From assembly GCF_041821045.1 (NCBI RefSeq), contig NZ_JBGUAW010000013.1:1-64000 (forward strand): 64,000 nucleotides of DNA. Direction: 5' to 3'. Within the stretch, counting starts at the first letter, position 1, and every line of letters begins with the position of its first letter. Under the pieces are notes generated by a model. The model was not told the DNA's origin. It was given only the letters and a program-made list of their open reading frames with translations, and did not search any database. This document shows, in pieces, positions 1 through 64,000 of the stretch. The stretch comes from Thiohalorhabdus sp. Cl-TMA. GTDB taxonomy: Bacteria; Pseudomonadota; Gammaproteobacteria; Thiohalorhabdales; Thiohalorhabdaceae. The position numbers were made by a program, and so were the translations under genes.

Positions 1-18
1 GACACCGGCCGGATCGGT

Positions 19-1010
19 TTGGCTGAACCCCGAGCGAGCCTTTCGCTCGGATACGGAGGAAGCCGCAGCGTGAGTCCCGGGGAAGCGACAACTACCTTGA
101 AAAACGCCGGGGGGGCCGGAGCCCCTGGCGCATTCTGGCCCGGCAGTTCCGGAGCTTCCTCATCCTGCTCCTGGTGGGGGCGGCGGTGCTCGCCGCCGCC
201 AACGACGATCTGACCGACGCGGTGGTGATCCTGGGCGTGGTGCTGCTCAACGCGGTACTGGGCTTCTACCAGGAATACCGGGCGGAGCGTTCCCTGGCCG
301 CTCTGCGGGGCATGCTGGCGCCGGAGGCCGAGGTCCGACGGGACGGCCAGCGCCGCATGATCCGCGCGGAGGATCTGGTTCCCGGCGACATCGTCCTGCT
401 GGACGGCGGCGACCGGGTCCGGGTACCGGCGGACGGTCGGCTGCTGTTCGCCTCGGGACTGGAGGTGGAGGAATCGGCGCTGACCGGAGCGGACCGCCGC
501 GAGCTCGCGGCGGCCAACGGACGCCTGGCCGCCCAGGGCACACGGGTCATCGCCACCGCCTCGGGAAGCATCGCCGCGGAGCAATTCGACCCGGAAGGGC
601 CTCTTGAGCCCCATATCCGAGGACTCACCTTCGAGGGACTGGTGGGCCTCATGGACCCGCCGCGCCCGGAGGTGAAGGAGACCATCGCGCTCTGCCGTCG
701 GGCGGGCATCGGCGGAAAGATGATCACGGGCGACCAGCGGATCACCGCGGAAGCCATGGCCCGGGAGCTGGGGATGGAGGGCGCTGTTCTGGACGGCGCG
801 GCCCTCAACGCCCTGTCCGAGGAGGAGCTGGCGGAGCGCATCGGCGGGATCGGGGTCTTCGCCCGAGCACAAGGTCCGCATCGTGCGCGCCCTGGAGGCG
901 CAGGACGAGGTGGTGGCCGTCACCGGGGACGGCGTCAACCACGCCCCGGCGCTGCGGCACTCGGACATCAGCGTGGACACCCTTTCGGCGACGCCTGGAA
1001 GGAGACTGAC
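19..1010 (+). pseudogene. Decayed P-type cation-transporting ATPase
   Basis: Remnant of a P2-type membrane ATPase that would pump cations with ATP. From about base 69 one frame reads RSPWRILARQFRSFLILLLV and a transmembrane stretch, then the actuator domain (VPGDIVLLDGGDRVRVPADG, EESALTG). After that the protein jumps directly to the late P/N-domain segments ([28 protein letters not shown]). The DKTGT phosphorylation loop between them is absent. Near base 870 the frame shifts, and another frame carries [17 protein letters not shown], where the family has GDGVNDAPAL, so the hinge aspartate is His. Homology stops near base 1000, without the C-terminal helices. An N-terminal segment resembling the usual EEAA pattern lies in yet another frame at 50-70. 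Several independent lesions make this a pseudogene; whether it begins upstream of the window is unknown. Confidence 0.85.
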
Positions 1011-1145
1011 AGGCGCTCCACGCCGAGCCCCACTGCCTACCCATCCCCGCTACCGAGCGGGGCTCGCAACCGGTGCGGTTCAGGCCGAATACCCGGATAG
1101 CCGCCTGCGATAAACGATCCCCCGGTGGTTTTCCGCCTCGAACGC

Positions 1146-1808
1146 TCAGGAGGCCAAAGCGTCCATGACCGCCTGGGCGGTATGGCGGCTGGACTGCGGG
1201 TTCTGCCCCGTAATCAGGTTGCCGTCCACCTCCACGTGGTTCTCCCAGTTATCGGCGGCCACCACCTGGCCGCCCGCCTCCCGCAGCCGGCTCTCCAGCA
1301 GGAACGGCATCAGCTCCTTGAGCTGCACGGCCTCCTCCTCGCCGTTGGTGAAAGCCGTCAGGGTATGGCCTTCCACGATGGGGTGGCCGTCCGAGCGGTT
1401 GGCATGCACCAGGGCAGCGGGACCGTGGCAGACCCCGGAAACCACCTTGTTGGCGTTGTTCAGGCGCTCGATGACCCGGACCAGCAGGGCATTCTCCGGG
1501 AAATCGAACATGGTGCCGTGTCCGCCCGGCAGGAAGATGGCGTCATACTCCGCCTCCGATACCTCTTCCAGCGCTTTCGTGGCCTGAATCGCCGGCCAGG
1601 CCTCGTCGCCGCTGGTGTCCTCCGGCGCGCTTCGCGGGTCGATGGGCGCCGGCCCGCCCTTGGGGCTGGCCACCACCACCTCGGCGCCCTGCTCCCGAAA
1701 GATCCGATACGGAGCGGCGAACTCCTCGTACCACAGCCCGGTGGTGTGATTGTCGTCGATACGGTCGTGGCTGGTTACCACCATCAGGATTCTCGGCTGC
1801 TCGCTCAT
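1146..1808 (-). CDS. DJ-1/PfpI family protein (Hsp31/glyoxalase III-like)
   Basis: A 220-residue single-domain protein of the class I glutamine amidotransferase-like fold. The nucleophile elbow is GVCHGPAALV, with the Cys in the usual DJ-1/Hsp31 position. An upstream glutamate in TTGLWYEEFAAPY matches the acid that pairs with it. The N-terminal strand RILMVVTSHDRI and the loop LPGGHGTMFDFPEN are also typical. Relatives act as protein/nucleotide deglycases, glutathione-independent glyoxalases or holding chaperones against reactive carbonyls. The gene lies 81 bp downstream of a dehydrogenase on the same strand, so the two may be co-transcribed in a stress-response unit. The exact substrate cannot be told from sequence. 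Confidence 0.9.
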   Translation of the reverse strand: MSEQPRILMVVTSHDRIDDNHTTGLWYEEFAAPYRIFREQGAEVVVASPKGGPAPIDPRSAPEDTSGDEAWPAIQATKALEEVSEAEYDAIFLPGGHGTMFDFPENALLVRVIERLNNANKVVSGVCHGPAALVHANRSDGHPIVEGHTLTAFTNGEEEAVQLKELMPFLLESRLREAGGQVVAADNWENHVEVDGNLITGQNPQSSRHTAQAVMDALAS

Positions 1809-1889
1809 GACAAGGTCTCCTCGGTAATCGCAGCGAATAGTGCATGAAGGACGGGGCGGCTGGGGGAAACCGCCCCCTTGGAAGCCGGA

Positions 1890-2825
1890 TCAGCCGGCCT
1901 GACCCATCACCGGCAGCACGATTCCGGAAATGAAGCTGGCATCGGCATCCGAGGCCAGGAAGACGTAGCTCGGCGCCACCTCCTCGGGCTGGGCCGGACG
2001 GCCCATGGGCGAGCTGCCCAGCCCCTGACCGAAGCTCGCCACTTCCTCGGCGCTCACGCCTTGATCCGCCACGTTCAGCGGCGTCCAAACCGGTCCCGGC
2101 GCCACGCAGTTGGCGCGTATACCCTTGCCGCGGAGCTCCTCGGCCAGGGTCCGGGTTAAGGCGTGGACCGCGCCGTTGGTGGCCGAATACTCCGGAAGGC
2201 GGGAGGATCCGGTCAGGGCCACCTGCGAGCCGGTGGCGATGATCGAGGAGCCGGGCTCCATATAGGGCACGGCCTCCCGCGCCAGCCAGAAATAGGCGTA
2301 GATGTTGGTCTTGAAGGTGCGGTCGAGCTCTTCGTCATTGACGAAGGTGACATCGGGCTTGCGGTTCTGCCATGCGGCGTTCTGGATCAGGATATCCAGG
2401 CGCCCCAGCTGCTCGACCGTACCCCGGACGGCATCCCGGCAGAATTCGGGCTGAACCAGGTCGCCCTCGAGCAGAAGACAGCGCTGACCCGTTTCCTCGA
2501 TGGCTTGCTGAATCTCCTCGGCATCCGCCCGCTCCGAGGGCAGGTGGGTGATTGCCACGTCGGCGCCCTCGCGGGCGTAGAGGTAGGCCACCGCCCGGCC
2601 GATGCCCGAATCGCCGCCGGTGATGAGGGCCACCTTGCCCTTCAGCTTGTCCGCGGGCCTGTAGTTGGGCGCCCGCCAGCGCGGAGCGGGGGTCAGCTCC
2701 GACTCCAGCCCGGGCTCCCCCTGGTGCTGCTCGGGGAAGGGCGGTACGGGCTCGTTCTGCATCTGCGGTCCCCGGGACCGCGGGCTCTCGGCTCCTGCAG
2801 AGGATTCGTCGAGGTCCATGGTCAT
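1890..2825 (-). CDS. SDR family oxidoreductase with catalytic Lys replaced by Asn
   Basis: Short-chain dehydrogenase/reductase of 311 residues in the YghA-like group. It has a long polar N-terminal extension (about 60 residues), the nucleotide-binding motif ITGGDSGIG at 68-76, an NNAG-like IQNAAW, the catalytic-Ser region TGSQVALTGSS, and NCVAPGPVWTPL near the C-terminus. The start is placed at the ATG at 2825 because an SD sequence (GGAGGTGA) sits 5 nt upstream; an in-frame TTG 30 nt earlier lacks one. The family active site is YxxxK, normally YSATKGA. Here it reads YSATNGA, with Asn217 where Lys is expected; the codon AAC (2175-2177) is one base from a lysine codon. The fold and cofactor site look intact, so the protein may be catalytically impaired or recently mutated. 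Confidence 0.9.
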   Translation of the reverse strand: MTMDLDESSAGAESPRSRGPQMQNEPVPPFPEQHQGEPGLESELTPAPRWRAPNYRPADKLKGKVALITGGDSGIGRAVAYLYAREGADVAITHLPSERADAEEIQQAIEETGQRCLLLEGDLVQPEFCRDAVRGTVEQLGRLDILIQNAAWQNRKPDVTFVNDEELDRTFKTNIYAYFWLAREAVPYMEPGSSIIATGSQVALTGSSRLPEYSATNGAVHALTRTLAEELRGKGIRANCVAPGPVWTPLNVADQGVSAEEVASFGQGLGSSPMGRPAQPEEVAPSYVFLASDADASFISGIVLPVMGQAG

Positions 2826-3031
2826 GGCCCTCACCTCCGGTTGGCTGTCTTGCAAGGAGTTGAAGAACCATTTCCCTCCTTATCACCCCACACCAGCCGC
2901 TCTGCAATGGGATGCGGGTTCAGCCCGCGCCGGGATGGGAGCCACCCGGATAGGAACGCTCCCGGCGGGAGACAGGCGCGCCCGCACGTGCCACGGTATG
3001 CGCATTTTTCCGGAGGAGAAGGGGGCGTTTC

Positions 3032-4099
3032 GTGGCTGCATCCATAGCACTCTGGTCGCTGGTGGCGCTGGTTTCCACGGCAGTGGTCTGGAAGGGGAGT
3101 ACTTGGCTGGAGCGATCCAGCGAGCGGCTCTCGGTCTACTACGAGCTGCCGGAGATCGTACAAGGAGCGATCGTGGTGGCCGTGGGGTCGAGCTTCCCGG
3201 AGCTGTCCACCGCCGTGCTGTCGGCGCTGCTCCATGGAGCGTTCGAGCTGGGCGTATCGGCCATCGTGGGCTCCGCCCTGTTCAATATCCTGGTCATCCC
3301 GGCCCTTTCCGGGCTATTCGGCCACCGGTTCCTGCCCGCCAACCGGGACTTGGTCTACAAGGAAGCCCAGTTCTACATGATCGCCGTGGCGGTGCTGACG
3401 CTCACCTTCGCCTTCGCCGCCATCTATTTCCCCGTGGCCAACGACCAGGGCGTCATTCTGGGCGAGATCAACCGCAGCCTGGCGCTCATGCCCATCGCCC
3501 TCTATGGCCTCTATGTCTTCGTGCAGTACCAGGACACCATGGACTATACCCCGGAGGTGGAGGCGGGGAATATCCGGCCCCTGCGGGAATGGGGGCTGCT
3601 GCTGGCCGCCCTGGTAACCATCCTCGCTGGGGTAGAAGGACTCGTGCGCGCCGCCATCCATTTCGGCGACCTGTTCGGAACCCCCAGATTCCTTTGGGGA
3701 ATCACGGTGGTGGCGGCCGGCACCTCGGTTCCCGACGCCTTCGTTTCCATCAAGGCCGCCCGCTCGGGAAGGTCCGTGACCAGCGTGGCCAATGTCCTCG
3801 GTAGCAACATCTTCGATCTGCTCGTGGCCATCCCCATGGGCGTTTTGATCGCCGGAGCCGCGACCATCAATTTCTCCATCGCCGCCCCCATGATGGGCGT
3901 GCTGACCCTGGCCACCATCGCCCTGTTCCTGATGATGCGCACTCACATGGTGCTGAGCCGGAAAGAGGCCTGGAGCTTGCTGGGCCTCTATGCGCTGTTC
4001 GTCGTCTGGATGGGCGTGGAGACCTTCGGCCTTATCGATCTGGTCCCCAGCCTGCCCCCGTCCGAGGCAGCCAGCGGTGGCCATGCCGGGGGACATTGA
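3032..4099 (+). CDS. CaCA-family sodium/calcium exchanger-like membrane protein
   Basis: Integral membrane antiporter of 355 residues with about ten hydrophobic segments. The two alpha-repeats that form the ion-binding core are clear. The first is GSSFPELSTAVLSALLHG followed by GVSAIVGSALFNI (about residues 52-88). The second is GTSVPDAFVSIKAARSG followed by SVANVLGSNIFDLLV (about 228-268). The Pro-Glu and Pro-Asp acidic residues in these repeats bind the cation in characterised exchangers. The GTG start at 3032 is preceded by GGAGGAG at 3012-3018. Such proteins exchange Na+ or H+ for Ca2+ or another cation across the inner membrane; which ion is unknown. It diverges from the dehydrogenase gene across about 200 bp. 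The C-terminus ends in a Gly/His-rich tail. Confidence 0.93.
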   Translation: MAASIALWSLVALVSTAVVWKGSTWLERSSERLSVYYELPEIVQGAIVVAVGSSFPELSTAVLSALLHGAFELGVSAIVGSALFNILVIPALSGLFGHRFLPANRDLVYKEAQFYMIAVAVLTLTFAFAAIYFPVANDQGVILGEINRSLALMPIALYGLYVFVQYQDTMDYTPEVEAGNIRPLREWGLLLAALVTILAGVEGLVRAAIHFGDLFGTPRFLWGITVVAAGTSVPDAFVSIKAARSGRSVTSVANVLGSNIFDLLVAIPMGVLIAGAATINFSIAAPMMGVLTLATIALFLMMRTHMVLSRKEAWSLLGLYALFVVWMGVETFGLIDLVPSLPPSEAASGGHAGGH

Positions 4100-4134
4100 G
4101 AGCCCCATATAGGCGCCACTCAAGAGTCCGGCTC

Positions 4135-4322
4135 TTATTCCAGGAAGTCCTTTCCGTAATCGCGCCTGAGCTTTTCGTGAAACCGGAAAACCGCGTGGTT
4201 CCCCATGCTCCCCATGAGCATGCCGAAGCTGCCCACTGCGAAAAAAAGGCGCCAAAGAGCTCGAGAAACCCGGAAAGCAAATTCAGAATGCCCCCCACAA
4301 AGAAAAGCGCATTGCCTATCAT
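4135..4322 (-). pseudogene. Small membrane protein gene with a one-base frameshift in a T7 run
   Basis: On the minus strand the start reads MIGNALFFVGGILNLLSGFL then ELFGAFF, a plausible membrane helix. The frame then degenerates at a run of seven T (plus-strand A7 near 4241-4248). With eight T the reading would continue as FAVGSFGMLMGSMGNHAVF, then a basic tail HEKLRRDYGKDFLE and a stop at 4135-4137. That is a coherent 62-residue protein with two helices. The coding quality on both sides and the homopolymer location suggest a sequencing error, a phase-variable tract or a fresh mutation. No function can be assigned. The gene is convergent with the exchanger gene, ending 35 bp beyond it. Confidence 0.5.
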
Positions 4323-4377
4323 CCCAATATAACTATATTTTCCGTTAACCGGTTATAGGCGAACTTTGCCGTAAGGA

Positions 4378-4408
4378 AAGGCCTTACGCCGTGACGGCGT
4401 AAGGCCTT
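4378..4408. terminator. Perfect 14-bp inverted repeat, probable transcription terminator
   Basis: Bases 4378-4391 and 4395-4408 are exact reverse complements around a TGA loop. No long T run follows on either side (only TT). The hairpin lies 74 bp downstream of the DUF2188 gene end and upstream of the small membrane gene, so it could end transcription arriving from the right. Confidence 0.45.
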
Positions 4409-4482
4409 GCTGGCTGCTGGCAAACCTCGTGGGCCCGGATTTCACGTACCTTTCTGGTGCCAACCGGGCGCAACCGACATGC

Positions 4483-4689
4483 TCAGTCGTAGCTTTGCCG
4501 CTCCACGATGTTGCCGTCCTCCCCCTGCACCTTGATCTCGCTGGGGGTATGCTCCTTGGCTAGGCGGATAGCCTCTTCCCGGGCGTCCTCATGGGACGAG
4601 AAGGTCTGCATTACCTCGTTCTCTCCCTCGAGCTTCACGGCCCATTCATTCCCATGGCTGATGACCCAATATGGCGTGCGATCGCCCAT
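4483..4689 (-). CDS. DUF2188-type small protein
   Basis: A soluble protein of 68 residues matching the DUF2188 pattern: an opening aromatic/His strand (YWVISHGNEWAVKLEGE), a helix rich in Glu and Ala (HEDAREEAIRLAKEH), then a strand ending in the family's G-x-D/N-x-x-x-x-R-x-S-Y-like signature (EDGNIVERQSYD). The family's function is not known. The ATG at 4689 is chosen over an upstream in-frame Met because AGGAG lies about 8 nt before it. The gene stands alone, with about 490 bp of non-coding DNA upstream to the helicase gene. Confidence 0.8.
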   Translation of the reverse strand: MGDRTPYWVISHGNEWAVKLEGENEVMQTFSSHEDAREEAIRLAKEHTPSEIKVQGEDGNIVERQSYD

Positions 4690-5183
4690 GGCCTTTCTCC
4701 TGTATTCGGAAGGGTTCACAGATCCAGGGCGGGTCCGAGCGGCCCTGCGGCAGAGAAATAACGCAGCACCCCCGGCAAGTCCGACCCACCCTGTTTCATA
4801 CTGTGACCCAGAACACGGATCACTATTCCTGGAAGCGGGCGGGTCCTGATTCGCCCCAACCCCTATCCGAAAACCTCCCCGGCGAGGGAATTCGCATGGA
4901 GAACGAATTTTTCGGGGAACTATTTGAGGGAAGCCAATGAGATCCCACCATAATCAGGAAAAACAAAAGATTCTGATTTTCCGAGTGTAAATATCGACCC
5001 ATTCCAACAACTTGGTCCTGTCCCCCAATATCCGGAGCGTATCGGCCACCGAGCCGGACCCCCGCATATTGCTCGGGAGCAAGCATTTCCCGGATCGTCC
5101 GGCCCCTTTATCATTACGACGTGCCCGGAACCGCCAAGCCACAGGGCCTCGTCTCTCGAACATCCCTTGAAAGCCCGCAAAGC
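4690..5183. other. Non-coding interval before the helicase gene
   Basis: This stretch of about 490 bp has no open frame with protein-like composition. It should carry the promoters for the divergent DUF2188 gene and the DinG-type helicase. A moderately AT-rich patch at 4960-4995 is the best promoter candidate, but no clear -35/-10 pair was recognised. Confidence 0.4.
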
Positions 5184-7292
5184 ATGCCCTCTGAAGAAGC
5201 CAAGACCCGCATCCGCGCCGCCTTCGAGCGAATCAAACAGACCCTCCCCGGATTCCGCGACCGCAAGGTGCAGCGCTGGATGATCGCTGAGGTGGGGCGG
5301 ACCTTTTCCAGCGCCGATGACGGACCCGGGATTTTGGCGTTGGAGGCGGGGACGGGAACCGGGAAGTCTCTCGGCTATCTGCTGCCCGGTATCGTGGTGG
5401 CCCAGGAGGAGGAGAAGACCCTGGTGGTTTCCACCGGAACCGTGGCGCTGCAAGAGCAGCTCCTGGACAAGGACCTCCCGCTGGTGGCCCGTTACGGCGA
5501 GCTGGAGTTTCGCTCCCAGCTGGCCAAGGGACGCGGGCGCTATGCCTGCATCCGGGATCTGGAGCGGGCGGCCACGGAGGACGAAGGCAGCGACCAGCTG
5601 GCGCTGGATGCCGCGGTCTGGGCCCAGCGTCCGTCCCAGGCGGACGGCGAAGCCGTGGCCGCCATGCACCGCGCCTGGAGCGCGGAGGAATGGGACGGCG
5701 ATCTGGACGCCTGGCCCGAGGCCCTATCCGGCCAGGTGCGTTCCCTGGTTACCACCAACCGCCACGGCTGCACCGGGGGCGCCTGCGCCCATCGGGAGCA
5801 TTGCCCCTATTACCGGGACCGGGACCGGGTCTGGGGGGCCGACGTGGTGGTTACCAACCACAACCTGGTGCTGGCGGACCTGGCCCTGGGCGGCGGCGTG
5901 GTGCTGCCGCCGCCGGAGAAGTGTCTCTACGTACTCGACGAAGGCCACCACCTGCCGGGCCGCGCCGTGGACCAGTTCCACGCCGCGGCCGGCTGCGAGG
6001 CGGCCCGGGGCTGGGTGTCCGAGCTGCCCAGGGCGGTCGCGGAGACGGCCGCGGCCCTCGGAGATGAGGACAGCCTCGGTGAGCTGGCGGACAGCGTCCA
6101 GCAACGCTCGGAAGCCCTGGATGGCCTCCTGCAGGAGGCCCACACCACCCTGGCCGCCAGCTGGCCCGGCGACGCCGAGCAGGAGTGGCGCTTCCCCCGT
6201 GGCGAGGTGCCCGAGGACCTGCGCACCCTGGCCGGGCGGGTGGCCGCACCCGCCCGCGAGCTGGCGGCTCGTTTCCGGGAGCTGACCAACAAGGCGGAAA
6301 AGGCCCTGGAGGAAGCACGCTCCCAGAAGGACGAGGCGAAACAGGATGCCCTGAACAAGGCGCTCCCCCGCCTCGGCATGGCCCGCGAGCGCTGCGAGAA
6401 CCTGGAGGCCGCCTGGTCCGGATTCGCCGAAACCGACCCGCCAGACCGGCCGCCCCTGGCCCGATGGATCGAGATTCTTTCCGAGCAGGGCGACCGTTCG
6501 GATTTCCGCGTCTCCGTCTCTCCCATCTCGGCGGCCGACCAGCTGCGGGAATCCCTTTGGGACCGCTGCGCCGCCGCCCTCATCACCAGCGCCACGCTCA
6601 CCTCCCTGGGCCGGTTTGACCGGCTCCTCGGCAAGATCGGCCTCGCCGACGAAGGACGGGCCAACTGCTACCGCCTCCCCTCCCCCTTCGACTACGGACG
6701 GGCTTTGCTCCAGGTTCCGCAAGACCGGCTTCCCGACCCCAGGGACACCGAGGCCCATACCCGGGCCGTCAGCGAATTGCTGCCCGAGCGTCTGGAGGCG
6801 GGACAGGGCAGCCTGGTTCTGTTCACCAGCCGGCGCCAGATGGAAGCGGTGTACGAGCGGCTTCCTTCCGAATGGCAGGCCCGCACCCGCTGCCAGGGCA
6901 CGGTGAGCCGGGAGCGCCTGCTGGCCGACCACGGGGCCGAGATCGAGGCGGGCCGGGGCAGCGTCCTGTTCGGACTGGCCTCCTTCGCCGAGGGCGTGGA
7001 CCTTCCGGGCGCGCTCTGCCGGCATGTGGTGATCGTTCGGCTCCCCTTCTCCGTTCCCACAACCCCCGTGGAGGCCACCACCCACGAGTGGGTGGAATCG
7101 CGGGGTGGAAAGCCATTCTTCGAGATCAGCCTTCCCGACGCCAGTCTGCGCCTGATCCAAGCCGTGGGCCGCCTTATCCGCAGCGAGGAGGACTGGGGGA
7201 CCGTCACCATCCTGGATCCCCGGGTGGTGACCAAGCCCTACGGCCGCGACCTCCTCGATAGCCTTCCGCCCATTCCCCGCCATTTCGAGTAA
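5184..7292 (+). CDS. dinG: DinG-type ATP-dependent DNA helicase (XPD-like, Fe-S)
   Basis: Superfamily 2 helicase of about 702 residues, close to the 716 of E. coli DinG, which unwinds 5'-overhang, D-loop and R-loop DNA. Walker A is EAGTGTGKSLGYLLPG (Lys about 61). The Walker B/DEAH-like box is YVLDEGHHLPG (about 247-257). Four cysteines of an iron-sulfur cluster are present: GRYACIRDL, then HGCTGGACAHREHCPYYRDR just before VVVTNHNLVLADL. Late motifs are TSATLTSLGRF, LVLFTSRRQMEAVY, SFAEGVDLPGALC and QAVGRLIRSEEDWG. The ATG at 5184 begins the conserved protein; an in-frame start 63 nt upstream would add a proline/serine-rich leader and has no clear SD. Role: cytoplasmic DNA repair and replication-transcription conflict resolution. 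Confidence 0.95.
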   Translation: MPSEEAKTRIRAAFERIKQTLPGFRDRKVQRWMIAEVGRTFSSADDGPGILALEAGTGTGKSLGYLLPGIVVAQEEEKTLVVSTGTVALQEQLLDKDLPLVARYGELEFRSQLAKGRGRYACIRDLERAATEDEGSDQLALDAAVWAQRPSQADGEAVAAMHRAWSAEEWDGDLDAWPEALSGQVRSLVTTNRHGCTGGACAHREHCPYYRDRDRVWGADVVVTNHNLVLADLALGGGVVLPPPEKCLYVLDEGHHLPGRAVDQFHAAAGCEAARGWVSELPRAVAETAAALGDEDSLGELADSVQQRSEALDGLLQEAHTTLAASWPGDAEQEWRFPRGEVPEDLRTLAGRVAAPARELAARFRELTNKAEKALEEARSQKDEAKQDALNKALPRLGMARERCENLEAAWSGFAETDPPDRPPLARWIEILSEQGDRSDFRVSVSPISAADQLRESLWDRCAAALITSATLTSLGRFDRLLGKIGLADEGRANCYRLPSPFDYGRALLQVPQDRLPDPRDTEAHTRAVSELLPERLEAGQGSLVLFTSRRQMEAVYERLPSEWQARTRCQGTVSRERLLADHGAEIEAGRGSVLFGLASFAEGVDLPGALCRHVVIVRLPFSVPTTPVEATTHEWVESRGGKPFFEISLPDASLRLIQAVGRLIRSEEDWGTVTILDPRVVTKPYGRDLLDSLPPIPRHFE

Positions 7293-7434
7293 CCCCCGCA
7301 CGAGCTCATTGGAGCCTCCGAATCCCGATGGGCGATCCCACGCCTTCGGGGATCGGGTTCTCCCGGAATGGCAGCCCCCACCGGGTCTGGTTGATATAGA
7401 GATTCATGCAACGGCCACCCGGAAGGGGCGAGGG

Positions 7435-7596
7435 ATGCGAAAGATCATCTTCGAGGAGGAGGGCTTCGTGGCCTATCAGGAGGACGATGGCTCCTTTACC
7501 GTGGAGGACCTCGCCGCCAACATCATCCAGTCCCAGCTGAAGTCCCGCGAAGAGGCCCAGGAAACCATCGACAACAACCGCTCCAAGGGCCGATGA
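7435..7596 (+). CDS. Small acidic hypothetical protein
   Basis: A predicted 53-residue protein: a beta-rich opening (MRKIIFEEEGFVAYQEDDGS, then FTVEDLAANI) followed by a polar helix and a basic end (EEAQETIDNNRSKGR). The ATG at 7435 follows a GGGGCGAGGG SD-like stretch; a longer open frame upstream has poor protein character. It lies 142 bp after the DinG-type gene on the same strand. No family was recognised. Confidence 0.55.
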   Translation: MRKIIFEEEGFVAYQEDDGSFTVEDLAANIIQSQLKSREEAQETIDNNRSKGR

Positions 7597-7739
7597 GCCC
7601 TTGGATAGCCGGCCGCCCCCCTGTCCGGTCCACTCCCCCCACCCGTCTCCCCGTCCCCGATTCTCCCCACATTGAATCCCGAGGTGCCCTGGTCCTGTTC
7701 AGGGGAAAGGACGCCTCTCTGCCGCCGCTCGTAAACCCA

Positions 7740-8116
7740 TTTTTTCTGTCCCATTGCTCTGTCCATTACTGTTCAAGCAAATCAGAGAAATACACGGGTT
7801 AGGTATTTCCCTGAATAGTCATGGATCAAACTTTAATGTGAGGTGGGAGAAAAGCATTTGGACAAACACCTAAAGAAAAACCTTATGAACAATTAAATTA
7901 ACTACGGGGAATACCTAAATAAAATCACAATTGTAAAATAAAATTTACAAACACTGTAAAAATAAAATACACCACTTATTCAATGTAGAAATTTTATACA
8001 CAACCACCCAACATTTAAAACAAAGGGAGGGGGAGATGCGAACCCTACCGACCTGTAATACGGACAGTCCCTGTGTGCATCCCTTGTATCCGGATACCGG
8101 CGGTCGAGGCCCGTCC
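7740..8116. other. AT-rich intergenic island upstream of first lipoprotein
   Basis: Between about 7740 and 8030 the DNA becomes strikingly AT-rich (for example long A/T stretches at 7860-8020) in an otherwise GC-rich window. No protein-like frame is present. It ends just before the SD region of a lipoprotein gene. A similar but shorter AT-rich stretch (about 9545-9770) precedes the paralogous lipoprotein gene. It probably carries the promoter and perhaps binding sites for a nucleoid or silencing protein. Confidence 0.6.
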
Positions 8117-9316
8117 ATGAAAGCGCACCCGCTGCTCAAGCTCGGCCTGGTGTCCCTGACCGTCCTGCTGGCCTCCTGCGGCAGTGGCTCCTCGGGCGGC
8201 GGAGGTTCCGGCGGCAACCAGCAAACCTCCGGGACCGATATCCCCGCCGGTACCTGGTTCCAGCAGGATCCCAAAGCGGGCGAAGGGGAGCCGGAATACC
8301 GCCCCTACTCCGGCGTGGTGGCCGGGAACGGCCGTGCCTATTTCTGGGGAGGCGGGCATTTCACCCATGGCGGTAATGATATCGATGCCTACGACATCGC
8401 CGGGGATGAATGGGTCCAGCTCACCGAGGAGGAGAATTGGAACAACGTGGACAGCTGGGACCACCTGACCGACGAAGAAAAACAGGCAATCAAGAGCTCC
8501 CAGAGCGGCGGCTGGGATGTGGACATCCTTACCCCGCGGGGCCGGCCACTCCCCAAGCACTCCTACAGCCAAATGGCCTGGTGGCCGGATCGCGGTTTGT
8601 GCCTGCTCGAGCAGCGCCTCTGGTGCTACGACCCGTCGGAGGGGGATTCGGACGGTGCCTGGCAGGAGCTCGCATCCAACCCCTTCAGCGGGGTGTTCGA
8701 TGACGAGGGCAGCATCTCGGTCTGGAACCTCACCTACGACCCCAAGCAGGACACCCTGGTCACGGTGTACGCGGCCGGGGGTGGTGTAACCGGAGGTTTT
8801 GTCTACCAACCGGACAATTCGAGCAACCCCTGGCGGCAGCTACCCGAATTCTCCATGCGGGCGGACGGCTCCTGGAGCCAGGTCTATTCCGCCTACAACC
8901 CGGACAGCGAGTGGCACATCGTCTATGCGGGCCAGATGTGGCGGCGGATGAACCTTACCACGGGGGAGGTCAAGGAAATGGCCCAGCTCCGGAGCCACCC
9001 GCAGCTTGACGGAAAGCTCGAGGAGGACCAGTACGGCCCCCGGCTCCGGTCCTTCTCCATGGAGTGGTCGCCTGAACTGGATAGTGCGCTGGTGGCCGTC
9101 AGCATCGATAACGAGCTCCAGCTCTGGACGTACGATCCCTCGGCGAACAGCTGGTCCCGCTTCCAGCTCGACGGAGAGGGACCTACGGATGCGCACGCCA
9201 ATTGGGATACCCTGGCCCGCGATCCGAAGACCGGGGTCTATGTCTTCGTCGCCAAGGAGGATCAGAACGCCACGGAGATCCCGGAAACCTGGACCTTCAA
9301 GATCTCCGGAAGCTAG
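8117..9316 (+). CDS. Putative propeller-fold lipoprotein, paralogue 1
   Basis: Predicted 399-residue lipoprotein. The signal peptide (KLGLVSLTVLLASC) has a good lipobox LASC, followed by a Ser/Gly-rich linker, so it should be anchored in the cell envelope. The mature part has repeated aromatic strand patterns as in Kelch/galactose-oxidase-like propellers: RPYSGVVAGNGRAYFWGGGH, then THGGNDIDAYD, HSYSQMAWWPDRGLCLLEQR, and late AHANWDTLARDPKTGVYVF. The ATG at 8117 is chosen because it begins the signal peptide; an upstream in-frame start at 8036 would place 27 extra residues before it. It is about 60 percent identical by eye to the next gene, so the pair arose by tandem duplication. No catalytic motif was identified. 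Confidence 0.85.
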   Translation: MKAHPLLKLGLVSLTVLLASCGSGSSGGGGSGGNQQTSGTDIPAGTWFQQDPKAGEGEPEYRPYSGVVAGNGRAYFWGGGHFTHGGNDIDAYDIAGDEWVQLTEEENWNNVDSWDHLTDEEKQAIKSSQSGGWDVDILTPRGRPLPKHSYSQMAWWPDRGLCLLEQRLWCYDPSEGDSDGAWQELASNPFSGVFDDEGSISVWNLTYDPKQDTLVTVYAAGGGVTGGFVYQPDNSSNPWRQLPEFSMRADGSWSQVYSAYNPDSEWHIVYAGQMWRRMNLTTGEVKEMAQLRSHPQLDGKLEEDQYGPRLRSFSMEWSPELDSALVAVSIDNELQLWTYDPSANSWSRFQLDGEGPTDAHANWDTLARDPKTGVYVFVAKEDQNATEIPETWTFKISGS

Positions 9317-9686
9317 CCAGCCTTTCCCGACCATCGGCCGGCTCGCTGGCCGAGCCTCCCCAAGCCGGACGTACGGGCACTTTCCCGACGTCCGGCTTCA
9401 ATGCTCGTGCAGTCCGCATTCGCCGCGCAGGACTCATTCCCTCCCCCACTGCCTCCCCGAGCCCGCTTCACGCTCGCCCTTTTGCCGCCCTCGGGACCGG
9501 ATACAGATGCCGGTGGAAACTGACCGGACTTCCCGAAGAAATACCAAGCGGACCTTATTAGTAATTTTCCCGAGTGAAATCCCCAAAAAAATAATATTAC
9601 ATGAAAGTACAAGGCCTATATTTACCATATAGACCAATTTTTCTTCGCCGACATGTAAGGAAATCTTTACATACTATCAAGCCAGA
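9317..9686. other. Intergenic region between the lipoprotein paralogues
   Basis: A GC-rich first half with no convincing gene is followed by an AT-rich second half (about 9545-9686). The AT-rich part mirrors the island before paralogue 1 and likely holds the promoter of paralogue 2. Confidence 0.45.
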
Positions 9687-11048
9687 ATGACACCGGGAGC
9701 CTCTCGCATTTCTTGGTTTTTTCGAAACCTAAAACCAAATATAAAAACAGGTCCGAAAGTGCCATATCCACCGATATCCACCCAGAGCCAGACCCGCGTC
9801 AGCGCCCTGCCCTATACGACCCAACGGCCTCACGACGAACCGCCCATTCCGGCCCGAGCCCGTCGGGAATTCGGTGCCGTCTTTCTGAGCCTCCTTCTCG
9901 CCTCCTGCGGTGGGGATGCAGGATCCGGGAACGGGCAGGATTCGGCGGGCCAAGGGTCAGATTCGCAATTTTCTCCGGAGGGGCCTGCGGGGACCTGGCT
10001 ACGACAGGACCCGCAAGCAGAGCCGGGAGAGCCGGAATACCGCCCCTATTCCGGAATCACCGCGGGCAATGGCTACGTCTACTACTGGGGCGGCGGCCAC
10101 AAGACCCACGGCGGCAACGATGTGGATGCCTACGACATTGCCGCGAACGAATGGGGCCAGCTCACCGAGGAAGAGAATTGGGAAAATGCCCAGAGCTGGC
10201 TGGAAGATGAAGGCTGGTACCCGGACCGGTCGCAATCCGAGCGGCAGCAGCTGGTGAACCGCCTGGAGGGCTCCCGGGGGGGTGGCTGGGAGGTGGATAT
10301 CCGCACTCCCCGGGGCAGACCGGTCACCAAGCACTCCTACGCCCAGATGGCCTGGTGGCCCGGACACGGCTATTGCCTGCTCAAGCAGCGTTTCTGGTGC
10401 TACGACCCGCAGGAGGGCGACGCCGACGGGGCCTGGACAGACCTGGGACCGGACCCCTTCGAGTTCGGCAACAGCGGCACCATCGCCCCCTGGAATCTGG
10501 CCTACGACCGCGAGCTGGACACGGTCGTCACGGTGGTGGGGACCCGGGAGACCGGCAAGGTCTACGTATACGACACGGAATCCGGAAGCTGGCGGACGGC
10601 GCTCAATAACATCCAGTACCAGCAGGGCGAGTACAGCGAGGTCTACAGCGCCCACGATCCGGAAACGGACTGGCACATCGTATTCGCCAACCAGAAATGG
10701 CAGCGGATCAACGCGGCCACCGGCGAGATCAAGAGCATGGCCCAGCTGCGCTATAACGGGCAGGTGGTGAAGGGGTCCTTTTCCATCGAATGGGCCCCCG
10801 AGCTCGGCAAGGCCCTGGTGGCCAAGCGCATGGACGGCCAGCTGCGGATGTGGGCCTACGACCCGCAGGCGAACCAGTGGTCCGATTTCCAGCTGGAGGG
10901 AACGGGGCCCGACGATGCCCATGCCCAATGGGACACCCTAGCCCGCGACCCCCGAACCGGCATGTACGTCTTCCTCGCCAAGGCGGATGAGAGCGCGGAA
11001 GAGGGTGAGACGCCCACTACCTGGACTTTCTGGCTGCGAAGCGAATAA
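9687..11048 (+). CDS. Putative propeller-fold lipoprotein, paralogue 2
   Basis: Second copy of the lipoprotein family. The lipobox is in EFGAVFLSLLLASCGG, followed by a Gly/Ser/Gln-rich linker. The same landmarks appear in the same order as in the upstream gene: RPYSGITAGNGYVYYWGGGH, THGGNDVDAYD, RGRPVTKHSYAQMAWWPGHG, DDAHAQWDTLARDPRTGMYVF. Compared with its neighbour it has an insertion near EDEGWYPDRSQSERQQLVNR. With the first ATG (9687) the signal peptide would follow an unusually long leader of about 60 residues. A later, non-ATG start is likely, but no convincing SD marks it. It lies 370 bp after paralogue 1, across an AT-rich gap with its own presumed promoter. Function unknown; probably surface or periplasmic binding. 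Confidence 0.8.
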   Translation: MTPGASRISWFFRNLKPNIKTGPKVPYPPISTQSQTRVSALPYTTQRPHDEPPIPARARREFGAVFLSLLLASCGGDAGSGNGQDSAGQGSDSQFSPEGPAGTWLRQDPQAEPGEPEYRPYSGITAGNGYVYYWGGGHKTHGGNDVDAYDIAANEWGQLTEEENWENAQSWLEDEGWYPDRSQSERQQLVNRLEGSRGGGWEVDIRTPRGRPVTKHSYAQMAWWPGHGYCLLKQRFWCYDPQEGDADGAWTDLGPDPFEFGNSGTIAPWNLAYDRELDTVVTVVGTRETGKVYVYDTESGSWRTALNNIQYQQGEYSEVYSAHDPETDWHIVFANQKWQRINAATGEIKSMAQLRYNGQVVKGSFSIEWAPELGKALVAKRMDGQLRMWAYDPQANQWSDFQLEGTGPDDAHAQWDTLARDPRTGMYVFLAKADESAEEGETPTTWTFWLRSE

Positions 11049-11053
11049 GCCCC

Positions 11054-11752
11054 CTAACCCTCTTCCGTCGCTTCCAGCAGCTCCGGCTGATCGTTTTTGG
11101 GGTTATTGACGCGCCGGGAAACGGGATAGGCTTCCATACCGTCGGCCGGATAGGGCTGCAGGAGCTGACGGAGGGCCTCGGTTTCCTTCATGCCGGGGTC
11201 CAGCCATATATCCCAATCCTCCTGGCCCAGGATCACCGGCATGCGGTAATGGATGCGGCCCAGCAGCTCGTTGGGCGGTCCCACGATGATGGTATAGGTC
11301 TCCAGGGTGCGCCGCTCCCCGTCGAGCGTGCCTTCCCAACGCTCCCAGAGACCGGCGAAGCTCATGGGATTGCCGCTCCGGAAGCGAATCCAGTAGGGCT
11401 GCTTCGGCCCGGTTCCCTCGGTGTGCCATTCGTAGAAACCGTCGGCGGGGATCAGGCAGCGCCGGTACTTGAAGGCCGCCTTGAAGGAGGCCTTCTCGGC
11501 CACCGACTCCGCCCGGGCATTGATGAGGCTGTACTTGGAGCGGGTTTCCCGCGGGTCCTTGGCCCAGAAGGGGATCAGCCCCCACTCCAGGGCGGAGAGC
11601 TCCCGCTGCCCGGCCTCGGGCTCCCGGCAGACCATCCCCGTCTGGGAAGGCGCCAGATTATAGGAAGGGCGCCAATCCGTATCGCGGATCCGTGCCCGGA
11701 ACAGCTCCGCCAGATCCTCTTCGGGCGTGAACAAACCGTAACGTCCGCACAT
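11054..11752 (-). CDS. SRAP (YedK/HMCES-type) abasic-site-processing protein
   Basis: SRAP-domain protein of 232 residues. The family covalently caps abasic sites in single-stranded DNA through an N-terminal cysteine, protecting forks. The start is placed at the ATG at 11752 so that the protein begins MCGRYGLF and Cys2 becomes N-terminal after Met removal, as the mechanism needs; an in-frame ATG 6 nt upstream would bury it. Other conserved features are the INARAESVAEK motif (Asn and Glu of the active site), RRCLIPADGFYEW, and GRIHYRMPVIL with the catalytic His. It is convergent with lipoprotein paralogue 2 (5 bp between stops). Homologues often sit near SOS or repair genes, but none is adjacent here. 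Confidence 0.95.
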   Translation of the reverse strand: MCGRYGLFTPEEDLAELFRARIRDTDWRPSYNLAPSQTGMVCREPEAGQRELSALEWGLIPFWAKDPRETRSKYSLINARAESVAEKASFKAAFKYRRCLIPADGFYEWHTEGTGPKQPYWIRFRSGNPMSFAGLWERWEGTLDGERRTLETYTIIVGPPNELLGRIHYRMPVILGQEDWDIWLDPGMKETEALRQLLQPYPADGMEAYPVSRRVNNPKNDQPELLEATEEG

Positions 11753-11825
11753 GGGCACCGCTCCAAGCCGCTAAAGGGACTGAGGGAATGGATCGCACCG
11801 GGGCGCGGGAGCCCGGACCTTTCGG

Positions 11826-12083
11826 CTAATGCTCCACGGAGTAGTCAAAGATCCCCATTTTCTTCAGCTCCGTGGCGGCCTCGTCCTCGGAGGCCATAAC
11901 CTCCTCCTCGTATTCGTACATATGAGGAAATTTCTCCGAGCGGTCGGAAGCCAGTGGCAACGGCTGCTCTCCGGCCTCCACCCAGACCGTGTAGCCGCCC
12001 TCCACCGGCTTCAGGCGCACTTGGTGCAGATTGCCGTCCTCCACCAGCGTGGCGATCGCTCTGCGCGTTATGGTCTCATGCAT
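11826..12083 (-). CDS. Hypothetical small acidic protein
   Basis: An 85-residue soluble protein of unrecognised family. It starts with a short helix (MHETITRRAIATLVEDG), then a beta hairpin region (LHQVRLKPVEGGYTVWVEAG), and finishes with an acidic helix (EEEVMASEDEAATELKKMGI). The ATG at 12083 has GGGAG 8 nt upstream; a GTG 6 nt earlier is too close to that SD. It lies 73 bp upstream of the SRAP gene on the same strand, so they may be co-transcribed. Confidence 0.65.
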   Translation of the reverse strand: MHETITRRAIATLVEDGNLHQVRLKPVEGGYTVWVEAGEQPLPLASDRSEKFPHMYEYEEEVMASEDEAATELKKMGIFDYSVEH

Positions 12084-12298
12084 GATCACTTCTCCCTTGT
12101 CGCCGCTCGGACTTCACGCTCCGGAATGGCGGGCGCGGGGTAACCGGCCGCTAGGGCTCGTCCACCCGGTCCGCACAATCGTGGAACAAGCTTCTTTCCC
12201 GTTGGAACGGGCGAGCGGCGCGGAAGTTCTTGGCGGGCGGCGGAATGCGGAAGTGGGGAAAATCCTTAGAAGCGCGGGCTCCCGGCGGGATCCCGCGC

Positions 12299-13267
12299 TC
12301 AGGGGAGACGGAAGCGCAGTGCCACGGTCAGGTTGACCCGATCACCGTTGATGGTGTCAGGAAGGGGTCGGAACCGGCCCACGCGCTCCACAGCCTCCCG
12401 GGCGGCCCGTTCCAGACTGCCGGACCCGGCGCCGTTTAGCACCCGTACCTGCGTGATCCGGCCGCTGGCCTCCACCGTGAAGCCCACCGTGACCGTGCCG
12501 CTCCTCCGCCGCATCCGGGCCCGGCGCGGATACCGCTTGTTCGCCTCAATCGCCGCCCGTAGCGCGGATTTATAGTCCGGATCCAGCCCCGAGCCCGCGG
12601 CCGGCGCCCGATCCGGGCTGCCCGCCGCGCGAGCGGACTCGGCCGACTTTTCCTGCTCCTTGCCGGTCTTGGACCCCGCCTGGCGCTCCCGGGTCTGGTC
12701 TTCCGTCTTCTTCTCGGGCTTCTGGGCTTCCTTCTGCGGTTCCGGCGTCTCGGGCTCTTCGGTCACCTCCTTCTCGCGAGGCCGCTCCTGCGGCTCCGGT
12801 TCGGGTTTGGGCTCCGGTTTCTCGGGCTCCGGACGGACTTCCTTCTCCGGCGGTTTCTCCTGCGGATCGCGGGGCTTTTTCTCCGGCTCGGGAGCCGCCC
12901 GCTTCACGCTCCTGGCCGCGGTCTTCACCGTCGGCTTCTCGGGCTCGGGCGGTTTCGGCTCCGGCTCGGGGACGGATTGCGTCTCGGGCGGAGCGGGCTC
13001 CGGCTCCGGTTCGGGCTTGGGCTGCGGTTCCGGCTTTCGGGGCTCCGGGGGCTTATCCGGTTCGGATTCGGCCTGCTTTTTCGGCTGGGGCGCGGGCTTG
13101 GCGGAGGCAGCGGCCTTGTACATGGCCATCTTCATGGGCACGGACTCGCCGCCTTCTCCGCCGCCGCCGGCTTCCGGGGTTTGAAAAAACAGGACCATGG
13201 CCAGCAGGGCCACGGCAAGGCCCGTGGCCACGCCGAAGCCGGTGGCCTCGCAGCGTCGACACCTCAT
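12299..13267 (-). CDS. tonB: TonB family energy transducer
   Basis: TonB of 322 residues. It has an N-terminal cytoplasmic start with a CRRC pair, one membrane anchor (GVATGLAVALLAMVLFF) and a very long Pro/Glu/Lys-rich periplasmic spacer (about residues 45-220) of PEPEPKP-like repeats. The globular C-terminal TonB domain has the family motif around YPRRARMRRRSGTVTVGFTV and ends RVNLTVALRFRLP. It transmits proton-motive force from ExbB-ExbD to outer-membrane receptors. Its ATG overlaps the exbD stop by 4 bp, so it is the last gene of an exbB-exbD-tonB operon. The spacer, about 180 residues, is longer than in E. coli TonB, which may suit a wide periplasm. Confidence 0.95.
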   Translation of the reverse strand: MRCRRCEATGFGVATGLAVALLAMVLFFQTPEAGGGGEGGESVPMKMAMYKAAASAKPAPQPKKQAESEPDKPPEPRKPEPQPKPEPEPEPAPPETQSVPEPEPKPPEPEKPTVKTAARSVKRAAPEPEKKPRDPQEKPPEKEVRPEPEKPEPKPEPEPQERPREKEVTEEPETPEPQKEAQKPEKKTEDQTRERQAGSKTGKEQEKSAESARAAGSPDRAPAAGSGLDPDYKSALRAAIEANKRYPRRARMRRRSGTVTVGFTVEASGRITQVRVLNGAGSGSLERAAREAVERVGRFRPLPDTINGDRVNLTVALRFRLP

Positions 13268-13647
13268 CCGTTCCCGGCCTGCCGAGCCTGAATGGAGAGC
13301 CGGTTCAGGCCGCGGGCCTTGAGCGCATCCATCACGCTGACGAAGCGCCCGAAGGCCACGCCCTTATCCACCCGCAGCACCACGGGATCCTCGGGCTTCA
13401 GGCCGTCCAGACGCTTCTCCAGCGCTTCGAGGCCGATGGCCTCACCGTTGAAGTGGAACCGGCCCTGGCTATCGATGGTGATTCGCGCCGGAGGCTCCTC
13501 GGAGGTTTCCTTCGCCGATTCCGCCTCGGGCAGAGTCACGTCGATCTTGCCCTGGGCGATGAAGGTGGCGGTGGTGAGCACGATGGCCAGCAGCACCAGC
13601 ATGATGTCGATGAAGGGGATGACGTTGATGTCGTCGAACCGCTTCAT
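13264..13647 (-). CDS. exbD: ExbD biopolymer transporter
   Basis: A 127-residue inner-membrane protein. The short cytoplasmic N-terminus is FDDINVIPFIDIMLVLLAIV, with the conserved membrane aspartate (IDIMLVLL) that carries protons in the ExbB-ExbD motor. The rest is a periplasmic domain of the usual ExbD pattern (ITIDSQGRFHFNGEAI, VVLRVDKGVAFGRFVSVMDA). Both neighbours overlap by 4 bp (ATGA), indicating translational coupling with exbB upstream and tonB downstream. Likely regulated by iron together with the divergent receptor gene. Confidence 0.95.
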   Translation of the reverse strand: MKRFDDINVIPFIDIMLVLLAIVLTTATFIAQGKIDVTLPEAESAKETSEEPPARITIDSQGRFHFNGEAIGLEALEKRLDGLKPEDPVVLRVDKGVAFGRFVSVMDALKARGLNRLSIQARQAGNG

Positions 13648-14069
13648 GACTCATGCACCCGCTTCCATTCCGCCACCAGCACATCCACCTTCCGCATCAG
13701 CGCGTTGTAGAACAGGATGCTCGGGATCGCCACCAGCAGACCCATGGCCGTGGCCTTCAGCGCCAGCGCCAGCCCCGTCATGATCGCCTGGGTCTCGATG
13801 TCGCCCCCCTGCCCCAGGTCGTAGAAGGTGATCATGATCCCCAGCACCGTCCCCAGAAGCCCCACATAGGGCGCGTTGGCCCCCACGCTGGATATGATCG
13901 TCAGGTTGCGGGTCAGCGCGGTGTGGAAGGTCTCCAGGTGGCCGAACCGCTCCACCGCCACCTGCCGGTAGTACAGCCAGCGCTCCACCGCAAACGCCAC
14001 CGCCACGAACAGCATGAAGCCCAGCAGCCCGATGACCCCGTAGTCCAGATATTCCTTCAGCAGTTCCAT
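13644..14069 (-). CDS. exbB: ExbB / MotA-TolQ-ExbB proton channel protein
   Basis: ExbB-type channel subunit of 141 residues, a short form. It has a membrane helix at the N-terminus (GVIGLLGFMLFVAVAFAVE) and the core signature SSVGANAPYVGLLGTVLGIM. The following helix (GLALALKATAMGLLVAIPSI) has the Thr/Ala-lined pore residues. It is the first gene of the exbB-exbD-tonB operon and diverges from the TonB-dependent receptor across 444 bp. The short length resembles the TonB-system ExbB of pseudomonads (ExbB2-like) rather than the 244-residue E. coli form. Confidence 0.93.
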   Translation of the reverse strand: MELLKEYLDYGVIGLLGFMLFVAVAFAVERWLYYRQVAVERFGHLETFHTALTRNLTIISSVGANAPYVGLLGTVLGIMITFYDLGQGGDIETQAIMTGLALALKATAMGLLVAIPSILFYNALMRKVDVLVAEWKRVHES

Positions 14070-14145
14070 CGCTCAGAGCGCTCCAGTCCGTCGCCTGCCC
14101 GGATCCGAATAGGCGTTTATTTGGGTACGGTTAGTCCGCTCAATA

Positions 14146-14164
14146 GTAATCGATTCTTGTTATC
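14146..14164. promoter_or_regulatory. Weak Fur-box-like site upstream of exbB
   Basis: The minus-strand sequence GATAACAAGAATCGATTAC matches 12 of 19 positions of the classical Fur consensus GATAATGATAATCATTATC. It lies 77 bp before the exbB start. On its own this is weak, but a stronger site stands on the receptor side of the same intergenic region. Confidence 0.35.
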
Positions 14165-14423
14165 ATTTCCAGCCGAGGCGTAACCGGACCGCCCACCTCC
14201 CCTCACACCGATTCGTTCTTCACGCAGGTCTCCTTCCCCTGCCGAAACCCGGCGAGCGGCCAGGGAACGGGCAGGATCAGCCCGACGGTCTTGAGGTCCC
14301 GGAACGGGCCGGAGCAGGACGTTCCCACGCCGACATCTCAGGAGCGGCTCCGACAGACCGCCAAGGAACGGGACAAGGGGGTTGGAGGCGGGGTGTTGCG
14401 GCAGAATGTGTTTTTTTTGAAAA

Positions 14424-14438
14424 TAATAATCCTTATCA
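14424..14438. promoter_or_regulatory. Fur box upstream of the TonB-dependent receptor
   Basis: TAATAATCCTTATCA matches 13 of 15 positions of the 7-1-7 Fur operator TGATAATNATTATCA, and it sits inside an AT-rich promoter-like patch (14410-14460). It is 76 bp before the receptor start, so iron-replete Fur would be expected to block transcription. Confidence 0.7.
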
Positions 14439-14513
14439 TTATGCTTCGCATTTTAAAACTGCCCGTGCCCACTCGGGCGATTACATGTCCCCATACCCCA
14501 AACGGAGGAAGAC

Positions 14514-16685
14514 ATGCCGGACAAATCGACGCCGCTGGGTCGAAAGGTCTGCACTCCGACCCGGCCGATTCAAGGACCGGCCAAGCTCGCCCTCGGCTCC
14601 GCCCTCGCGGCGCTGGCGGTTCCGGGCGTCGTCCATGCGCAATCCGGAATGGACGGCGAAGAGCTGGAGCCGATCACCGTCTCCACCACCCGCACAAGCC
14701 AGGGGCGGCCCCTTTCCGCCATTCCGGGCTCGGTGACGGTGATCGGTGAGGAGCAGATCGAGGAGCAGACCCGGTTCACGCAGGACATGGGGGAGATCCT
14801 GTCCAACCTAGTGCCCGGACTGGGTCAATCCTCGGAGAACCTGACCAACTTATCGCAGCACGTCCGGGGCCGCGACTTCCTGGTGATGATCGACGGCGTG
14901 CCGCAAAATGCCACCCTGCGTCCGACCTCCAAATTCCTGCGCTCCATTGCGCCGGAAGCCGTTGCAAAGGTGGAAGTGATCCGGGGCGCGGTAGCCACGT
15001 ACGGCTTCGGCGCCACCGGCGGCATCATCAACTTCATCACCAAAAGCGGCGAGGGCGTGGAAGGTACCGCCTTCCAGAGCACGGTGGGCGTTACCGGACA
15101 GACCGACGACAGCGACAGCCTCGGAAGCCGGGTCTACCAGGGCGTTCGGGGCGGAAGCGGCGCCTTCGATTACAGCGTCAACCTCAGCGCCAAGGAGACC
15201 GGTACCTGGTACGACGGCGAAGGCGATGTGGTGCCCCCGGATGGGTTCTCCCAGGGTGGCGGACTCTCCGATTCCGTGGAGTACAACGCCCAGACCAAGC
15301 TCGGCTACCAGATCGGCCCCGACCAGCGTATCCGCTTCACCGCGAACTACTACGAACGGACCCAGGACGCCGACCACACGGCCGACCGATCCACGGGGGA
15401 CACCCAGACCGACACCAAGACCGTCGCTGTGAAGGGGGATCCTGAAGGGAAAGATCCAGGCACGGAAAATCTGAACGTCAGCCTGGACTACACCCACGCC
15501 GACTTCCTGGGCGGGACGCTGTCGTCGCAGCTCTACTATCAGGATTACGAGACGTTTTTCTCCTATTTCAGTGGCTACGATACGGGCGGAGGACAATCCA
15601 AGCTGTTGACAGAGCATACCGGCTTCCGTCTGGCCCACGACCGGCCCATCGGCTTCCTCAACGCCGTCTACGGCATCGACCTGGGCCAGGAGAAGACTTC
15701 CCAGCCCCTTATCGACGGCCGTACCAACGTCCCCGAAATGGAGCAGGTCAGCTATTCGCCGTTCCTCCAGTTGGAGGCCCCGTTGGGCCGGGACTGGCTG
15801 GTGCGCGGCGGCGTCCGCTATGAAAATTTCCAGGTGGATGTACCCACCTTCCAGCGGGAAACGGTCAACAATCCCGGCACCATCGAAGGCGGGACCCTCG
15901 ATTACAGTGAAACGGTATTCAACCTCGGAGCCGTGCATTACCTGACCCGCAGCCAGGAGCTATTCGCCAGCTTCAGCCAGGGCTACTCCGTGGCCGACAT
16001 CGGACGGGTCCTGCGGACGAAGAGCGCGGACGGCGAGGACACCTCCGCCGAGGCCCTCGACCCCGAAGCGCAAATCGTGAACAACTACGAGCTCGGTTGG
16101 CGGGGTCGTTTCGACCATTGGCGCGCCACCGCGACCGCCTTCGTCAGCACCTCCGACCTGGGCACCACCTTTGAAGGCGCCGACCTTGAGCTGGAACGCA
16201 AAAAAGAGCGTATCTACGGCGTGGAGCTGACCGGCGACGTCCAGGCCACCCGGGCGCTGCGGCTCGGCGGCACGGCCACTTGGCAGGAAGGCCGCACGGA
16301 GGACGGTAGCAGCAACGACAGCGACCTGGACGCCTACCTCTCGGGCATCCGGATCTCCCCGCCCGAGCTTACCGCCTACGCCGAGTACGCGCCCTCCGAG
16401 CGCTGGTCCGCTCGCCTGCAGGCCAAGCACCTGTTCGACCGGGACCGTTTCGATGGATCGGAGTGGGCTTATGGGGAAGGAGAATTCAACGGGTTCACCC
16501 TCCTTCATGCCAGCGGGCAGGCCCAGGTGGGACCCGGCAGATTGAGCCTGGGAATCCGCAACCTGCTGGACAAGCAGTACATCACTCCGCTGGGACAGGT
16601 ATATAACCTCGATATGCCGGGTCGAACCGCGGTGATCGCCGGACGAGGCCGCTCCTACTCCCTGGAATACACCATGACCTACTGA
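14514..16685 (+). CDS. TonB-dependent outer-membrane receptor (siderophore/iron type)
   Basis: A 723-residue receptor. After an extended N-terminus comes a signal peptide ending GVVHAQ, then a TonB-box-like EPITVSTTRTSQG. The plug domain has IPGSVTVIGEEQIEEQ, HVRGRDFLVMIDGVPQ, and VEVIRGAVATYGFGATGGII (about residues 65-180). A 22-strand barrel follows and ends in the aromatic-terminated SLEYTMTY needed for outer-membrane assembly. The MPGRT motif near the C-terminus is common in siderophore receptors. It diverges from exbB-exbD-tonB, which would energise it, and is followed by a PepSY protein of the kind involved in ferric-siderophore reduction. The ligand (siderophore, haem or other chelate) cannot be fixed from sequence. 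Confidence 0.95.
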   Translation: MPDKSTPLGRKVCTPTRPIQGPAKLALGSALAALAVPGVVHAQSGMDGEELEPITVSTTRTSQGRPLSAIPGSVTVIGEEQIEEQTRFTQDMGEILSNLVPGLGQSSENLTNLSQHVRGRDFLVMIDGVPQNATLRPTSKFLRSIAPEAVAKVEVIRGAVATYGFGATGGIINFITKSGEGVEGTAFQSTVGVTGQTDDSDSLGSRVYQGVRGGSGAFDYSVNLSAKETGTWYDGEGDVVPPDGFSQGGGLSDSVEYNAQTKLGYQIGPDQRIRFTANYYERTQDADHTADRSTGDTQTDTKTVAVKGDPEGKDPGTENLNVSLDYTHADFLGGTLSSQLYYQDYETFFSYFSGYDTGGGQSKLLTEHTGFRLAHDRPIGFLNAVYGIDLGQEKTSQPLIDGRTNVPEMEQVSYSPFLQLEAPLGRDWLVRGGVRYENFQVDVPTFQRETVNNPGTIEGGTLDYSETVFNLGAVHYLTRSQELFASFSQGYSVADIGRVLRTKSADGEDTSAEALDPEAQIVNNYELGWRGRFDHWRATATAFVSTSDLGTTFEGADLELERKKERIYGVELTGDVQATRALRLGGTATWQEGRTEDGSSNDSDLDAYLSGIRISPPELTAYAEYAPSERWSARLQAKHLFDRDRFDGSEWAYGEGEFNGFTLLHASGQAQVGPGRLSLGIRNLLDKQYITPLGQVYNLDMPGRTAVIAGRGRSYSLEYTMTY

Positions 16686-16727
16686 CCGGGAGCACGCCGA
16701 CCTCTGCAAGTTCGGGCAATGCGATGG

Positions 16728-16755
16728 GAGGGACCGCTACGTCGGTCCCTCTTTT
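16728..16755 (+). terminator. Rho-independent terminator after the receptor gene
   Basis: GAGGGACCG (16728-16736) pairs perfectly with CGGTCCCTC (16743-16751) around a 6-nt loop and is followed by TTTT. It lies 42 bp after the receptor stop and just before the SD of the PepSY gene, so it may reduce rather than abolish expression of the downstream gene. Confidence 0.75.
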
Positions 16756-16778
16756 GTCGTCCATGGAAAGGGAAGGAC

Positions 16779-17906
16779 ATGCGCCGCACACTGATGAGCG
16801 TTCACCGCTGGACCGGCCTGATCCTGGGGCTCTTCCTGGCGGTGGAGGGGCTGCTCGGAGCCTGGCTGGTGATCGCCGAGCCCCTGGATGAATGGCTCCA
16901 CCCGGAGATCCTCCAGTCCCAGCCGCAAGCGGGATCCGAACCGGTGGGCCTGGCCGCCGCCTACGACGCGGTGTCGGAAGCCCACCCGGACCGCCCCATC
17001 TGGCTGCTGATGCAGCCCGACGAGCCCACGGGCGTCTACAAGGCGGTTCTGGAGGGCCATCACGGACCGCGGGTCTACGTGGATGCGTATACCGGAGCGG
17101 TGCTCGGCGAGCGGGCGGCCTTCTCCACGCTGGAGACCCCGATCCGGGTGATCCACACCGGCGAGTTCGGCGGCGCCTGGCTGGAAACGGGCATGGGCAT
17201 TCTGGCCATCGCAATGCTGGGCCTGGCGATTACCGGAATCGTGGTCTGGTGGCCGGGCTGGAAGTGGCTACGCACCGGGCTCGGGCTCTCCACGGCCTCC
17301 CTCGCCGACCTCTCGCGGGACGGCCACCGCTGGGCGGGCCTCATCGGCCTGCCCTTCCTGGCCATCATCGCCGCCAGCGGCATCTACCTGATCTTCCACC
17401 ACGCGGTTCAGGACACCGTCCACGCGGTCACGGGAGAAGAAACGCACTTCCCGCCGCCGATCGAGCTGGCGGAGGAAGCCGGCCCCATGCCGCCGGACCA
17501 CGTCCGGGCCATGGTGGCCTCGGCCCGTGAGGCGGTTCCGGAGGCCCGCATCACCCTCCTCGGCTTCCCCACGGAGGCCGGAAGAGCCGTCCAGGCGCGC
17601 ATGCGCTACCCGGGCGAATGGCATCCCATCGGCAACAGCCGCATCCTGCTCCATCCCGACAGCGGCGCGCTCCTCGCCGCCTATGACTTCCAGGAGGCCG
17701 GTCCCGGCGACTACGCCATGGACCACCTCTATCCCCTCCATATCGGCACCTACGGGGGAACAGCGGCGCGCACGGCCCATTTCGTGGCGGGGCTGCTGCC
17801 GACCCTGTTCCTCCTCACCGGCACCTACATCTGGTGGCGGCGCCGGAAGCTCCGCCGGAAACGGGCACGCCCGCGGGGCGGTGGCGCCCGCGCAGGCAGC
17901 CGGTGA
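16779..17906 (+). CDS. PepSY-associated transmembrane protein (iron-regulated membrane protein)
   Basis: Inner-membrane protein of 375 residues with four helices in the PepSY_TM arrangement. Helix 1 begins with SVHRWTGLILGLFLAVEGLLG, where the conserved HRW-His is typical. A periplasmic PepSY domain follows, with YVDAYTGAVLGERA. Next come helices at about residues 145-165 and 190-215 (DGHRWAGLIGLPFLAIIAASG) and a last helix with a basic tail (WWRRRKLRRKRARPRGG). Characterised relatives such as FoxB/PiuB-like proteins reduce ferric siderophores or bind haem through membrane histidines. The ATG at 16779 follows an AAGGGAAGGA SD. Its position after a TonB-dependent receptor and a terminator supports a role in iron release at the inner membrane. 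Confidence 0.9.
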   Translation: MRRTLMSVHRWTGLILGLFLAVEGLLGAWLVIAEPLDEWLHPEILQSQPQAGSEPVGLAAAYDAVSEAHPDRPIWLLMQPDEPTGVYKAVLEGHHGPRVYVDAYTGAVLGERAAFSTLETPIRVIHTGEFGGAWLETGMGILAIAMLGLAITGIVVWWPGWKWLRTGLGLSTASLADLSRDGHRWAGLIGLPFLAIIAASGIYLIFHHAVQDTVHAVTGEETHFPPPIELAEEAGPMPPDHVRAMVASAREAVPEARITLLGFPTEAGRAVQARMRYPGEWHPIGNSRILLHPDSGALLAAYDFQEAGPGDYAMDHLYPLHIGTYGGTAARTAHFVAGLLPTLFLLTGTYIWWRRRKLRRKRARPRGGGARAGSR

Positions 17907-18061
17907 TCCGGGGATAGCCGGTCCTGGGGCGTGCTCCTCCATGCAGGGCTCGGAACGTCGATACCGTCTTGTTACCCGGGGCCGGGCCTCCGGTAGGCCG
18001 AAAACCTTCCGGAAGCCGCAACGGGGCTTGACCGAAGGCATCCGAGCCCTTACTCTAAAAA

Positions 18062-18076
18062 TGAAAATAATTCTCA
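18062..18076. promoter_or_regulatory. Fur box upstream of the small-protein/DUF2325 pair
   Basis: TGAAAATAATTCTCA matches 13 of 15 positions of the Fur operator TGATAATNATTATCA and keeps its dyad symmetry. It lies 20 bp before the start of the 95-residue gene, where binding would block initiation. Confidence 0.7.
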
Positions 18077-18096
18077 TTCAGTTACGGGAGGGATCC

Positions 18097-18384
18097 ATGC
18101 CGCCTGCTACCACCGCATTGCGGCAAAGCCTAGCCCCCGGAACGGACACGCTGGAGAACAGCCTGCGGTTTCTCGTGGCCCGCTATGCCCGTAGCCCGGA
18201 TACGGAGGTAGCGCGCGCCGTGATCAACCAGCTCACCCTGCTCCTGCGTCAGCCCCGGGTCCTGGAGCAGCCCGACTACCGCACCTACCTCCGTCGTCAG
18301 CTGGCCCACTGGACCGGCCTGATCGGTACGGAGCTGACCACGGTACCCGGAACCGCCCACTGGACGCTCCGGAATCCGCAATAA
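18097..18384 (+). CDS. Small hypothetical protein in iron cluster
   Basis: A 95-residue soluble, helical protein (ENSLRFLVARYARSPDTEVA, then RAVINQLTLLLRQP), with a C-terminal Trp-containing segment. The ATG at 18097 has an excellent SD (GGGAGGG) and lies just after a Fur box. It precedes the DUF2325 gene by 12 bp, so the two are co-transcribed. The family was not recognised. Context points to an iron-starvation-induced accessory protein, perhaps a partner of the DUF2325 protein. Confidence 0.75.
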   Translation: MPPATTALRQSLAPGTDTLENSLRFLVARYARSPDTEVARAVINQLTLLLRQPRVLEQPDYRTYLRRQLAHWTGLIGTELTTVPGTAHWTLRNPQ

Positions 18385-18396
18385 GGAGGGAGGCCC

Positions 18397-19692
18397 ATGC
18401 AAAGCAAGGACCCCGTTTCCATTCTTATGGGCCGCGGCTCGGCACCGGTACCGCCCTCCACCCGGACCAAGGAACCGGCCGCCAGGGCATCCAACCAGAT
18501 CTCCGGAGAAGAGATGGTGTCTTTCCGCGCCCCCGACCAGCCCGCGGGCAAGGCCCGGCGCAAGCTGTGGAACCTGCCGCACCGTTTCCATTGCGCCCTG
18601 ATCGGCACCTGCCTGGACGTCGAGGACCTGCGCTCGTTGGCCAGCCGCTTCTGGATGGAGGACCTGCGGGACGAAACCGACTACACGGTGCATACCCGCT
18701 TCGTGACCCTGGCCGGCGAGAAGAGTCCGGTCAGCCAGCGCCTCCAGGGACTCATGGACCGGAAGTTCCGGGGCGCCTTGCGCCGCTTCAACGCGCTCCA
18801 GGACGAAAACAGCCTCCGCGAGCAATGGAACGAGGAGTGGCAGGAGGGCCGCATCGCCGGTGCCTTCTGGGCCCTCGCCACGCATCCCGCCACCACCCGG
18901 AAACTGGCCGACGAGATATACGGCGAGGTCCACATGCTGAGTCACCAGGTGGGCGCGGGAAACCGGGCCGACCGTCGCCGGCTCGCGGAGCTGGAGGATT
19001 CCTGCGAGCGCCTAACCGAGCGCCTGCAGGGAGCCATGAGCCAGGCCAACCGCCACCACCGGGAAAAGCAGGAAGCCCTGGAGGAGGTGCAGAGCTGGCG
19101 TGAACGGGCCCGGAATGCCGAAGGCCGGGTGGAATCCCTGGAGGAACGCCTTCGGGCCTGGGAGGAGGGCACGGAAGTCCGCAAGCTCCACCAGAAGATC
19201 CAGCGCCTGGAGCGCCAGCTCCACCACCAGGCGGGCAAGGCGGAACGAGCCGAGCGGCTGCTGGCGGAGCGCTCGGAACCGGAGCCGCGCTCGAAGGCGG
19301 ATACGGGGACTTGCGCGGCGGCGCACGGAGAGACGGGCGGTCCCTGCGCGGCCCGGGAATGGACCGACCTGGAGGGGCGCTGCGTGCTTTGCGTGGGCGG
19401 CCGCAGCGGTCTCGCCCACCGCTATCGCCAGCTGGTGGAGCGCTACAACGGCAGCTTCCTGCACCACGACGGCGGCCTGGAGGACAGCAGTCAGCGGCTC
19501 CAACAGCTCCTAAACCGCGCCGACCAGGTGGTCTGTCCCCTGGATTGCGTGAGCCATGAGGCCACCAGCCGCATCAAGGACCATTGCAAGCAGCAGGGCG
19601 TCCCCTGCCTGCTTCTGGAAAGCTCCGGAATAACCGCATTCGCCCGAGCGCTGCCCAGGCTCGCCGACCACGCCAGCCAGCCCGGGAAATGA
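18397..19692 (+). CDS. DUF2325 domain protein with coiled coil
   Basis: A 431-residue cytoplasmic protein. The N-terminal half includes LWNLPHRFHCALIGTCLDVE followed by an all-helical region. The middle (about residues 195-310) is a long coiled coil rich in Arg/Glu (ERLTERLQGAMSQ, EKIQ-like repeats). The C-terminal DUF2325 domain runs from CVLCVGGRSGLAHRYRQLVE through FLHHDGGLEDS to CPLDCVSHEATSRIKDHC. DUF2325 proteins have Rossmann-like folds of unknown biochemical function and several conserved Cys/His residues that could bind metal or haem. It sits between a Fur-controlled small gene (12 bp upstream) and bacterioferritin (162 bp downstream), so an iron or haem link is likely. Confidence 0.88.
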   Translation: MQSKDPVSILMGRGSAPVPPSTRTKEPAARASNQISGEEMVSFRAPDQPAGKARRKLWNLPHRFHCALIGTCLDVEDLRSLASRFWMEDLRDETDYTVHTRFVTLAGEKSPVSQRLQGLMDRKFRGALRRFNALQDENSLREQWNEEWQEGRIAGAFWALATHPATTRKLADEIYGEVHMLSHQVGAGNRADRRRLAELEDSCERLTERLQGAMSQANRHHREKQEALEEVQSWRERARNAEGRVESLEERLRAWEEGTEVRKLHQKIQRLERQLHHQAGKAERAERLLAERSEPEPRSKADTGTCAAAHGETGGPCAAREWTDLEGRCVLCVGGRSGLAHRYRQLVERYNGSFLHHDGGLEDSSQRLQQLLNRADQVVCPLDCVSHEATSRIKDHCKQQGVPCLLLESSGITAFARALPRLADHASQPGK

Positions 19693-19829
19693 GAATGATT
19701 GGATTTTCTCCGGAATTTTAAAAAAGCCGCCTATTTAAATCATTTTTCTTACAGTATATCCTCCGGGAGTGGTGACGGGAGGCCGCATGCGCGCGGGTTT
19801 CCGCACCCTCCGAATCAGATCCTTACGAA

Positions 19830-19844
19830 TGAAAACTATTATTG
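19830..19844. promoter_or_regulatory. Weak Fur-box-like site before bacterioferritin
   Basis: TGAAAACTATTATTG matches 11 of 15 positions of the Fur operator and lies 10 bp before the bfr start, overlapping the SD region. A second, poorer match (10 of 15) occurs near 19691, between the DUF2325 and bfr genes. Confidence 0.4.
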
Positions 19845-19854
19845 GGAGACTGGC

Positions 19855-20331
19855 ATGAAGGGCGACGCCAAGGTCATCGAATATCTCAACAAGGTGCTCA
19901 CGAACGAGCTTACCGCCATCAACCAGTACTTCATGCATTACAAGATGTGCGAGGACTGGGGTCTGAAAAAGCTGGCGTCGAAGAGCCGTACGGAAAGCAT
20001 CGAGGAGATGCAGCACGCCGAGAACCTCATGGAGCGCATCCTGTTCCTCGAGGGGCTGCCCAACCTCCAGGACATCGGCAAGCTGCGCGTGGGCGAGGAC
20101 GTCCAGGAACAGCTGCGCAACGACCTGGCCCTGGAGCAGGACGCCATTCCGCTGCTGCGCGAGGCCATCGTCTACTGCCGGGACAATCGGGACGACGTAT
20201 CCAAGGAGCTCTTCCAGCGCATCCTCGATGACGAGGAGGAGCACGTGGACTTCCTGGAAACCCAGCTGGAGCTCATCGACAAGGTGGGGCTGCAGAACTA
20301 CCTGCAGAATCAGATGGAAGACGCCGAATAG
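19855..20331 (+). CDS. bfr: Bacterioferritin
   Basis: Haem-type bacterioferritin of 158 residues, which assembles into a 24-subunit iron-storage shell. All di-iron ferroxidase ligands are visible at canonical positions: Glu18, Glu51, His54, Glu94, Glu127 and His130. The haem-binding Met52 is present in [20 protein letters not shown]. The ending [14 protein letters not shown] is also typical. The ATG at 19855 has GGGAG upstream; an in-frame upstream extension lacks ferritin character. It closes the iron cluster that starts with tonB. A GC-rich hairpin without a T tract (20336-20352) follows and may act as terminator. Confidence 0.97.
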
Positions 20332-20713
20332 CAGGCAGGGGCCCCGCCCCTGGCTCGCTCCGCACGCTGGAGCCGGGACTTGGCCGGCTCCTTCGCGGCG
20401 CTCTTCTTCCCTACCGTCCGCTCCCCCCGCCGAAGTCCGTCGTTGCTGAACTCCCCCCCCCCTCCGCGGTCGCAGAGGGAGGTGGTTTCATCCCCTTCCG
20501 CATTCCCCACCGGCTGAATCATGGCCGAAGGCTGCGTTACCCTGCTGCCGCTCGCTTTCCACTTTTGGCCTATCGCCAAAGAAGGCATAGTTTAATCCCA
20601 TTAGGTTCCTCACCCTGTGGGGGTGTCATGCCCGTCGTCTCTTTAAATATTCATAGCCCTTTTCCTCACCGGGAATCGCGCTTTCAAGGCCTCCACAGTT
20701 TGAGCAGTTTTCC
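20332..20713. other. Non-coding interval after bfr
   Basis: About 380 bp with no protein-like frame. It starts with a CAGGGGC/GCCCCTG hairpin (20336-20352) and contains a pyrimidine-rich run with C10 near 20450. The final 80 bp (TTTAAATATTCATAG near 20642) may hold the kinase promoter. Confidence 0.45.
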
Positions 20714-23245
20714 ATGAAAGAACGGCCTCCGTCCTTCTTCTTGGCTGCCCTTTTCGTATCGCTCCCCATAGCGGCGAGCCTGCTCGGCATCTTCTTCCTG
20801 TATCTGACGGCCCTGGACCAAGCCCAGGAAGATTTACGGAACAACCTTCAGAATCAGGTCCAGTTGATCCAGCGCCTCAGCGAAGGGTCCGCCGAAGGCC
20901 ATCCCTCCTCCGCCTTCCCGCTCCAGCAGGGCGATCGCGCCGGTTCCCTGGCAGCCATGGAGGCCCTGCGCCGCAACGGGAATCTCGGCAAGGGCCGGGA
21001 GATCATCCTGGGCCGGGACGAAGGCGGTCAGATGCTCATCACTTTCCGCCAGCGGGCTGCCGAGCCGGAAAAGCCCGTATTCACCTCCCCCGCCCAGGGC
21101 TGGGCCAAGCCCATGGCCCGCGCATTGGCCGGGGAATCGGGAGTCGTCCGGGGCCGGGATTACCGGGGCAAGCGGGTGATCACCGCCTACCAGCCGCTGC
21201 CCGGCGATTCCGGGGCGGTCATGGCCACACAAAACCTGGAAAGCATCCAGGACCCCTTCGAGCGGGCACTCTGGATCACGGGCCTGTGCGGATGGCTGCT
21301 GGGCATTCTGGGCGCAAGCATCTACAACCACACCGTCACCCCACTCTGGGAGGAGCTGCAATCCCGGGAGCGCTCCCTGCGGGTGCTGCTCGGCAATCTG
21401 CCGGGCATGGTGTTCCGGAGCCGGAACGACCCCGACTGGTCCATGGAGTTCGTCAGCCCCGGTTTCTCCGAGATTACCGGCTATGATCCCGCCGAGCTTG
21501 AGCGGCTTTTCGGCAGCAACTACAGCCTGCTCATTCATCCGGAGGACCAGGGGCTGGTCTGGACCCGGGTCCAGGAGGCCGTGGCCAACGATCACCCCTA
21601 CGAGATCACCTACCGGATCCGCGATGCCGAGAGCCGCGTGCGCTGGGTCTGGGAACGGGGGCGACCGGTCACCCACCCGGGCCAGCTCCAGCCCCACCTG
21701 GAAGGCTTCATTACCGACGTCACCGAAGCGCGCGAAACAGCGGAGACCCGGGACCGGCTGTCGGCCGTTCTGGAGGCCTCCCCGGACTTCGTCTGCATGA
21801 CGGACCCGGACCGCCGGACCTTCTATCTGAACCCCACGGGCCGCCGCCTGCTCGAGTACGATGAGCAGGCGGACCTGAGCACCCTCACGGTGGAGGACTT
21901 CCTGCCCGCCCGGCTACGCGCCTGGACGGTGGAAGAGATCCTGCCCCTGGCCCGCAAGCACGGGGTCTGGCAAGGCGAGCATATCCTGCGGGCCAAGGAC
22001 GGAGCGGAGATCCCGGTGAGCGGCGTGATCGTAGCGCATACCGGAAGCTCCGGCCAGGTGACCTTCTATTCCGTGGTCTTCCGGGACATCCGCCACCTCA
22101 AGGAAGCCCAGGAGCGCTTGGCCCGGGAACGGGACTTCATCCACGCCATGGTGGAGAACATGCCCGGCCTCTTCGGGGTGGCCACTCCCGAAGGGGGACT
22201 GGTGCGCTGGAACCGCAATCTGGAACGGCTCACCGGGCGGCCTCCGGAGGTCCTGGCCAGCTCCGGAGCCGTGGACCTGTTCCCGGACGACCAGCGGGCT
22301 CGCCTCCAGGACACCCTCCGCGAAACCCTGGAGCAAGGCGAAGGCAAGGTGGAGCTCGACCTGCTCAGCGCGGCGGGTGAGCGCGTGCCTTTCGACCTGG
22401 AATGCCACCTGGTGACCATCGCCGGCGAGCGCTATCTGGTGGGCTTCGGCTACGACCTCTCCAAGCGCAAGGAAGCGGAAGAGCTCGCCCGCCGTCACCT
22501 GAGCGAGCTCGCCCACGCCTCGCGGCTCAGCACCGCGGGGGAGATGGCCACCCAGCTCGCCCACGAGCTCAACCAGCCTCTGGCGGCCATAAGCGCCAGC
22601 AGCAAGGCCTGCCTGAATTTCTTCGAACGGCCGGAGCCGGACTATCGGAAAGTGCGCGGCATTCTCGAGGAGATGCAGAAGCAGTCGCAGCGGGCGGGCA
22701 AGATCATCAACCAGCTGCGCTCCCTGGTAAGCCGGGACCATTCCCGCTGGGAGCAGCTCGACCTGAACGCCCTGCTGGATAACGTCCTATACATCGTGGA
22801 GGGCGAAACCACCGCGAAAGGCGCGGAGCTTCGGTCCGTGCTGAGCGCGGAGCTCGCCCCCATTTACGGGGACGCCACCCTGGTGGAGCAGGTGGTGCTC
22901 AATCTGATCCGGAACGCCGCCGATGCCGTCGCCGAGCACGGTACGGTGGAGGGAAGGGGCCGCATCCGCGTAACCACGGACGCGCTGGATGCCGAATGCG
23001 CCCTGGTCTCGGTGGAGGACAACGGTCCGGGCCTATCCGAGGCCCAGTTGGAGCAGGTCTTCGAGCCCTACTTCACCTCCAAGCGGCATGGCATGGGCCT
23101 CGGGCTGCGCATTAGCCAGTCCATCGTGGAGGCCCACGGCGGCCGGCTCTGGGCGGAGCCCAATGCCGGGCCCGGCGTGACCTTCCGGTTCACCCTACCC
23201 TTTTCCGGCGTTTGGCAAGCAGGGCCGGATCCGCTCCCTGAATAA
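20714..23245 (+). CDS. Membrane PAS-domain sensor histidine kinase
   Basis: An 843-residue two-component sensor. Transmembrane helix 1 is FLAALFVSLPIAASLLGIFF, followed by a periplasmic sensing loop (about residues 35-180). Helix 2 (about 180-203) is followed by three PAS domains (about 225-340, 350-460, 475-590; e.g. GMVFRSRNDPDWSMEFVSPG). The HisKA domain has phospho-acceptor His617 in QLAHELNQPLAAISASS, a DctB/FixL-like signature. The ATPase has N-box NLIRNAADAV, G1 VEDNGPGLSE, F-box EPYFTSKRHGMGLGL and G2-type LRISQSIVEAHGG. No response regulator gene is adjacent, so it is an orphan kinase whose partner lies elsewhere. The SD before the ATG is weak. Confidence 0.93.
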   Translation: MKERPPSFFLAALFVSLPIAASLLGIFFLYLTALDQAQEDLRNNLQNQVQLIQRLSEGSAEGHPSSAFPLQQGDRAGSLAAMEALRRNGNLGKGREIILGRDEGGQMLITFRQRAAEPEKPVFTSPAQGWAKPMARALAGESGVVRGRDYRGKRVITAYQPLPGDSGAVMATQNLESIQDPFERALWITGLCGWLLGILGASIYNHTVTPLWEELQSRERSLRVLLGNLPGMVFRSRNDPDWSMEFVSPGFSEITGYDPAELERLFGSNYSLLIHPEDQGLVWTRVQEAVANDHPYEITYRIRDAESRVRWVWERGRPVTHPGQLQPHLEGFITDVTEARETAETRDRLSAVLEASPDFVCMTDPDRRTFYLNPTGRRLLEYDEQADLSTLTVEDFLPARLRAWTVEEILPLARKHGVWQGEHILRAKDGAEIPVSGVIVAHTGSSGQVTFYSVVFRDIRHLKEAQERLARERDFIHAMVENMPGLFGVATPEGGLVRWNRNLERLTGRPPEVLASSGAVDLFPDDQRARLQDTLRETLEQGEGKVELDLLSAAGERVPFDLECHLVTIAGERYLVGFGYDLSKRKEAEELARRHLSELAHASRLSTAGEMATQLAHELNQPLAAISASSKACLNFFERPEPDYRKVRGILEEMQKQSQRAGKIINQLRSLVSRDHSRWEQLDLNALLDNVLYIVEGETTAKGAELRSVLSAELAPIYGDATLVEQVVLNLIRNAADAVAEHGTVEGRGRIRVTTDALDAECALVSVEDNGPGLSEAQLEQVFEPYFTSKRHGMGLGLRISQSIVEAHGGRLWAEPNAGPGVTFRFTLPFSGVWQAGPDPLPE

Positions 23246-23296
23246 GGGCGCCACGACGGCCCCAGGTCCCTCCTACGCCCCATCCGAAGGGCCTGC

Positions 23297-23956
23297 CTAC
23301 AGCGCGCTGAGCCGGAAAACGCGCTCGTGGAGGGCGGTGAGCCCCTGCTCCCGGAACCGCGGGCTCTCGTCCAGCACATCCCAATCGCGCAAGCACTCCA
23401 CCCGATAGCCGTTGCCGAAGAGGCTTTCCACCTCCTCGGGCCCCACGGAGAACGGCGGTCCGGCCATCTCCTGCTGGGGATAGTCCAGGGTCACGCACAG
23501 TACGGGCGGCCTGGCGGGGAGCAGCGACTCCATATGCCCGGCGTAGCGGATCCGCATCTCCGGCGGCAGGGCGATGAGGGAGCCGCGGTCGAACACCCCA
23601 TCCACCGGCCCCAGGGTATGCGCATCCAGATCGAACAGATCGCCGCACAGGAGGGTGATGCCTTCGGCGGCGAATTGGCTGAAGGCCCCGGCATCCTCCA
23701 CCTGCGGCTCCATGCCGTTCTCGCTGAAGAATTCCCGGCAGGCCACCTCGCTCAGCTCCACGCCCACCACGGCATGGCCGCACTCCCGGGCCAGCCAAGC
23801 CATGTCCAGGCTCTTTCCACACAGCGGCACGAAAACCCGGCCCCGCGAGGGCACCGGCATCCCCGGCCAGAAATCCAGCAGGTGCGGATTCACCGTCTCC
23901 AGATGCCAGCCCAGCTTGTTGTTGCGCCAGCGGTCCAGCCAGAATTCGCGGTCCAT
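23297..23956 (-). CDS. tpm: Thiopurine S-methyltransferase
   Basis: SAM-dependent methyltransferase of 219 residues of the bacterial TPMT family, which in pseudomonads also methylates tellurite and selenite. It opens with FWLDRWRNNKLGWHLETVNP, the substrate and SAM-binding family start. Motif I is VFVPLCGKSLDMAWLARECG, followed by VVGVELSEVACREFF. DGVFDRGSLIALPPEMR and CVTLDYPQQEMAGPPFSVG complete the fold. The ATG at 23956 follows GAGGGG; a GTG 6 nt upstream overlaps that SD. It is convergent with the histidine kinase gene (51 bp apart) and has no operon partner. Confidence 0.95.
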   Translation of the reverse strand: MDREFWLDRWRNNKLGWHLETVNPHLLDFWPGMPVPSRGRVFVPLCGKSLDMAWLARECGHAVVGVELSEVACREFFSENGMEPQVEDAGAFSQFAAEGITLLCGDLFDLDAHTLGPVDGVFDRGSLIALPPEMRIRYAGHMESLLPARPPVLCVTLDYPQQEMAGPPFSVGPEEVESLFGNGYRVECLRDWDVLDESPRFREQGLTALHERVFRLSAL

Positions 23957-24159
23957 GCACACCCCTCGGTTCGCGACATCAGGTGCGCCGAGCGCACCGG
24001 ATTCATCCTCTTCATACTGCTCAGCGCACGCAAGCCCGGCAAGCGGAATCCGGCCCGCCAGCCGCGCCGGACAACCGGGAGGGCTAGGGGCGCTTTTCGG
24101 CCGCCCATGCGCTCCATGGCGGGCACCCTGGGGCCGGCCGGAAAGGGGCGCCGTCCCGG

Positions 24160-25152
24160 CTACTCGGACAGGGCCGGGCGCCTTTCCAGCTCCGGGCCGG
24201 GGCGGGAAGCCGCTCCCGACCCCAGATGCTCGCGGCTGTGGGCGGCGCGCTCCCTTGCCGGCACACCGGCACGTAATTTTTCCACCCGCTTCAGGGGCGC
24301 CAACAGCCCCTGACCGTTGGCCACCTGTATGGCCAGCCCCGGACGGGCGTTGAGCTCGAGCAGCATGGGACCGTGGTGGCGATCCAGCACAAGGTCCACG
24401 CCCAGAAACCCCAGGCCCGTGAAGTCGTAGCAGCCCGCCGCCAGGCGCAGCAGGGTTTCCCAGTAGGGCACCTTCAGGTCCGCCAGCGTTCGGCCGGTAT
24501 CCGGATGATCGCCCCGCGGCCGGCCGAACTGGATGCCGCGGATCGCCCGCCCGCTCGCCATATCCAGCCCCACGCCCACGGCGCCCTGGTGCAGATTGGC
24601 CTTGCCGTCCGAGGCGGCCGTGGGCAGACGCATCATGGCCATGACCGGATAGCCGCGGAAAACCACCACCCGGATATCCGGGACCCCTTCGTGGGTGAAA
24701 TCCGCGAATCCGTGATAGAAGGCGATCATGCGCTCTATGACCGCCACGTCCGGCGCACCGCCCAGGCTATACAGACCGGACAGGATATTGGAGAGATGGC
24801 GCTGGAGGTCATTCCCGCTAACCGGGGCGCCGTTGGGCTTCACGTGGCGCCCGGCTTCCTGCCGTTCGAGGACCAGCAGCCCCTTCCCGCCGCTCCCTTT
24901 GGCGGGCTTGATCACGACCCCCTCTTCTTTTCCTATCCGTTCGGGCGCCTGCTTGACCTCGAACTGCGAGCGAATGGTCGTGATCAGCTCGGGGGTGGTG
25001 ACCCCCTGCTCCTGGGCCAGCAGCTTGGTCCGGAGCTTGTCGTCCACCAGCGGAAACAGGCGGCGATCGTTATACCGGCCCACATACTGGATGTTGCGGC
25101 GGTTCATGCCCATGATCCCGCGCCTGCGCATCCGGCGAATACGGGATAGCAC
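24160..25152 (-). CDS. RimK-like alpha-L-glutamate ligase-like protein
   Basis: ATP-grasp ligase of 330 residues. The N-terminal lobe has NIQYVGRYNDRRLFPLVDDK. The glycine loop EGVVIKPAKGSGGKGLLVLE binds ATP. Later motifs include VPDIRVVVFRGYPVMAMMRL and the metal/ATP site LGVDLVLDRHHGPMLLELNA RPG (Glu/Asn ligands). It belongs to the RimK-related group in an operon with a 7TM transglutaminase-like protein and an aspartyl-type protease. The GTG start at 25152 is one base past the upstream stop, so it is translationally coupled. Likely role: addition of glutamate or another amino acid to a protein or peptide target; the target is not known from sequence. Confidence 0.92.
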   Translation of the reverse strand: MLSRIRRMRRRGIMGMNRRNIQYVGRYNDRRLFPLVDDKLRTKLLAQEQGVTTPELITTIRSQFEVKQAPERIGKEEGVVIKPAKGSGGKGLLVLERQEAGRHVKPNGAPVSGNDLQRHLSNILSGLYSLGGAPDVAVIERMIAFYHGFADFTHEGVPDIRVVVFRGYPVMAMMRLPTAASDGKANLHQGAVGVGLDMASGRAIRGIQFGRPRGDHPDTGRTLADLKVPYWETLLRLAAGCYDFTGLGFLGVDLVLDRHHGPMLLELNARPGLAIQVANGQGLLAPLKRVEKLRAGVPARERAAHSREHLGSGAASRPGPELERRPALSE

Positions 25153-25153
25153 C

Positions 25154-26665
25154 TCAGTCCTGCTCCCGGGCCAGAGGCTCGAAGCGCCGAAGCTCCGAAA
25201 GCCGGTATCCGGTATAGCTTCCCAGCATCAGGATCAACGCCAGGAGGATCAGCTGGACCCCCAGGAAGTTGAAGCTCAGATGGCGCACCAGGGGCGCGGT
25301 CATGGCGAGGTAGGCGAGCACCGCGGTAAGCAGGCTGCCGCCGCCCTGGATAACCACCTCCCACGGCCCCTCCTCCTCCCAGAGGATCGACATCCGCTCG
25401 ATGGTCCAGGCGAGGATGATAGTCGGGAAGAAGGTGATCACCAGGCCTTCCTGGAAGCCCAGCCGATAGGCCAGCACGGAATACGCGGAAATGATCAGGA
25501 TCACCGTGATTATGACCGCCGACACCCGGGCCACCAGGAGCAGGTTCAGGTGGGACAGGTAATTGCGGATCAACAGGCCGGTGCCGACGATGAGCAGGAA
25601 GGCGATCAGGCCGGTTAGCAGGGTGGTCTGCATGAAGGCCAGGGCGAACAGAACCGGCATGAAGGTGCCCGAGGTCTTGATGCCAACCAGGATGCGCAGC
25701 AGCACGACCACCAGCGCGCCCACGGGAATCAGCAGGATATTCTTGAAAAGCGCCTGCTCCTCCAGCGGCAGCGAATGGATGGAGAAATCCAGGAGGCTCC
25801 CCCCGTTCAGCGCATTGCGCATGGCCGTGGAGGCCGGGATGTCGTGGCGCAGCATGGAGAAAAGCACCCGCGACCCCGTACCCCCTTCCACCTCCAGGAG
25901 CGGTATGTGCCCGGTGGACCAGAGCAGGAGGTTGTCCGGCCGTCCCGAACGCCCGCTCTCGGGGTTGAGAAGCAGTCTGCGCTGCCCATCCAGCACGTAG
26001 ACCCACTTCTCGAGGGTCTGCCTCCGGCGTCCGTCCCGCAGGCGCAGCCCGTGCACCTCCCGGGCGCTAATCCCCGCCTGGTGTAACAGCCGCACCAACA
26101 GCGGCGCCGGCTCGAAGCGGTTCAGCAGCAATCGGACATTGCCGTCATCCGCGGGTGCGGAAAGGCGTTTCGTGATCTCGCGGGCCAGGCTGAAGGCATC
26201 CGCGGAGCGCCGGCGTGCCTGTTCCAGGATCTGCTCGGCGGCCGTGCCCAGCGGCCGCTCCCACACGGTGGTCCCGGGAGGCTGCGGCGGCGCCAGGAGG
26301 GGGGCGCTATTCTTCGGCGTCACCAGGAATTGGGCGGCATAATAGAGCTGCTGTTTCCCTTCCGCCCGGCGCTTGGCCCACTGTGCCCAGCGTCCCTTTT
26401 CCTTATCGAGGTAGCTGAGGCCGTACCCGGAAGAGGCGGTGCTCTCCGTGAGCAGGCTGAAACCGGCCGGCGTGGTGGGCAGGGCGAGCGAGACCTTCGC
26501 GGGGCCGCCTTCGGCGGTGAAGCTTACCACGGCCTCCACCTCCCAGACCTGGCGCTCCTGCCCGGGGGCGAGCGGAACGCCCATGGCCAGATGCCGATGC
26601 AGGGTCATGGCCAGGCCGATGAGCAGTAAAAGACCAACCAGGAAATAGAAGCCTTTTCGGGGCAT
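25154..26665 (-). CDS. Inactive-transglutaminase-like / 7TM membrane protein
   Basis: A 503-residue protein. After a single N-terminal membrane anchor (GFYFLVGLLLLIGLAMTL) comes a periplasmic domain of about 220 residues with a transglutaminase-like segment (LLNRFEPAPLLVRLLHQAGI, then SAREVHGLRLRDGRR) that lacks the Cys-His-Asp triad. The C-terminal half has about seven membrane helices (FKNILLIPVGALVVVLLRIL, TGLIAFLLIVGTGLLIRNYL and others). This architecture is known as an inactive transglutaminase fused to 7TM. It overlaps the upstream protease gene at TAATG and is followed directly by the RimK-like gene. The three proteins probably act together at the membrane. Confidence 0.9.
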   Translation of the reverse strand: MPRKGFYFLVGLLLLIGLAMTLHRHLAMGVPLAPGQERQVWEVEAVVSFTAEGGPAKVSLALPTTPAGFSLLTESTASSGYGLSYLDKEKGRWAQWAKRRAEGKQQLYYAAQFLVTPKNSAPLLAPPQPPGTTVWERPLGTAAEQILEQARRRSADAFSLAREITKRLSAPADDGNVRLLLNRFEPAPLLVRLLHQAGISAREVHGLRLRDGRRRQTLEKWVYVLDGQRRLLLNPESGRSGRPDNLLLWSTGHIPLLEVEGGTGSRVLFSMLRHDIPASTAMRNALNGGSLLDFSIHSLPLEEQALFKNILLIPVGALVVVLLRILVGIKTSGTFMPVLFALAFMQTTLLTGLIAFLLIVGTGLLIRNYLSHLNLLLVARVSAVIITVILIISAYSVLAYRLGFQEGLVITFFPTIILAWTIERMSILWEEEGPWEVVIQGGGSLLTAVLAYLAMTAPLVRHLSFNFLGVQLILLALILMLGSYTGYRLSELRRFEPLAREQD

Positions 26666-27597
26666 TACGGCTCGGCCCTGGCGCCGCTGCCCCCTTCCCG
26701 AGGTTGGGAAGACTCGGAATATTCGGGACGCCCTTGGAGGTACTTTCGGCTCACGTCGATAACCGCGATGTCCATCATGAAGCGCCTGCCCAGAAGCAGG
26801 GGATAGGAAAGGTTCGTCCGGTTCTCAAGGGTGAACTGGGTCCGCTGGGTCACCGGCCCCACTTGCACGGGCAGGCGGATGACGGGGCGCGAGTCGGTTC
26901 CGGAGGCCTGGATGATCCGCACACGCCGGATTACCGGGGCCTCGATCAACCGTCCCCGGGCCCGTTCCGGGAATTCGTGCTCTTTCTCGCTCAAGGCGAG
27001 CCGGAACCGGACCCAGTCCTCGCCTTCCCGCTCGAACTCCTGGATCTCCTTGGCGGATAACGAGGAGGTTTCCGCCCCGGAATCGATGCGCGCCTGGAGC
27101 GCGAGCCCGAGCGTCGGAAAACCCGCCCATTCCTCGCGCCCGAAGGTGATGGATTGCTGGGGCAGCTTTTCGCTTTTGGACTCGACCTGCCGGGAGGTTC
27201 CCGGACCGGTCTCCCTTTTTGCGGCTTTCCCGATCGATTCCAGGTGCGTCAGTACCCGCCGCATCAGAACCGTCTGCCGGGACACGGAGCCGTCCAGCTT
27301 GGCGAGCCGGCTCCGGAGGTCCTCGGCCAGTCCCGCGGCCCGCTCGGACAACATTTTGCGGTTCTCCGCGATCTGCGCCCTTTCACGCTCTTGGGCCCGG
27401 AGGATGCGCTGTTCGAGGGCCGATATTCGTCGCTCGAATTGGGCCTGGCCCACGGGGGGATCGGGCGTTTCGCCGTTGGTGGCACACCCGGCAACCGCCA
27501 CCAATCCCGTGATGGCGGCCACCAAGCCTCTACGGCGCGTGCTGTTCAAGGTGAAGCCCGGGCGCATCGAGGAAATTGCGGTCGAATGACGAAACAT
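26665..27597 (-). CDS. Retropepsin-like (RimB/ATP-dependent zinc protease family) lipoprotein
   Basis: A 310-residue predicted lipoprotein. The signal peptide ends GLVAVAGCATNG (lipobox VAGC), followed by a coiled-coil region (about residues 55-125) and a C-terminal aspartyl-protease-like domain. The active-site motif is ALQARIDSGAETSSLSAKEI (Asp in DSGA), with the later strand SYPLLLGRRFMMDIAVIDVS. Database naming calls this family ATP-dependent zinc protease, but the fold is retropepsin-like. It is the first gene of a three-gene operon with the 7TM and RimK-like genes (TAATG overlap). Presumably it trims or matures the target of the ligase; this is inferred from context. Confidence 0.88.
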   Translation of the reverse strand: MFRHSTAISSMRPGFTLNSTRRRGLVAAITGLVAVAGCATNGETPDPPVGQAQFERRISALEQRILRAQERERAQIAENRKMLSERAAGLAEDLRSRLAKLDGSVSRQTVLMRRVLTHLESIGKAAKRETGPGTSRQVESKSEKLPQQSITFGREEWAGFPTLGLALQARIDSGAETSSLSAKEIQEFEREGEDWVRFRLALSEKEHEFPERARGRLIEAPVIRRVRIIQASGTDSRPVIRLPVQVGPVTQRTQFTLENRTNLSYPLLLGRRFMMDIAVIDVSRKYLQGRPEYSESSQPREGGSGARAEP

Positions 27598-27986
27598 CCC
27601 TCAATGTTCCCCCTTGGCCGACCTGGGTTCATGGTTCGCGTATTTCCGACACCCCGAGGCCATCGCACGGCTGCGGCCCGGTCCACAGCCCGTTTCCGGG
27701 GAGAATATGCCCGCCGGCAAAGCCGGGCAGCTTGCATCCGTGGGACGGTGGCCAGCCAGGAGAAGGGATAGCCTTAAATCGGATCGGCGGCCCGGAAAAG
27801 GTGAGGCGGGTGTGGGGGCTTTTCGTCCTGCCTAGCGGGGCTTTGTCGACGAACCGTACCCCGCCCCCAAAAGGTAAACAACCACTTACATACAGCCCTT
27901 CCTTCGGGCTTACTCCGTGGCAAGTATTCCCCTTCAGCGTACGGTCCAGCCAAACCATCTCTGGGCACTAGGAGGCCCATACCCTC
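27598..27986. other. Non-coding interval between divergent-ended operons
   Basis: About 390 bp with no convincing gene on either strand. It contains the promoter region of the protease operon at its left end and the 3' flank of the HDOD gene at its right. Confidence 0.4.
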
Positions 27987-29237
27987 TCAGTTCAGGGCAT
28001 CCCGGACCGACTGCGTCCAGGCAACCGCCTCGAGATAGGATTCCGCGAGGCGGTCCTGGGTAAGCCCGGTACGGGCAGTATCTCGCCATTCGCCCCGCTC
28101 GTAGGTCATGACGTCCGCCAGAACCCGGCCGACCGGTCCCTCGTGCCGCAGCAAGGCGGCCTCCACCTCGGCCGAAAGCGGCAGCTCGGCCACCACTTCG
28201 GCCATGGGGCGGTCGAAGAGGGCATCCAGGATCGAGACCAGACCCGTGGTGAAATGAATATCGGTTTTCGAGGCCCGCAGCTGTCCGGCCACGTTTTCGG
28301 CCATTCGGGCACGGATGAGACCGGTCATGGCGAGCTCCGAGGGTTTGCCGGGAACGCTGCCCATGGTCAGCCAGGCAGCCCAGGTACGTACCGGCTCGCG
28401 ACCCAGATACACCAACGCCCGATGGACGGAATCGATACGCGAGCGGATGGGAAAGAATGCCGAGTTGATGAGACGCAGCAATCGGTAGGTCAGGTCCACG
28501 TCCTGGGAGATGAGGGTGGCGAGATCCTCGAGGTCGTTTTGCGGATCCTGCAGCTTACCGAGCAACCGGAGCGCGCTGAGGCGCCTAGACGACAGAGCGG
28601 ATCCACTAACCCCCTGGGGCCGAGCGTAGAAATACCCCTGGAACCATTCGAATCCCAGCTCACGGCAGAGCATGTGCTCCTCGGGCGTTTCCACCTTTTC
28701 CGCCAGAAGCCCGACGGGGTGCCGCTGCAATTCCCGGACGCATTCCGTAAGCTCCGCCCGGTCATAGCTCTGGATATCGACTTTGACCATGTCGGCGTAC
28801 CCCAACAGAGCCTGGTGCGGCCCGTTGAGCACGAAATCGTCCAGAGCCAGGGTGTAGCCGCTCTCCTTGAGCGCCCTCAAGGCATCCATAACCGCGGAAT
28901 CGGGATCCACATCCTCGAGGACCTCCAGAACGAAACGGCCGGGATCCAATGCCGCGCCCTGGAAGGCGAGGAGAAAGGATCGGGGCAGGTTGATGAAGGC
29001 GCGGTATCCCTCTACGAGCGCCTCCAGCCGGCCGTTGGTGAGCAGCTCCAGAAGCACCGAGGAAGTGGCCCGCTCGGCCCATCCCCCATTCCCCTCAGCA
29101 TCGGGCTCGCCGCCCCGGTAGAGCAGCTCGTATCCGACCACCGCATCGGATCGATCGAACACCGGCTGACGGGCCACCAACAACGGCGGGGCTTCGGTTT
29201 CATGAAGCGGTGCACCGTCCCCTTCAGGATGCGCCAT
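27987..29237 (-). CDS. EAL/HDOD domain signalling protein (YuxH-like)
   Basis: A 416-residue protein with an N-terminal degenerate EAL domain and a C-terminal HDOD domain. The EAL motif region reads VVGYELLYRGG in place of ExLxR, typical of the YuxH group. LALDDFVLNG, ADMVKVDIQSYD and LAEKVETPEEH are recognisable. Catalytic cyclic-di-GMP hydrolysis is doubtful because key residues differ. HDOD follows from about residue 215: QNDLEDLATLISQDVDLTYR, LLRLINSAFF, and TTGLVSILDALFDRPMAEV. Such proteins scaffold signalling and cell-cycle or motility control. It lies 59 bp after a PAS-GGDEF gene on the same strand, making a probable cyclic-di-GMP operon. Confidence 0.92.
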   Translation of the reverse strand: MAHPEGDGAPLHETEAPPLLVARQPVFDRSDAVVGYELLYRGGEPDAEGNGGWAERATSSVLLELLTNGRLEALVEGYRAFINLPRSFLLAFQGAALDPGRFVLEVLEDVDPDSAVMDALRALKESGYTLALDDFVLNGPHQALLGYADMVKVDIQSYDRAELTECVRELQRHPVGLLAEKVETPEEHMLCRELGFEWFQGYFYARPQGVSGSALSSRRLSALRLLGKLQDPQNDLEDLATLISQDVDLTYRLLRLINSAFFPIRSRIDSVHRALVYLGREPVRTWAAWLTMGSVPGKPSELAMTGLIRARMAENVAGQLRASKTDIHFTTGLVSILDALFDRPMAEVVAELPLSAEVEAALLRHEGPVGRVLADVMTYERGEWRDTARTGLTQDRLAESYLEAVAWTQSVRDALN

Positions 29238-29296
29238 GACGGATACTCTCTCGAAACCGGAAAGCGATTCTTCGGCCCCTCACCGGCATCGGCAGC

Positions 29297-30220
29297 CTAC
29301 TCTTCCAGAGAAACGAGCTCATAGGTATCACCCCCCCGCTCCTTGGCGCGGAAAAGGGCCCGGTCCGCCTCCCGAAGCAAATCATCTACCGACCGGGGCC
29401 CACCCCTGTACACGCTGATCCCGATGCTGGCAGTTACGCGAACCATGTCTTCGCCCAACGTCACCTCCCTGGATACGGCCTCCAGGAAGCCCGTAGCGAT
29501 CCGGGAAGCGGCCTCCCGCGGGGCATTATCCACCTGGAAAACCCCCACGAACTCATCGCCGCCCCACCGGCCAATAGTGTCCTCCTCGCGGCAGGCGCCC
29601 GATAATCGCTCCGCAAGGATTGCCAGCAGCCGGTCTCCCAGGCAGTGTCCCCAGTGATCGTTCAGCGCCTTGAACCGGTCGAGATCCAGAAAGCAGACCA
29701 TCAACGAGTCGCCGTTACGCCGTATACGGGCGGTGGCATTGGCAAGCCGATCTTCCGTAAGCCCCCGGTTGGGGAGTCCCGTGAGCCGATCCCGGCAAGC
29801 CTGTCGCTCATAGGTCTCAAGCTTGTCCCGCCAGGCCGCCGCTGCTTCCACCATCATGGAGACCTCGATCCAGAGGACCACCCGGCCCCCACCGGCCAAT
29901 AGGCGCTCCCGCTCCATCAGCCACTGCCCCCCTCCGAGGCGGGAGAACGAACCGGCGTCAAGCTCGGTAAGCCCGTCGGGTTCCGTCCCGGACGGTGGAC
30001 AAACCCCGACCATTTCCCGGACATCCTCTGGCGTTCTCCCCAGCAAGGTCTTATTCTCGGCGGTCGAACTCGGGAGCAAAGCCTGGAATTCCCGATTGCA
30101 CCAGCATAGCCGGTCATTCTCATCAAATACGGCCGCGGCCTCGGGCAGATTCGCCAGAGCTGCGAGCACCACGCCGGGCTCCCGATCTCCTGGCGCCCCA
30201 CCGGGCAGTTCCGGGATCAC
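29297..30220 (-). CDS. PAS-GGDEF diguanylate cyclase
   Basis: A 307-residue soluble protein. An N-terminal PAS-like domain (about residues 15-125; ANLPEAAAVFDENDRLCWCN) is joined through a helix to a GGDEF domain starting at DRLTGLPNRGLTEDRL. The active site is RWGGDEFVGVF, fully canonical, so it should make cyclic-di-GMP. An RxxD inhibitory site (REED) lies five residues before GGDEF, so product inhibition is expected. FLDLDRFKALNDHWGHCLGD is also intact. It precedes the EAL/HDOD gene by 59 bp on the same strand. Confidence 0.94.
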   Translation of the reverse strand: MIPELPGGAPGDREPGVVLAALANLPEAAAVFDENDRLCWCNREFQALLPSSTAENKTLLGRTPEDVREMVGVCPPSGTEPDGLTELDAGSFSRLGGGQWLMERERLLAGGGRVVLWIEVSMMVEAAAAWRDKLETYERQACRDRLTGLPNRGLTEDRLANATARIRRNGDSLMVCFLDLDRFKALNDHWGHCLGDRLLAILAERLSGACREEDTIGRWGGDEFVGVFQVDNAPREAASRIATGFLEAVSREVTLGEDMVRVTASIGISVYRGGPRSVDDLLREADRALFRAKERGGDTYELVSLEE

Positions 30221-30484
30221 CCTGCGTTTCCCCAGCCTGACCGGCGCGAATCAGTCAGTGGCTCCAACAATGGGACATACCCCCTATTTTTCCGGGCATC
30301 TCCGTTACCATGCCCGCTTTCCGGTACCGTTGCCTCCGGACTTCCGGCACATTCCGGCCAGGCATCCAGGAAGCCCCCATCTTCTACCAGAGGTTCGTTA
30401 TTCGAGCGTTATCTTCCCCGTACTGTGGGAAAAGGCCCCCCGTGCAGCGCCCGCCGGAAGGCACCAAGGTATAAGGGGGCTTGG

Positions 30485-33400
30485 TTGACCACCCTGTCCG
30501 TCAGGCTGCTCGGCGCCCTGGAGCTTCATCTGGACAGTGAACGGCTCGCGCTTCCGTCCCGAGCCAAGGAGCGGGCCCTGCTTGCCTATCTGGCGGCCCA
30601 CCCCCGAGAGCCCTGCTCCCGTTCGCACCTGGGAGACCTCTTCTGGCCGGATCACTCCGCCGCCAAGGCTCGGAACAATCTGCGTCAGGTCCTCCACAAC
30701 CTCCGCAAGCTCCTGGCCACTCCGCCGCAACTGCCCGATCCCTTCCAAACGGACCGCTCGCGGGTGGCCTGGAGCCCCGACCTCCATGTGCAGACCGACC
30801 TGCAGCAGATTCTGGCCCTGCAGGGCCAAGGGGGATCGGGCGCTCTGTCGACCGATGAGGCCGAGCTGGCTCGGGCGGTCACTCGGTACCGGGGGGCTTT
30901 TCTCGCCGACCTGGACGCCCCTCCGGATCTGGAAGAATTCCAGGAATGGCTTTCCGCCACTCGGCGCCACTTCCATAATCTAGCGCTCCGGCTGCTTGAT
31001 CGGCTTATCGACGTTCAGGAAGGGCATGGTGCTTTGCAGGCGGCGGTTGATTCCGCCCGCAGGCGGGTGGAGCTGGCCCCCGAAGAGGAATTGGGCCACC
31101 GCCGGCTGATGGGGCTCCTGGCCCAATGCGGCGACGTCAACGCCGCCCTCCGCCAGTACGAGGAATGCCGGCGGATTCTCGATGCCGAGCTGAGCACGGA
31201 GCCCGTAAAGGCCACTCGGGATCTGCGCGCCCGGATACTCGGCGGCCAGATCCCCAGCAGGTCAGGTCCGGACAGCCCGGCACAGGATTCCCACGGGCTG
31301 GCTCCCGAATGGCGGCAGGTCACGGTCGTTGCACTGTCCTGCGCCTGGCCGCCCGATTCCAGCGCGGAGGATTCCGCCCGGGCCTTTGACCGGATCCTGG
31401 GCGGAGCAAGCCATTTGCTCCGATACCGGAAGGGCCATGTCCTACGGCCCTATGGCCGCACGCTACTGGCCTACTTCGGCTACCCCGCGGCCCGTGAGCA
31501 GGGCTCCCTCGAGGCTGTCTCGGCGGCCCTCGATATCCTCCAGGACACCGAGCTGGCACCCCGGGTCCACATTGGCGTGCACACCGGGTCCCTGCTCACC
31601 GGGCAAGACCCGGACACACCGGACCCGGCGGGCACGATCACGGAACGGGCCCTGGCCCTTCGGGACCGGGCGGAAAGCGGCTGCATCGTTGCGAGCCCGG
31701 AGATCCTCCGGCTTCACCGGAGCTGTTTCCGGTTCGAGCCGCTGCCGGAGGATGGTTTCTGGCTAATCCCCGAGGCACCGCCGCACGTCAATCTGGGACC
31801 TACGGAGCCTTTTGTCGGCCGTCACCGCGAGCTGGAGCACCTGCGGACCATCGCCCGGGAAGTCAGGCAGCGAGGAACGCGGGCAGTGCTGGTGGAGGGC
31901 GAGCCGGGGATCGGGAAAAGCCGGCTGCTCCAGGAAACGGCATTCGAGCTGCGGAACCGGGAGAACTTCCTGGTCCGCGAAATGCAATGCCGGGAAACCA
32001 TCCGCTCCGACCCATTCGGCCCGGTGGCCGGTCTCCTCCGGCAACTTGCCGGTCTTCACGACATCGCCACGGGGACCGAGGCCCGTAGGCGCCTCGCGGC
32101 TTATCTGGATACCCTGCCCGGATTAACCTCCGGGGCCTTCGCCCTCCTCGCCCGGCTGCTCGGGATGGAGGAAAGCGTCCCGCCCCGTCTGGAGCCGTGG
32201 CAGGAGCGTCAAAGCCTGCTTGAAATCTGTCTGGAGCTGATTGCTCAGAGGACAGCGAATCACCCGGTAACGATGATCCTGGAGGATTACCAATGGGCGG
32301 ATTCGGGCACCCGGAGCCTGGTCCATCAAGTGGTCTCCTACCTTCAGGACCTTCCCGTGCTCATTCTGGTATCAGCCAGACCCGGTGCGGCTGCCGACCT
32401 CCCGGACGCCTTTCAGCGGCTTTCCCTGGGCCCGCTGGATGACCGGAGCAGTCGCCAGCTCCTGGCCGAAGATGGGGCAGCCCCCCTCCCCGATGAAGCG
32501 GACCGCATATTGCGGAAAGCGGAAGGCGTGCCCCTTTTCCTCAAAGAGCTCAGCAGGGCCGCGCAGGAGGAGGGGAAACCGGGAATCAGCACCCCCAGCA
32601 CCTTTCAGGAGCTTCTGGAAGCACGGCTGGAGCGGGTGGGCCCGGCCAAGCGGATCGCCCAGCTGGCCTCCGTGCTCGACCGCGAGGTTTCGGAGGCATG
32701 GCTTGCCGCACTGACCACCCTGGATCCGGAGACCCTTTCGGGGCAGCTCGACCAGCTCCTGGAAGCGGAGCTGTTGGACCCGGTTTCGGTAAGCGGGCAG
32801 CCGGGCTACCGTTTCCGCCACGTGCTCTACCAGGAAGCCGCCTACCGCACCCTCCCAAAGGCCGACCGTCGGGAGATCCACCGGCGCATAGTGGAGATCT
32901 TTCAGACACAGCGTACGGAGGAAGCCGCCAGATGGCCCCAGGCCGTCGCGCATCACGCCGAAGCCGGCGGACTTCCGGAAACCGCGCTGACGAATCGCCT
33001 GCGGGCGGGGTTCGCCGCGCTGGAAAGCACTTCCAATCAGGAAGCCCGCACCCATTTCCGGGCGGCGAGCGCGCTCCTCGAGCACCTGCCCGAGGCGCCG
33101 CTGAAGAACGACGCCACCATTCAGACCCATCTTGGACTCGGGCTGACGGCGCTGACCCTCTCCGGCTACGGCTCCATCGAGGCCCGGCACGAATTCCGGG
33201 CCGCCCTGGCCCGGCTCCCCGACGGGGCGGACCATGACCGTACCCGGTTCCAGATCCTGTGGGGGCTCTGGCTCGGTGCCAGCTCCCATTCCGGATACCG
33301 GGAGGCCCGGGGAATCGCCGAGCAGCAGCTCACACTCGCGAACCGCATGGCGGACCCGGCCCTCCAGGCCGCCGCCAACCTGGCCCTGGGCAACACCGCC

Positions 33401-34252
33401 TGCATGACGGGCCGTCCGCTCCAGGCCCTCCCCCATCTGGAAACGGCCGTCCAGTGCTTCGGCAGCACCGAGCATGCCCTGCTGGTCCGGTCCTTCGGCG
33501 AGAACCCCTGCGTTTCCGCGTTCGCCTTCCGGGCCTGGGCGGAATCGTGGCAGGGCCGGACCACCCGGGCCGAGACCACCATGGCCGCCACGCTCGACCG
33601 GGCCCGCAGCCTGGACCATCCCCCCACCCTCGCCTTCGCGCTCACCTTCGCCGGTCTATTGGCCTTCTTTCACGGGACCCCGGAGGAGGCGGAGCCGAAC
33701 ATCGCCGAGCTTCGGGCTATCGCCCACCGCTACCACTTCCAGCTCTGGGAGGCCGCCGGGGAGGCCCTGCAAGGCTGGTTCGAGGCCACGCAGCACCAAC
33801 AGCGCGGCATTACCCGCGTCGAGGCCAGCCTCGATCTGATGCGCAAGGCCATGCCGGGCACGGCCACGCCGTTCCTCGCGCTTCTGGTCAGCGCGCAGCT
33901 CCATTGCGACAGCCGGCAACGGACCCTGGAAACCGTGGGCAAGCTGGAAACCACCATGACTTCCATCGGGGATTTCTTCTATCTGCCGGAAGTGCTGCGT
34001 ATCGGCGGGCGGCTTCGGGCGGGAAACGGGCGGGACCGCCTGGGGCGGGCCCTGCTGTGGCGTGCCTACAAGTGCGCGGAAAGCCGCGGAATGGGCCTAT
34101 TCCAGCTTCGTGCCGCCGGGGACCTGGCTGACCTTGCGGATCACGAAGCCCAACAGGCTTTGGAAGCGGCCCTCGGTACAATCCCGGCGGGAGAAGACGG
34201 CCCGGATATCCGGCGGGCACGCCGCCATTGTGATCCATCCCTCAATGCCTGA
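30485..34252 (+). CDS. Giant BTAD / cyclase-like / AAA ATPase / TPR regulator
   Basis: A regulator of about 1255 residues. The N-terminal winged-helix OmpR/SARP-like domain is LSVRLLGALELHLDSERL, RAKERALLAYLAAHPREPCS. It is followed by a bacterial transcriptional activation domain (about 110-245; APEEELGHRRLMGLLAQCGD). A class III cyclase-like region (about 275-425) lacks the metal-binding aspartates of active enzymes. The AAA/STAND ATPase has Walker A LVEGEPGIGKSRLLQE and Walker B-like TMILEDYQWAD. The C-terminal 500 residues are TPR-like helices. TTG at 30485 is the likely start: AGGGGG lies 5 nt upstream and the conserved domain begins directly after it, whereas a GTG 60 nt earlier gives a basic leader with no SD. 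Likely a signal-sensing transcription activator; targets unknown. Confidence 0.9.
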   Translation: MTTLSVRLLGALELHLDSERLALPSRAKERALLAYLAAHPREPCSRSHLGDLFWPDHSAAKARNNLRQVLHNLRKLLATPPQLPDPFQTDRSRVAWSPDLHVQTDLQQILALQGQGGSGALSTDEAELARAVTRYRGAFLADLDAPPDLEEFQEWLSATRRHFHNLALRLLDRLIDVQEGHGALQAAVDSARRRVELAPEEELGHRRLMGLLAQCGDVNAALRQYEECRRILDAELSTEPVKATRDLRARILGGQIPSRSGPDSPAQDSHGLAPEWRQVTVVALSCAWPPDSSAEDSARAFDRILGGASHLLRYRKGHVLRPYGRTLLAYFGYPAAREQGSLEAVSAALDILQDTELAPRVHIGVHTGSLLTGQDPDTPDPAGTITERALALRDRAESGCIVASPEILRLHRSCFRFEPLPEDGFWLIPEAPPHVNLGPTEPFVGRHRELEHLRTIAREVRQRGTRAVLVEGEPGIGKSRLLQETAFELRNRENFLVREMQCRETIRSDPFGPVAGLLRQLAGLHDIATGTEARRRLAAYLDTLPGLTSGAFALLARLLGMEESVPPRLEPWQERQSLLEICLELIAQRTANHPVTMILEDYQWADSGTRSLVHQVVSYLQDLPVLILVSARPGAAADLPDAFQRLSLGPLDDRSSRQLLAEDGAAPLPDEADRILRKAEGVPLFLKELSRAAQEEGKPGISTPSTFQELLEARLERVGPAKRIAQLASVLDREVSEAWLAALTTLDPETLSGQLDQLLEAELLDPVSVSGQPGYRFRHVLYQEAAYRTLPKADRREIHRRIVEIFQTQRTEEAARWPQAVAHHAEAGGLPETALTNRLRAGFAALESTSNQEARTHFRAASALLEHLPEAPLKNDATIQTHLGLGLTALTLSGYGSIEARHEFRAALARLPDGADHDRTRFQILWGLWLGASSHSGYREARGIAEQQLTLANRMADPALQAAANLALGNTACMTGRPLQALPHLETAVQCFGSTEHALLVRSFGENPCVSAFAFRAWAESWQGRTTRAETTMAATLDRARSLDHPPTLAFALTFAGLLAFFHGTPEEAEPNIAELRAIAHRYHFQLWEAAGEALQGWFEATQHQQRGITRVEASLDLMRKAMPGTATPFLALLVSAQLHCDSRQRTLETVGKLETTMTSIGDFFYLPEVLRIGGRLRAGNGRDRLGRALLWRAYKCAESRGMGLFQLRAAGDLADLADHEAQQALEAALGTIPAGEDGPDIRRARRHCDPSLNA

Positions 34253-34303
34253 GCCGGCGCCCGAATGGCCTGCATCCCGACGGTCGCCCGTAGGTAGGGT
34301 CGG

Positions 34304-35275
34304 CTATTCAATGGCGGCATTGAACCGCTTCCGATACTCCCCCGGCGTAAGTCCGACGATCCGTGTGAACACCTTTCGAAATGCCCCCGCATCCGCATAC
34401 CCCACTTCCCAGGCAATTCGGTCAACGGGATAGCGGCCGAGCTCCAGCAGCTCCCGGGCCTTGCTGACCCGGAGGTGCTGGCCGTACTCGGTGGTGGTCA
34501 TGCCGGTGGCCGCCTGGAAGCGACGCAGCAAGGTTCGCTCCTCCAGCCCGGCTTTTTCCGACAGCACGGCCAACGAGGTTTCCTTGGCGGCCGTGGCGTG
34601 TAACCAGTGCTGGACCTTGAGAATCGCCGCATCACCATGGGTCAGCACGGGAGAAAAGGTGCTGTAGTAGCGCTGCTCCCGTCCCGCGGGATCGATGAGT
34701 AGCATACGTGCGGTCTCGACCATGATGCGCGGGCCAAGATAGCGGTCGACCAATCTGAGGCCCAGGTCCGTCCAGGACATGGCCCCACCCGCGGTGAACA
34801 GGTCGCCCTCATCAATGATCAGGCGATCCGTGTCCAGGTTCACCTCGGGATAGCGCTTTCGGAAGGTCTCCGTATACCTCCAGTGGGTAGTGGCCGCCCT
34901 CCCCTTGAGCACGCCGGTCTCCGCCAGCGGGAAGGCACCCGCACACACGGAGCTCAGGATCACGCCGGCCCCGTGCTGCGCTTCCAGCCAATCCACCAGA
35001 TGCCTGTCAATGGTTTCCGGCGCGGGTGTGGTAAGACTCGGCGGTAGGATAAGCACTGCCGGAGCGCTGTTCACGCCCGATGCGACGTCGACCACCCGCG
35101 CCGGGGCGGTGCCCCTGCCCGGCTGCCAGCGGGTTATCCGGAGCCGGGGCGTGTCCGCCTGCTGGGCTATGGCTATATCGTCAGCCACTTTGAACAAATC
35201 GGTAATGCCCAGTACCGCCGCTTCCTGCGCGCCGGGGTAGAGCACCAGCCCAATTTCCAGGGCATGGTCCGTCAT
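34304..35275 (-). CDS. GlxA family transcriptional regulator (DJ-1-like + AraC)
   Basis: A 323-residue regulator. The N-terminal DJ-1/PfpI-like domain ([39 protein letters not shown]) keeps a Cys at the elbow but in regulators acts as a sensor. The C-terminal AraC-type double helix-turn-helix domain has [20 protein letters not shown] and [20 protein letters not shown], the classic second recognition helix. It diverges from a cysteine hydrolase gene across 105 bp. A pair of 13-bp direct repeats spaced 21 bp, the first overlapping this gene's own start codon, suggests it controls itself and the hydrolase. Confidence 0.93.
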
Positions 35276-35304
35276 TTGTCGATATCACCCTGTCATCTGT
35301 CGAT
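35271..35304. promoter_or_regulatory. Direct repeats 21 bp apart, candidate AraC-type operator
   Basis: GTCATTTGTCGAT (35271-35283) and GTCATCTGTCGAT (35292-35304) match at 12 of 13 positions with a centre spacing of exactly 21 bp, two helical turns. AraC-family proteins usually bind such same-face direct repeats. The left repeat covers the regulator's ATG; the pair lies 77 bp upstream of the hydrolase start. Confidence 0.65.
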
Positions 35305-35380
35305 CCTGCCACTTCGAATAGAGGCCCTACCTGCCGAAAATGCCGACATCATCCAAGCCAACAGCAGAAAGGAAGCTTCC

Positions 35381-35926
35381 ATGGGCAAGCGCGCCACTCT
35401 CGTCGTCGACATTCAGAACGAATACTTCCCCGGGGGCAAGCTCCCCCTGCTGGGTATCGAGGCGGCGGCCGCCAACGCCGCCCGCGTGATCGAAGCCGCC
35501 CGCGACCGGGGCGAACGGCTGATCCACATCCACCACGAGATGCCGGACCCCGACGCGCCGATCTTCACGCCGGGAACAGCAGGTGTGGAGATCCACGAAT
35601 CGGTACGGCCCAATGACGGGGAGCCGGTCATTCTCAAGAACCATCCAAACGCGTTTTTGAGCACGGACCTGAAAGAACGGTTGGATCAAGAAGCCATCGC
35701 GGAAGTGGTCGTGGTAGGCGCCATGAGCCATATGTGCGTGGAGGCGACGACCCGCGCCGCCAGCGACTTGGGATACCGGGGGACAGTAATTCACGACGCC
35801 TGCGCCACCATGGATCTGACATTCAATGGCGAGACCGCCCCGGCCTCCCACGTTCACGCCACGGCCATGGCCGCGCTGGCATTCGCCTATGCCTCCATCC
35901 AGAGCGTGGAGGAATTCCTCGCCTGA
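35381..35926 (+). CDS. Cysteine hydrolase, isochorismatase-like family
   Basis: An isochorismatase-fold hydrolase of 181 residues. The catalytic triad is visible: Asp in TLVVDIQNEYFPGGKL, Lys in VILKNHPNAF, and the nucleophilic Cys in VVGAMSHMCVEATTRAASD, preceded by the usual cis-peptide region. Relatives hydrolyse amides such as nicotinamide, N-carbamoyl compounds or isochorismate; the substrate is not evident. The ATG at 35381 has a good SD (AAAGGAAG). It is probably controlled by the divergent GlxA-type regulator through the 21-bp-spaced repeats. The pair resembles regulator/detoxifying-hydrolase modules seen in many proteobacteria. Confidence 0.93.
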   Translation: MGKRATLVVDIQNEYFPGGKLPLLGIEAAAANAARVIEAARDRGERLIHIHHEMPDPDAPIFTPGTAGVEIHESVRPNDGEPVILKNHPNAFLSTDLKERLDQEAIAEVVVVGAMSHMCVEATTRAASDLGYRGTVIHDACATMDLTFNGETAPASHVHATAMAALAFAYASIQSVEEFLA

Positions 35927-35941
35927 CAACCGACTGGACAT

Positions 35942-36967
35942 CCCTTGCGGTCCGTGTCCAGAGCCGGGACAATGGGAACGTTCTCTTTTCGTTTTCAAAG
36001 CGGGCCGTTGGGACCCTCCCCCATGGACCACGATCAAAACTTCAAGAACCTGATCCTCGACTACCCGGAGCAGGCCCTGGCCTTTTTCGCTCCGGAGGAG
36101 GCCGCGGGCCTGGATGCCGCGGCCCGCGTCCTGCCCATTCGCCAGGAGCAGATCAAGGACCGCCTGAGCGACCGCTTCCGGGCGCTCGACATCCCGCTGC
36201 TGGGGGAATGGCCGGACGGCCAGCGGGCCCTGTTGCTGTTCGTCATCGAGGAGGAGACCGATCCGCGGCGGTTCTCGCCGCACCGTCTGGCCCGCTACTG
36301 CCTGGATCTCGCCGAGCTGTTCGAGACGGACCGGGTCGTGCCCGTGGTGGTATTTTTGCATAAGGGGGCGCGGGCCGGGCCCCTCCGCCTCGGCGGGGAC
36401 CGGCATACCTACCTGGATTTTCGCTACCTGGCCTGTCCCCTGGCCGAGCTCCCCTTCGAGCGGTTCCGTGCCAGCGACAACCTGGTGGCCCGGCTGAACC
36501 TGCCGAATATGGCCTATCCCGCCACCGCCAAGCTCACCGTCTACCACGCGGCCTTCCAAGGCCTGCTGCAGCTGGAGCCCGACCCCGACCGCCAGGCCAA
36601 GTATCTGGATTTCGTGGACCTGTATGCGGCACTTACCCCCGAAGAACTGGCAGAATACCGGCAGCACTATCCCGAGGAGGTGGAAGCCATGACCACGTTC
36701 GCCGAGCGGCATCGCAAGGAAGGCCTCGAACAGGGCCTCGAACAGGGCCTCGAGCAAGGCCTCGAACAGGGGATTGAACAAGGTATCGAGCAGGGCATGA
36801 AGAAGGGGGAGCGCGCCGTGCTACTGCGCCTCATCGAGCGCAAGTTCGGCCCGGAGGCGGCCGCCGCCCACCGGACCCGCATCGAGCACGCGGATCCCGA
36901 CACGCTGCTCGCCTGGTCGGACAACCTCCTGACCGCGGAGTCCGTCGAGGAGGTCTTCCGGGAATAG
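35942..36967 (+). repeat. 1-kb dispersed direct repeat, copy A
   Basis: Includes the Rpn-like gene and about 80 bp upstream (AACGTTCTCTTTTCGTTTTC is shared). Near-identical to copy B at 55639-56671, in the same orientation about 19.7 kb away. Confidence 0.85.
36023..36967 (+). CDS. Rpn family (YhgA-like) putative nuclease with DUF4351, copy A
   Basis: A 314-residue protein. The N-terminal part resembles the Rpn/PD-(D/E)XK family: ALLLFVIEEETDPRRFSPHR followed by LARYCLDLAELFE corresponds to the family's strand-E-x-E/Q region. Middle motifs include HTYLDFRYLACPLAELPFER. Near residue 230 a helix of GLEQ/GIEQ tetrapeptide repeats (12-bp units) leads to a C-terminal DUF4351 segment (LLRLIERKFGPEAAAAHRTR). 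Rpn proteins are recombination-promoting nucleases, often mobile and multicopy. The start is the ATG at 36023 because the same ATG is conserved in copy B. It lies 97 bp after the cysteine hydrolase gene on the same strand. Confidence 0.88.
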   Translation: MDHDQNFKNLILDYPEQALAFFAPEEAAGLDAAARVLPIRQEQIKDRLSDRFRALDIPLLGEWPDGQRALLLFVIEEETDPRRFSPHRLARYCLDLAELFETDRVVPVVVFLHKGARAGPLRLGGDRHTYLDFRYLACPLAELPFERFRASDNLVARLNLPNMAYPATAKLTVYHAAFQGLLQLEPDPDRQAKYLDFVDLYAALTPEELAEYRQHYPEEVEAMTTFAERHRKEGLEQGLEQGLEQGLEQGIEQGIEQGMKKGERAVLLRLIERKFGPEAAAAHRTRIEHADPDTLLAWSDNLLTAESVEEVFRE

Positions 36968-37204
36968 TCGGGCGACAACATCTGCCAACCGGAAGGGCAC
37001 CGAGTGGGCGACGTGCTCCCTCAGGTACCAAGCCCTTCAAGGGGGGCTGGGTTAGGTGGTTGCCACTGAGAAGACCGCCCCAAATTCCAGCGGATTTTCA
37101 TTCAGGGAGCGCTGCTTGCGCTCCGTAGCTGACTGTCCAATCCAACGGCTTTCCGCCACGCACTTGGCGCTTAGAACCAGCCCCCCGACCAAAACCGGTC
37201 CACG

Positions 37205-38344
37205 CTACTGGGCCCGCGCCCGGCTCGCCGCTGCCAGCTCCCCGCCATGATTCGGTGCTTCGGCATGGGCCACACCCGCTGTCTCTTGGCCCTTGGACGA
37301 GCTCGCCGCCCGCGGCGGCTCCGGTCTTGCCGTCCCATGGTCTTCCGCAGCGGGGAAGAGCGCCAGCGGGTGACCGGCGGTGATGGCGACCCGGACGGGG
37401 TCCCCGGGCTCGAAGCGGGCTTCGTGGTTGGTGCGGATCTTCACCCGGGGGCCGCTCCGCAGGTCCACGCCGAACAGCCGGGTGCCGCCCTCGTAGCGGG
37501 CCCAGGCCACCACGCCGTTACCGTCCTCCGCCGCCTCCAGGCCCAGATCGTCGGGCCGCGCCAGCGCCTCGACGGCCCCTTCCCCGCCGTTTCCGGGCAC
37601 CTGACCGAGCGCAGTGGCTACGAGGCCCTTACCGGCCTGGCCGGGCAGGAACGAGGCCTCGCCCAGGAACTCGGCCACGAAGCGCGTGGCGGGCGCCCGG
37701 AAGCACTCCTCGGGCAGGTCGAGCTGCTCCAGCTCGCCGTCCCGCATGATCCCCACCCGGTCGCCGATGGACAAAGCCTCGGCCTGGTCGTGGGTCACCC
37801 AGACGGCCGGGACCCCGGCCTCCTTGAGGGCGCTCCGGATCTCCCAGCGCAGGCTGTCCTTGAGGGAGGCGTCGAGGTTGGAAAGCGGCTCGTCGAGGAG
37901 GACGAGCTCCGGCTGGTGCGCCAGACAGCGCGCCAGGGCCACCCGCTGCTTCTGGCCGCCGGAGAGGTTCTCCGGGTAGGCGTCCCGGTGCGCGGCCAGA
38001 CCGAGCCATTCCAGCCAATGCTCCACCGGGTCGGAGCGCTTGAGCCGGAACCCCACGTTCTGGGCCACGGTCAGGTGGGGGAACAGGGCGAAATCCTGGA
38101 ACACCAGGCCGGTATTGCGCTGCTCCGGGGGCGTGAAGACCCCACCGCTCACCTCCCGACCGTTGATGCGCACCGTCCCCCCGCTCGGGTCCTCTAGGCC
38201 GGCCACCACGCGCAGGGTGGTGGTCTTGCCGCAGCCCGTGGGGCCCAGGAGGGTGACGATCTCTCCCGGGGCGGCGGTGAGGCTCAGGTTCCGGACCGCC
38301 ACCGCGTCGCCGTAGGACACGTTGAGGTTGTGGATCTCCAGCAT
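37205..38344 (-). CDS. fbpC: Iron(III)-type ABC transporter ATP-binding protein
   Basis: A 379-residue ABC ATPase. Walker A is LLGPTGCGKTTTLRVVAG, the Q-loop is NTGLVFQDFALFPH, the signature is NLSGGQKQRVALARCLAHQP, Walker B is LVLLDEPLSNLDASLKDSLR, and the switch His is in VPAVWVTHDQAEAL. A C-terminal regulatory domain (about residues 240-350) follows. It couples ATP hydrolysis to the adjacent two-domain permease and periplasmic binding protein (14 bp between genes). This subclass (FbpC/PotA-like) normally serves iron(III), thiamine or polyamines; the neighbourhood favours iron. It is the last gene of the operon and has a Ser/Glu-rich tail beyond residue 350. Confidence 0.9.
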   Translation of the reverse strand: MLEIHNLNVSYGDAVAVRNLSLTAAPGEIVTLLGPTGCGKTTTLRVVAGLEDPSGGTVRINGREVSGGVFTPPEQRNTGLVFQDFALFPHLTVAQNVGFRLKRSDPVEHWLEWLGLAAHRDAYPENLSGGQKQRVALARCLAHQPELVLLDEPLSNLDASLKDSLRWEIRSALKEAGVPAVWVTHDQAEALSIGDRVGIMRDGELEQLDLPEECFRAPATRFVAEFLGEASFLPGQAGKGLVATALGQVPGNGGEGAVEALARPDDLGLEAAEDGNGVVAWARYEGGTRLFGVDLRSGPRVKIRTNHEARFEPGDPVRVAITAGHPLALFPAAEDHGTARPEPPRAASSSKGQETAGVAHAEAPNHGGELAAASRARAQ

Positions 38345-38358
38345 GCGAGTTTCCTTGT

Positions 38359-39861
38359 TCAGAGAAGGCCGGGCTGCCGCTTTTCACCCCGGAGCATCAC
38401 CACCACGGCGGCTCCGGAGACGAGCACCAGCAGCAGGGCGGGCACCGCGCCGCGGCCGAAGTAGCCGGCCTCGTAGACCTGCCACAGGTGGGTGGCGAGG
38501 GTTTCGAAGCCGGTGGGCCGCAGCAGTAGCGTGGCGGGCAGCTCGCGCATGGCCTCCAGGAAGACCAGGGCGCCGGCGGCCAGCAGGCCCGGCAGGATCA
38601 GCGGCAGGGTGACGCGTCGGAAGGCCTCCCCCGGAGAAGCGCCCAGGAGCCGGGCGGCCCCCACCAAGCGGTTCTCCGAGCGCTCCAGGGGGGCCCGGAT
38701 ATTGCCCACCGCCAGGGGCAGAAACCGCACCACGTAGGCGAAAACCAGCAAGGCCAGGGACTGGTAGAGGAAGTCCACATACAGCCCCACCACCACCAGG
38801 GCCGTGCCCAGGACGATCCCGGGAACGCCAAATCCCAGATAGGCCGCCCGCTCCAGCATCCGGCCCAGCCGCCCGGTGGTGGCGGCATAGGCCACCGGCA
38901 GGGCCGCCGCCACCGCCGCCAGGGCCGCCAGCAGGGAGGCCGATGCCGAGTTGAACAGGATGCCGGGCTCGAAATCGCCCATGCCCTCCCGGGCCAGCCA
39001 CAGGCCGAATACGCCCACCGGCATGCCGATGGCCGCCGCCAGCACCACCACCACACCGGTCAAGGAGGCCGCCTTGCCGCCCCGCCCGAGGCGGAGCAGC
39101 GGCGGCCGGCCGGGCGCCTCGCGCACCGCGCCCACCCGTGATTCCAGGAACAGCACCACCGCCACCAGCGCCAGCAGGGCGATGGACAGCAGGGCCGCCC
39201 GATCGAGCCCGAAGGCGTTGTACTCCACGTAGATCACCCGGGTGAAGGTGTCCACCCGCATGATGGCCGGCGTGCCGAAATCCGACAGGGTATACAGCGC
39301 CACCAGCAGCGCCCCCGCCGCCACGCTGTTCTTCACCCTGGGCAGCACCACCCGCAGCAGGGCCTCACGCAGCGGCATTCCCAGCGTCCGCGCCGCCTCC
39401 AGCGTGCTGGCGTCCAGATTGCGGAGGGCCGCCCGGGTGGCCAGCAGCACGAACGGAAAGGTATAGAGGGTCATGACCAGGGTGGCCCCGGCCAGGCCGT
39501 CCATGTTGGGCCAGGGCAGGCCCGTCAGCTCACTCAGCTCCCCGCCGCGGCCGAAGGCCGCGAAAAAGGCGAAGGCGCCCAGGTAGCTGGGAATGGCCAG
39601 CGGAGCGGCCAGCAGCCCGGTCCAGACACCGCGCCCTGGGAGGTCGGTATACGCCGTGAGGAAGGCCAGGGGCACGCCGAGCAGGACGGCGCCGATCACG
39701 GTGAGGCCGGTGAGCAGGAAGGAGTTAACGGCCACCTCCACCAGGCGGCCGCCCAGGGCCACGTCGGCGCCCACGCCCATGCCCAGCAGCACCGCCACCG
39801 GGGTCAGGGCGGCCGCCGCTACCAGGGCACTCAGCCCGATGATGATCGGTGCTCGCCTCAC
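38359..39861 (-). CDS. fbpB: Iron(III)-type ABC transporter permease (two-domain)
   Basis: A 500-residue integral membrane protein with about twelve helices in two homologous halves of the FbpB type. Each half has an EAA-like coupling loop: the first is NLDASTLEAARTLGMPLREA (followed by LLRVVLPRVKNSV), the second is RSENRLVGAARLLGASPGEA (followed by FRRVTLPLILPG). Helices include PLAIPSYLGAFAFFAAFGRG and VPGIVLGTALVVVGLYVDFL. It forms the channel for substrate delivered by the upstream binding protein; its start overlaps that gene by 4 bp (ATGA), and the ATPase gene follows 14 bp later. Confidence 0.92.
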   Translation of the reverse strand: MRRAPIIIGLSALVAAAALTPVAVLLGMGVGADVALGGRLVEVAVNSFLLTGLTVIGAVLLGVPLAFLTAYTDLPGRGVWTGLLAAPLAIPSYLGAFAFFAAFGRGGELSELTGLPWPNMDGLAGATLVMTLYTFPFVLLATRAALRNLDASTLEAARTLGMPLREALLRVVLPRVKNSVAAGALLVALYTLSDFGTPAIMRVDTFTRVIYVEYNAFGLDRAALLSIALLALVAVVLFLESRVGAVREAPGRPPLLRLGRGGKAASLTGVVVVLAAAIGMPVGVFGLWLAREGMGDFEPGILFNSASASLLAALAAVAAALPVAYAATTGRLGRMLERAAYLGFGVPGIVLGTALVVVGLYVDFLYQSLALLVFAYVVRFLPLAVGNIRAPLERSENRLVGAARLLGASPGEAFRRVTLPLILPGLLAAGALVFLEAMRELPATLLLRPTGFETLATHLWQVYEAGYFGRGAVPALLLVLVSGAAVVVMLRGEKRQPGLL

Positions 39862-40904
39862 AGCACCCCCGCCCGGCGCATGAGCTCCAACGTGGGCTGC
39901 AGATTCCCCAGCCGGGTGAGATCCAGCTGCGGCGGATTGATGCGCTCCAGGGCAGGTACGCCTTCCGGCGTGGGCACGCCTGGCACCAACGGGATCTCAT
40001 AGCCCTCCCGGGCCAGGTAGGACTGCACCTCGCGGGACTGCAAGTAGCGCACGAAATTCACCGCTGTCTGTCCGGGGCTCAGCAAGGCGACCCCGGAGGT
40101 GTTGATCAGGCTGCCCGCGTCCCCGCGGGTATAGGCCAGGGCGAGGTTCATGTCCGGCTTACCGGCCTTGAGTCGCAGGGTGTAGTAATGGTTGGCGAGG
40201 CTCAGGTCCACCTCCCCTTGCGCTGCCGCCATGACCGCGCCCAGCTCCCCGGCGTACTCCCGGGCCTTGGGCTTCATGGCCCGCAGCCATTCCAGCGTGG
40301 CCTGGTCGCCCTCCAGGATCCGCATGGCGGTCACGAAGGACTGGAACGCACCGTAGGCCGGTGCCCACCCCACCCGGAAGTTCCGCTCGGGGAGGGCCAT
40401 GATGTCCTCGGGAATGTCCGCAGGAGTCAGGCGCTCGGTGTTGTAGGCCACGGTCCGGACCCGCCCCGTCACCGGGGCCAGGGACTCGAACCGGAACGGC
40501 TTCATCACCCGGTTGCGGAGGTCGGACGGGATCTCCCGGGCCAGGCCCTGGTCGATCACCCGCCCTAGCGAGCTGGCGTCGATGGACCAGAACAGGTCCG
40601 CCCGGGCCCCGCCGCGCTTGCCCTCCTCCACCAGGGTATTGGCCAGGGCCGAGGACGGCCCCCGCCGCACCTCGAGGTTGAGGTCGGGATTTCGCTTGCG
40701 GATGGCCTCGACGACGTCGGAATAGAGCCCCCCCTCGCCGCGGCCCAGATAGACGGTCAGGTCACCGGCCAGCTCGGGCAGCTTCTCCACGGAAAGAGCC
40801 GGCGGCGCATCCGCCCCGCCCTCGCCGGAACAGCCCGTGAGGATGCCCGAGGTGCCGAGCACGCCGAGGGCCGATGCGCCTTGCAGGAAGGCTCGACGGT
40901 CCAT
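39858..40904 (-). CDS. fbpA: Iron(III)-type ABC transporter substrate-binding protein
   Basis: A 348-residue periplasmic binding protein. The N-terminus MDRRAFLQGASALGVLG resembles a Tat signal, and GILTGCSG is a lipobox, so it is probably a lipidated protein. The fold belongs to the ferric-binding group: LTVYLGRGEGGLYSDVVEAI near the start, VRTVAYNTERLTPADIPEDI and LANHYYTLRLKAGKP, with a tyrosine pair where FbpA binds iron. It ends with MRRAGVL. It is immediately downstream of the FTR1-like periplasmic gene (1 bp) and overlaps the permease gene by 4 bp. Tyr-based coordination makes iron(III) the most likely cargo. Confidence 0.9.
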   Translation of the reverse strand: MDRRAFLQGASALGVLGTSGILTGCSGEGGADAPPALSVEKLPELAGDLTVYLGRGEGGLYSDVVEAIRKRNPDLNLEVRRGPSSALANTLVEEGKRGGARADLFWSIDASSLGRVIDQGLAREIPSDLRNRVMKPFRFESLAPVTGRVRTVAYNTERLTPADIPEDIMALPERNFRVGWAPAYGAFQSFVTAMRILEGDQATLEWLRAMKPKAREYAGELGAVMAAAQGEVDLSLANHYYTLRLKAGKPDMNLALAYTRGDAGSLINTSGVALLSPGQTAVNFVRYLQSREVQSYLAREGYEIPLVPGVPTPEGVPALERINPPQLDLTRLGNLQPTLELMRRAGVL

Positions 40905-40905
40905 G

Positions 40906-41721
40906 CTAGAAAACCTCGCTGTCGCCCTGATCGGCCTGCTTCAGGATTTCCTCGGACTTCATGAGGGCCTGCTTCATCGACTCCACCTTGCTCCGCACCC
41001 GGTCCACGGGCGCGCCTTCGTTGATCAAGCCCGGCAGCTCGGCATTGAAGGCCTCCTCGAGCTGGACGACGAGCTCCGGATCCTGCTCGATCAATCCGCC
41101 CTCGAGCCCTTCGAACTCATTGAAGTAGGCGTCGCGGATCAGGGCCTTGGCCTCCCGCTTGTTGCCCTCGGCATAGTCCGACACCGCGTGGTCCAGGTGC
41201 TCCCGGATGCGGTCAAAGGAGGCTGCCGGACCATGGGCCTCGGACTCCTCGCGGCCGTGGTCCGAGTGCATGTCCGTCCCGTCCTTAAGGTTGGCCCGCA
41301 GCTTGATGCCGCCCAGTCCCTGGTTGAGGGCAGCCGTCACCCGCGCCGCCTGCTTGCGCACCGCCTCGGGGCCCTCGTCTTTCTTGACGGCCTGGCGGAG
41401 ACCGCTAATGGCCTGCCAGATGGGCGGATACAGGGGGGTCGCCACCTCTTCGACCGCCGCATGATACTTCACGGATTTCCAGGCATCCACAAAGCCCTCG
41501 ACCTTATCGGAGACGTCCTGCCCCTCGGCGTAGGTCGCGGCAAGCGCTTCCAGCTGCCCGGTCAGCTTGCGGACCCCCGCTTCGTAATCGTCAATATGCT
41601 CCCGGAACTCCTCGACGTGCTCGCCCTTTTCTCCGTGGCCGAAGGCCAGGGAGGGCACCAGCAGGGCGCCTGTCAGCAGGGCGCCCACCAGTAACGGAAA
41701 ACCACCGGTCTTTTTCGTCAT
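40906..41721 (-). CDS. Periplasmic helical protein resembling the FTR1 N-terminal domain
   Basis: A 271-residue secreted helical protein. The signal peptide is GALLTGALLVPSLAFG, after which the mature part starts HGEKGEHVEEF. The C-terminal half carries AYFNEFEGLEGGLIEQDPEL and LEEAFNAELPGLI, similar to the periplasmic segment of FTR1-type high-affinity iron permeases, but no permease helices follow. It also has a His/Glu-rich patch (DMHSDHGREESEAHG) that could bind metal. The ATG at 41721 has GAGG 7 nt upstream. It is the first gene before fbpABC (1 bp from fbpA), so it may capture or oxidise iron for the ABC system. Imelysin-like ancestry is another possibility. Confidence 0.75.
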   Translation of the reverse strand: MTKKTGGFPLLVGALLTGALLVPSLAFGHGEKGEHVEEFREHIDDYEAGVRKLTGQLEALAATYAEGQDVSDKVEGFVDAWKSVKYHAAVEEVATPLYPPIWQAISGLRQAVKKDEGPEAVRKQAARVTAALNQGLGGIKLRANLKDGTDMHSDHGREESEAHGPAASFDRIREHLDHAVSDYAEGNKREAKALIRDAYFNEFEGLEGGLIEQDPELVVQLEEAFNAELPGLINEGAPVDRVRSKVESMKQALMKSEEILKQADQGDSEVF

Positions 41722-41760
41722 GCCTGAACCTCGTGGAATGCAGCGGTACATTTTCGGAAA

Positions 41761-41775
41761 CAAAACTCATTTTCA
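41761..41775. promoter_or_regulatory. Weak Fur-box-like site before the iron ABC operon
   Basis: On the minus strand TGAAAATGAGTTTTG matches 10 of 15 positions of TGATAATNATTATCA and lies 39 bp before the first gene of the operon in an AT-rich patch. Suggestive because the operon is an iron importer, but weak by sequence alone. Confidence 0.3.
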
Positions 41776-41904
41776 CTATATTGTAAACCTTAACCGGAGG
41801 AAGGTCTTGCATCAGACCCCTTCGCATTTCGGGGTATGGAAAACGCCGAGGATCCGAGCTAACCAGCCCGACCCTGTTCTGGAAGCGCGGGACTATTGAC
41901 CTGG

Positions 41905-43245
41905 TCAACTCCTTGGAGTAGGCCTACTCAGAGGACCAAAGTCCCGGAGGTACGCATGAAAATCATCGATAGCCAAGCGGCCCAAACCCACCTGTTCCGC
42001 CTCTTGGAAGAGGTACAAAAGGGCGATTCCTTTATCATCGCCAAGGCGGGGAGGCCCGTCGCCCGGGTAACCAGCGTGGAGGCGCCGCAGCCCGTCCAGA
42101 CCGGACGGCTCGGCTTCATGGCCGGACAGATAGCCGTACCGGAGGATTTCGACCGCATGGGAGAAGAAAAGATGCGCTCCCTGTTCCGAGCAGGCGCCGA
42201 CTCCTGAACCCCAAGGTAGCGAGGTATTCCGTTCCGGTCCGGATGATCTGAGCATTGAGCCCGGGGGTAGGCGTAGGCCCCGGGCGCTAGCAGCGCCCCA
42301 CGAACAGCAGCCCGCCCGCTTGGCGCGGGCCTTCACCTTAGAGACGCAGGCCGCCACTTCCTCCTGGCTGCGGAAACGCCCGGGTGGAACCGGGATGGCG
42401 CCGATGGAGAGCCCCACTCCCGAAGCACCCCCCTGCCTTCCCCAAGGCCCGGAACGCTCGGAAGCCCCGTGTACTGCGTCCGGCTCCCGACGGGACCAGC
42501 GGCAGACCTCCCGTTGGAACCGCCGCCGGATCCGCTCGCAGACCGCCCGCCGGGCCCCGCCGGTCAGGACCAGGAGGAAGTCGTCTCCGCCGATGTGCCC
42601 CACGAAGTCCCGGTACGGATTCGTCTCCGCGGTCAGAAGCCGGCTCAGCCAACGTATGAGCGCATCGCCGCACCCGAAGCCGTAGGCGTCGTTGAAGGAC
42701 TTGAAGCCGTCCAGATCCGCGTAGGCCACGGCAAACTCCCGGCCCGCGGCGAGCAAGCGCTCTATCTCCTCCGCGATGGGAACGTTGCCCGGCAGCCCGG
42801 TTAGCGGGCTGGCGTGGCGGGCGCGGTGGAGCTGGCGGTCCGTGAGCCGGCCCAGGAGGTCCACCAGGGTGACAATGCCCAGATAGCTTCCCTCCTCCCG
42901 GGTGACGATGACGGCATCCGACCGGTCCGCCGGCCCGGTCCCATCGGCAACCAGCCGGCCCAGCGTCTCCACCGGAATCTCCCGGGAAACGATGCGGGGC
43001 TCGGGATCCATGGCGCCGCGGACGGGCGCGGAATGCCGGGCCTCGCAGATCCGGGCCACCCGGTCCATGAGCGACTGGCGCTGGAGCAGACCCACGGGCC
43101 GTGCGTTATCGACCACCGCCACGCTCCCCAGTCCCGTGTCCCCGAGGAATAGCTCGATGGCCTCTTCCATGGAGGTATCGACGGCCAGCCCGGGACGCTC
43201 CCGAACAAGTCCGCTCACCGTTTCAGCCATGGCGTGACTCGTCAT
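41905..43245 (-). CDS. CBS-pair / GGDEF protein, 3' end probably frameshifted
   Basis: A 446-residue frame as it stands. Two CBS domains (about residues 10-65 and 75-130) precede a GGDEF domain (about 140-320): ASPLTGLPGNVPIAEEIERL, VAYADLDGFKSFNDAYGFGC, active-site HIGGDDFLLVL. GGDDF departs from GG(D/E)EF, so cyclase activity is uncertain. The last 115 or so residues (after KVKARAKRAG, about 42315) have no domain character and run antisense to the Phd gene. One extra G in the GGGCGGGC run there would give GLLFVGRC and a stop at 42287-42289, the likely ancestral end. AAGGAGG precedes the ATG in the 14-bp gap from the EAL gene, forming an operon. Confidence 0.8.
   Translation of the reverse strand: MTSHAMAETVSGLVRERPGLAVDTSMEEAIELFLGDTGLGSVAVVDNARPVGLLQRQSLMDRVARICEARHSAPVRGAMDPEPRIVSREIPVETLGRLVADGTGPADRSDAVIVTREEGSYLGIVTLVDLLGRLTDRQLHRARHASPLTGLPGNVPIAEEIERLLAAGREFAVAYADLDGFKSFNDAYGFGCGDALIRWLSRLLTAETNPYRDFVGHIGGDDFLLVLTGGARRAVCERIRRRFQREVCRWSRREPDAVHGASERSGPWGRQGGASGVGLSIGAIPVPPGRFRSQEEVAACVSKVKARAKRAGCCSWGAASARGLRLPPGSMLRSSGPERNTSLPWGSGVGACSEQGAHLFFSHAVEILRYGYLSGHEAEPSGLDGLRRLHAGYPGDGPPRLGDDKGIALLYLFQEAEQVGLGRLAIDDFHAYLRDFGPLSRPTPRS
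41956..42207 (+). CDS. Phd/YefM-type antitoxin without visible toxin
   Basis: An 83-residue antitoxin of the prevent-host-death group: N-terminal MKIIDSQAAQTHLFRLLEEV, then GDSFIIAKAGRPVARVTSV, the Phd DNA-binding fold, and a C-terminal toxin-binding tail with FMAGQIAVPEDFDRMGEE. This tail is typical of antitoxins followed by a VapC/PIN toxin, but downstream (42208-42280) only a short non-coding stretch and a hairpin are found. The SD GGAGG precedes the ATG at 41956. It lies wholly antisense to the readthrough extension of the GGDEF frame. It is an orphan, possibly a solitary regulator or remnant of a lost pair. Confidence 0.85.
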   Translation: MKIIDSQAAQTHLFRLLEEVQKGDSFIIAKAGRPVARVTSVEAPQPVQTGRLGFMAGQIAVPEDFDRMGEEKMRSLFRAGADS

Positions 43246-43259
43246 CTCCAGCTCCCTCC

Positions 43260-44036
43260 TTACGTCGCGTACCGCGCCGAGCGCCGGCCGGTATGGGGCA
43301 CCACCTCCCGGAAGCGATCCCGGAACAGGAAGCCCTGCGCATAGTCGATGCCCAGGTGGCGGGCCCGCTCCAGATCCGCGACGGTTTCCACCCCTTCCAG
43401 CACCGTGCGCTTACCCGTCTCCCGGGCGAACTCCAGGAGCTTGCGCAGGAGGGTGTCGAATTCCGGCTGGCGCCTGCGCAGCCAGGTACGGTCGAGCTTG
43501 AGGTAGTCCACCCCCACCAGCACCGGGAAGGCGAGCATGGCGTGGTCGGCGCCGATGTCGTCCAGGGCCAGCTCCGCCCCGTGGGTGCGGAGGATCTCCG
43601 CCATGGCCAGGCTGGCCCGGGCGTCGCTGAGCTTGGCGTTCTCGATGATCTCCACCACCAGCCCGGCGCGGCCCACCAGCTGCGCCAGCACGGGATGGCT
43701 CGCATCGGGCTGGCCCGCGGCGAGCAAGGCGTCGGGATCCAGGTTCACGAAGAGCTTGGCGCCCGGCGGCGCATGGGCCACCTGCAGGGCCTTTACCGCT
43801 GTCTCCACCTGGAGCAGGAGCAGGGGATTGTCATGGAGGGCCCGGAAGACCCCGTTGGGCGGGAGGTCGGCACCCTCGCGGCTGCGGAACCGGGCCAGGG
43901 CCTCGAATCCGTGGACTTCGCCGCTGCCGACCGCTACCAGCGGCTGGTACACGACGCCGAAGGAGCGGTGCTCCACCACCTGGAGCAGGGTGGCCGGATC
44001 CAGCTCCGGCGGATCGGTCTCGGCATGCTCTTCCAT
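43260..44036 (-). CDS. EAL domain cyclic-di-GMP phosphodiesterase
   Basis: A single-domain EAL protein of 258 residues. Catalytic elements are kept: GFEALARF (EAL), LFVNLDPDALL (metal Asn), VEIIEN, LALDDIGADHAM (loop 6 aspartates), VDYLKLDRTWL, TVLEGVETVADL (general base/metal Glu) and YAQGFLFRDRF. It should hydrolyse cyclic-di-GMP. The CBS-GGDEF gene follows 14 bp later with its own SD; the pair corresponds to the single-chain EAL-CBS-GGDEF proteins found in other gammaproteobacteria. A perfect Fur box lies 28 bp before the start codon, so expression should rise when iron is scarce. Confidence 0.93.
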   Translation of the reverse strand: MEEHAETDPPELDPATLLQVVEHRSFGVVYQPLVAVGSGEVHGFEALARFRSREGADLPPNGVFRALHDNPLLLLQVETAVKALQVAHAPPGAKLFVNLDPDALLAAGQPDASHPVLAQLVGRAGLVVEIIENAKLSDARASLAMAEILRTHGAELALDDIGADHAMLAFPVLVGVDYLKLDRTWLRRRQPEFDTLLRKLLEFARETGKRTVLEGVETVADLERARHLGIDYAQGFLFRDRFREVVPHTGRRSARYAT

Positions 44037-44063
44037 GGGGGTCTCGCGCTTAATTTTTTGAAA

Positions 44064-44078
44064 TGATAATCATTATCA
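44064..44078. promoter_or_regulatory. Perfect Fur box upstream of the EAL/GGDEF operon
   Basis: TGATAATCATTATCA is identical to the 15-bp palindromic Fur operator. It is flanked by near-symmetric A/T arms (TAATTTT on the left, AAAATTA on the right). It lies 28 bp upstream of the EAL gene. The next gene on the other strand (LysR) begins 258 bp away, so the EAL operon is the main target. Confidence 0.85.
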
Positions 44079-44335
44079 TAAAATTAAGCAAGCCGCCCCC
44101 CCCTCTCCTGACCATATCCCACGTGTCTAGCTGGAGGTGGCCGAAGGTGTCTCAGATGGCAAAAACTTCTGGATAGAGCCTTCCAGTCTGTCTGCGTTTG
44201 GTAGCTCATGTGCTCTTTCCTTCCTGTTGGGTGCGGGCTGGTCCGTCCGGCGAGGGCCATCGACCAGCCGGTAGCGGTTCGCGATGCTATGATTCGGCTG
44301 GTAATATCAATCCAATATCAATTCCGGACTTCGTG

Positions 44336-45262
44336 ATGCAGTGGAAGTATCTATCCCGGGTGCAGCTGGGCGAGCTGGAGGCCGCGGCGGCCGTGGCACG
44401 GACATTGAGCTTCCGGGCCGCGGCGGAGGCGCTCCGCATCGCGCAGCCCTCCGTGTCCCGGAAGGTCGCGCACCTGGAGGACACGCTGGGCTGCCGCCTG
44501 TTCGAGCGCGACCGGGTTTCGGTGCAGCTCACCCCCGCCGGCCGGATGCTGACGGACCGGCTGCCGGAGCTGTTCCAGGCACTCGAGCAATGCCTGAGCG
44601 AATCCGCCGACGCAGGCCACGGCATCACCGGCACGGTGCGCATCGGCTTCTCGGAGGCGGCCATGTCCAGCTTCCTGCCGCCGCTGCTCCGGGCGGTAAA
44701 ACGCGCCTGCACCGGCTGCAGCCTGGAGCTCACCGAGGCCGCCTCCAACGAGGTCGCCGAGGGGGTACGTACCCGGCGCTTCGATGCGGGGTTCGCATTG
44801 GCCCGGCCCCGGGACCCGGAGCTGGACGTGACGCCCCTGCCTTCCGAGCCGGTGGGCGTGGTGCTTCCGGACGACCACCCCCTGGCGGAGAGAAGCGTTC
44901 TCGGACTGGCCGACCTCCGCGATGAGGCGTTCATCCTGTTCCCACGCCCCGTGAACCCGCATCTGTATGACCGCATGATCGTGTGCTGCGCCGAATTCGG
45001 CTTCAGCCCCAGGGTGGCCCTGGAGGTCACGCCGCGCAGCAAGGCCATCGCCATGGCCGCCGCCGGCGAGGGCATCGCCACCATTCCCGAGCGCCTCCGC
45101 CACCAGTGCCTGCCCGGAACGGTCTACCGGCGCCTGGCCCCGCCGGCGCCGGAGATCGAGTTCAGCATGCTGGTGCGCACCGAGACCCGGGCCGAATGGC
45201 TGGAGGTGATGCACCGGCATGTGGCGGCCCTGTGGGCGGATTCGGCGGATGGGGCGCAATAA
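44336..45262 (+). CDS. LysR family transcriptional regulator
   Basis: A LysR regulator of 308 residues. The helix-turn-helix is at residues about 10-65 (LGELEAAAAVARTLSFRAAA, then SVSRKVAHLEDTLGCRLFER). The substrate-binding domain starts at GTVRIGFSEAAMSSFLPPLL, with the second half containing PRVALEVTPRSKAIAMAAAG and GEGIATIPERL. The ATG at 44336 begins the conserved N-terminus; upstream sequence to 44198 is open but unlike a LysR protein. AATATCAAT is repeated 12 bp apart at 44301-44321, within 40 bp of the start. This is a candidate self-binding site. Neither neighbour is an obvious metabolic target, so the effector is unknown. Confidence 0.93.
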   Translation: MQWKYLSRVQLGELEAAAAVARTLSFRAAAEALRIAQPSVSRKVAHLEDTLGCRLFERDRVSVQLTPAGRMLTDRLPELFQALEQCLSESADAGHGITGTVRIGFSEAAMSSFLPPLLRAVKRACTGCSLELTEAASNEVAEGVRTRRFDAGFALARPRDPELDVTPLPSEPVGVVLPDDHPLAERSVLGLADLRDEAFILFPRPVNPHLYDRMIVCCAEFGFSPRVALEVTPRSKAIAMAAAGEGIATIPERLRHQCLPGTVYRRLAPPAPEIEFSMLVRTETRAEWLEVMHRHVAALWADSADGAQ

Positions 45263-45469
45263 AGCCCGGGCCATCGCGCTGATGGTGGGTAAGGGGGATG
45301 ACTACGCAATAACCCATAGCTTTTTGGGGATTGGTCAACTTCTCCGATACCCGCCGGTAGCAGCCCGAACCAGCTTCATCGAAGCGCAAGGGTCGGCCCC
45401 GGAACCCTGTTGACCTGATAGGATCAGAACCTCTTGGATTCGGGGAGCTACCGGAGAAAGAAGGAAATC

Positions 45470-46030
45470 ATGCGCGGTTACGAAACGCGGGAATGGTGGC
45501 CCTTTCCGGCACTGGATATTTGGGGGGCGATTCTGTGCGGCCTGCTGGTGCTCGGCGGCTATGCCCTCCAGTGGCTCGCCGGCATGGAGCCCTGCCCCTT
45601 CTGCCTGCTGGAGCGCTACCTGCTGATGGGTCTGGGCGCGGCCTTCGTCGTTTCCCTCTGGCTGCGTCCGCGAGGCTGGACCCACTGGGTGGCGGGTGGC
45701 CTCCTGCTGCTTCCGGCGGGTGCCGGACTGGCCGCCACCATCCACCACCTGCGCGTCCAAAGCGGCGCGGCCCCTTCCGCCTGCGGCGAGCCGGCCGCCG
45801 GCCCGCTTTCCAACCAGGGCCTGCCCATGGCCTCGGGCACCGAGCCCACCGGGCCTTCCGGCTGGCAAGCCTGGCTGCCGGAGGCCACGGCCTCGTGCGC
45901 CGATCCGGACCTGTTCCTCGGGATCAATCTGGTGCTCTGGGCCTTGGCCGCTTTCGCGGCCTTGGGGGGCGTGGGGGTGCTCGCCCACTTCGTCATGGGC
46001 ATCCGGTCTGTGGGCAGCAATCGCCTCTGA
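45470..46030 (+). CDS. DsbB-like disulfide bond formation protein
   Basis: Inner-membrane protein of 186 residues with four helices in the DsbB pattern. The quinone-linked redox pair lies in the first periplasmic loop: GMEPCPFCLLERYLLMGLG (CPFC; DsbB has CxxC here). The second cysteine pair is in the long loop between helices 3 and 4 (SACGEP and TASCADPD), about 43 residues apart. It should pass electrons from a periplasmic thiol oxidase to quinones. AAGGAAATC precedes the ATG at 45470. It stands 236 bp upstream of a double-thioredoxin protein that is the obvious partner. Confidence 0.88.
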   Translation: MRGYETREWWPFPALDIWGAILCGLLVLGGYALQWLAGMEPCPFCLLERYLLMGLGAAFVVSLWLRPRGWTHWVAGGLLLLPAGAGLAATIHHLRVQSGAAPSACGEPAAGPLSNQGLPMASGTEPTGPSGWQAWLPEATASCADPDLFLGINLVLWALAAFAALGGVGVLAHFVMGIRSVGSNRL

Positions 46031-46139
46031 GCCCGGCGCCCGCCATTGCGGGAGCGGCTCCGGCCGCGACGGGATCGACTCGGCGCAGGGAACGGGGACT
46101 CTAACGGCCAGCTGTCCACTTCCGGGGCCCAGGGACCCC

Positions 46140-46165
46140 GTGCCCCAAACCACGGGTTGGGGCAC
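46140..46165. terminator. Inverted repeat after the DsbB-like gene
   Basis: GTGCCCCAA (46140-46148) is the exact complement of TTGGGGCAC (46157-46165), with an 8-nt loop. An A-rich stretch rather than a T run follows, so it is a weak terminator candidate for the plus strand. Confidence 0.3.
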
Positions 46166-46266
46166 CATGAGAAAAAAATATTTTCCCGGTGCGGCCCAAC
46201 GTTTTACCTTCATAAGGCGGATGCACGTCTTCACCCGCTCAGGCAGACCTGCCCAAGGAGGCCCAA

Positions 46267-47298
46267 ATGTCCGGACTGCGGTGGCTGATCTCCGTATTAC
46301 TGCTCGCCCTGTCGGCCGCACCGCTGGCGGCCGCGGAGTCGGAGCACGGGAAGATGGAGGGCGTGGGCGACTTCGAGATCCCCGAATGGTTCAAGGTGTC
46401 CTTCCTGAACCTCCCCGAGGACGTGAAGGAGGCGGGCCAGGCGGACAAGAATCTGCTCCTGGTCTGGTACCAGGACGGGTGCCCCTACTGCGAGCGCCTG
46501 ATCAATACCAACTTCAGCCAGAAGGGGATCGTGGAGTACACCCAGGAGCACTTCGACGTCATCGCCCTCAACCTGTGGGGCAGCCGCACGGTCACCGGGC
46601 TCGACGGCGGCTCGCTGTCCGAAAAGGCCCTGGGCAAGCGCATGGGCGTGCAGTTCACGCCGACCCTGCAGTTCCTGGACAAGCAGGGCGAGGTGGTCCT
46701 GCGCCTGAACGGCTATTACCCCCCGGAGAAATTCCGCACGGCTTTGCAATACGTGGGGGAGGACGCCTTCAGGAATCAGGCGTTCAGCGCCTTCATGAAG
46801 GCCAACACCCCGGAGGGCGGCAAACCGGGCAAGCTGCTTGCCGAGCCTTTCTTCGCGGACAGCCCCCACGACCTCTCCGAGAAGAAAGGCCCCGTGGCGG
46901 TGTTCTTCGAGCAGCGCCAGTGCCCCGACTGCGTGCGGCTGCATGAGGGCATCCTGGACGACCCCCGCATGCGCGAGCTGCTCGAGCCCTTCCACGTGGT
47001 CCAGGTCGACCGCTGGAGCGAGGACAAGCTGGTCACCCCCGGCGGCAAGCGCCTCAGCGCCCGCCAATGGGGCGACGAGCTGGGCCTGGACTACGTGCCC
47101 GCCATGGTGCTGTTCGACCGGGGCGAGGAGGTGATCCGCATGGAATCCCTGTTCAAGGGCTTCCACGTGCGCTCCATGGTGGACTACGTGGCCTCCGGCG
47201 CCTACCGGGACCAGCCGCGCTTCCAGCGCTACATCCAGGCGCGCAGCGAGCGGCTCATGGAAGAGGGGCAAACTGTGGATCTGTGGGAGAAGAACTGA
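46267..47298 (+). CDS. Periplasmic protein with two thioredoxin-like domains (SoxW-like)
   Basis: A 343-residue secreted protein. The signal peptide WLISVLLLALSAAPLAAAES is followed by two thioredoxin-fold domains. The first (about residues 30-175) has LLLVWYQDGCPYCERLINTN and MGVQFTPTLQFLDKQGEVVL with the cis-Pro. The second (about 200-320) has VAVFFEQRQCPDCVRLHEGI and LDYVPAMVLFDRGEEVIRME. Both CxxC pairs are intact (CPYC and CPDC). Single-domain relatives (SoxW, thioredoxin_2) keep Sox or cytochrome c maturation thiols reduced. With a DsbB-like protein upstream it may instead be an oxidase. Two active sites in one chain are unusual. Confidence 0.88.
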   Translation: MSGLRWLISVLLLALSAAPLAAAESEHGKMEGVGDFEIPEWFKVSFLNLPEDVKEAGQADKNLLLVWYQDGCPYCERLINTNFSQKGIVEYTQEHFDVIALNLWGSRTVTGLDGGSLSEKALGKRMGVQFTPTLQFLDKQGEVVLRLNGYYPPEKFRTALQYVGEDAFRNQAFSAFMKANTPEGGKPGKLLAEPFFADSPHDLSEKKGPVAVFFEQRQCPDCVRLHEGILDDPRMRELLEPFHVVQVDRWSEDKLVTPGGKRLSARQWGDELGLDYVPAMVLFDRGEEVIRMESLFKGFHVRSMVDYVASGAYRDQPRFQRYIQARSERLMEEGQTVDLWEKN

Positions 47299-47796
47299 AA
47301 AGGCGCCCCCGCATCCCGGGGCGGCGCCCGGCTTGACCGGCCGCCGCCCCGCCCTGCCGCTTTCCCTTTGCCCGAAGCATTTCCCGCGACCGGATCCGCG
47401 TTCCGCCACGGGCTCCGAAGGATCCGGGCACTACCAACTCGGCTAACCCGGCCGACGTATATATTGGCTCGGGTTACCCCGCAGCCAACTGGGCACCCGC
47501 CCAAGGCCTACAGTGGCCGGGGCCCCTCCTATATACCTCGTTGCCTAACGCCGGCCCGTGGGACTGGCCTCTGGCCGCGACGCCTTTTCCAGGGAGGACC
47601 GGTCCGTCCAGAAAGCCGTCTCCGGCTCCCCGCTAAGCGTGTCGCGACCAGAGATCGCTCCCACCACTATCCCCAGGTTTTCTGACCCCCTGATAACGGC
47701 CATAGGCGACCCATTCATTACCAGCGCAGCGGAACCTATTGCCATTTCGTACGTCAAATCGTACGATTCTTTCAGCTACATGCACAGGAGCCTTCG
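47299..47796. other. Long non-coding interval with GC-rich hairpin
   Basis: About 500 bp without a convincing gene. At 47302-47328 an imperfect GC hairpin (GGCGCC arms) just after the thioredoxin gene may stop transcription, although no T tract follows. The last 60 bp are more AT-rich and contain GTACGTCAAATCGTACGA, a palindromic patch 47748-47765, close to the yefM start and possibly its operator. Confidence 0.4.
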
Positions 47797-48039
47797 ATGC
47801 CCACCCTGACGGCCAGTGAAGCCCGCTCCCAGCTTTACCGCCTGATCGACCAAGTCGCCGAATCCCATGAACCGACATTGATCAGCGGCAAGCGGAATAA
47901 TGCCGTGATCCTGTCCGAAGATGACTGGCGTACCATTCAGGAGACGCTGCACCTGCTCGCCATACCGGGGATGCGGGAATCGATTCACGAGGGTATGGAA
48001 ACGCCGATCGAGGAATGTGATCAGGGTCCCGGGTGGTGA
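47797..48039 (+). CDS. yefM: YefM-type antitoxin
   Basis: An 80-residue antitoxin of the Phd/YefM family: MPTLTASEARSQLYRLIDQV, then ISGKRNNAVILSEDDWRTIQ, then a helix IPGMRESIHEGMETPIEECD that wraps the toxin. The pattern matches E. coli YefM closely. Start ATG follows CAGGAG. It overlaps the YoeB gene by 7 bp, ensuring antitoxin-first translation. A short palindromic patch (GTACG...CGTAC near 47748) lies upstream and could be the autoregulatory operator. Confidence 0.95.
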   Translation: MPTLTASEARSQLYRLIDQVAESHEPTLISGKRNNAVILSEDDWRTIQETLHLLAIPGMRESIHEGMETPIEECDQGPGW

Positions 48040-48299
48040 CTTGGCGCCTCGTTTACACCAAACAGGCGCAAAAAGATGCCAAGAAGCTCGCGAGCACCAA
48101 CCTGAAGCCCAAGGCCCAGGAACTACTGGATCTCCTGGCTGATGACCCCTGGACCTCCCCGCCCCCTTACGAAAAGCTCGTTGGGGACCTGGAAGGTGCC
48201 TCTTCCCGCCGAATCAATATCCAGCATCAGCTCGTCTACCAGACCCTCGAGGAGGAGAAGACGGTAAAGATCCTGCGGATGTGGACCCACTACGAATAG
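48033..48299 (+). CDS. yoeB: YoeB-type mRNA interferase toxin
   Basis: An 88-residue toxin of the Txe/YoeB family that cleaves mRNA in the ribosomal A site. Visible family features are WRLVYTKQAQKDAKKLASTN, DPWTSPPPYEKLVGDLEGAS, SRRINIQHQLVYQ, and the catalytic C-terminus RMWTHYE with the His-Tyr pair. The GTG start at 48033 overlaps yefM by 7 bp (a second GTG follows immediately). The gene appears intact and full length, so the pair is probably functional. Confidence 0.95.
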   Translation: MVTWRLVYTKQAQKDAKKLASTNLKPKAQELLDLLADDPWTSPPPYEKLVGDLEGASSRRINIQHQLVYQTLEEEKTVKILRMWTHYE

Positions 48300-48639
48300 C
48301 GGGCGCTATCCCCGCTCCCTGTCTTGGCCTCGGAAAATCCAGCTGCCGAACCGGATACCCTGGTTGGCCGGGAATCCGGCTCGGGATGCACAGCAGACGG
48401 CCGGGCCTGCGCCAAACGCCCTCAGCGGCCGGGGGCCTCCCATGGACCTCGATACCCAAGGCCGCCCCGTGGGGGTGGCCTCCGGCCACAATGCCCTGCT
48501 CCACGATCCCGAAGTGTGCCTGCAGGTTCTGGTAGAGGGTCCCTAAAGCCTCGAACTGGGTTCCGGGACCTGACACGTAGTGGATGCCCACGCAACCCGG
48601 AGCGTAGTGGTAAGGCCTCATTCTACCCACCAGGCAAGG
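48300..48639. other. Degenerate DNA between YoeB and transposase fragment
   Basis: No intact gene. A minus-strand frame shows a short protein-like stretch (GTQFEALGTLYQNLQAHFG, GIVEQGIVAGGHPHG), vaguely like a GyrI/effector-binding domain, but the frame breaks and identity is very uncertain. Likely relic sequence associated with mobile-element activity. Confidence 0.3.
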
Positions 48640-48960
48640 CCGCCCCCAACCAACCGGCATGGCGTGCCGCCAGCGGCGCCGCTGCAAGGCCACCACGGAT
48701 AGCAACCATGGGCGGGGCCGGTGGCGCCCGATTTTCTGTAACGCCAGTTCCAGGGTCGCGAGCCTAATCGGGTCTGGGTGGCGAATATCACCACCCTCTG
48801 GAACCGCGAAGGATGGCTGTATTTGGTCGCCGTCCTGGATTTGGCGCTGGGCCGGCGTCGGTCGGAAGTTGGCCTCATCCACCACTCGGGCCGGGGCGGC
48901 CAGTCCGTGAGGCGAGAGAAGACCTTGGGAGGTCCGCCACTTCATGGAGCTGGCGTGCAA
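48640..48960 (+). pseudogene. IS3-family transposase (OrfB) fragment
   Basis: Pieces of a DDE transposase in successive frames. CRQRRRCKATTDSNHG (from about 48661) corresponds to the family's RRRxKxTTDSNH. After a frameshift, WVANITTLWNREGWLYLVAV and LDLALGRRR match the WVTDITYIxTREGWLYLAVVLDLFSRR block, although the catalytic Asp (DIT) reads Asn here. A deletion then joins it to GLIHHSGRGGQ, which matches LIHHSDRGSQ with the second catalytic Asp changed to Gly. Nothing recognisable of the C-terminal DDE part follows. Terminal inverted repeats were not identified. A dead insertion-sequence remnant that abuts a truncated exonuclease gene. Confidence 0.75.
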
Positions 48961-49031
48961 CAGCGAAATTCCCAACACCGCGCTAAACCAGCAGACCCTG
49001 CAGGAGTGGGCATTGGCTGCTGTCTCTTAAG

Positions 49032-49121
49032 TCAGCGTCCGCTGCGCCTTGACCAGAACACATCGAAGGGCCAGAAGGCCGGCTTCAGGCCGGTGGCTTC
49101 CAAGTCCAGGAATACGGGCAT
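49032..49121 (-). pseudogene. Truncated 5' end of a DEDD exonuclease gene
   Basis: From an ATG at 49121 the minus strand encodes MPVFLDLEATGLKPAFWPFD, then a short unrelated tail to a stop at 49032. The opening matches the intact exonuclease nearby (MPIFLDFEASSLGPESYPLE), including the first catalytic Asp-Glu pair (DLE), but the remainder is missing where the transposase remnant begins. It lies 31 bp downstream of a DUF2384 antitoxin gene on the same strand. Confidence 0.75.
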
Positions 49122-49152
49122 GATGCACGCCCGCCTTGCGCGGGCAATCTGC

Positions 49153-49515
49153 TCACCTGCGCCGGTGCCCATCCAGATAGTCCGCCACGCGGGCCAGGCC
49201 GGCCGGGTCGCGCATGAGCTCCAGGGGAACGCCGTACAGGGCGTGGTTGTAATTGCGGAGCCATTGGTTCCTGACCACTGCATCACCGGCCGCAATGATG
49301 TCCAGGAAAAGAAAGGCCCGCACGAAATGGCGGGCTCGCCCGCCGAGGGGGCTCTCCGGGTCGATCTCCGTGGCCCCCGTCCGGTAGTCCTCGATGACTT
49401 CCGGGCCGGTTCCGAGGAACCCGCCCAGAGCCGCGTCGTCGATCCCGAAATATTCGGCCGATTTGAGAACCGCCTCGGTGATCACGGGTGACAGCCTGTT
49501 GGCACCTTCTTCCAA
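49153..49515 (-). CDS. Xre/MbcA/ParS (DUF2384) family antitoxin
   Basis: A 120-residue protein with the two-part Xre-type antitoxin layout. The N-terminal helix-turn-helix (ITEAVLKSAEYFGIDDAALG, GFLGTGPEVIEDYRTG) is followed by a helical linker. The C-terminal MbcA/ParS/Xre toxin-binding domain is NQWLRNYNHALYGVPLELMR, then DPAGLARVADYLDG. Such antitoxins usually neutralise RES-domain toxins that degrade NAD, but no RES gene is adjacent. Here the next gene on the strand is a truncated exonuclease. A TTG at 49515 with AAGGGA nearby is the apparent start. A second copy of the C-terminus (about 65 percent identical by eye) occurs at 63869-64000. Confidence 0.85.
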   Translation of the reverse strand: MEEGANRLSPVITEAVLKSAEYFGIDDAALGGFLGTGPEVIEDYRTGATEIDPESPLGGRARHFVRAFLFLDIIAAGDAVVRNQWLRNYNHALYGVPLELMRDPAGLARVADYLDGHRRR

Positions 49516-49662
49516 ACCCGTCCCTTGAGTTTATGGGGCCTCTATCGTCGGATGAAGGCTGCTTGGCTTTCCGGGGAGCCCCGCAGCGGTGTGACCAGCC
49601 CAGCCATGGCTCTCCCGGGCGGCCGGACACCGGCTTCCGGTTCCCCGGAGCGGGTTCCGGGG

Positions 49663-50181
49663 CTAAGAGGTGACGCCCGCCTCGATGCGACCGAGGAGGT
49701 CAGTCACCTCCCGGGCGCCGGCCTCTCCGAATTCATTCATATAGTCCTCCGGCACCCGGCCCCCGAGCCCCCAAGCCGGACTATGAAGCCACGTTCGCGC
49801 AGCCTCCCCGGAACCGAACACCTCGGCGGCCCTTTCTTCGATATCCATCTCTGTAGCCTCCCCTGCCTTCACTACGCCTTCCAGGCGATGGCTCAAATTC
49901 ATCAGGTGGCGGAAGATGCGGGAATGATCGGCCACGAGCGTATCCAGGTTGTCCGGGACCGCCCGGGGATCCGGATCCCAAGCGGCCGCCTCCCACTGTA
50001 GGAACCCCCACTGTTCGAGCAGCACCCGATCCTCCCCCGGAAGCACCGGGGCTTGCCCGTCCACCCCTCCGGCGGCCAGCGCCAGGAGGGCCGGTCCCCA
50101 GGGCCGTTCCCTCGGGATCGCCGGGAGCCAGCCGTATTGGGCCTGGCACGCCAGTTTCAGGACTCCTTCCGCAAGCTCCAT
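49663..50181 (-). CDS. Helical domain + DUF2384 (ParS-like) protein
   Basis: Predicted 172-residue protein if started at ATG 50181. The C-terminal 55 residues are a ParS/DUF2384 domain: EERAAEVFGSGEAARTWLHS, PAWGLGGRVPEDYMNEFGEA, GAREVTDLLGRIEAGV. The first two thirds are helical with Trp-rich segments (LLEQWGFLQWEAAAWDPDPR, DHSRIFRHLMNLSHRLEG), family unknown, possibly HEPN-like. Protein-like sequence continues upstream in frame to about 50300, overlapping the nucleotidyltransferase frame without a start codon. Either the two were one gene split by a frameshift, or a start was lost. An internal ATG at 49848 has a strong SD (GGGGAGG, 8 nt) and would yield a free 61-residue ParS domain. Confidence 0.7.
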   Translation of the reverse strand: MELAEGVLKLACQAQYGWLPAIPRERPWGPALLALAAGGVDGQAPVLPGEDRVLLEQWGFLQWEAAAWDPDPRAVPDNLDTLVADHSRIFRHLMNLSHRLEGVVKAGEATEMDIEERAAEVFGSGEAARTWLHSPAWGLGGRVPEDYMNEFGEAGAREVTDLLGRIEAGVTS

Positions 50182-50213
50182 GCCCTCGGCCAAGCATTCG
50201 GAGACCTGAGGGT

Positions 50214-50642
50214 TCAGAAATGGCCCCCCTTCGTTGTCAACCGCGCTGGCGAAAGCCTTCCGGGCGAGCCGCCATTGACGGCGGATGGCGCCCCGTTTAC
50301 GCCGAAGGGTGCCTCCGGATCGAAGGGGCGCGGGACCCCCTCCAGAGGATAGGGATGGAACGGGATGCCCGTTGCGATCCGCTCGGCATCGACCCATTCC
50401 AGGATGTCCCCGTAGGTGCGGGAGGGCAACCGAGCCACCTCGACGGCCAAGTCCACATCCGAGCGCTCGTGAAATCCGTAGGGGGCATATGCCGGCCGGA
50501 GCACGGACCCATTGATGTGGATTCGATGCCCTTGGTCCGCGGCCTCCGCCACCAAGGCCCGGGCGGCGCCGAGCCACGCCCGGCGGCGGTCCTCCAGGAA
50601 TCCGAGATCCGGTTTCGGGATTCCCGCGCCTTCGGAAACCAT
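50214..50642 (-). CDS. Nucleotidyltransferase-fold protein (MNT-like)
   Basis: A 142-residue protein with a DNA polymerase beta-type nucleotidyltransferase core: RIHINGSVLRPAYAPYGFHE RSDVDLAVE shows the GS...DxD pattern (metal-binding DVD), followed by SRTYGDILEWVDAERIATGI. In MNT toxin-antitoxin systems this fold AMPylates a HEPN toxin. The C-terminal 30 residues (after about PFDPEAPFGV) look non-coding, and the adjacent frame has better coding character, which suggests a frameshift joining it to the next gene. It starts 2 bp after the exonuclease stop, so the genes are co-translated. Confidence 0.75.
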   Translation of the reverse strand: MVSEGAGIPKPDLGFLEDRRRAWLGAARALVAEAADQGHRIHINGSVLRPAYAPYGFHERSDVDLAVEVARLPSRTYGDILEWVDAERIATGIPFHPYPLEGVPRPFDPEAPFGVNGAPSAVNGGSPGRLSPARLTTKGGHF

Positions 50643-50644
50643 CC

Positions 50645-51160
50645 CTAATACCCCAGTGCCAGAATCCGGTACATCTCCATCAGGTGACGCACGTCGGCCT
50701 CGGCGCGGTGCCGTTGCCAACCGGCGGCCTGGATACGTGCCCAGGCTTCGGCCTCCGCGGACTCGTAGCGTTCTTCGGCGCCCTCCGGGAGCAGGGCGTT
50801 CCAGAGCGGCCCCGCGTCGAGAAGCCCGAAGGCCTGCTCCCAATCCGGGTCGGCAAAGAGTTCGGCGAGCCACAGACCGTCGAAGTGGACAGCGGTGCAG
50901 TACGCGGTGCGTCCCGCCAGGGCCTCGTTCAGGCGCCGCGCCACCTGGTCGGGGGGTTCGCCATTCACGGCCAGGTGGTCCCGGCTGAGCCCGTGCATCT
51001 GGTGGGCCACCGGGTCGATGGGCTCGGCCCATTCCGGGATCCCGGTCGGATCGATCAGGTGGGCCGCCACCACGCCGGTCTCCGTGTTCCCCCAGGCCAC
51101 CTCCAGGGGATAGCTCTCAGGGCCTAGACTGGAGGCCTCGAAGTCGAGGAAAATAGGCAT
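50645..51160 (-). CDS. DEDD-type 3'-5' exonuclease (RNase T/DnaQ-like)
   Basis: A compact exonuclease of 171 residues. ExoI is PIFLDFEASSLGPESYPLEV (Asp and Glu ligands), ExoII is in YCTAVHFDGLWLAELFADPD (FDGLW with Asp), and ExoIII is RHRAEADVRHLMEMYRIL (H-x4-D, DEDDh class). The length is at the small end of the DnaQ-like family, similar to RNase T/oligoribonuclease. It is the first gene of a unit with the nucleotidyltransferase (2-bp gap) and the ParS-domain gene. The same gene is repeated in truncated form at 49032-49121 and at 62640-62878. Its association with antitoxin-type genes suggests it is the effector nuclease of a toxin or defence module; this is an inference. Confidence 0.88.
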   Translation of the reverse strand: MPIFLDFEASSLGPESYPLEVAWGNTETGVVAAHLIDPTGIPEWAEPIDPVAHQMHGLSRDHLAVNGEPPDQVARRLNEALAGRTAYCTAVHFDGLWLAELFADPDWEQAFGLLDAGPLWNALLPEGAEERYESAEAEAWARIQAAGWQRHRAEADVRHLMEMYRILALGY

Positions 51161-51292
51161 CCTGGATCTCTGCCGGTCGGATTATCAGGCCGTAAGGATT
51201 ACCCATGATAAGAGTTTTCCCAGGAGCGATTTGAAGGATAGTTCCAAAATCCTGGCCAAGAAACCGCCCACGAGAACACTCTTCTTGGCAGC

Positions 51293-51700
51293 TTATTGAA
51301 ATATGGCCCTTCTTCGCTCTCTCATGGGCTCTGCATAGATAACGGGAAGGGACAAAGCAATTAGGCCGCCCACCCCTATTTGTATAGCGGAGGGCTCCTG
51401 AAGAGGAATATTACTTTCTACAAAATGAAGGGAGGCAATTAGCACCCCTGCCAATACCAGATCCTTGGCGATGAAAATCCCACCTCGCACCCAATAGCTT
51501 CTTGCTCCAGAGAACCGAATAAGCGCCGACAAGGGGACAATAACGCTCCATAAACCCCCGGTTGCCCCGATGGCCAAACTCCCTCCAAGCAAACCCCACC
51601 ATCCTGGGAGCTTCAAGCCCACCATCCCCCACCCAATCAACGCGAGGAATAGGAAGGTGCCTACGCGCAACAGATAAGGTTTGGAATCCAGATCAGTCAT
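51293..51700 (-). CDS. Hypothetical four-helix membrane protein
   Basis: A 135-residue integral membrane protein of unrecognised family, with hydrophobic segments at GTFLFLALIGWGMVGLKL, WGLLGGSLAIGATGGLWSVI, FIAKDLVLAGVLIASLHFV and IGVGGLIALSLPVIYA, and a basic end (MRERRRAIFQ). ATG 51700 follows a perfect AAGGAGGG SD. Base composition is noticeably less GC-rich than its neighbours, suggesting separate acquisition. Confidence 0.7.
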   Translation of the reverse strand: MTDLDSKPYLLRVGTFLFLALIGWGMVGLKLPGWWGLLGGSLAIGATGGLWSVIVPLSALIRFSGARSYWVRGGIFIAKDLVLAGVLIASLHFVESNIPLQEPSAIQIGVGGLIALSLPVIYAEPMRERRRAIFQ

Positions 51701-51939
51701 GCCAAGCCCTCCTTGGTAGGAAGCTGCTAACCGGATCAACACGGTTGGGGGAAATAACGTTTATTCGGAGCGTGCGCCATGGATTTGCCCCCTTTTTCCT
51801 CGCGAAGCAGACAAAGAGAACGACCTGAAGAACTGTCCCTGGTAATACGGGCATTCCGCAACTGATTAGACTACATAGTGGGGACTTAGCTCGCCATCAG
51901 AAACAAGAAGGTCGGGCCCGTTAACGCTTGGATGAATTT

Positions 51940-52680
51940 CTAAAACCCAATGCCCACCCTAAGACCGGCCTCGGTCGCCCGTACGCTTTCCATGGTGTAC
52001 TCGAACTTTCCGATCGTTTCGGGGGCGGTTTCCGATAGCTTGTAGGTGCGCACGAACGGCGCCAATAACAGTCCGCGGCGTCGCGCCTCCAGCGTCAGCC
52101 GGCCCTGCCACCCGGTTACCCCGGCGAAAGTGAGGGATCCCGTCGATCCCACGTCCAGGACCTCCAGCGTCTCTTCCCCCCAGAAAACAGCCCCGGCCTC
52201 GGCCGTCGTATGGACCATCCAGGCCCCCATTCTTCCGGACATGGTTAGCCCCAGCGGCATGTAGCCGGCCCGACTGGTGCGCCGGCCTCCCACATCCACA
52301 TGGCGGTACCCTAATCCGGTATATACCGTCGTTCCAGCCATCTCAGTGGCGAGTAAGGCCCGGACTTCCCCCATCCGCATGCGCTCAATAGGCTCATCAG
52401 CCTCCCTCTCGTTGGTCGCACCGCCGACCAGGGCCCTAGCCGCCACCCTCAGCCGGACTTCCCGTCCAACATCCACACGAGCCCAGACGCCCGCCAAGCT
52501 GCCCCGCGACTGAATCATGTCGGCCACTTTTCCGTTGGAACCGCCCCCGGTCTGAACCTCTTGTTCGATCAGTTTGACCTTGGATTCGTGAAAGGCCACC
52601 TCCACAGCGGCGTGTCCACCGGCTTGGGCTTCGCCGGCGAGCACTGCCAGGGCGGCAAATACCATACGCCTCGTGGTCAT
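51940..52680 (-). CDS. Putative outer-membrane beta-barrel protein
   Basis: A 246-residue secreted protein. The signal peptide MVFAALAVLAGEAQAGG is followed by amphipathic strand repeats (GVWARVDVGREVRLRVAARA, GTTVYTGLGYRHVDVGGRR, TLEARRRGLLLAPFVRTYKL) and a terminal aromatic (RVGIGF), as expected for an outer-membrane barrel of eight or more strands. No catalytic motif was seen. It could be an adhesin-like or small porin-like barrel. A similar small barrel gene (54934-55395) and a large one (52869-54872) lie upstream on the same strand. Confidence 0.7.
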   Translation of the reverse strand: MTTRRMVFAALAVLAGEAQAGGHAAVEVAFHESKVKLIEQEVQTGGGSNGKVADMIQSRGSLAGVWARVDVGREVRLRVAARALVGGATNEREADEPIERMRMGEVRALLATEMAGTTVYTGLGYRHVDVGGRRTSRAGYMPLGLTMSGRMGAWMVHTTAEAGAVFWGEETLEVLDVGSTGSLTFAGVTGWQGRLTLEARRRGLLLAPFVRTYKLSETAPETIGKFEYTMESVRATEAGLRVGIGF

Positions 52681-52868
52681 GGTTTTCCTCTGGTGTATGT
52701 GAACAACGGCAGGCCAACCCGACCTCCATCGGAGCGACCATGCGTTTCCGTTTGCTGCCCTGACTCATCGCGCCCCAATCCGCGGGCGGATCGTCCGTGT
52801 TCGGGCAAGATTTCCAGGGGATGAATGGGCCCCTCGCCGGTTCCGACCCCCATGGGCTACGGGCGCAG

Positions 52869-54872
52869 CTAGAAGATCACATTCAGGCGGGCAAAGGGCC
52901 CGTGCCACAGATCGGAACGGGAGAACTCGAGGTACAGGCCATCGGCCTCCGCCTTATCCGACTGGCTTCCCCCCATATACGCCCCCAGGGCCTGGTAGCC
53001 GGCCACCAGCTGGTAGCCGAGCCCGCCGGCGTCGGCGAAGCGTTCCTGCCAGAGGTAGCCGGCCTCGAGCATGCCGTCCACGGCGAAGAACGCCTGGCTG
53101 CGTACCTTCGACAGGCCGGTCTCCTTGCGGGCCTCGGATTTCACCGCGGAGGAGATGTCGGCCGCGCCCATGCCCAGGGCGAGCTTGCCGGTGATGTAGA
53201 CCTGGTGATAATCGGTCTCGTAGCGGCGGGCGTAGGCCATGGGGTCGTAGCCGGCCGCCAGGGCCAGCTTCTGGATGCCGAACTCCGGATCGAAGGCCGA
53301 GTAGACGATGTTCTTGCCCGGACCGCTGAAGCCTACCGCCGAGGGCATCTGGTAGGTGGTGTACTCCAGCCCCCACAACCAGCCCCGTTCCAGGGTCTGG
53401 TAGACCCCGAACTGGCTGTAGTCCACCTTGAAGGCCTGGAACGTGGTCGCCGCCTGGTCGGGCCGGTCCACCTTCGCCACCCCCTCGGTGGCGGTCCGCC
53501 GGAAGCGGATCCGCAGCCCGGAAGAGCGCGAGAACAGGCTCTGGAAATCCAGGGTACCGATCAGATACTCGGAGGCCTCGCGCCCCGCGGTGCCGGCCCC
53601 GCCGGCGGCATCCCGGGCCTGGTCCTTGAGGTAGATTAGCCCCAGGCGGGTCTCGCCGAATCGGGCCTGGAATTGCCCGGAATAAAGCAGGCTGGGCTCG
53701 ATCCGATAGTCCACGTTCAGGAAGGTCCGGTCCCCCTCGCTGACCTCGGAGTGCGCTTCCCAATTCAGCCGCTGGATGCCGCCCCCCACCTTGAGCGTGG
53801 TCCACCGCTCCCCCTCGCTGAACACACCGGTCGTCGGCGTGGTGAGGTTGGCGAGGTCTTTGCGCGGGACGGTGATCGCCACCCGCTCGCCGTGGGTGCT
53901 GTCGGTGGCGAGGACCAGGTATGCTTCCTCGCCCCGGGGGAAGACCTCCGGATCGAAGCCCACGTTGCGCTCGGTGGACAGGTAGAGGGCGCCGTTTTGG
54001 GGCGGCTCCATTCCGGGGCCAGCCTGCGCCAGGTAGACGCCCTTGTTGCTAGGGCTGACGTAGCGGTACACGGCGCCCACCACGGTGCCGTCCGCGAGCG
54101 GGTGGGCGGCCAGGACTCCGTTGCGGTCCCCGTGCTTGGCCAGCCGCACCCCCGACCGCGACCAGCCCTCCGCAGCATGGCCGAGCCAAACGGTGCCGGA
54201 GCGATCCACGCCGATCATGCCCAACCGCCCGTCGAGGTCGTTCTCGATGCGGCCGTGGGTGAGCGGGGCGGGGGCCTTGGGCTTCCAGCCCGGCAGCCGG
54301 CGGCCGTCCTGGCCGATGGGCATCAGCCCTTCACTGGTGAGGGCCAGCAGCTGCCCCTGCCGGCTGATGTGCAGGTCCAGCAGCACCGGGCGGTTCGCCT
54401 GCTCCTCGGAGAGCAGCACCTTGTCCAGCAGACGGGTCGCCGCGTTGCCTTTCCGCAGGAAATGCGCCTGGAAGCCCGGGGCCACATCCGCCACCTTGCC
54501 CCCCTGGTCATAGAGGGTGTACTGGGTGTCGCAATAGTCCCCGCAGTCGTGGCTGACCAGGGCGAAGGCCCGGTCCCGGTAGCGCGCCCGGGCCCGGCCG
54601 GAGACCGTCGTTTCCGTTCCGAAGCGCCGCAGCACCTCCCCGGCGCCATTCTTCACGGCCGGGTAGCAGGTCCGGTTTTCGCCTTCGCCAAGGCATGTTT
54701 GATCCACCTCCACCGAGGGGGCCTCGGCCTCGTCGTAATAGGCCTCCGCCGGTAGCTCGGTGAATTCGGCGGGGAACCCCGCCAGTTCCTTGGCGGGCAC
54801 GGCCCGGGGGCCGCAAATGAGCAGGGCCAGGCCCACGGCCAGCACGGCGCGGGTAAGGTGCTTCGCGGGCAT
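52869..54872 (-). CDS. Large predicted outer-membrane protein, propeller-barrel type
   Basis: A 667-residue secreted protein. The signal peptide is RAVLAVGLALLICGPRAVPA, then a domain with four Cys (DQTCLGEGENRTCYPAV, SHDCGDYCDTQYTLYDQGG) that may form disulfides. The next 220 residues have propeller-like strand repeats (GQLLALTSEGLMPIGQDG, RLGMIGVDRSGTVWLGHA). The last half is rich in amphipathic strands and ends in an aromatic residue (FARLNVIF), as in an outer-membrane barrel. The start is ATG 54872, where the signal peptide begins; the open frame extends further upstream without protein character. It is 61 bp downstream of a small barrel gene, so the two are likely co-transcribed. Function unknown. 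Confidence 0.75.
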   Translation of the reverse strand: MPAKHLTRAVLAVGLALLICGPRAVPAKELAGFPAEFTELPAEAYYDEAEAPSVEVDQTCLGEGENRTCYPAVKNGAGEVLRRFGTETTVSGRARARYRDRAFALVSHDCGDYCDTQYTLYDQGGKVADVAPGFQAHFLRKGNAATRLLDKVLLSEEQANRPVLLDLHISRQGQLLALTSEGLMPIGQDGRRLPGWKPKAPAPLTHGRIENDLDGRLGMIGVDRSGTVWLGHAAEGWSRSGVRLAKHGDRNGVLAAHPLADGTVVGAVYRYVSPSNKGVYLAQAGPGMEPPQNGALYLSTERNVGFDPEVFPRGEEAYLVLATDSTHGERVAITVPRKDLANLTTPTTGVFSEGERWTTLKVGGGIQRLNWEAHSEVSEGDRTFLNVDYRIEPSLLYSGQFQARFGETRLGLIYLKDQARDAAGGAGTAGREASEYLIGTLDFQSLFSRSSGLRIRFRRTATEGVAKVDRPDQAATTFQAFKVDYSQFGVYQTLERGWLWGLEYTTYQMPSAVGFSGPGKNIVYSAFDPEFGIQKLALAAGYDPMAYARRYETDYHQVYITGKLALGMGAADISSAVKSEARKETGLSKVRSQAFFAVDGMLEAGYLWQERFADAGGLGYQLVAGYQALGAYMGGSQSDKAEADGLYLEFSRSDLWHGPFARLNVIF

Positions 54873-54933
54873 AGAACCAACCTGGGTTGCGGGCGAGGGG
54901 GAATTCGCGCAGTCCCGACTCGGGGGTGCCACG

Positions 54934-55395
54934 TCAGGGATGGAGGCGGACCTGGGCCAGCCAGGCGCCGCGGGCGGCCTCCCTGTCGAGGTGCTCGTCC
55001 CCCGTTCGCTCGAGGGCGACCTCCACCCCGGGTCCGGCACCGGGGAGGTCCACGGCCAGTCCCAGGCCGAGGCGCCCGGTACGCGCCTGGACGCCGCCGA
55101 CCAGGTAGCGCTTGCCCAGCGCATAGGCGCGCCACGTCCCGGAAGCCGAACCGACTCCAAGGGACACCTGGGGAGCGAGGAAGAATTCGGCGAGCTGCCC
55201 GGTGCCGGAGCCGAAGTGGACCTCCAGGCCGCCGTTCAGCCCCCCGCTCCGGGAGATCTTGCCGGCGTTGACGAAAACCTGGTTCCCGGGTCCCGGGCCG
55301 CTACCGCCTCCGACCCCGAGGACACCACTCGCCAAAGCGGTTGTCGGACCAAGCACAAGCAGCCCGATGGCTAGCAGCCAGCCGATTTTGCGCAT
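54934..55395 (-). CDS. Small secreted beta-rich protein
   Basis: A 153-residue secreted protein with signal peptide KIGWLLAIGLLVLGPTTALA, then a Gly-rich region and amphipathic strands (LNGGLEVHFGSGTGQLAEFF, TWRAYALGKRYLVGGVQART) consistent with a small barrel or a periplasmic lid. It is the first gene of a probable operon with the 667-residue outer-membrane protein. About 330 bp separate its start from copy B of the Rpn-like gene on the other strand. Confidence 0.7.
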   Translation of the reverse strand: MRKIGWLLAIGLLVLGPTTALASGVLGVGGGSGPGPGNQVFVNAGKISRSGGLNGGLEVHFGSGTGQLAEFFLAPQVSLGVGSASGTWRAYALGKRYLVGGVQARTGRLGLGLAVDLPGAGPGVEVALERTGDEHLDREAARGAWLAQVRLHP

Positions 55396-55723
55396 GCATG
55401 CTCCCGGGGTTTGCACGGTGCTTCGAAGGGGCTGGGAAGGATACCAGGACAAAGCGGGGACAGTCCTCCTATCGGCCAGGCTATCGGAGCCACGGGCTTT
55501 GCGTCCCCTCACAAGCCGGACACCGCTCCCCACAGAGCCCCCATGGGCGCCCAAATGGCGGCAGCAAAATCGCGCCTGCGGACAAAAGTCGAATGGAGGA
55601 GACATCCGGAAACCGTTAGTCCGGGCACCCGGTTGTCCCGCCCTTGCGGCCCGGGCCGAGATCGGCAACAATGGAAACGTTCTCTTTTCGTTTTCATCGC
55701 GTACCCTCGAGGCCCCCTGCCCC
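55396..55723. other. Divergent intergenic region
   Basis: About 330 bp between the small barrel gene and copy B of the Rpn-like gene. Its right end (from about 55639) belongs to the dispersed repeat. No additional gene was recognised. Confidence 0.4.
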
Positions 55724-56671
55724 ATGGACCACGATCAGAACTTCAAGAACCTGATCCTCGACTACCCGGAGCAGGCCCTGGCCTTTTTCGCTCCGGAGGA
55801 GGCCGCAGGCCTGGACGGCGAGGCCCGCGTCCTGCCCATTCGCCAGGAGCAGATCAAGGACCGCCTGAGCGACCGCTTCCGGGCGCTCGACATCCCGCTG
55901 CTGGTGGAATGGCCGGACGGCCGGCGGGCCCTGTTGCTGTTCGTCGTCGAGGAGGAGACCGATCCGCGGCGCTTCTCGCCGCACCGCCTGGCTCGCTACT
56001 GCCTGGACCTCGCCGAGCTGTTCGAGACGGACCGGGTCGTGCCTGTGGTGGTCTTCTTGCAGCCGGGGGAGCGGGCGGGGCCCCTTCGCCTCGGTGGGGA
56101 CCGGCATACCTACCTGGACTTTCGCTACCTGGCCTGCCCCCTGGCCGAGCTCCCCTTCGAGCGGTTCCGTGCCAGCGACAACCTGGTGGCCCGGCTGAAC
56201 CTGCCGAATATGGCCTACCCCGCCACTGCCAAGCTCTCCGTCTACCACGCGGCCTTCCAGGGCCTGCTGCAGCTGGAGCCCGATCCCGACCGCCAGGCCA
56301 AGTATCTGGATTTCGTGGACCTGTATGCGGCACTTACCCCCGAAGAACTGGCAGAATACCGGCAGCACTATCCCGAGGAGGTGGAAGCCATGACCACGTT
56401 CGCCGAGCGGCATCGCAAGGAAGGCCTCGAACAGGGCCTCGAACAGGGCCTCGAGCAAGGCCTCGAACAGGGGATTGAACAAGGTATCGAGCAGGGCATG
56501 AAGAAGGGGGAGCGCGCCGTGCTACTGCGCCTCATCGAGCGCAAGTTCGGCCCGGAGGCGGCCGCCGCCCACCGGACCCGCATCGAGCACGCGGACCCCG
56601 ATACCCTGCTCGCCTGGTCGGACAACCTCCTCACCGCGGATTCGGTGGAAGAGGTCTTCCAGAGCACTTAA
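55639..56671 (+). repeat. 1-kb dispersed direct repeat, copy B
   Basis: Same orientation as copy A (35942-36967) and near-identical over the whole gene and its upstream leader. It could recombine with copy A to delete or duplicate the 19.7 kb between them. The 3' part is duplicated once more in tandem at 56719-57012. Confidence 0.85.
55724..56671 (+). CDS. Rpn family (YhgA-like) putative nuclease with DUF4351, copy B
   Basis: A 315-residue paralogue of the gene at 36023-36967, differing at only scattered positions (for example LLVEWPDGRRALLLFVVEEE instead of LLGEWPDGQRALLLFVIEEE). It has the same GLEQ x4 / GIEQ x2 repeat helix and the same DUF4351 end (PDTLLAWSDNLLTADSVEEV). The ATG at 55724 is conserved with copy A. 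The gene is intact. Its presence twice within 20 kb, plus a third partial copy directly downstream, marks this family as actively duplicating here. Confidence 0.88.
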   Translation: MDHDQNFKNLILDYPEQALAFFAPEEAAGLDGEARVLPIRQEQIKDRLSDRFRALDIPLLVEWPDGRRALLLFVVEEETDPRRFSPHRLARYCLDLAELFETDRVVPVVVFLQPGERAGPLRLGGDRHTYLDFRYLACPLAELPFERFRASDNLVARLNLPNMAYPATAKLSVYHAAFQGLLQLEPDPDRQAKYLDFVDLYAALTPEELAEYRQHYPEEVEAMTTFAERHRKEGLEQGLEQGLEQGLEQGIEQGIEQGMKKGERAVLLRLIERKFGPEAAAAHRTRIEHADPDTLLAWSDNLLTADSVEEVFQST

Positions 56672-56709
56672 CGGGAATTCGCGGACCCAGAGGCCCCGCG
56701 CCCCCACCC

Positions 56710-57027
56710 GTGGAGTCGGCGGAATACCGGCAGCACTACCCCGAGGAGGTGGAAGCCATGACCACGTTCGCCGAGCGGCATCGCAAGGAAGGCCTCGAAC
56801 AGGGCCTCGAGCAAGGCCTCGAACAGGGGATTGAACAAGGTATCGAGCAGGGCATGAAGAAGGGGGAGCGCGCCGTGCTACTGCGCCTCATCGAGCGCAA
56901 GTTCGGCCCGGAGGCGGCCGCCGCCCACCGGACCCGCATCGAGCACGCGGACCCCGATACCCTGCTCGCCTGGTCGGACAACCTCCTTACTGCGGATTCG
57001 GTGGAGGAGGTATTCAAAGGGATGTAA
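56710..57027 (+). pseudogene. Tandem 3' fragment of the Rpn-like gene
   Basis: A partial copy starting at EYRQHYPEEVEAMTTFAERH and running through the repeat helix to the DUF4351 end (VEEVFKGM). It lacks the N-terminal nuclease-like half. It has three GLEQ units where the full copies have four, a 12-bp contraction. A GTG at 56710 leaves it open-ended as a 105-residue frame, but it is best regarded as a duplicated fragment of copy B. Confidence 0.8.
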
Positions 57028-57252
57028 CCGTCTTCGCTTCTTCTTACTGCTTTCGGCTTCCACCCAGACTTCGCTCCCAACCCATGCAAAACCTCCCTCG
57101 AGCATCTTGGCCCACGCAATACCTCTGCATTGCGCAAAAGCGGTATCATTTCGGGAGAGGACGAGAACCACACACGTCCCCCCGAGTCGCGGGTGAAACC
57201 CGATTCAAGGGGTACACCGCCGCTCTTTTTTCAGGCTTCGCCGGGCTCGGGA

Positions 57253-60200
57253 TCAATTCGCCGCGGGACCGGTCCAGCCCAGAATAGCCGCAGCTATACG
57301 TCGCTCCGGTGGCTCCTTCTCGGGAACCGTCCGGAAGGCCGCAAGCGCCCGAGGACCAAGCTCGGCCTCCTGGGCAATAAGATCGTCGCGAATGTCGGCA
57401 AGAAGCAATGGGCGGGCGCGCCTGGGCTCCCCGAGCCGGCGGTACCAAACGGGGCGGACCAGCTCAAGCCACCGGGTGGCCACAATCTCCCAGTCGGGGC
57501 TTCGGTTCCCATCCGGCCGTTCCAGGACATCGCGTACCGCTCGATAAGCCTCCAGAGCCGGTTGGTCCCGCCGGCTTGATGCAGCTCGTTCAAATCCAGC
57601 GAGCACCGCCCCCATTTCGGTCAAGGCCCGCTGCTTCTTGCGGGGAAGCAATCCGCGCTCCGCTTCGGCCAGCCGGTCAACAAAGCGACCGAGGGTCTCG
57701 GCAGCGGATTGGTCAAGCGCCATGCTGCCAGTATCCGATGCCAGCCGGCGTCGTAAGCCATCACTGACCGCCTCCAGGGTGGTCTGGGGCTCCTCGTCGA
57801 GGCTGGGCAGGAGGATCCACCGTGGGGCTCGCTCCCCGCTTCCGGCCAGGCAAAAGAACGCCCAGGGGGTATCGGTCGGAACCACGCTCACTCGCGCCAT
57901 TACCCGGGCACTAACCGTCCGATAGTGTTCATAGGTGGCCGCGTCCACCAAGGCCTGCGGGCCTTCAACCAAGCCACGCACCGACTCGAAGGCGTCCTCC
58001 ACCTGTCCCGTTTCCGCGAAACGGGCGGCCTTTTCGTATTCGGTAATAAGGGTCTCGGTAGGTACCGACTCGCCGCTAGTCCGCTGCAGGGCCTCGGGAA
58101 GGGGCAAGTTGGAGCCGAGCAGCTGATCTACTGCGGCGTGGCGCTGCACGAAACGCTCGTCGGCGGTCAGCGCGAAGGCGGGATCGTCCCGAGGCCACCA
58201 CACCTCAATGCGGGGATGGGGACTATCCATACGGTCGACACGGCCGGTGCGCTGCTCGGCCACCCGCACAACCGACGGCATATCGAGGTGCACCAGCGCG
58301 GAGGCGGCTTGCAGGTTTGCACCTTCAGCGAGGCTGTCGGAGCATAAAGCGATTCCCTCCTGCCCTTCCCTGCCGGGCCGAAACCCCCGCAGGACGGCTT
58401 CCCGTTCCGCTTGTCCCCCCGAGCCCGTAGCCACCCAAATCCTCGCCTCGGGATCAGCCGCCAATAGGAGCGCCCGGATATGCGCCAGGGTAATGAGCGT
58501 ACTATCGAAAGCCAGCAATCGCTCGTGATGGCGGGTCAAATTTCGCAGGTGTGCCACTTTGGCCCGCTCTCGGGCTGGTGAAAGCGCACGGGCCTCTTCC
58601 AGGATCTGCTCCAGGATATCCGCATCATGGTCACAGGCCGCCGCATGGGCCGCGGAATCCGTCAGCCAAGCCGGCGGATCTACATCCAAGTGGTTCTCAG
58701 GGGGATGACCGCGAAGCCCGCGAACGGTGGCGATTACGGCTCCGGTATCGTCGGGCTTGTGGAAGCCCTCCAGGCTGAAGGCCTCGCGGGCGACTTCGGT
58801 ACCCGCAAGATGCTCCACCAAAGCGGGCCGCGAGGAGCGCATGGCGGCCAGAATCCGGTACTGGCTGAGGCGGGACGCCGACAGCAGCCGGCTTTCCAGG
58901 TACTTGGTCGCGTCCCATCCTTGCTTCTGGAGCACCACCGGAAGCTCTAGCCGTCCGGTAAGCTGACCCACCCCGTAGAGCTGGGAGGCGAGCGCTCGAA
59001 TACGCCGAGCACCCGAACGGTCAGCCTCCACCTCGTCGAGGTCGTAGGTGCGGGGCACATGCTCCGGGAACCGGCAGGGCCGACCGGCATAGTCCCGGTA
59101 GGCGTCGGGCTCCCGATCGATGAGGGCGTTGAACATGCGCTTGGTGCGCCGGACGGTAAACTTGCGGATCTCGGCGCGTAGAGCGCCGGCTTCCTGAGGC
59201 GTGAGGCCATCCCGATTGCCTCGCGCCCGCAGCATCTGCTGGAAGGCCTCCAGGGTAACTGGTTCAAGGTTGTCGGCGCCCAGCAGATCCGCCACCCGGA
59301 TCAGATCCTGGGGGCCACGGTTAATGGGCGTCGCGGTGAACAGCAAGACATGGTCGGCCATGTGGTGCAGCAACTGGCGGGAGCGGTTGGACCCCTGGTT
59401 ATTAAAATTGTGGGCCTCATCCACGCACAATAGGCGGGATTGGCGCAGGGCCATGAGCAAGCGCTGGTGGCGTTCGCCACGGGAATGGCTCAGATGCCCA
59501 TGAGAAAAAGTGCGCAATGCGGCACCGGCGGTTAGGGCTTCTCCGTCCCATTCGGACTCCACGGCTGGCGGCCCGATCAGCACACCGCCGTCATGTCCCA
59601 AGGCCCCCGACCGAACGAGCCGATCCTGCACTGCTCGGATCAGATGGGCCCCCATGCGCGTCTTGCCCGAGCCCGTGGCGTCCGCCACCAGCACACTGCC
59701 CTGCCGATCGAGGATATACAAGGCCTGGGCGATGCCCTGCCGCTGGGCCGGCCACAAGGCCTCGAAACCGGACGGATCCATCGTTCGCAGCAGTGCCTGT
59801 GCCCAGCCTCCCTCGAGCAGCTCCGCAGCCGCCCGCGCCAGCGCCTCCTGCCAATCCACCACCTGCAGCAGGCGATCCAGGAGCTCGAGTAAGCGCTCAT
59901 CGAAAGGGGTCCCCAGCGCCCAATAGTTCTCACCGATCTCCCGGGCTTCCCGATAACGGCGGGCTTCGCCGGAGCGGGTAAAGCGGGCATTGGCCTCCCA
60001 CTGCCGGACGAGGCCGCTGGCGGAGAAATTGCTTGAGCCCAGGATTGCCGCATCGTCACCGATGTAGAGCTTGGCGTGGAGCTGACGGCGATCCCCGGCC
60101 AGGTAGCGGGTAGTGATACAGCCCGTGCGCAGCCGTTCCCGGAAAGCGAGAAGCCGGGCCGAAAGCCGCAGGGAGATGCCCCGTTCCAACCAGTAGCGCT

Positions 60201-60522
60201 CGACTGCTTCCGGGAAGGAACGCCCGCCCGGCTCGATAGTTTCGAGCCGATCCGTTAGAGGTTCCGTACCAAACAGGATGCGCAGCGGGCCTTCCGTCGT
60301 CAGCTCGGCGGTGGTGTCCAGGAGATGCGCCAGGGCGGCAAAGCCGGTAACCACAAGCGGTTCGGCAGAGCCGGTCAGATCGGCGGTGACCGTATCCTGG
60401 ACCCGCGCCCCTGCGTGATTCAGGGGGAAACGTTCGGCGGGTGGCCAGGCTAGCTCCGCATCCGACTCCCGACCAGCCTCCCCATCACCGAAGAGATCCA
60501 GGGTGTGGCTTACCATAGCCAA
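57253..60522 (-). CDS. PLD-nuclease / SNF2-type helicase, defence-like
   Basis: A large 1089-residue protein. The N-terminal phospholipase D-type nuclease domain (about residues 60-230) has the HxK motif QLHAKLYIGDDAAILGSSNF, plus a Ser-rich partner. It is followed by a superfamily 2 helicase: Walker A VLVADATGSGKTRMGAHLIR, DEAH box LLCVDEAHNFNNQGS, HVLLFTATPINRGPQDLIRV, later ALCSDSLAEGANLQAASALV and the arginine finger motif RVAEQRTGRVDRMDSP. The C-terminal 300 residues are unassigned. PLD plus SNF2-like helicase in one chain is typical of phage-defence or restriction-like factors. It stands alone, in an area rich in TA and IS remnants, and looks intact. Confidence 0.9.
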   Translation of the reverse strand: MAMVSHTLDLFGDGEAGRESDAELAWPPAERFPLNHAGARVQDTVTADLTGSAEPLVVTGFAALAHLLDTTAELTTEGPLRILFGTEPLTDRLETIEPGGRSFPEAVERYWLERGISLRLSARLLAFRERLRTGCITTRYLAGDRRQLHAKLYIGDDAAILGSSNFSASGLVRQWEANARFTRSGEARRYREAREIGENYWALGTPFDERLLELLDRLLQVVDWQEALARAAAELLEGGWAQALLRTMDPSGFEALWPAQRQGIAQALYILDRQGSVLVADATGSGKTRMGAHLIRAVQDRLVRSGALGHDGGVLIGPPAVESEWDGEALTAGAALRTFSHGHLSHSRGERHQRLLMALRQSRLLCVDEAHNFNNQGSNRSRQLLHHMADHVLLFTATPINRGPQDLIRVADLLGADNLEPVTLEAFQQMLRARGNRDGLTPQEAGALRAEIRKFTVRRTKRMFNALIDREPDAYRDYAGRPCRFPEHVPRTYDLDEVEADRSGARRIRALASQLYGVGQLTGRLELPVVLQKQGWDATKYLESRLLSASRLSQYRILAAMRSSRPALVEHLAGTEVAREAFSLEGFHKPDDTGAVIATVRGLRGHPPENHLDVDPPAWLTDSAAHAAACDHDADILEQILEEARALSPARERAKVAHLRNLTRHHERLLAFDSTLITLAHIRALLLAADPEARIWVATGSGGQAEREAVLRGFRPGREGQEGIALCSDSLAEGANLQAASALVHLDMPSVVRVAEQRTGRVDRMDSPHPRIEVWWPRDDPAFALTADERFVQRHAAVDQLLGSNLPLPEALQRTSGESVPTETLITEYEKAARFAETGQVEDAFESVRGLVEGPQALVDAATYEHYRTVSARVMARVSVVPTDTPWAFFCLAGSGERAPRWILLPSLDEEPQTTLEAVSDGLRRRLASDTGSMALDQSAAETLGRFVDRLAEAERGLLPRKKQRALTEMGAVLAGFERAASSRRDQPALEAYRAVRDVLERPDGNRSPDWEIVATRWLELVRPVWYRRLGEPRRARPLLLADIRDDLIAQEAELGPRALAAFRTVPEKEPPERRIAAAILGWTGPAAN

Positions 60523-60554
60523 AAGGTAACAAGTCTGGGTGGGTGCGGGAATCG

Positions 60555-61115
60555 CTAATCCCGGGAAGAGCTTTGAAAATCCGCGGCAAGGGCGCTCACC
60601 ACCCTGCTTTGGCCCTTCCGGAAGGACCAGCGCTCCCCATACTCCCGGTTGTAGCGCTCCGGATCCTCCACCTGCGCCAGCAGCGCCTCCTCATCCCGGT
60701 AGGCCAGGGTGGCCGGGCCAGTTATGCCGGGACGAACGGACAGGATCGCCGGCCCGTCCCCTCCAGGGCATCCGCATATCCCGGCACATCCGGGCGGGGC
60801 CCCACGAAGCTCATGTGACTTACCAGGACGTCGAACAGCTGCGGCATCTCGTCGATCCTGGAGCGGCGGAAGAAGCGGCCCAGGGGGGGAGTGAGGCGGG
60901 GGGGGCATGACCGATGGCAACAGTTGCACCCAAAGCCGAATCCAACCGCATGGTATGCAGCTTAACCACCCAGAAGATCCGGCCGCCCTGCACCACCCGC
61001 TGCTGGGTAAAGAAGCCATTGGCGCGGGTATCCAGCGTGGCCGCCAGCCACGCCGGCAGGGTGACTCAGATGGTAAGCGGCCCCCAGAACATCAAAGCCG
61101 CGCTTGAGCAAGGCC
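60555..61115 (-). pseudogene. Decayed sugar transferase (exopolysaccharide type)
   Basis: Parts of an undecaprenyl-phosphate glycosylphosphotransferase in three frames. LLKRGFDVLGAAYHLSHPA (about 61115) opens the domain. NGFFTQQRVVQGGRIFWVVK (about 61020-60961) is the basic-aromatic block. RFFRRSRIDEMPQLFDVL, VGPRPDVPGYADALEG (about 60880-60770) carries the DE and PRP motifs. LSVRPGITGPATLAYRDEEA is followed by QVEDPERYNREYGERWSFRK (60740-60620) and a stop at 60555. At least two frameshifts and a shortened start make it non-functional. It once initiated polysaccharide synthesis at the membrane. Confidence 0.75.
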
Positions 61116-61193
61116 TGCGATTTGCTGAGCCCTCGCGACCCATCCTCTCCTTGCACGGAAATTTCCAAGACACCCCTTTCCTCTACAATCTCT

Positions 61194-61619
61194 CTAACCA
61201 CCCCCACCCCACGGATTAACCACCTCCAACGACAGCCCGGCGAAGTCCTCGACATTACGCGTCGCCAGCTTAGCCCCCCGGCAAATGGTAATGGCCGCGA
61301 TCTGGGCATCGGCCATGCTGATGGGGCGCCCTTGCGCTTGGCGCCGCGTGACAAGCCCGGCATACACCTCCGCCTCCTCGGCGCCGAAGGAAAGCACCCG
61401 GTCCCCGAATTCCTCCTCAAACATGGTCCTTGCCAGGGCCTGGAGCATTTCCTTGCGCTGGCCGTCATCCAGACGCTCGATCCCGTAAAGAACCTCGGCG
61501 ACGGTAAGGGCGGTCACCGCCAGCTCTCCCGCCGGCCAGCCATCCACCCAAGCGACCACTTTGGTATTGGGCGCCGGGCGCATCAGCTCCGAGACAACGT
61601 TGGTGTCGAGGACGATCAT
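61194..61619 (-). CDS. PIN-domain toxin (VapC/FitB type)
   Basis: A 141-residue PIN ribonuclease. The metal-binding residues are visible: MIVLDTNVVSELMRP (Asp5), AVTALTVAEVLYGIERL (Glu), SMADAQIAAI (Asp) and KLATRNVEDFAGL (Asn/Asp). This pattern is closest to FitB. The start codon overlaps the antitoxin stop by 4 bp. It is intact and likely functional, cleaving RNA when free of the antitoxin. Confidence 0.93.
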   Translation of the reverse strand: MIVLDTNVVSELMRPAPNTKVVAWVDGWPAGELAVTALTVAEVLYGIERLDDGQRKEMLQALARTMFEEEFGDRVLSFGAEEAEVYAGLVTRRQAQGRPISMADAQIAAITICRGAKLATRNVEDFAGLSLEVVNPWGGGG

Positions 61620-61861
61620 TCCCGGAAGTCCGGCGAGCGGGGCGGCTCCTGCCGTTCAGGGGACGGCAGCTCGCAGCCACCGACCCCCTGGAACCGGCCC
61701 ACGATGCGGCTTCCCACCCCCTGCTCCAGCGTGGATGGGGCCACAGCCTGCCGGAGGATGTGTCGGACCTCCTCCTCCATGGACCGGCCATGCCGGGCGG
61801 CCTCGATTCGCAGCCGGTCCTTTACCTCGTCATCCAGGTTCCGAATGGTCAAATTCGCCAT
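61616..61861 (-). CDS. RHH antitoxin (FitA/VapB-like)
   Basis: An 81-residue antitoxin. The N-terminal ribbon-helix-helix domain NLTIRNLDDEVKDRLRIEAA continues RHGRSMEEEVRHILRQAV, and the C-terminal tail rich in Gly, Glu and Pro binds the PIN toxin. The ATG at 61861 begins the RHH strand. A perfect 25-bp palindrome 14 bp upstream is the expected self-binding operator. It is translationally coupled to the PIN toxin. Confidence 0.92.
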   Translation of the reverse strand: MANLTIRNLDDEVKDRLRIEAARHGRSMEEEVRHILRQAVAPSTLEQGVGSRIVGRFQGVGGCELPSPERQEPPRSPDFRE

Positions 61862-61874
61862 GGGCAGCACCTCT

Positions 61875-61899
61875 TTTATGCTAGCAATGCTAGCATAAA
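61875..61899. promoter_or_regulatory. Perfect palindromic operator of the PIN-RHH pair
   Basis: Two 11-bp arms, TTTATGCTAGC (61875-61885) and GCTAGCATAAA (61889-61899), are exact reverse complements around a 3-base centre. The TGCTAGCA core in each arm is itself self-complementary, as expected for two RHH dimers. It lies 13 bp before the antitoxin start, probably overlapping the promoter. Confidence 0.75.
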
Positions 61900-62000
61900 G
61901 GCCGCATCCCCTTCCATGGAGCTAGCCTCCGGTATTCGTCAAGGTAGTTGTCGCATCCCTGAGTATTACGCTGCGGCTTGTTCAGGGCCCTCCTGGGTTC

Positions 62001-62640
62001 TCACTCCGGGTTCAGCCCAACCGGCCCTGCCGGGTTCCAATTCCGGCTTTTGCCACTCCAAACCCTCGGGTTTTCCGCCTTGACCCGCGCATAGATGGCC
62101 CGACGCTTGGCCAGGATGGCCACACCCTCGCCGTTGTACGCTGGTGCGGCGTGACATACCCAATGCGGCTGTGCCGGTTTTCCTCGTTGTACCAGCGGAC
62201 GAAACTGTAGACCCAGGAGCGCGCTGCCGCCAGATCCGCGAACCCCTCGGTAGGGAAATCCGGCACGTACTTGCAGGTTCGGAATATTGCCTCCGCGAAG
62301 GCGTTGTCGTTGGAGACCCGCGGCCGGCTAAAGGACGTCGATCTCCAGGCGGCGCAGGGTCTCCAGCATGGTGGCCCCTTTCATGGGGGAGCCATTGAGT
62401 GCGCTACCGTCGGCTGATTGCTGCAGCCCTCGGCTAGCACGGCCCGCTCGACGACGTCAGCGCCCCAGGGCGGCCGACTCTCGGACATGGACCTCTCAGC
62501 CTGCTCAATCTTGCGCGGGTACAGGTCCGGGATCAGGAACAGGCAGTAAAACGGCCCCCGTACGAGAACGGGGGGCCAGGTAACGTCCCAAGACCCAACC
62601 TCGCAGGGCCTGTCCGCCCGGGTGGTCCGGCCACCCAGGG
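62001..62640 (-). pseudogene. IS3-family transposase (OrfB) remnant
   Basis: A DDE transposase in several frames. GSWDVTWPPVLVRG (about 62615-62574) has the first catalytic Asp and runs in frame into LYPRKIEQAERSMSESR, then VVERAVLAEGCSNQPT. A 4-bp deletion removes the second-Asp motif (HSDNGSP becomes HSMAPP) and shifts the frame. NGSPMKGATMLETLRRLEI, VSNDNAFAEAIFRTCKY and FVRWYNEENRHSRIGYVTPH continue in other frames, and the end PRVWSGKSRNWNPAG finishes at 62001. The type differs from the fragment at 48640-48960. Its front is fused in frame to the exonuclease remnant. Confidence 0.78.
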
Positions 62641-62878
62641 CCGCCTTCATACGCCACATCACCTGGTCGGGAGGGGCGCCATTCACGGCCAGGTGGTCCC
62701 GGCTGAGCCCGTGCATCTGGTGGGCCACCGGGTCGATGGGCTCGGCCCATTCCGGGATCCCGGTCGGATCGATCAGGTGGGCCGCCACCACGCCGGTCTC
62801 CGTGTTCCCCCAGGCCACCTCCAGTGGATAGCTTTCCGGGCCCAAACTCGAGGCCTCGAAGTCGAGGAAAACGGGCAT
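62640..62878 (-). pseudogene. Truncated DEDD exonuclease gene fused to transposase
   Basis: From ATG 62878 the frame encodes the first 75-80 residues of the same exonuclease found at 50645-51160 (PVFLDFEASSLGPESYPLEV, AHLIDPTGIPEWAEPIDPVA), nearly identical to it. After DQVMWRMKAALGGRT it passes in frame into IS3 transposase sequence and ends at 62381. ExoII and ExoIII motifs are missing, so it cannot be an active nuclease. The downstream 3' part of the original gene was not found. Confidence 0.78.
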
Positions 62879-62944
62879 CGTGGACGCTCCGCTTCAGCGG
62901 TTATCATGCAACATGGAAGAGGCAGGATACCGGGAGGTTCCGCC

Positions 62945-63400
62945 ATGGCCACCCACGACGAGGACTTCGCCCGATGGTGCCACAACCAAGCCACCCGCCT
63001 GCGTGAGATCGAAGGGGTCGGCCATGTCCTGCTGCCCGGCATCGACGTGGCCAATGTGGCCGAGGAGATCGAGTCCTGGGCCCGGCACCAGCTGCATGAA
63101 GCCACCCGGTTCGCGGAGGAGGTCGTGGCCACCACCTTGGCGCTCTCCCGGCGAAAGGACCTGCCCTGGGGCGTCTTCGAATATTGGGACGACCGCCAGA
63201 ATATCGCTCGGGATTGGCTGGCCGCCCAGATTGATCAATCCCCGAGCCTGCGCCCGCGATTGGAATCGCAGATGGGCGCAATCAACCCCGCGGGGCATAT
63301 ACAGGCAGAGCTTTTGTTCTGCCTTGCCGGCCTGCAGCCGCCCGAGTTTGCCCCGCCCGGGTTTACCCTCGCTGACCTCCTGATGGAGGCGAACCCATGA
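62945..63400 (+). CDS. DUF29 family protein 1
   Basis: A 151-residue helical protein of the DUF29 family: DEDFARWCHNQATRLREIEG, VANVAEEIESWARHQLHEAT, SPSLRPRLESQMGAINPAGH, and LAGLQPPEFAPPGFTLADLL near the end. DUF29 proteins are common in bacterial accessory regions and often occur in tandem; the biochemical role is unknown. A strong GGGAGG SD precedes the ATG. It overlaps the second DUF29 gene by 4 bp (ATGA) and is divergent from the truncated exonuclease gene, 66 bp away. Confidence 0.82.
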   Translation: MATHDEDFARWCHNQATRLREIEGVGHVLLPGIDVANVAEEIESWARHQLHEATRFAEEVVATTLALSRRKDLPWGVFEYWDDRQNIARDWLAAQIDQSPSLRPRLESQMGAINPAGHIQAELLFCLAGLQPPEFAPPGFTLADLLMEANP

Positions 63401-63864
63401 ACTCTGCGTACGAAAACGATTTTGCCCAATGGGCCACCGAGGAAGGCCGCCGGTTAGCGGCCCTCGCGGAGCATCCCCCGAGCGGGCTCACCGGCATCGA
63501 CCTGCCGCACCTCGCCGAGGAGATCGCCGGCTGGGCCGCGCAGGAAACGACCGAGGCCATCGACAGCGCGGCCGAATTCATCGCCTACGACCTCGCCTAT
63601 GCTCGCGCCCGGGAACAGGGCCTGCCGGACAACCTTTGGCGGCCCTGGCTCGGCCGCCGGGGGCAGGCCTGGGTATGGCTGACAAACCTGCTCAAGGGCT
63701 CCCCGAGTCTTCGTGCCTCGCTGGAGGAGCCGGAGAGGAGCCGACGCATCAACCGCCTGGGGCGGGCCGAGGCCCGGGGGTTGTTCCGCCATGCCGGGTA
63801 TGAGCCGCCCGAGATCCCGGAGCCCGCCTACACCCTCGAGGGTATTCTGCAGGCCTTTAACTAG
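63397..63864 (+). CDS. DUF29 family protein 2
   Basis: A 155-residue DUF29 paralogue: ENDFAQWATEEGRRLAALAE, LPHLAEEIAGWAAQETTEAI, GSPSLRASLEEPERSRRINR, and the C-terminus EPAYTLEGILQAFN. Only modestly similar to the upstream copy. It overlaps that gene by 4 bp and ends 4 bp before a convergent DUF2384 antitoxin gene that leaves the window. Two adjacent paralogues may form a heteromer. Confidence 0.82.
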   Translation: MNSAYENDFAQWATEEGRRLAALAEHPPSGLTGIDLPHLAEEIAGWAAQETTEAIDSAAEFIAYDLAYARAREQGLPDNLWRPWLGRRGQAWVWLTNLLKGSPSLRASLEEPERSRRINRLGRAEARGLFRHAGYEPPEIPEPAYTLEGILQAFN

Positions 63865-63868
63865 CCCT

Positions 63869-64000
63869 TTAACCGTGCAGGTTCCCGTCGAGGTAGTCGG
63901 CCACCCGGGCCAGCCCGGCGGGATCGCGCATGAGCTCGATAGGGCTCCCGTTAAGGTGTTGGTTGTAGTGGTTGAGCCACTGGCTCCGGGTCCCTGCATC
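63869..64000 (-). CDS. Xre/MbcA/ParS (DUF2384) antitoxin, C-terminal part, second copy
   Basis: Minus strand, running off the right edge. The visible 43 residues are a ParS-type domain: TRSQWLNHYNQHLNGSPIEL, MRDPAGLARVADYLDG. It closely matches the C-terminus of the antitoxin at 49153-49515. The start lies outside the window, so the N-terminal half cannot be checked. Going downstream on its strand, the next same-strand gene is the truncated exonuclease (62640-62878), with the DUF29 pair in between on the other strand. Confidence 0.8.
   Translation of the reverse strand, partial: DAGTRSQWLNHYNQHLNGSPIELMRDPAGLARVADYLDGNLHG

Follow-up and report, generated by a model that had tools for sequence, protein, structure and literature searches.

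Does the availability of iron directly govern a cyclic-di-GMP (c-di-GMP) enzyme in Thiohalorhabdus sp. Cl-TMA? The question is raised by an intergenic region within the 64,000-nucleotide stretch of DNA analyzed here (the window), in which a Fur-like palindrome lies immediately before a gene encoding a stand-alone EAL protein. The choice of bacteria between settling and leaving depends on iron as well as on c-di-GMP, and direct links between the two are few. A sequence-only reading of this region had proposed that Fur directly controls an operon formed by the EAL gene and the CBS-GGDEF gene behind it, and we analyzed the operator, the two genes, and their relatives with regard to this proposal.

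A Predicted Fur Operator in Front of the EAL Gene

The EAL gene (43260–44036, minus strand) encodes a predicted c-di-GMP phosphodiesterase of 258 amino acids, in which Pfam detects an EAL domain with 134 bits. The CBS-GGDEF gene (41905–43245, minus strand), for which Pfam returns CBS and GGDEF domains, follows 14 bases behind the EAL stop codon on the same strand, so that the proposed succession of the two genes was borne out. A motif scan of the window located the core 15-mer TGATAATCATTATCA at 44064–44078, separated by a gap of 27 bases from the EAL start codon (44036, minus strand), and the palindrome claimed to precede this gene is thus real. The operator agrees with the Fur box consensus at 14/14 core positions in the 7-1-7 palindromic arrangement and extends to a perfect odd palindrome of 17 bp, ATGATAATCATTATCAT, at 44063–44079 (no strand assigned; center 44071). 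The symmetric A/T flanks that had also been described were found in part, since the palindrome is perfect over these 17 bp while the flanks farther out match only partly.

The window harbors four matches to the Fur core with up to three mismatches, against 0.16 expected from a shuffle control, and TGATAATCATTATCA is the sole exact one among them. Throughout the 3.74-Mb genome it is also the only match at zero or one mismatch. Because the otherwise G+C-rich window contains a few A+T-rich intergenic stretches, an A+T-rich palindrome that arose by chance and has no function was considered as an explanation. This was ruled out by the rarity of the site, with approximately 0.0005 exact matches expected per genome (first-order, dinucleotide model) against the one observed, together with its conservation across the family described below, and we regard the probability left to it as negligible.

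A candidate sigma-70 promoter, TTGCTT-N17-TATCAT, was read from the sequence on the minus strand at approximately 44059–44091, where it overlaps the operator. It is weak, with 8/12 matches, and scores below the threshold of the consensus promoter scan, which at that threshold returned no promoter-like site. As the intergenic region is common to two divergent genes, the operator might instead serve the gene of a LysR-type regulator that starts near 44336 on the plus strand, its proximity to the EAL gene being incidental. We consider this highly improbable, given that the site stands 27 bases from the EAL start and about 250 from the LysR start, and that elsewhere it remains with the EAL gene despite changed neighbors.

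Fur Proteins and Other Fur-Like Sites

The genome encodes a clear Fur protein (PF01475, 154.7 bits), and the Fur-family proteins found in it number three. A matrix built from the sites of other species alone (consensus TTAATGATAATAATTATCATTAA) ranked the site at 44064 first in the window, followed by those at 18062 and 14424. The last of these belongs to a set of overlapping, weaker Fur-like sites (14418–14438, no strand assigned) upstream of the gene for a TonB-dependent siderophore receptor (14514–16685, plus strand), which serve as an internal positive control for the motif. That a matrix derived from other species places the operator first and the siderophore receptor sites behind it supports the proposed direct control of the EAL gene by Fur.

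The site ranked second, AATGAAAATAATTCTCATT at 18062, is weaker than the operator but still a strong Fur-like site, located about 330 bases before the gene of a DUF2325 protein (window 18062–19692). A still weaker site at 41761 lies ahead of a putative metal/solute ABC transporter cluster (37205–41763, minus strand) composed of an ATPase, a fused permease, and a substrate-binding protein; the periplasmic-looking protein ahead of this set had no match in Pfam or NCBIfam. The weak site suggests that the ABC set may have a role in iron uptake. With Fur-like sites before the receptor gene, at 18062, and before the ABC cluster, the DNA around the operator is iron-linked, which fits Fur. Additionally, the same motif precedes TonB-receptor and Bfd genes in three of the genomes that bear homologs of the EAL gene, and TonB receptors and Bfd are standard Fur targets.

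Certain Fur-related regulators recognize palindromes resembling this one, and the three Fur-family proteins of this genome allow that another member, of the Mur, Zur, or PerR type, binds the operator, in which case the signal would be manganese, zinc, or peroxide. Such a reading appears very unlikely, since the same matrix detects the siderophore-receptor site, the motif recurs in front of Bfd and TonB receptor genes in other genomes, and the Shewanella homolog responds to iron depletion, as addressed in a subsequent section.

A Sparsely Distributed Stand-Alone EAL Family

The EAL protein belongs to a family of stand-alone EAL proteins of about 240 amino acids (about 230–285), 38–50% identical and sparsely distributed, to which we refer as the Fur-box EAL family. 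In a maximum-likelihood tree, 23 family rows, the window among them, were separated from 22 other EAL domains with a branch support of 100/100, and a single origin of the family appears well supported by this topology. The window protein falls in the same 100/100-supported group as SO_2039 of Shewanella. Its nearest homologs (44–50% identity) are found outside its own genus, namely in Shewanellaceae, in a single-genus gammaproteobacterial family designated f188, in Magnetospirillum, in Chitinimonas, and in scattered others. Family members are present in 69 of the 146 sampled genomes of Shewanellaceae and in 28 of the 48 of f188; in the broader samples they occur in 2/369 genomes of the class and 9/398 of the phylum, with the window genome counted in both. 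Two genomes of the same genus (G001 and G002) yielded matches of only 32–33% and no family member, and the gene is therefore patchy in this lineage.

Pfam finds a single domain in the window protein and no sensory domain. Its predicted catalytic residues are E45, R49, N98, E129, D159, D160, K180, E214, E217, and Q234, and the metal-, substrate-, and general-base residues are invariant in 68/68 family members. Loop 6 reads DDIGADHAMLA versus the canonical DFG(T/A)GYSS and is thus non-canonical, as it is also altered in all family members displayed in the alignment. This loop is essential in canonical EALs for dimerization and for the binding of Mg2+ and substrate (PMC7290235). Because it is altered across the family, enzymatic activity cannot be assumed, and we regard the protein as likely, although not certainly, active as a phosphodiesterase. 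The changed loop would also suit an explanation in which the Fur operator is real but mainly serves something other than c-di-GMP turnover, the EAL protein being a weak enzyme, or an effector that binds c-di-GMP and acts by protein contact. This we judge unlikely: the binding residues are retained in 68/68 members, whereas degenerate EAL effectors usually lose such residues, and a published alignment of functionally characterized EAL phosphodiesterases includes SO2039 (PMC7290235).

A PdeH-type enzyme was ruled out by a score of 29.8 bits against the NCBIfam equivalog cut-off of 190. The genome of the window contains 25 EAL matches in all, and Pfam identifies another gene of the c-di-GMP type in the window, which encodes an EAL-HDOD protein (27987–29237, minus strand).

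The Operator Follows the EAL Gene

Conservation of the operator was assessed in 68 family loci, the window included, by scanning a stretch that reaches 1.4 kb upstream and 2.1 kb downstream of a fixed codon of the EAL gene, with a promoter window of 186 bp. The best Fur-like core of these approximately 3.5 kb fell in the EAL promoter window in 55 of the 68 loci, against 5% expected, a count that, like the following ones, overstates the independence of the observations because two genera account for many of the loci; by genus, at least six separate occurrences can be counted. A core of at least 10/14 was present in the promoter window of 57/68 loci, compared with 13% of the remaining bins of these loci and with 19% of the Markov shuffles of the same promoters. 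With the threshold raised to at least 12/14, the promoter window still contained a core in 19/68 loci versus 0.2% of bins. Among the other EAL genes that formed the comparison set, 10/14 was reached in 9/101. A good site was absent from the promoter window in three Chitinimonas members, in locus L118, and in a few f188 members.

The genes next to the EAL gene vary between the clades examined, and since the neighbors vary while the site stays, the Fur-like site follows the EAL gene. This conservation of the operator before homologs in several genera is further support for the view that Fur controls the EAL gene directly. In our assessment, the Fur operator and the stand-alone EAL gene probably comprise a cassette of old origin and sparse distribution, in which the operator is retained as the neighbors change.

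A different layout occurs in both Magnetospirillum loci, where the best site lies farther upstream, before a small co-directional ORF. Within the stretches 5071–7958 of L039 and 5060–8023 of L040, the order is a Fur-like site, an ORF of 76 amino acids, and the EAL homolog. The small ORF was considered as a truncated Fur, a candidate that was dropped as Pfam and BLAST gave no match. The Magnetospirillum EAL loci are also flanked by a divergent gene for a Dps-like ferritin and a downstream Fur-family gene, according to domain calls made on the genes of M. fulvum.

The CBS-GGDEF Gene Lies outside the Conserved Unit

In the neighborhoods compared, no CBS-GGDEF gene was found beside the other members of the EAL family, which rules out a conserved EAL/CBS-GGDEF operon. 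As the CBS-GGDEF gene is outside the conserved unit, the operon put forward in the sequence-only reading is local to the genome of the window, and its proposed control by Fur stands for the EAL gene and does not carry over to a conserved pair. The signature of the CBS-GGDEF gene is GGDDF, which departs from the GG(D/E)EF of an active diguanylate cyclase. This GGDEF partner could offset the effect of the EAL protein on c-di-GMP.

A fused EAL-CBS-GGDEF protein of 608 amino acids in locus L012, which we take to be PA3258-like, displays the domain order and the GGDDF signature of the two window genes, and its CBS-GGDEF part is 28.6% identical to the window CBS-GGDEF protein. It differs from the window arrangement in being one polypeptide, the EAL part of which is about 30% identical and falls outside the Fur-box family.

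The listed CBS-GGDEF ORF runs approximately 130 codons beyond the usual end of a GGDEF domain (window 41905–42340), and a neighboring frame closes with the more usual GGDEF ending ...LLFVGRC-stop near 42296. A frame change near 42300–42330, by sequencing error or mutation, is likely from these reading frames, and the listed ORF therefore probably overruns the true end of the gene. Antisense to this over-long ORF lies a Phd/YefM antitoxin gene (41956–42207, plus strand; Pfam 34.5 bits). Elsewhere in the window, two overlapping small ORFs at 47797–48299 (plus strand) resemble, by eye, a YefM-YoeB toxin–antitoxin pair.

Iron Response of the Shewanella Homolog

The Shewanella family member (G842/L156/L205) has HtpG, a 287-amino-acid protein, Adk, and HemH encoded upstream, as identified by eye. 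HtpG, an unknown protein, and HemH correspond to SO2016, SO2017, and SO2019 (PMC2667191), and on this agreement in gene order the member was taken to be SO_2039. It shares with the window protein the family (43% identity), the stand-alone architecture, and a Fur-like site, TGCGAATAATTAGCA, before the gene. Differences from the window concern the spelling of the operator and the surroundings, which consist of a lytic transglycosylase and mobile elements and include no CBS-GGDEF partner.

The sequence-only reading had called for transcriptome data in relatives, and the published record answers this in Shewanella, where SO_2039 is induced by iron depletion (PMC2667191). Besides the conserved operator and the ranking by the matrix from other species, this induction is the third independent line of support for Fur acting directly on the EAL gene. 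Listed as a "signalling protein with EAL domain", SO2039 was 3.09-, 3.89-, 3.39-, 4.86-, and 4.81-fold up at 1, 5, 10, 20, and 40 min, respectively, after iron was depleted by chelation (PMC2667191, Table 3, which lists no values for this gene under iron repletion), and it belongs to an iron acquisition module whose promoters have a common Fur-box motif (PMC2667191). Furthermore, SO_2039 was up by a log2 value of 2.13 in early surface growth, along with iron-uptake genes (PMC3409153). In both studies the gene occupies one table row with no follow-up (PMC2667191; PMC3409153).

Proposed Mechanism

Taken together, we find it quite likely that Fur-Fe(II) represses the EAL gene and that iron starvation releases it, whereupon the phosphodiesterase would lower c-di-GMP. 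With sufficient iron, a Fur-Fe(II) dimer or a pair of dimers would occupy 44063–44079, covering the likely −10 region and blocking EAL transcription. When iron is lacking, Fur would be released and a phosphodiesterase without a sensory domain would be made. As such a domain is missing, the signal must be conveyed through expression, by which alone the EAL activity would be set. The resulting decrease in c-di-GMP would favor motility or dispersal over attachment, and the presence of flagellin genes in the genome makes a motile state possible. We infer Fur binding in this organism, with repression as its sign, together with the hydrolysis of c-di-GMP, the effect on motility, and whatever the CBS-GGDEF protein may contribute. 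On balance, we lean toward a broader proposal in which this cassette represents a dedicated iron-starvation phosphodiesterase across Proteobacteria, gained and lost repeatedly with its operator kept, that would lower c-di-GMP with a non-canonical loop 6.

Comparison with Known Systems

Fur control of c-di-GMP enzymes is already known in principle from hmsT and from vieSAB/cdgD. In Yersinia pestis, Fur binds the promoter of hmsT, itself a gene for a c-di-GMP enzyme, and represses it directly, which ties iron to biofilm (PMC3528687). Since HmsT is a diguanylate cyclase, the loss of Fur repression raises c-di-GMP in this species, whereas the target in the window is a phosphodiesterase with a predicted effect in the reverse direction. 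In Vibrio cholerae, vieSAB and cdgD are under Fur (PMC7641913), and vieSAB is an EAL-encoding operon bound by Fur; it differs from the window in that Fur activates it, reportedly independently of iron, and in that the Fur sites are unusually placed (PMC7641913). In the published links found (hmsT; vieSAB/cdgD), Fur lowers c-di-GMP and lost Fur action raises it. VieA is, moreover, a response regulator, unlike the stand-alone EAL protein of the window. Escherichia coli PdeH (YhjH) is a stand-alone EAL enzyme controlled by expression, as proposed here for the window protein, and is under the flagellar cascade, not Fur.

Our literature search for Fur-regulated EAL genes returned none further beyond SO2039, vieSAB, and hmsT, and the cross-class conservation of the Fur–EAL unit appears undescribed in the literature searched. 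If a conserved Fur-repressed phosphodiesterase of this kind is true, iron starvation would deplete cells of c-di-GMP and could prompt them to leave, and the link would be carried in the laboratory strain Shewanella oneidensis MR-1 by SO_2039. What is new in relation to the known systems is a conserved Fur–EAL unit, predicted to act with a sign opposite to that of the Yersinia and Vibrio cases.

Follow-up and report, generated by a model that had tools for sequence, protein, structure and literature searches.

A PLD nuclease-SNF2 motor fusion in Thiohalorhabdus sp. Cl-TMA as a candidate stand-alone restriction or defence nuclease

A single long reading frame that joins a nuclease-like domain to a helicase-type motor raises the question of whether its product defends the cell against foreign DNA, serves as one half of a restriction-modification (RM) pair or belongs to the housekeeping machinery. 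The window analyzed here, meaning the whole stretch of 64,000 nucleotides from contig NZ_JBGUAW010000013.1 of Thiohalorhabdus sp. Cl-TMA, carries this gene on the minus strand at positions 57253..60522 (1089 codons). The frame begins with a TTG at 60522, with an alternative ATG at codon 3, and is the second longest in the window; 30 shuffles produced frames of 526 aa at most. Its length compared with the shuffles, together with full-length relatives that share both its length and its order of domains at 45-57% identity to the window protein, establishes that this is a real gene. From the N- to the C-terminus, the order of domains is a PLD nuclease, an SNF2-type SF2 motor and an orphan C-terminal region.

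The PLD nuclease domain covers residues ~31-200 (59923..60432, minus strand), as indicated by PLDc_2, RE_NgoFVII and BfiI/SauUSI profile matches. In the Pfam search of the window protein alone, the PLDc_2 match in the N-terminal part was slightly under the cut-off. The assignment is nevertheless firm because family members also matched PLDc_2 (7 of 7, best E 1e-07) and the PLD family of the NgoFVII restriction endonuclease, RE_NgoFVII (5 of 7, best E 6.8e-05). Searched against solved structures, the profile of the PLD region matched a virion nicking-joining enzyme at E 3.1e-06 and the restriction enzyme BfiI (2c1l) at E 0.0021; its match to SauUSI (7clg) was weak (E 0.066). Sequence and conservation define a single active-site motif, HxK(x)4D(x)6GSxN, at residues 149-165 (60028..60078, minus strand), in which H149, K151, S163 and N165 are invariant in 10 of 10 aligned copies; position 156 holds D or E in nine of these copies and A in one.

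Mid-chain Pfam matches to SNF2-rel_dom, ResIII, DEAD and Helicase_C, combined with solved structures and conservation, placed the first RecA lobe of the motor at residues ~251-470 (59113..59772, minus strand, boundaries approximate), with the motifs GSGKT, DEAH and TATP, and the second lobe at residues ~641-810 (58093..58602, minus strand), with Helicase_C and the motif QRTGRVDR. Mean pairwise identity within the family was 0.576 and 0.581 for the two lobes and 0.479 for the segment between them, residues ~471-640 (58603..59112, minus strand), which was delimited from the family alignment. The GKT, DExH, TAT and QRxGRxxR motifs are kept in all alignment rows that have letters at those columns. 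Judged by its sequence, the region of residues ~251-810 is a complete Swi2/Snf2-type SF2 motor. The Pfam matches and the conserved motifs thus bear out the first-pass annotation, which had described an HxK nuclease of the PLD type joined to a complete SF2 helicase in one chain of 1089 residues.

The same annotation had left about 300 residues at the C-terminus unassigned, and this description held, as no usable Pfam or PDB match was obtained for residues ~811-1089 (57256..58092, minus strand). Among the large regions of the protein, these 279 residues have the lowest conservation within the family (mean pairwise identity 0.428). The Pfam matches of the C-terminus in seven members, collected at E up to 10, included no TRD or modified-base-binding family, and hhalign gave no match of this region to RapA or to a set of distant PLD-SNF2 proteins (E 0.53 for the latter). 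A fold for binding DNA or modified bases is not recognisable in it. Weak Pfam matches to Sdh5, seen in three of the seven members with a best E of 0.0054, and to PP2C_2, seen in one (E 0.0065), were taken as chance. Predicted structures were poor both for the C-terminal region alone (pLDDT 42.9) and for the full-length protein paired with a partner sequence, L001 (pLDDT 33). No model searched in Pfam, NCBIfam and PADLOC covers the family together with its own C-terminus, for which we propose a role as a sensor or target-recognition part.

This architecture suggests that the protein is probably a stand-alone, ATP-dependent DNA restriction or defence nuclease that works like SauUSI, and an anti-phage role is plausible. 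Two chains would probably come together at their PLD domains and build a single cutting site between them, a dimer suggested by the presence of a single HKD motif, as in BfiI and SauUSI (PMC7913695). The SNF2 motor, given its intact motifs, would bind and then track along double-stranded DNA with ATP. Foreign or modified DNA is probably recognised by the C-terminal region or by the inter-lobe segment, which would thereby license the motor and the nuclease; by position, the C-terminus would be the likeliest recognition site, as SauUSI has its recognition domain at the C-terminus as well (PMC7913695). A narrower version of this proposal, a one-gene restriction enzyme made of a PLD dimer, an SNF2 motor and a new C-terminal sensor for DNA modification or structure outside the known modified-base-binding folds, is offered only tentatively.

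The distribution of the family was examined in several samples. Counting the window's own genome, members were present in 10 of the 369 genomes of the class sample, and one Thioalkalivibrio MAG also has a member, for a total of 11 loci; seven copies are full length and the remaining copies are cut by contig ends. Among the 398 genomes of the phylum sample, none except the window's own matched strongly and two matched weakly (E 3.2e-20 and 6.8e-11), and 289 genomes of another class gave no match at E up to 1e-30 with a query that had no positive control there. IMG/VR contained no relative when queried with the protein and with the alignment, phage records gave zero relatives, and plasmid records gave partial domain matches only, none reaching 80% coverage.

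Neither of the two congeners carries the gene (one of these genomes is 82% complete), and a search for congener synteny via a gene neighbouring the PLD-SNF2 gene found no clear orthologue. Elsewhere, the order of G333 has the gene in one of 11 genomes and the order of G266 in two of three. G266 and G361 belong to one genus; over the shared parts, their copies are 77-87% identical at the DNA level, but no ORF that flanks the gene on the G361 contig, which is short, has a match in the flanks of G266. Its absence from both congeners and the differing surroundings in two species of another genus indicate that it is a mobile accessory gene, and they agree with the first-pass annotation in placing a stand-alone PLD-SF2 fusion in a variable, accessory location. 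Third-position GC is 0.728 in this gene and 0.763-0.927 in 16 comparison genes, every one of which also fits the codon usage of the window better.

The surroundings in the window had been described as crowded with toxin-antitoxin pairs, IS remnants and duplications, and all three kinds of feature were recovered. Pfam identified a FitA-like RHH antitoxin and PIN toxin pair (FitAB/VapBC-type) at 61194-61870 and, at 62012-62266, an insertion-sequence remnant with an integrase core (rve_3); a RelBE-like pair at 47797-48299 was recognised by eye only. Two direct-repeat pairs bracket the PLD-SNF2 gene, 50906-51166/62624-62884 (91%) and 49161-49284/63877-64000 (74%), with spacings of 11.7 and 14.7 kb, as if neighbouring small genes had been duplicated. 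Additionally, a gene of ~1 kb is found in two copies 20 kb apart (35942-36959 and 55641-56660, 94% identity), and its 3' part, which contains EQGLEQG repeats, is again tandem-duplicated at 56350-56659 and 56718-57015. None of the genes next to the PLD-SNF2 gene of the window was recognised as a methyltransferase.

Neighbours across the 11 loci were collected as ORFs no shorter than 150 aa within 10 kb of the gene. The picker used was naive, including wrong-strand ORFs and missing some real genes, and gave 91 ORFs on 12 stretches (the G266 locus being split in two). The control set comprised 89 ORFs on 12 stretches from 9 genomes, with the MAG unrepresented and two intended G333 stretches nonexistent. 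With a limit of E 1e-15, matches to 133 PADLOC families were obtained for the neighbour ORFs and to 5 for the control ORFs, whose best match had an E of 1.6e-32. From the best 25 of the 133 families, at least 10 neighbour proteins could be assigned, five of them at one locus, and because half of the assigned proteins come from that locus the contrast at the level of loci is not strong. In these neighbourhood statistics, which the first-pass annotation had proposed, RM genes lie within 10 kb at 3 of the 11 loci, and adjacent to the gene at two; counted by stretch, the comparison stands at 5 of 12 for the gene and no more than 5 of 12 for the controls.

At individual loci, HsdR lies ~80 bp upstream and an Mrr-like restriction nuclease 7 bp downstream of the gene in G021, where OLD and further defence-type genes are also found upstream; in G141, a type III Mod-Res pair lies upstream with a gap of ~50 bp, and in the Thioalkalivibrio MAG HsdM is found nearby, upstream. 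Also within 10 kb of the PLD-SNF2 gene are an LmuA-like gene in G265 and a SoFic-like one in G224. At L044, 3704-8405, patatin-like and caspase-like genes (both identified by eye) and an LmuA-like gene stand in a row adjoining a PLD-SNF2 copy. No assignable defence gene was found at 6 of the 11 loci, the window included, and some of the contigs of these six end near the gene. Among the 91 neighbour ORFs, no family recurred except one HipA-like pair seen twice, and no type IIG/PglX-like methyltransferase was a recurrent neighbour. Since no methyltransferase recurs, the protein would most likely discriminate self from non-self on its own, in the manner of type IV restriction.

The RM genes at some loci bring up a different explanation, in which the protein would be the restriction half of a classical RM pair that cuts unmodified DNA, its methyltransferase being encoded elsewhere in the genome or in a neighbouring RM operon. 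Type I or III RM genes adjoin 2 of the 11 copies, a type IIG methyltransferase adjoins distant PLD-SNF2 relatives in both cases scanned, and an SWI2/SNF2-nuclease accompanied by a COG1743 methyltransferase is described in PMC7641849. However, the RM neighbours vary from locus to locus, with the HipA-like pair as the sole recurrent neighbour, and the window copy has no recognised adjacent methyltransferase; we regard a classical RM half as unlikely. The stand-alone gene, the orphan C-terminus and the toxin-antitoxin genes near the window copy are also consistent with an infection-triggered or abortive effector that would cut both host and phage DNA once its C-terminus senses a phage cue. Such a role appears distinctly improbable, as direct DNA restriction is indicated instead, both by the presence of an SNF2 motor and by the relatives of the PLD domain (BfiI, SauUSI and NgoFVII).

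Even less probable would be a RapA-like helicase that carries an additional nuclease and has a housekeeping role in DNA repair or the recycling of transcription complexes. The whole-family profile matched 44 solved structures, SauUSI (7clg) being absent from them; RapA and 1z63, a snf2/rad54-family helicase, are among those matched by the motor. Against this, the hhalign similarity to RapA is confined to the motor (E 8.9e-12), leaving the C-terminus unmatched, the family is rare and patchily distributed, and the surroundings of the gene differ between the congeners G361 and G266. A RapA-like identity was rejected, the RapA model scoring 33.8 bits against a cut-off of 576 with no match in the C-terminus. 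The conserved location of a housekeeping repair helicase, which the first-pass annotation had named as the outcome that would speak against a defence factor, was not what the distribution and the surroundings revealed, and the stand-alone restriction or defence nuclease remains the preferred reading.

Regarding novelty, the first-pass annotation had argued that in known systems PLD is either joined to an SF1 helicase within one protein or encoded apart from the helicase, and that the present arrangement could be a distinct type. Mokosh is a single protein in which PLD is combined with an SF1 helicase. The argument fails, however, on SauUSI, a PLD-SF2 single chain (PMC7913695), on the PLD-SNF2 fusions already published (PMC7641849), and on family models in NCBIfam and PADLOC, which already contain PLD anti-phage, PLD-helicase and HKD+Snf2 entries. 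In open-licence PMC text, no paper was recognised on this exact PLD-SNF2 family.

SauUSI, a type IV enzyme (7clg), is described as a PLD, an SF2 ATPase, a coupler and a TRD in one chain (PMC7913695). The present family has in common with it the single chain, the N-terminal PLD, the SF2 ATPase that follows and a C-terminal part, and it differs in having an SNF2-type motor, no recognisable TRD in the C-terminus and a whole-family profile that misses the SauUSI structure. The SWI2/SNF2-PLDc fusions reported in 2020 belong to a predicted restriction system with a COG1743 methyltransferase and DUF499 (PMC7641849). The fusion of an SNF2 motor to a PLD nuclease and the predicted restriction function are shared, but that system is an archaeal multi-gene operon, no such partners were recognised here, and the comparison is one of descriptions only.

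Distant single-chain PLD-SNF2 proteins of 1100-1170 aa were also compared. An alignment of seven of these proteins is co-linear with the family over 800 columns (hhalign E 4e-52, ranges from local mode, no realignment), and the PLD region alone matched the same set at E 5.6e-16. In both members scanned (2 of 7, on L047 and L053), the next gene encodes a type IIG enzyme-methyltransferase, and the resulting two-gene units lie at L047 7424-14192 and L053 5418-12289. These HKD+Snf2 C3a139-like loci of PADLOC share the co-linear PLD and SNF2 parts with our family but differ in the C-terminus and in the methyltransferase that follows, none being recognised at the window copy.

In the comparison with defence-system profiles, also proposed in the first-pass annotation, the best named models for the window protein are anti-phage helicases, DpdE (95.1 bits, cut-off 500) and DrmD (63.5 bits, cut-off 610), but both scores are far below the cut-offs. 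No named model scores higher than DpdE for the motor, and there is a weak DpdK-type PLD match, although the two activities are in separate models in Dpd and fused here; membership in Dpd was rejected on the curated DpdE cut-off. Likeness to DISARM consists of the SNF2 motor and a weak PLD similarity (DrmC), and membership was likewise rejected, with DrmD under its cut-off and no separate DrmA match in the genome, where the sole match to the DrmA model PDLC02572 is the PLD-SNF2 gene itself (E 2.5e-5). MZB/DUF1998 proteins of the genome are on other contigs. NCBIfam NF042964, a phospholipase D-like domain-containing anti-phage protein, resembles the family in its PLD by name, and its weak match falls in the second motor lobe (28.6 bits, cut-off 1100); no gene in the genome scored above that cut-off. 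If the proposed function is correct, an SNF2 motor and a PLD nuclease that are separate genes in DISARM and Dpd would be united here in one chain, providing a compact system for studying motor-nuclease coupling and self/non-self discrimination, and pointing to an undescribed C-terminal recognition part within an architecture that itself has precedents.
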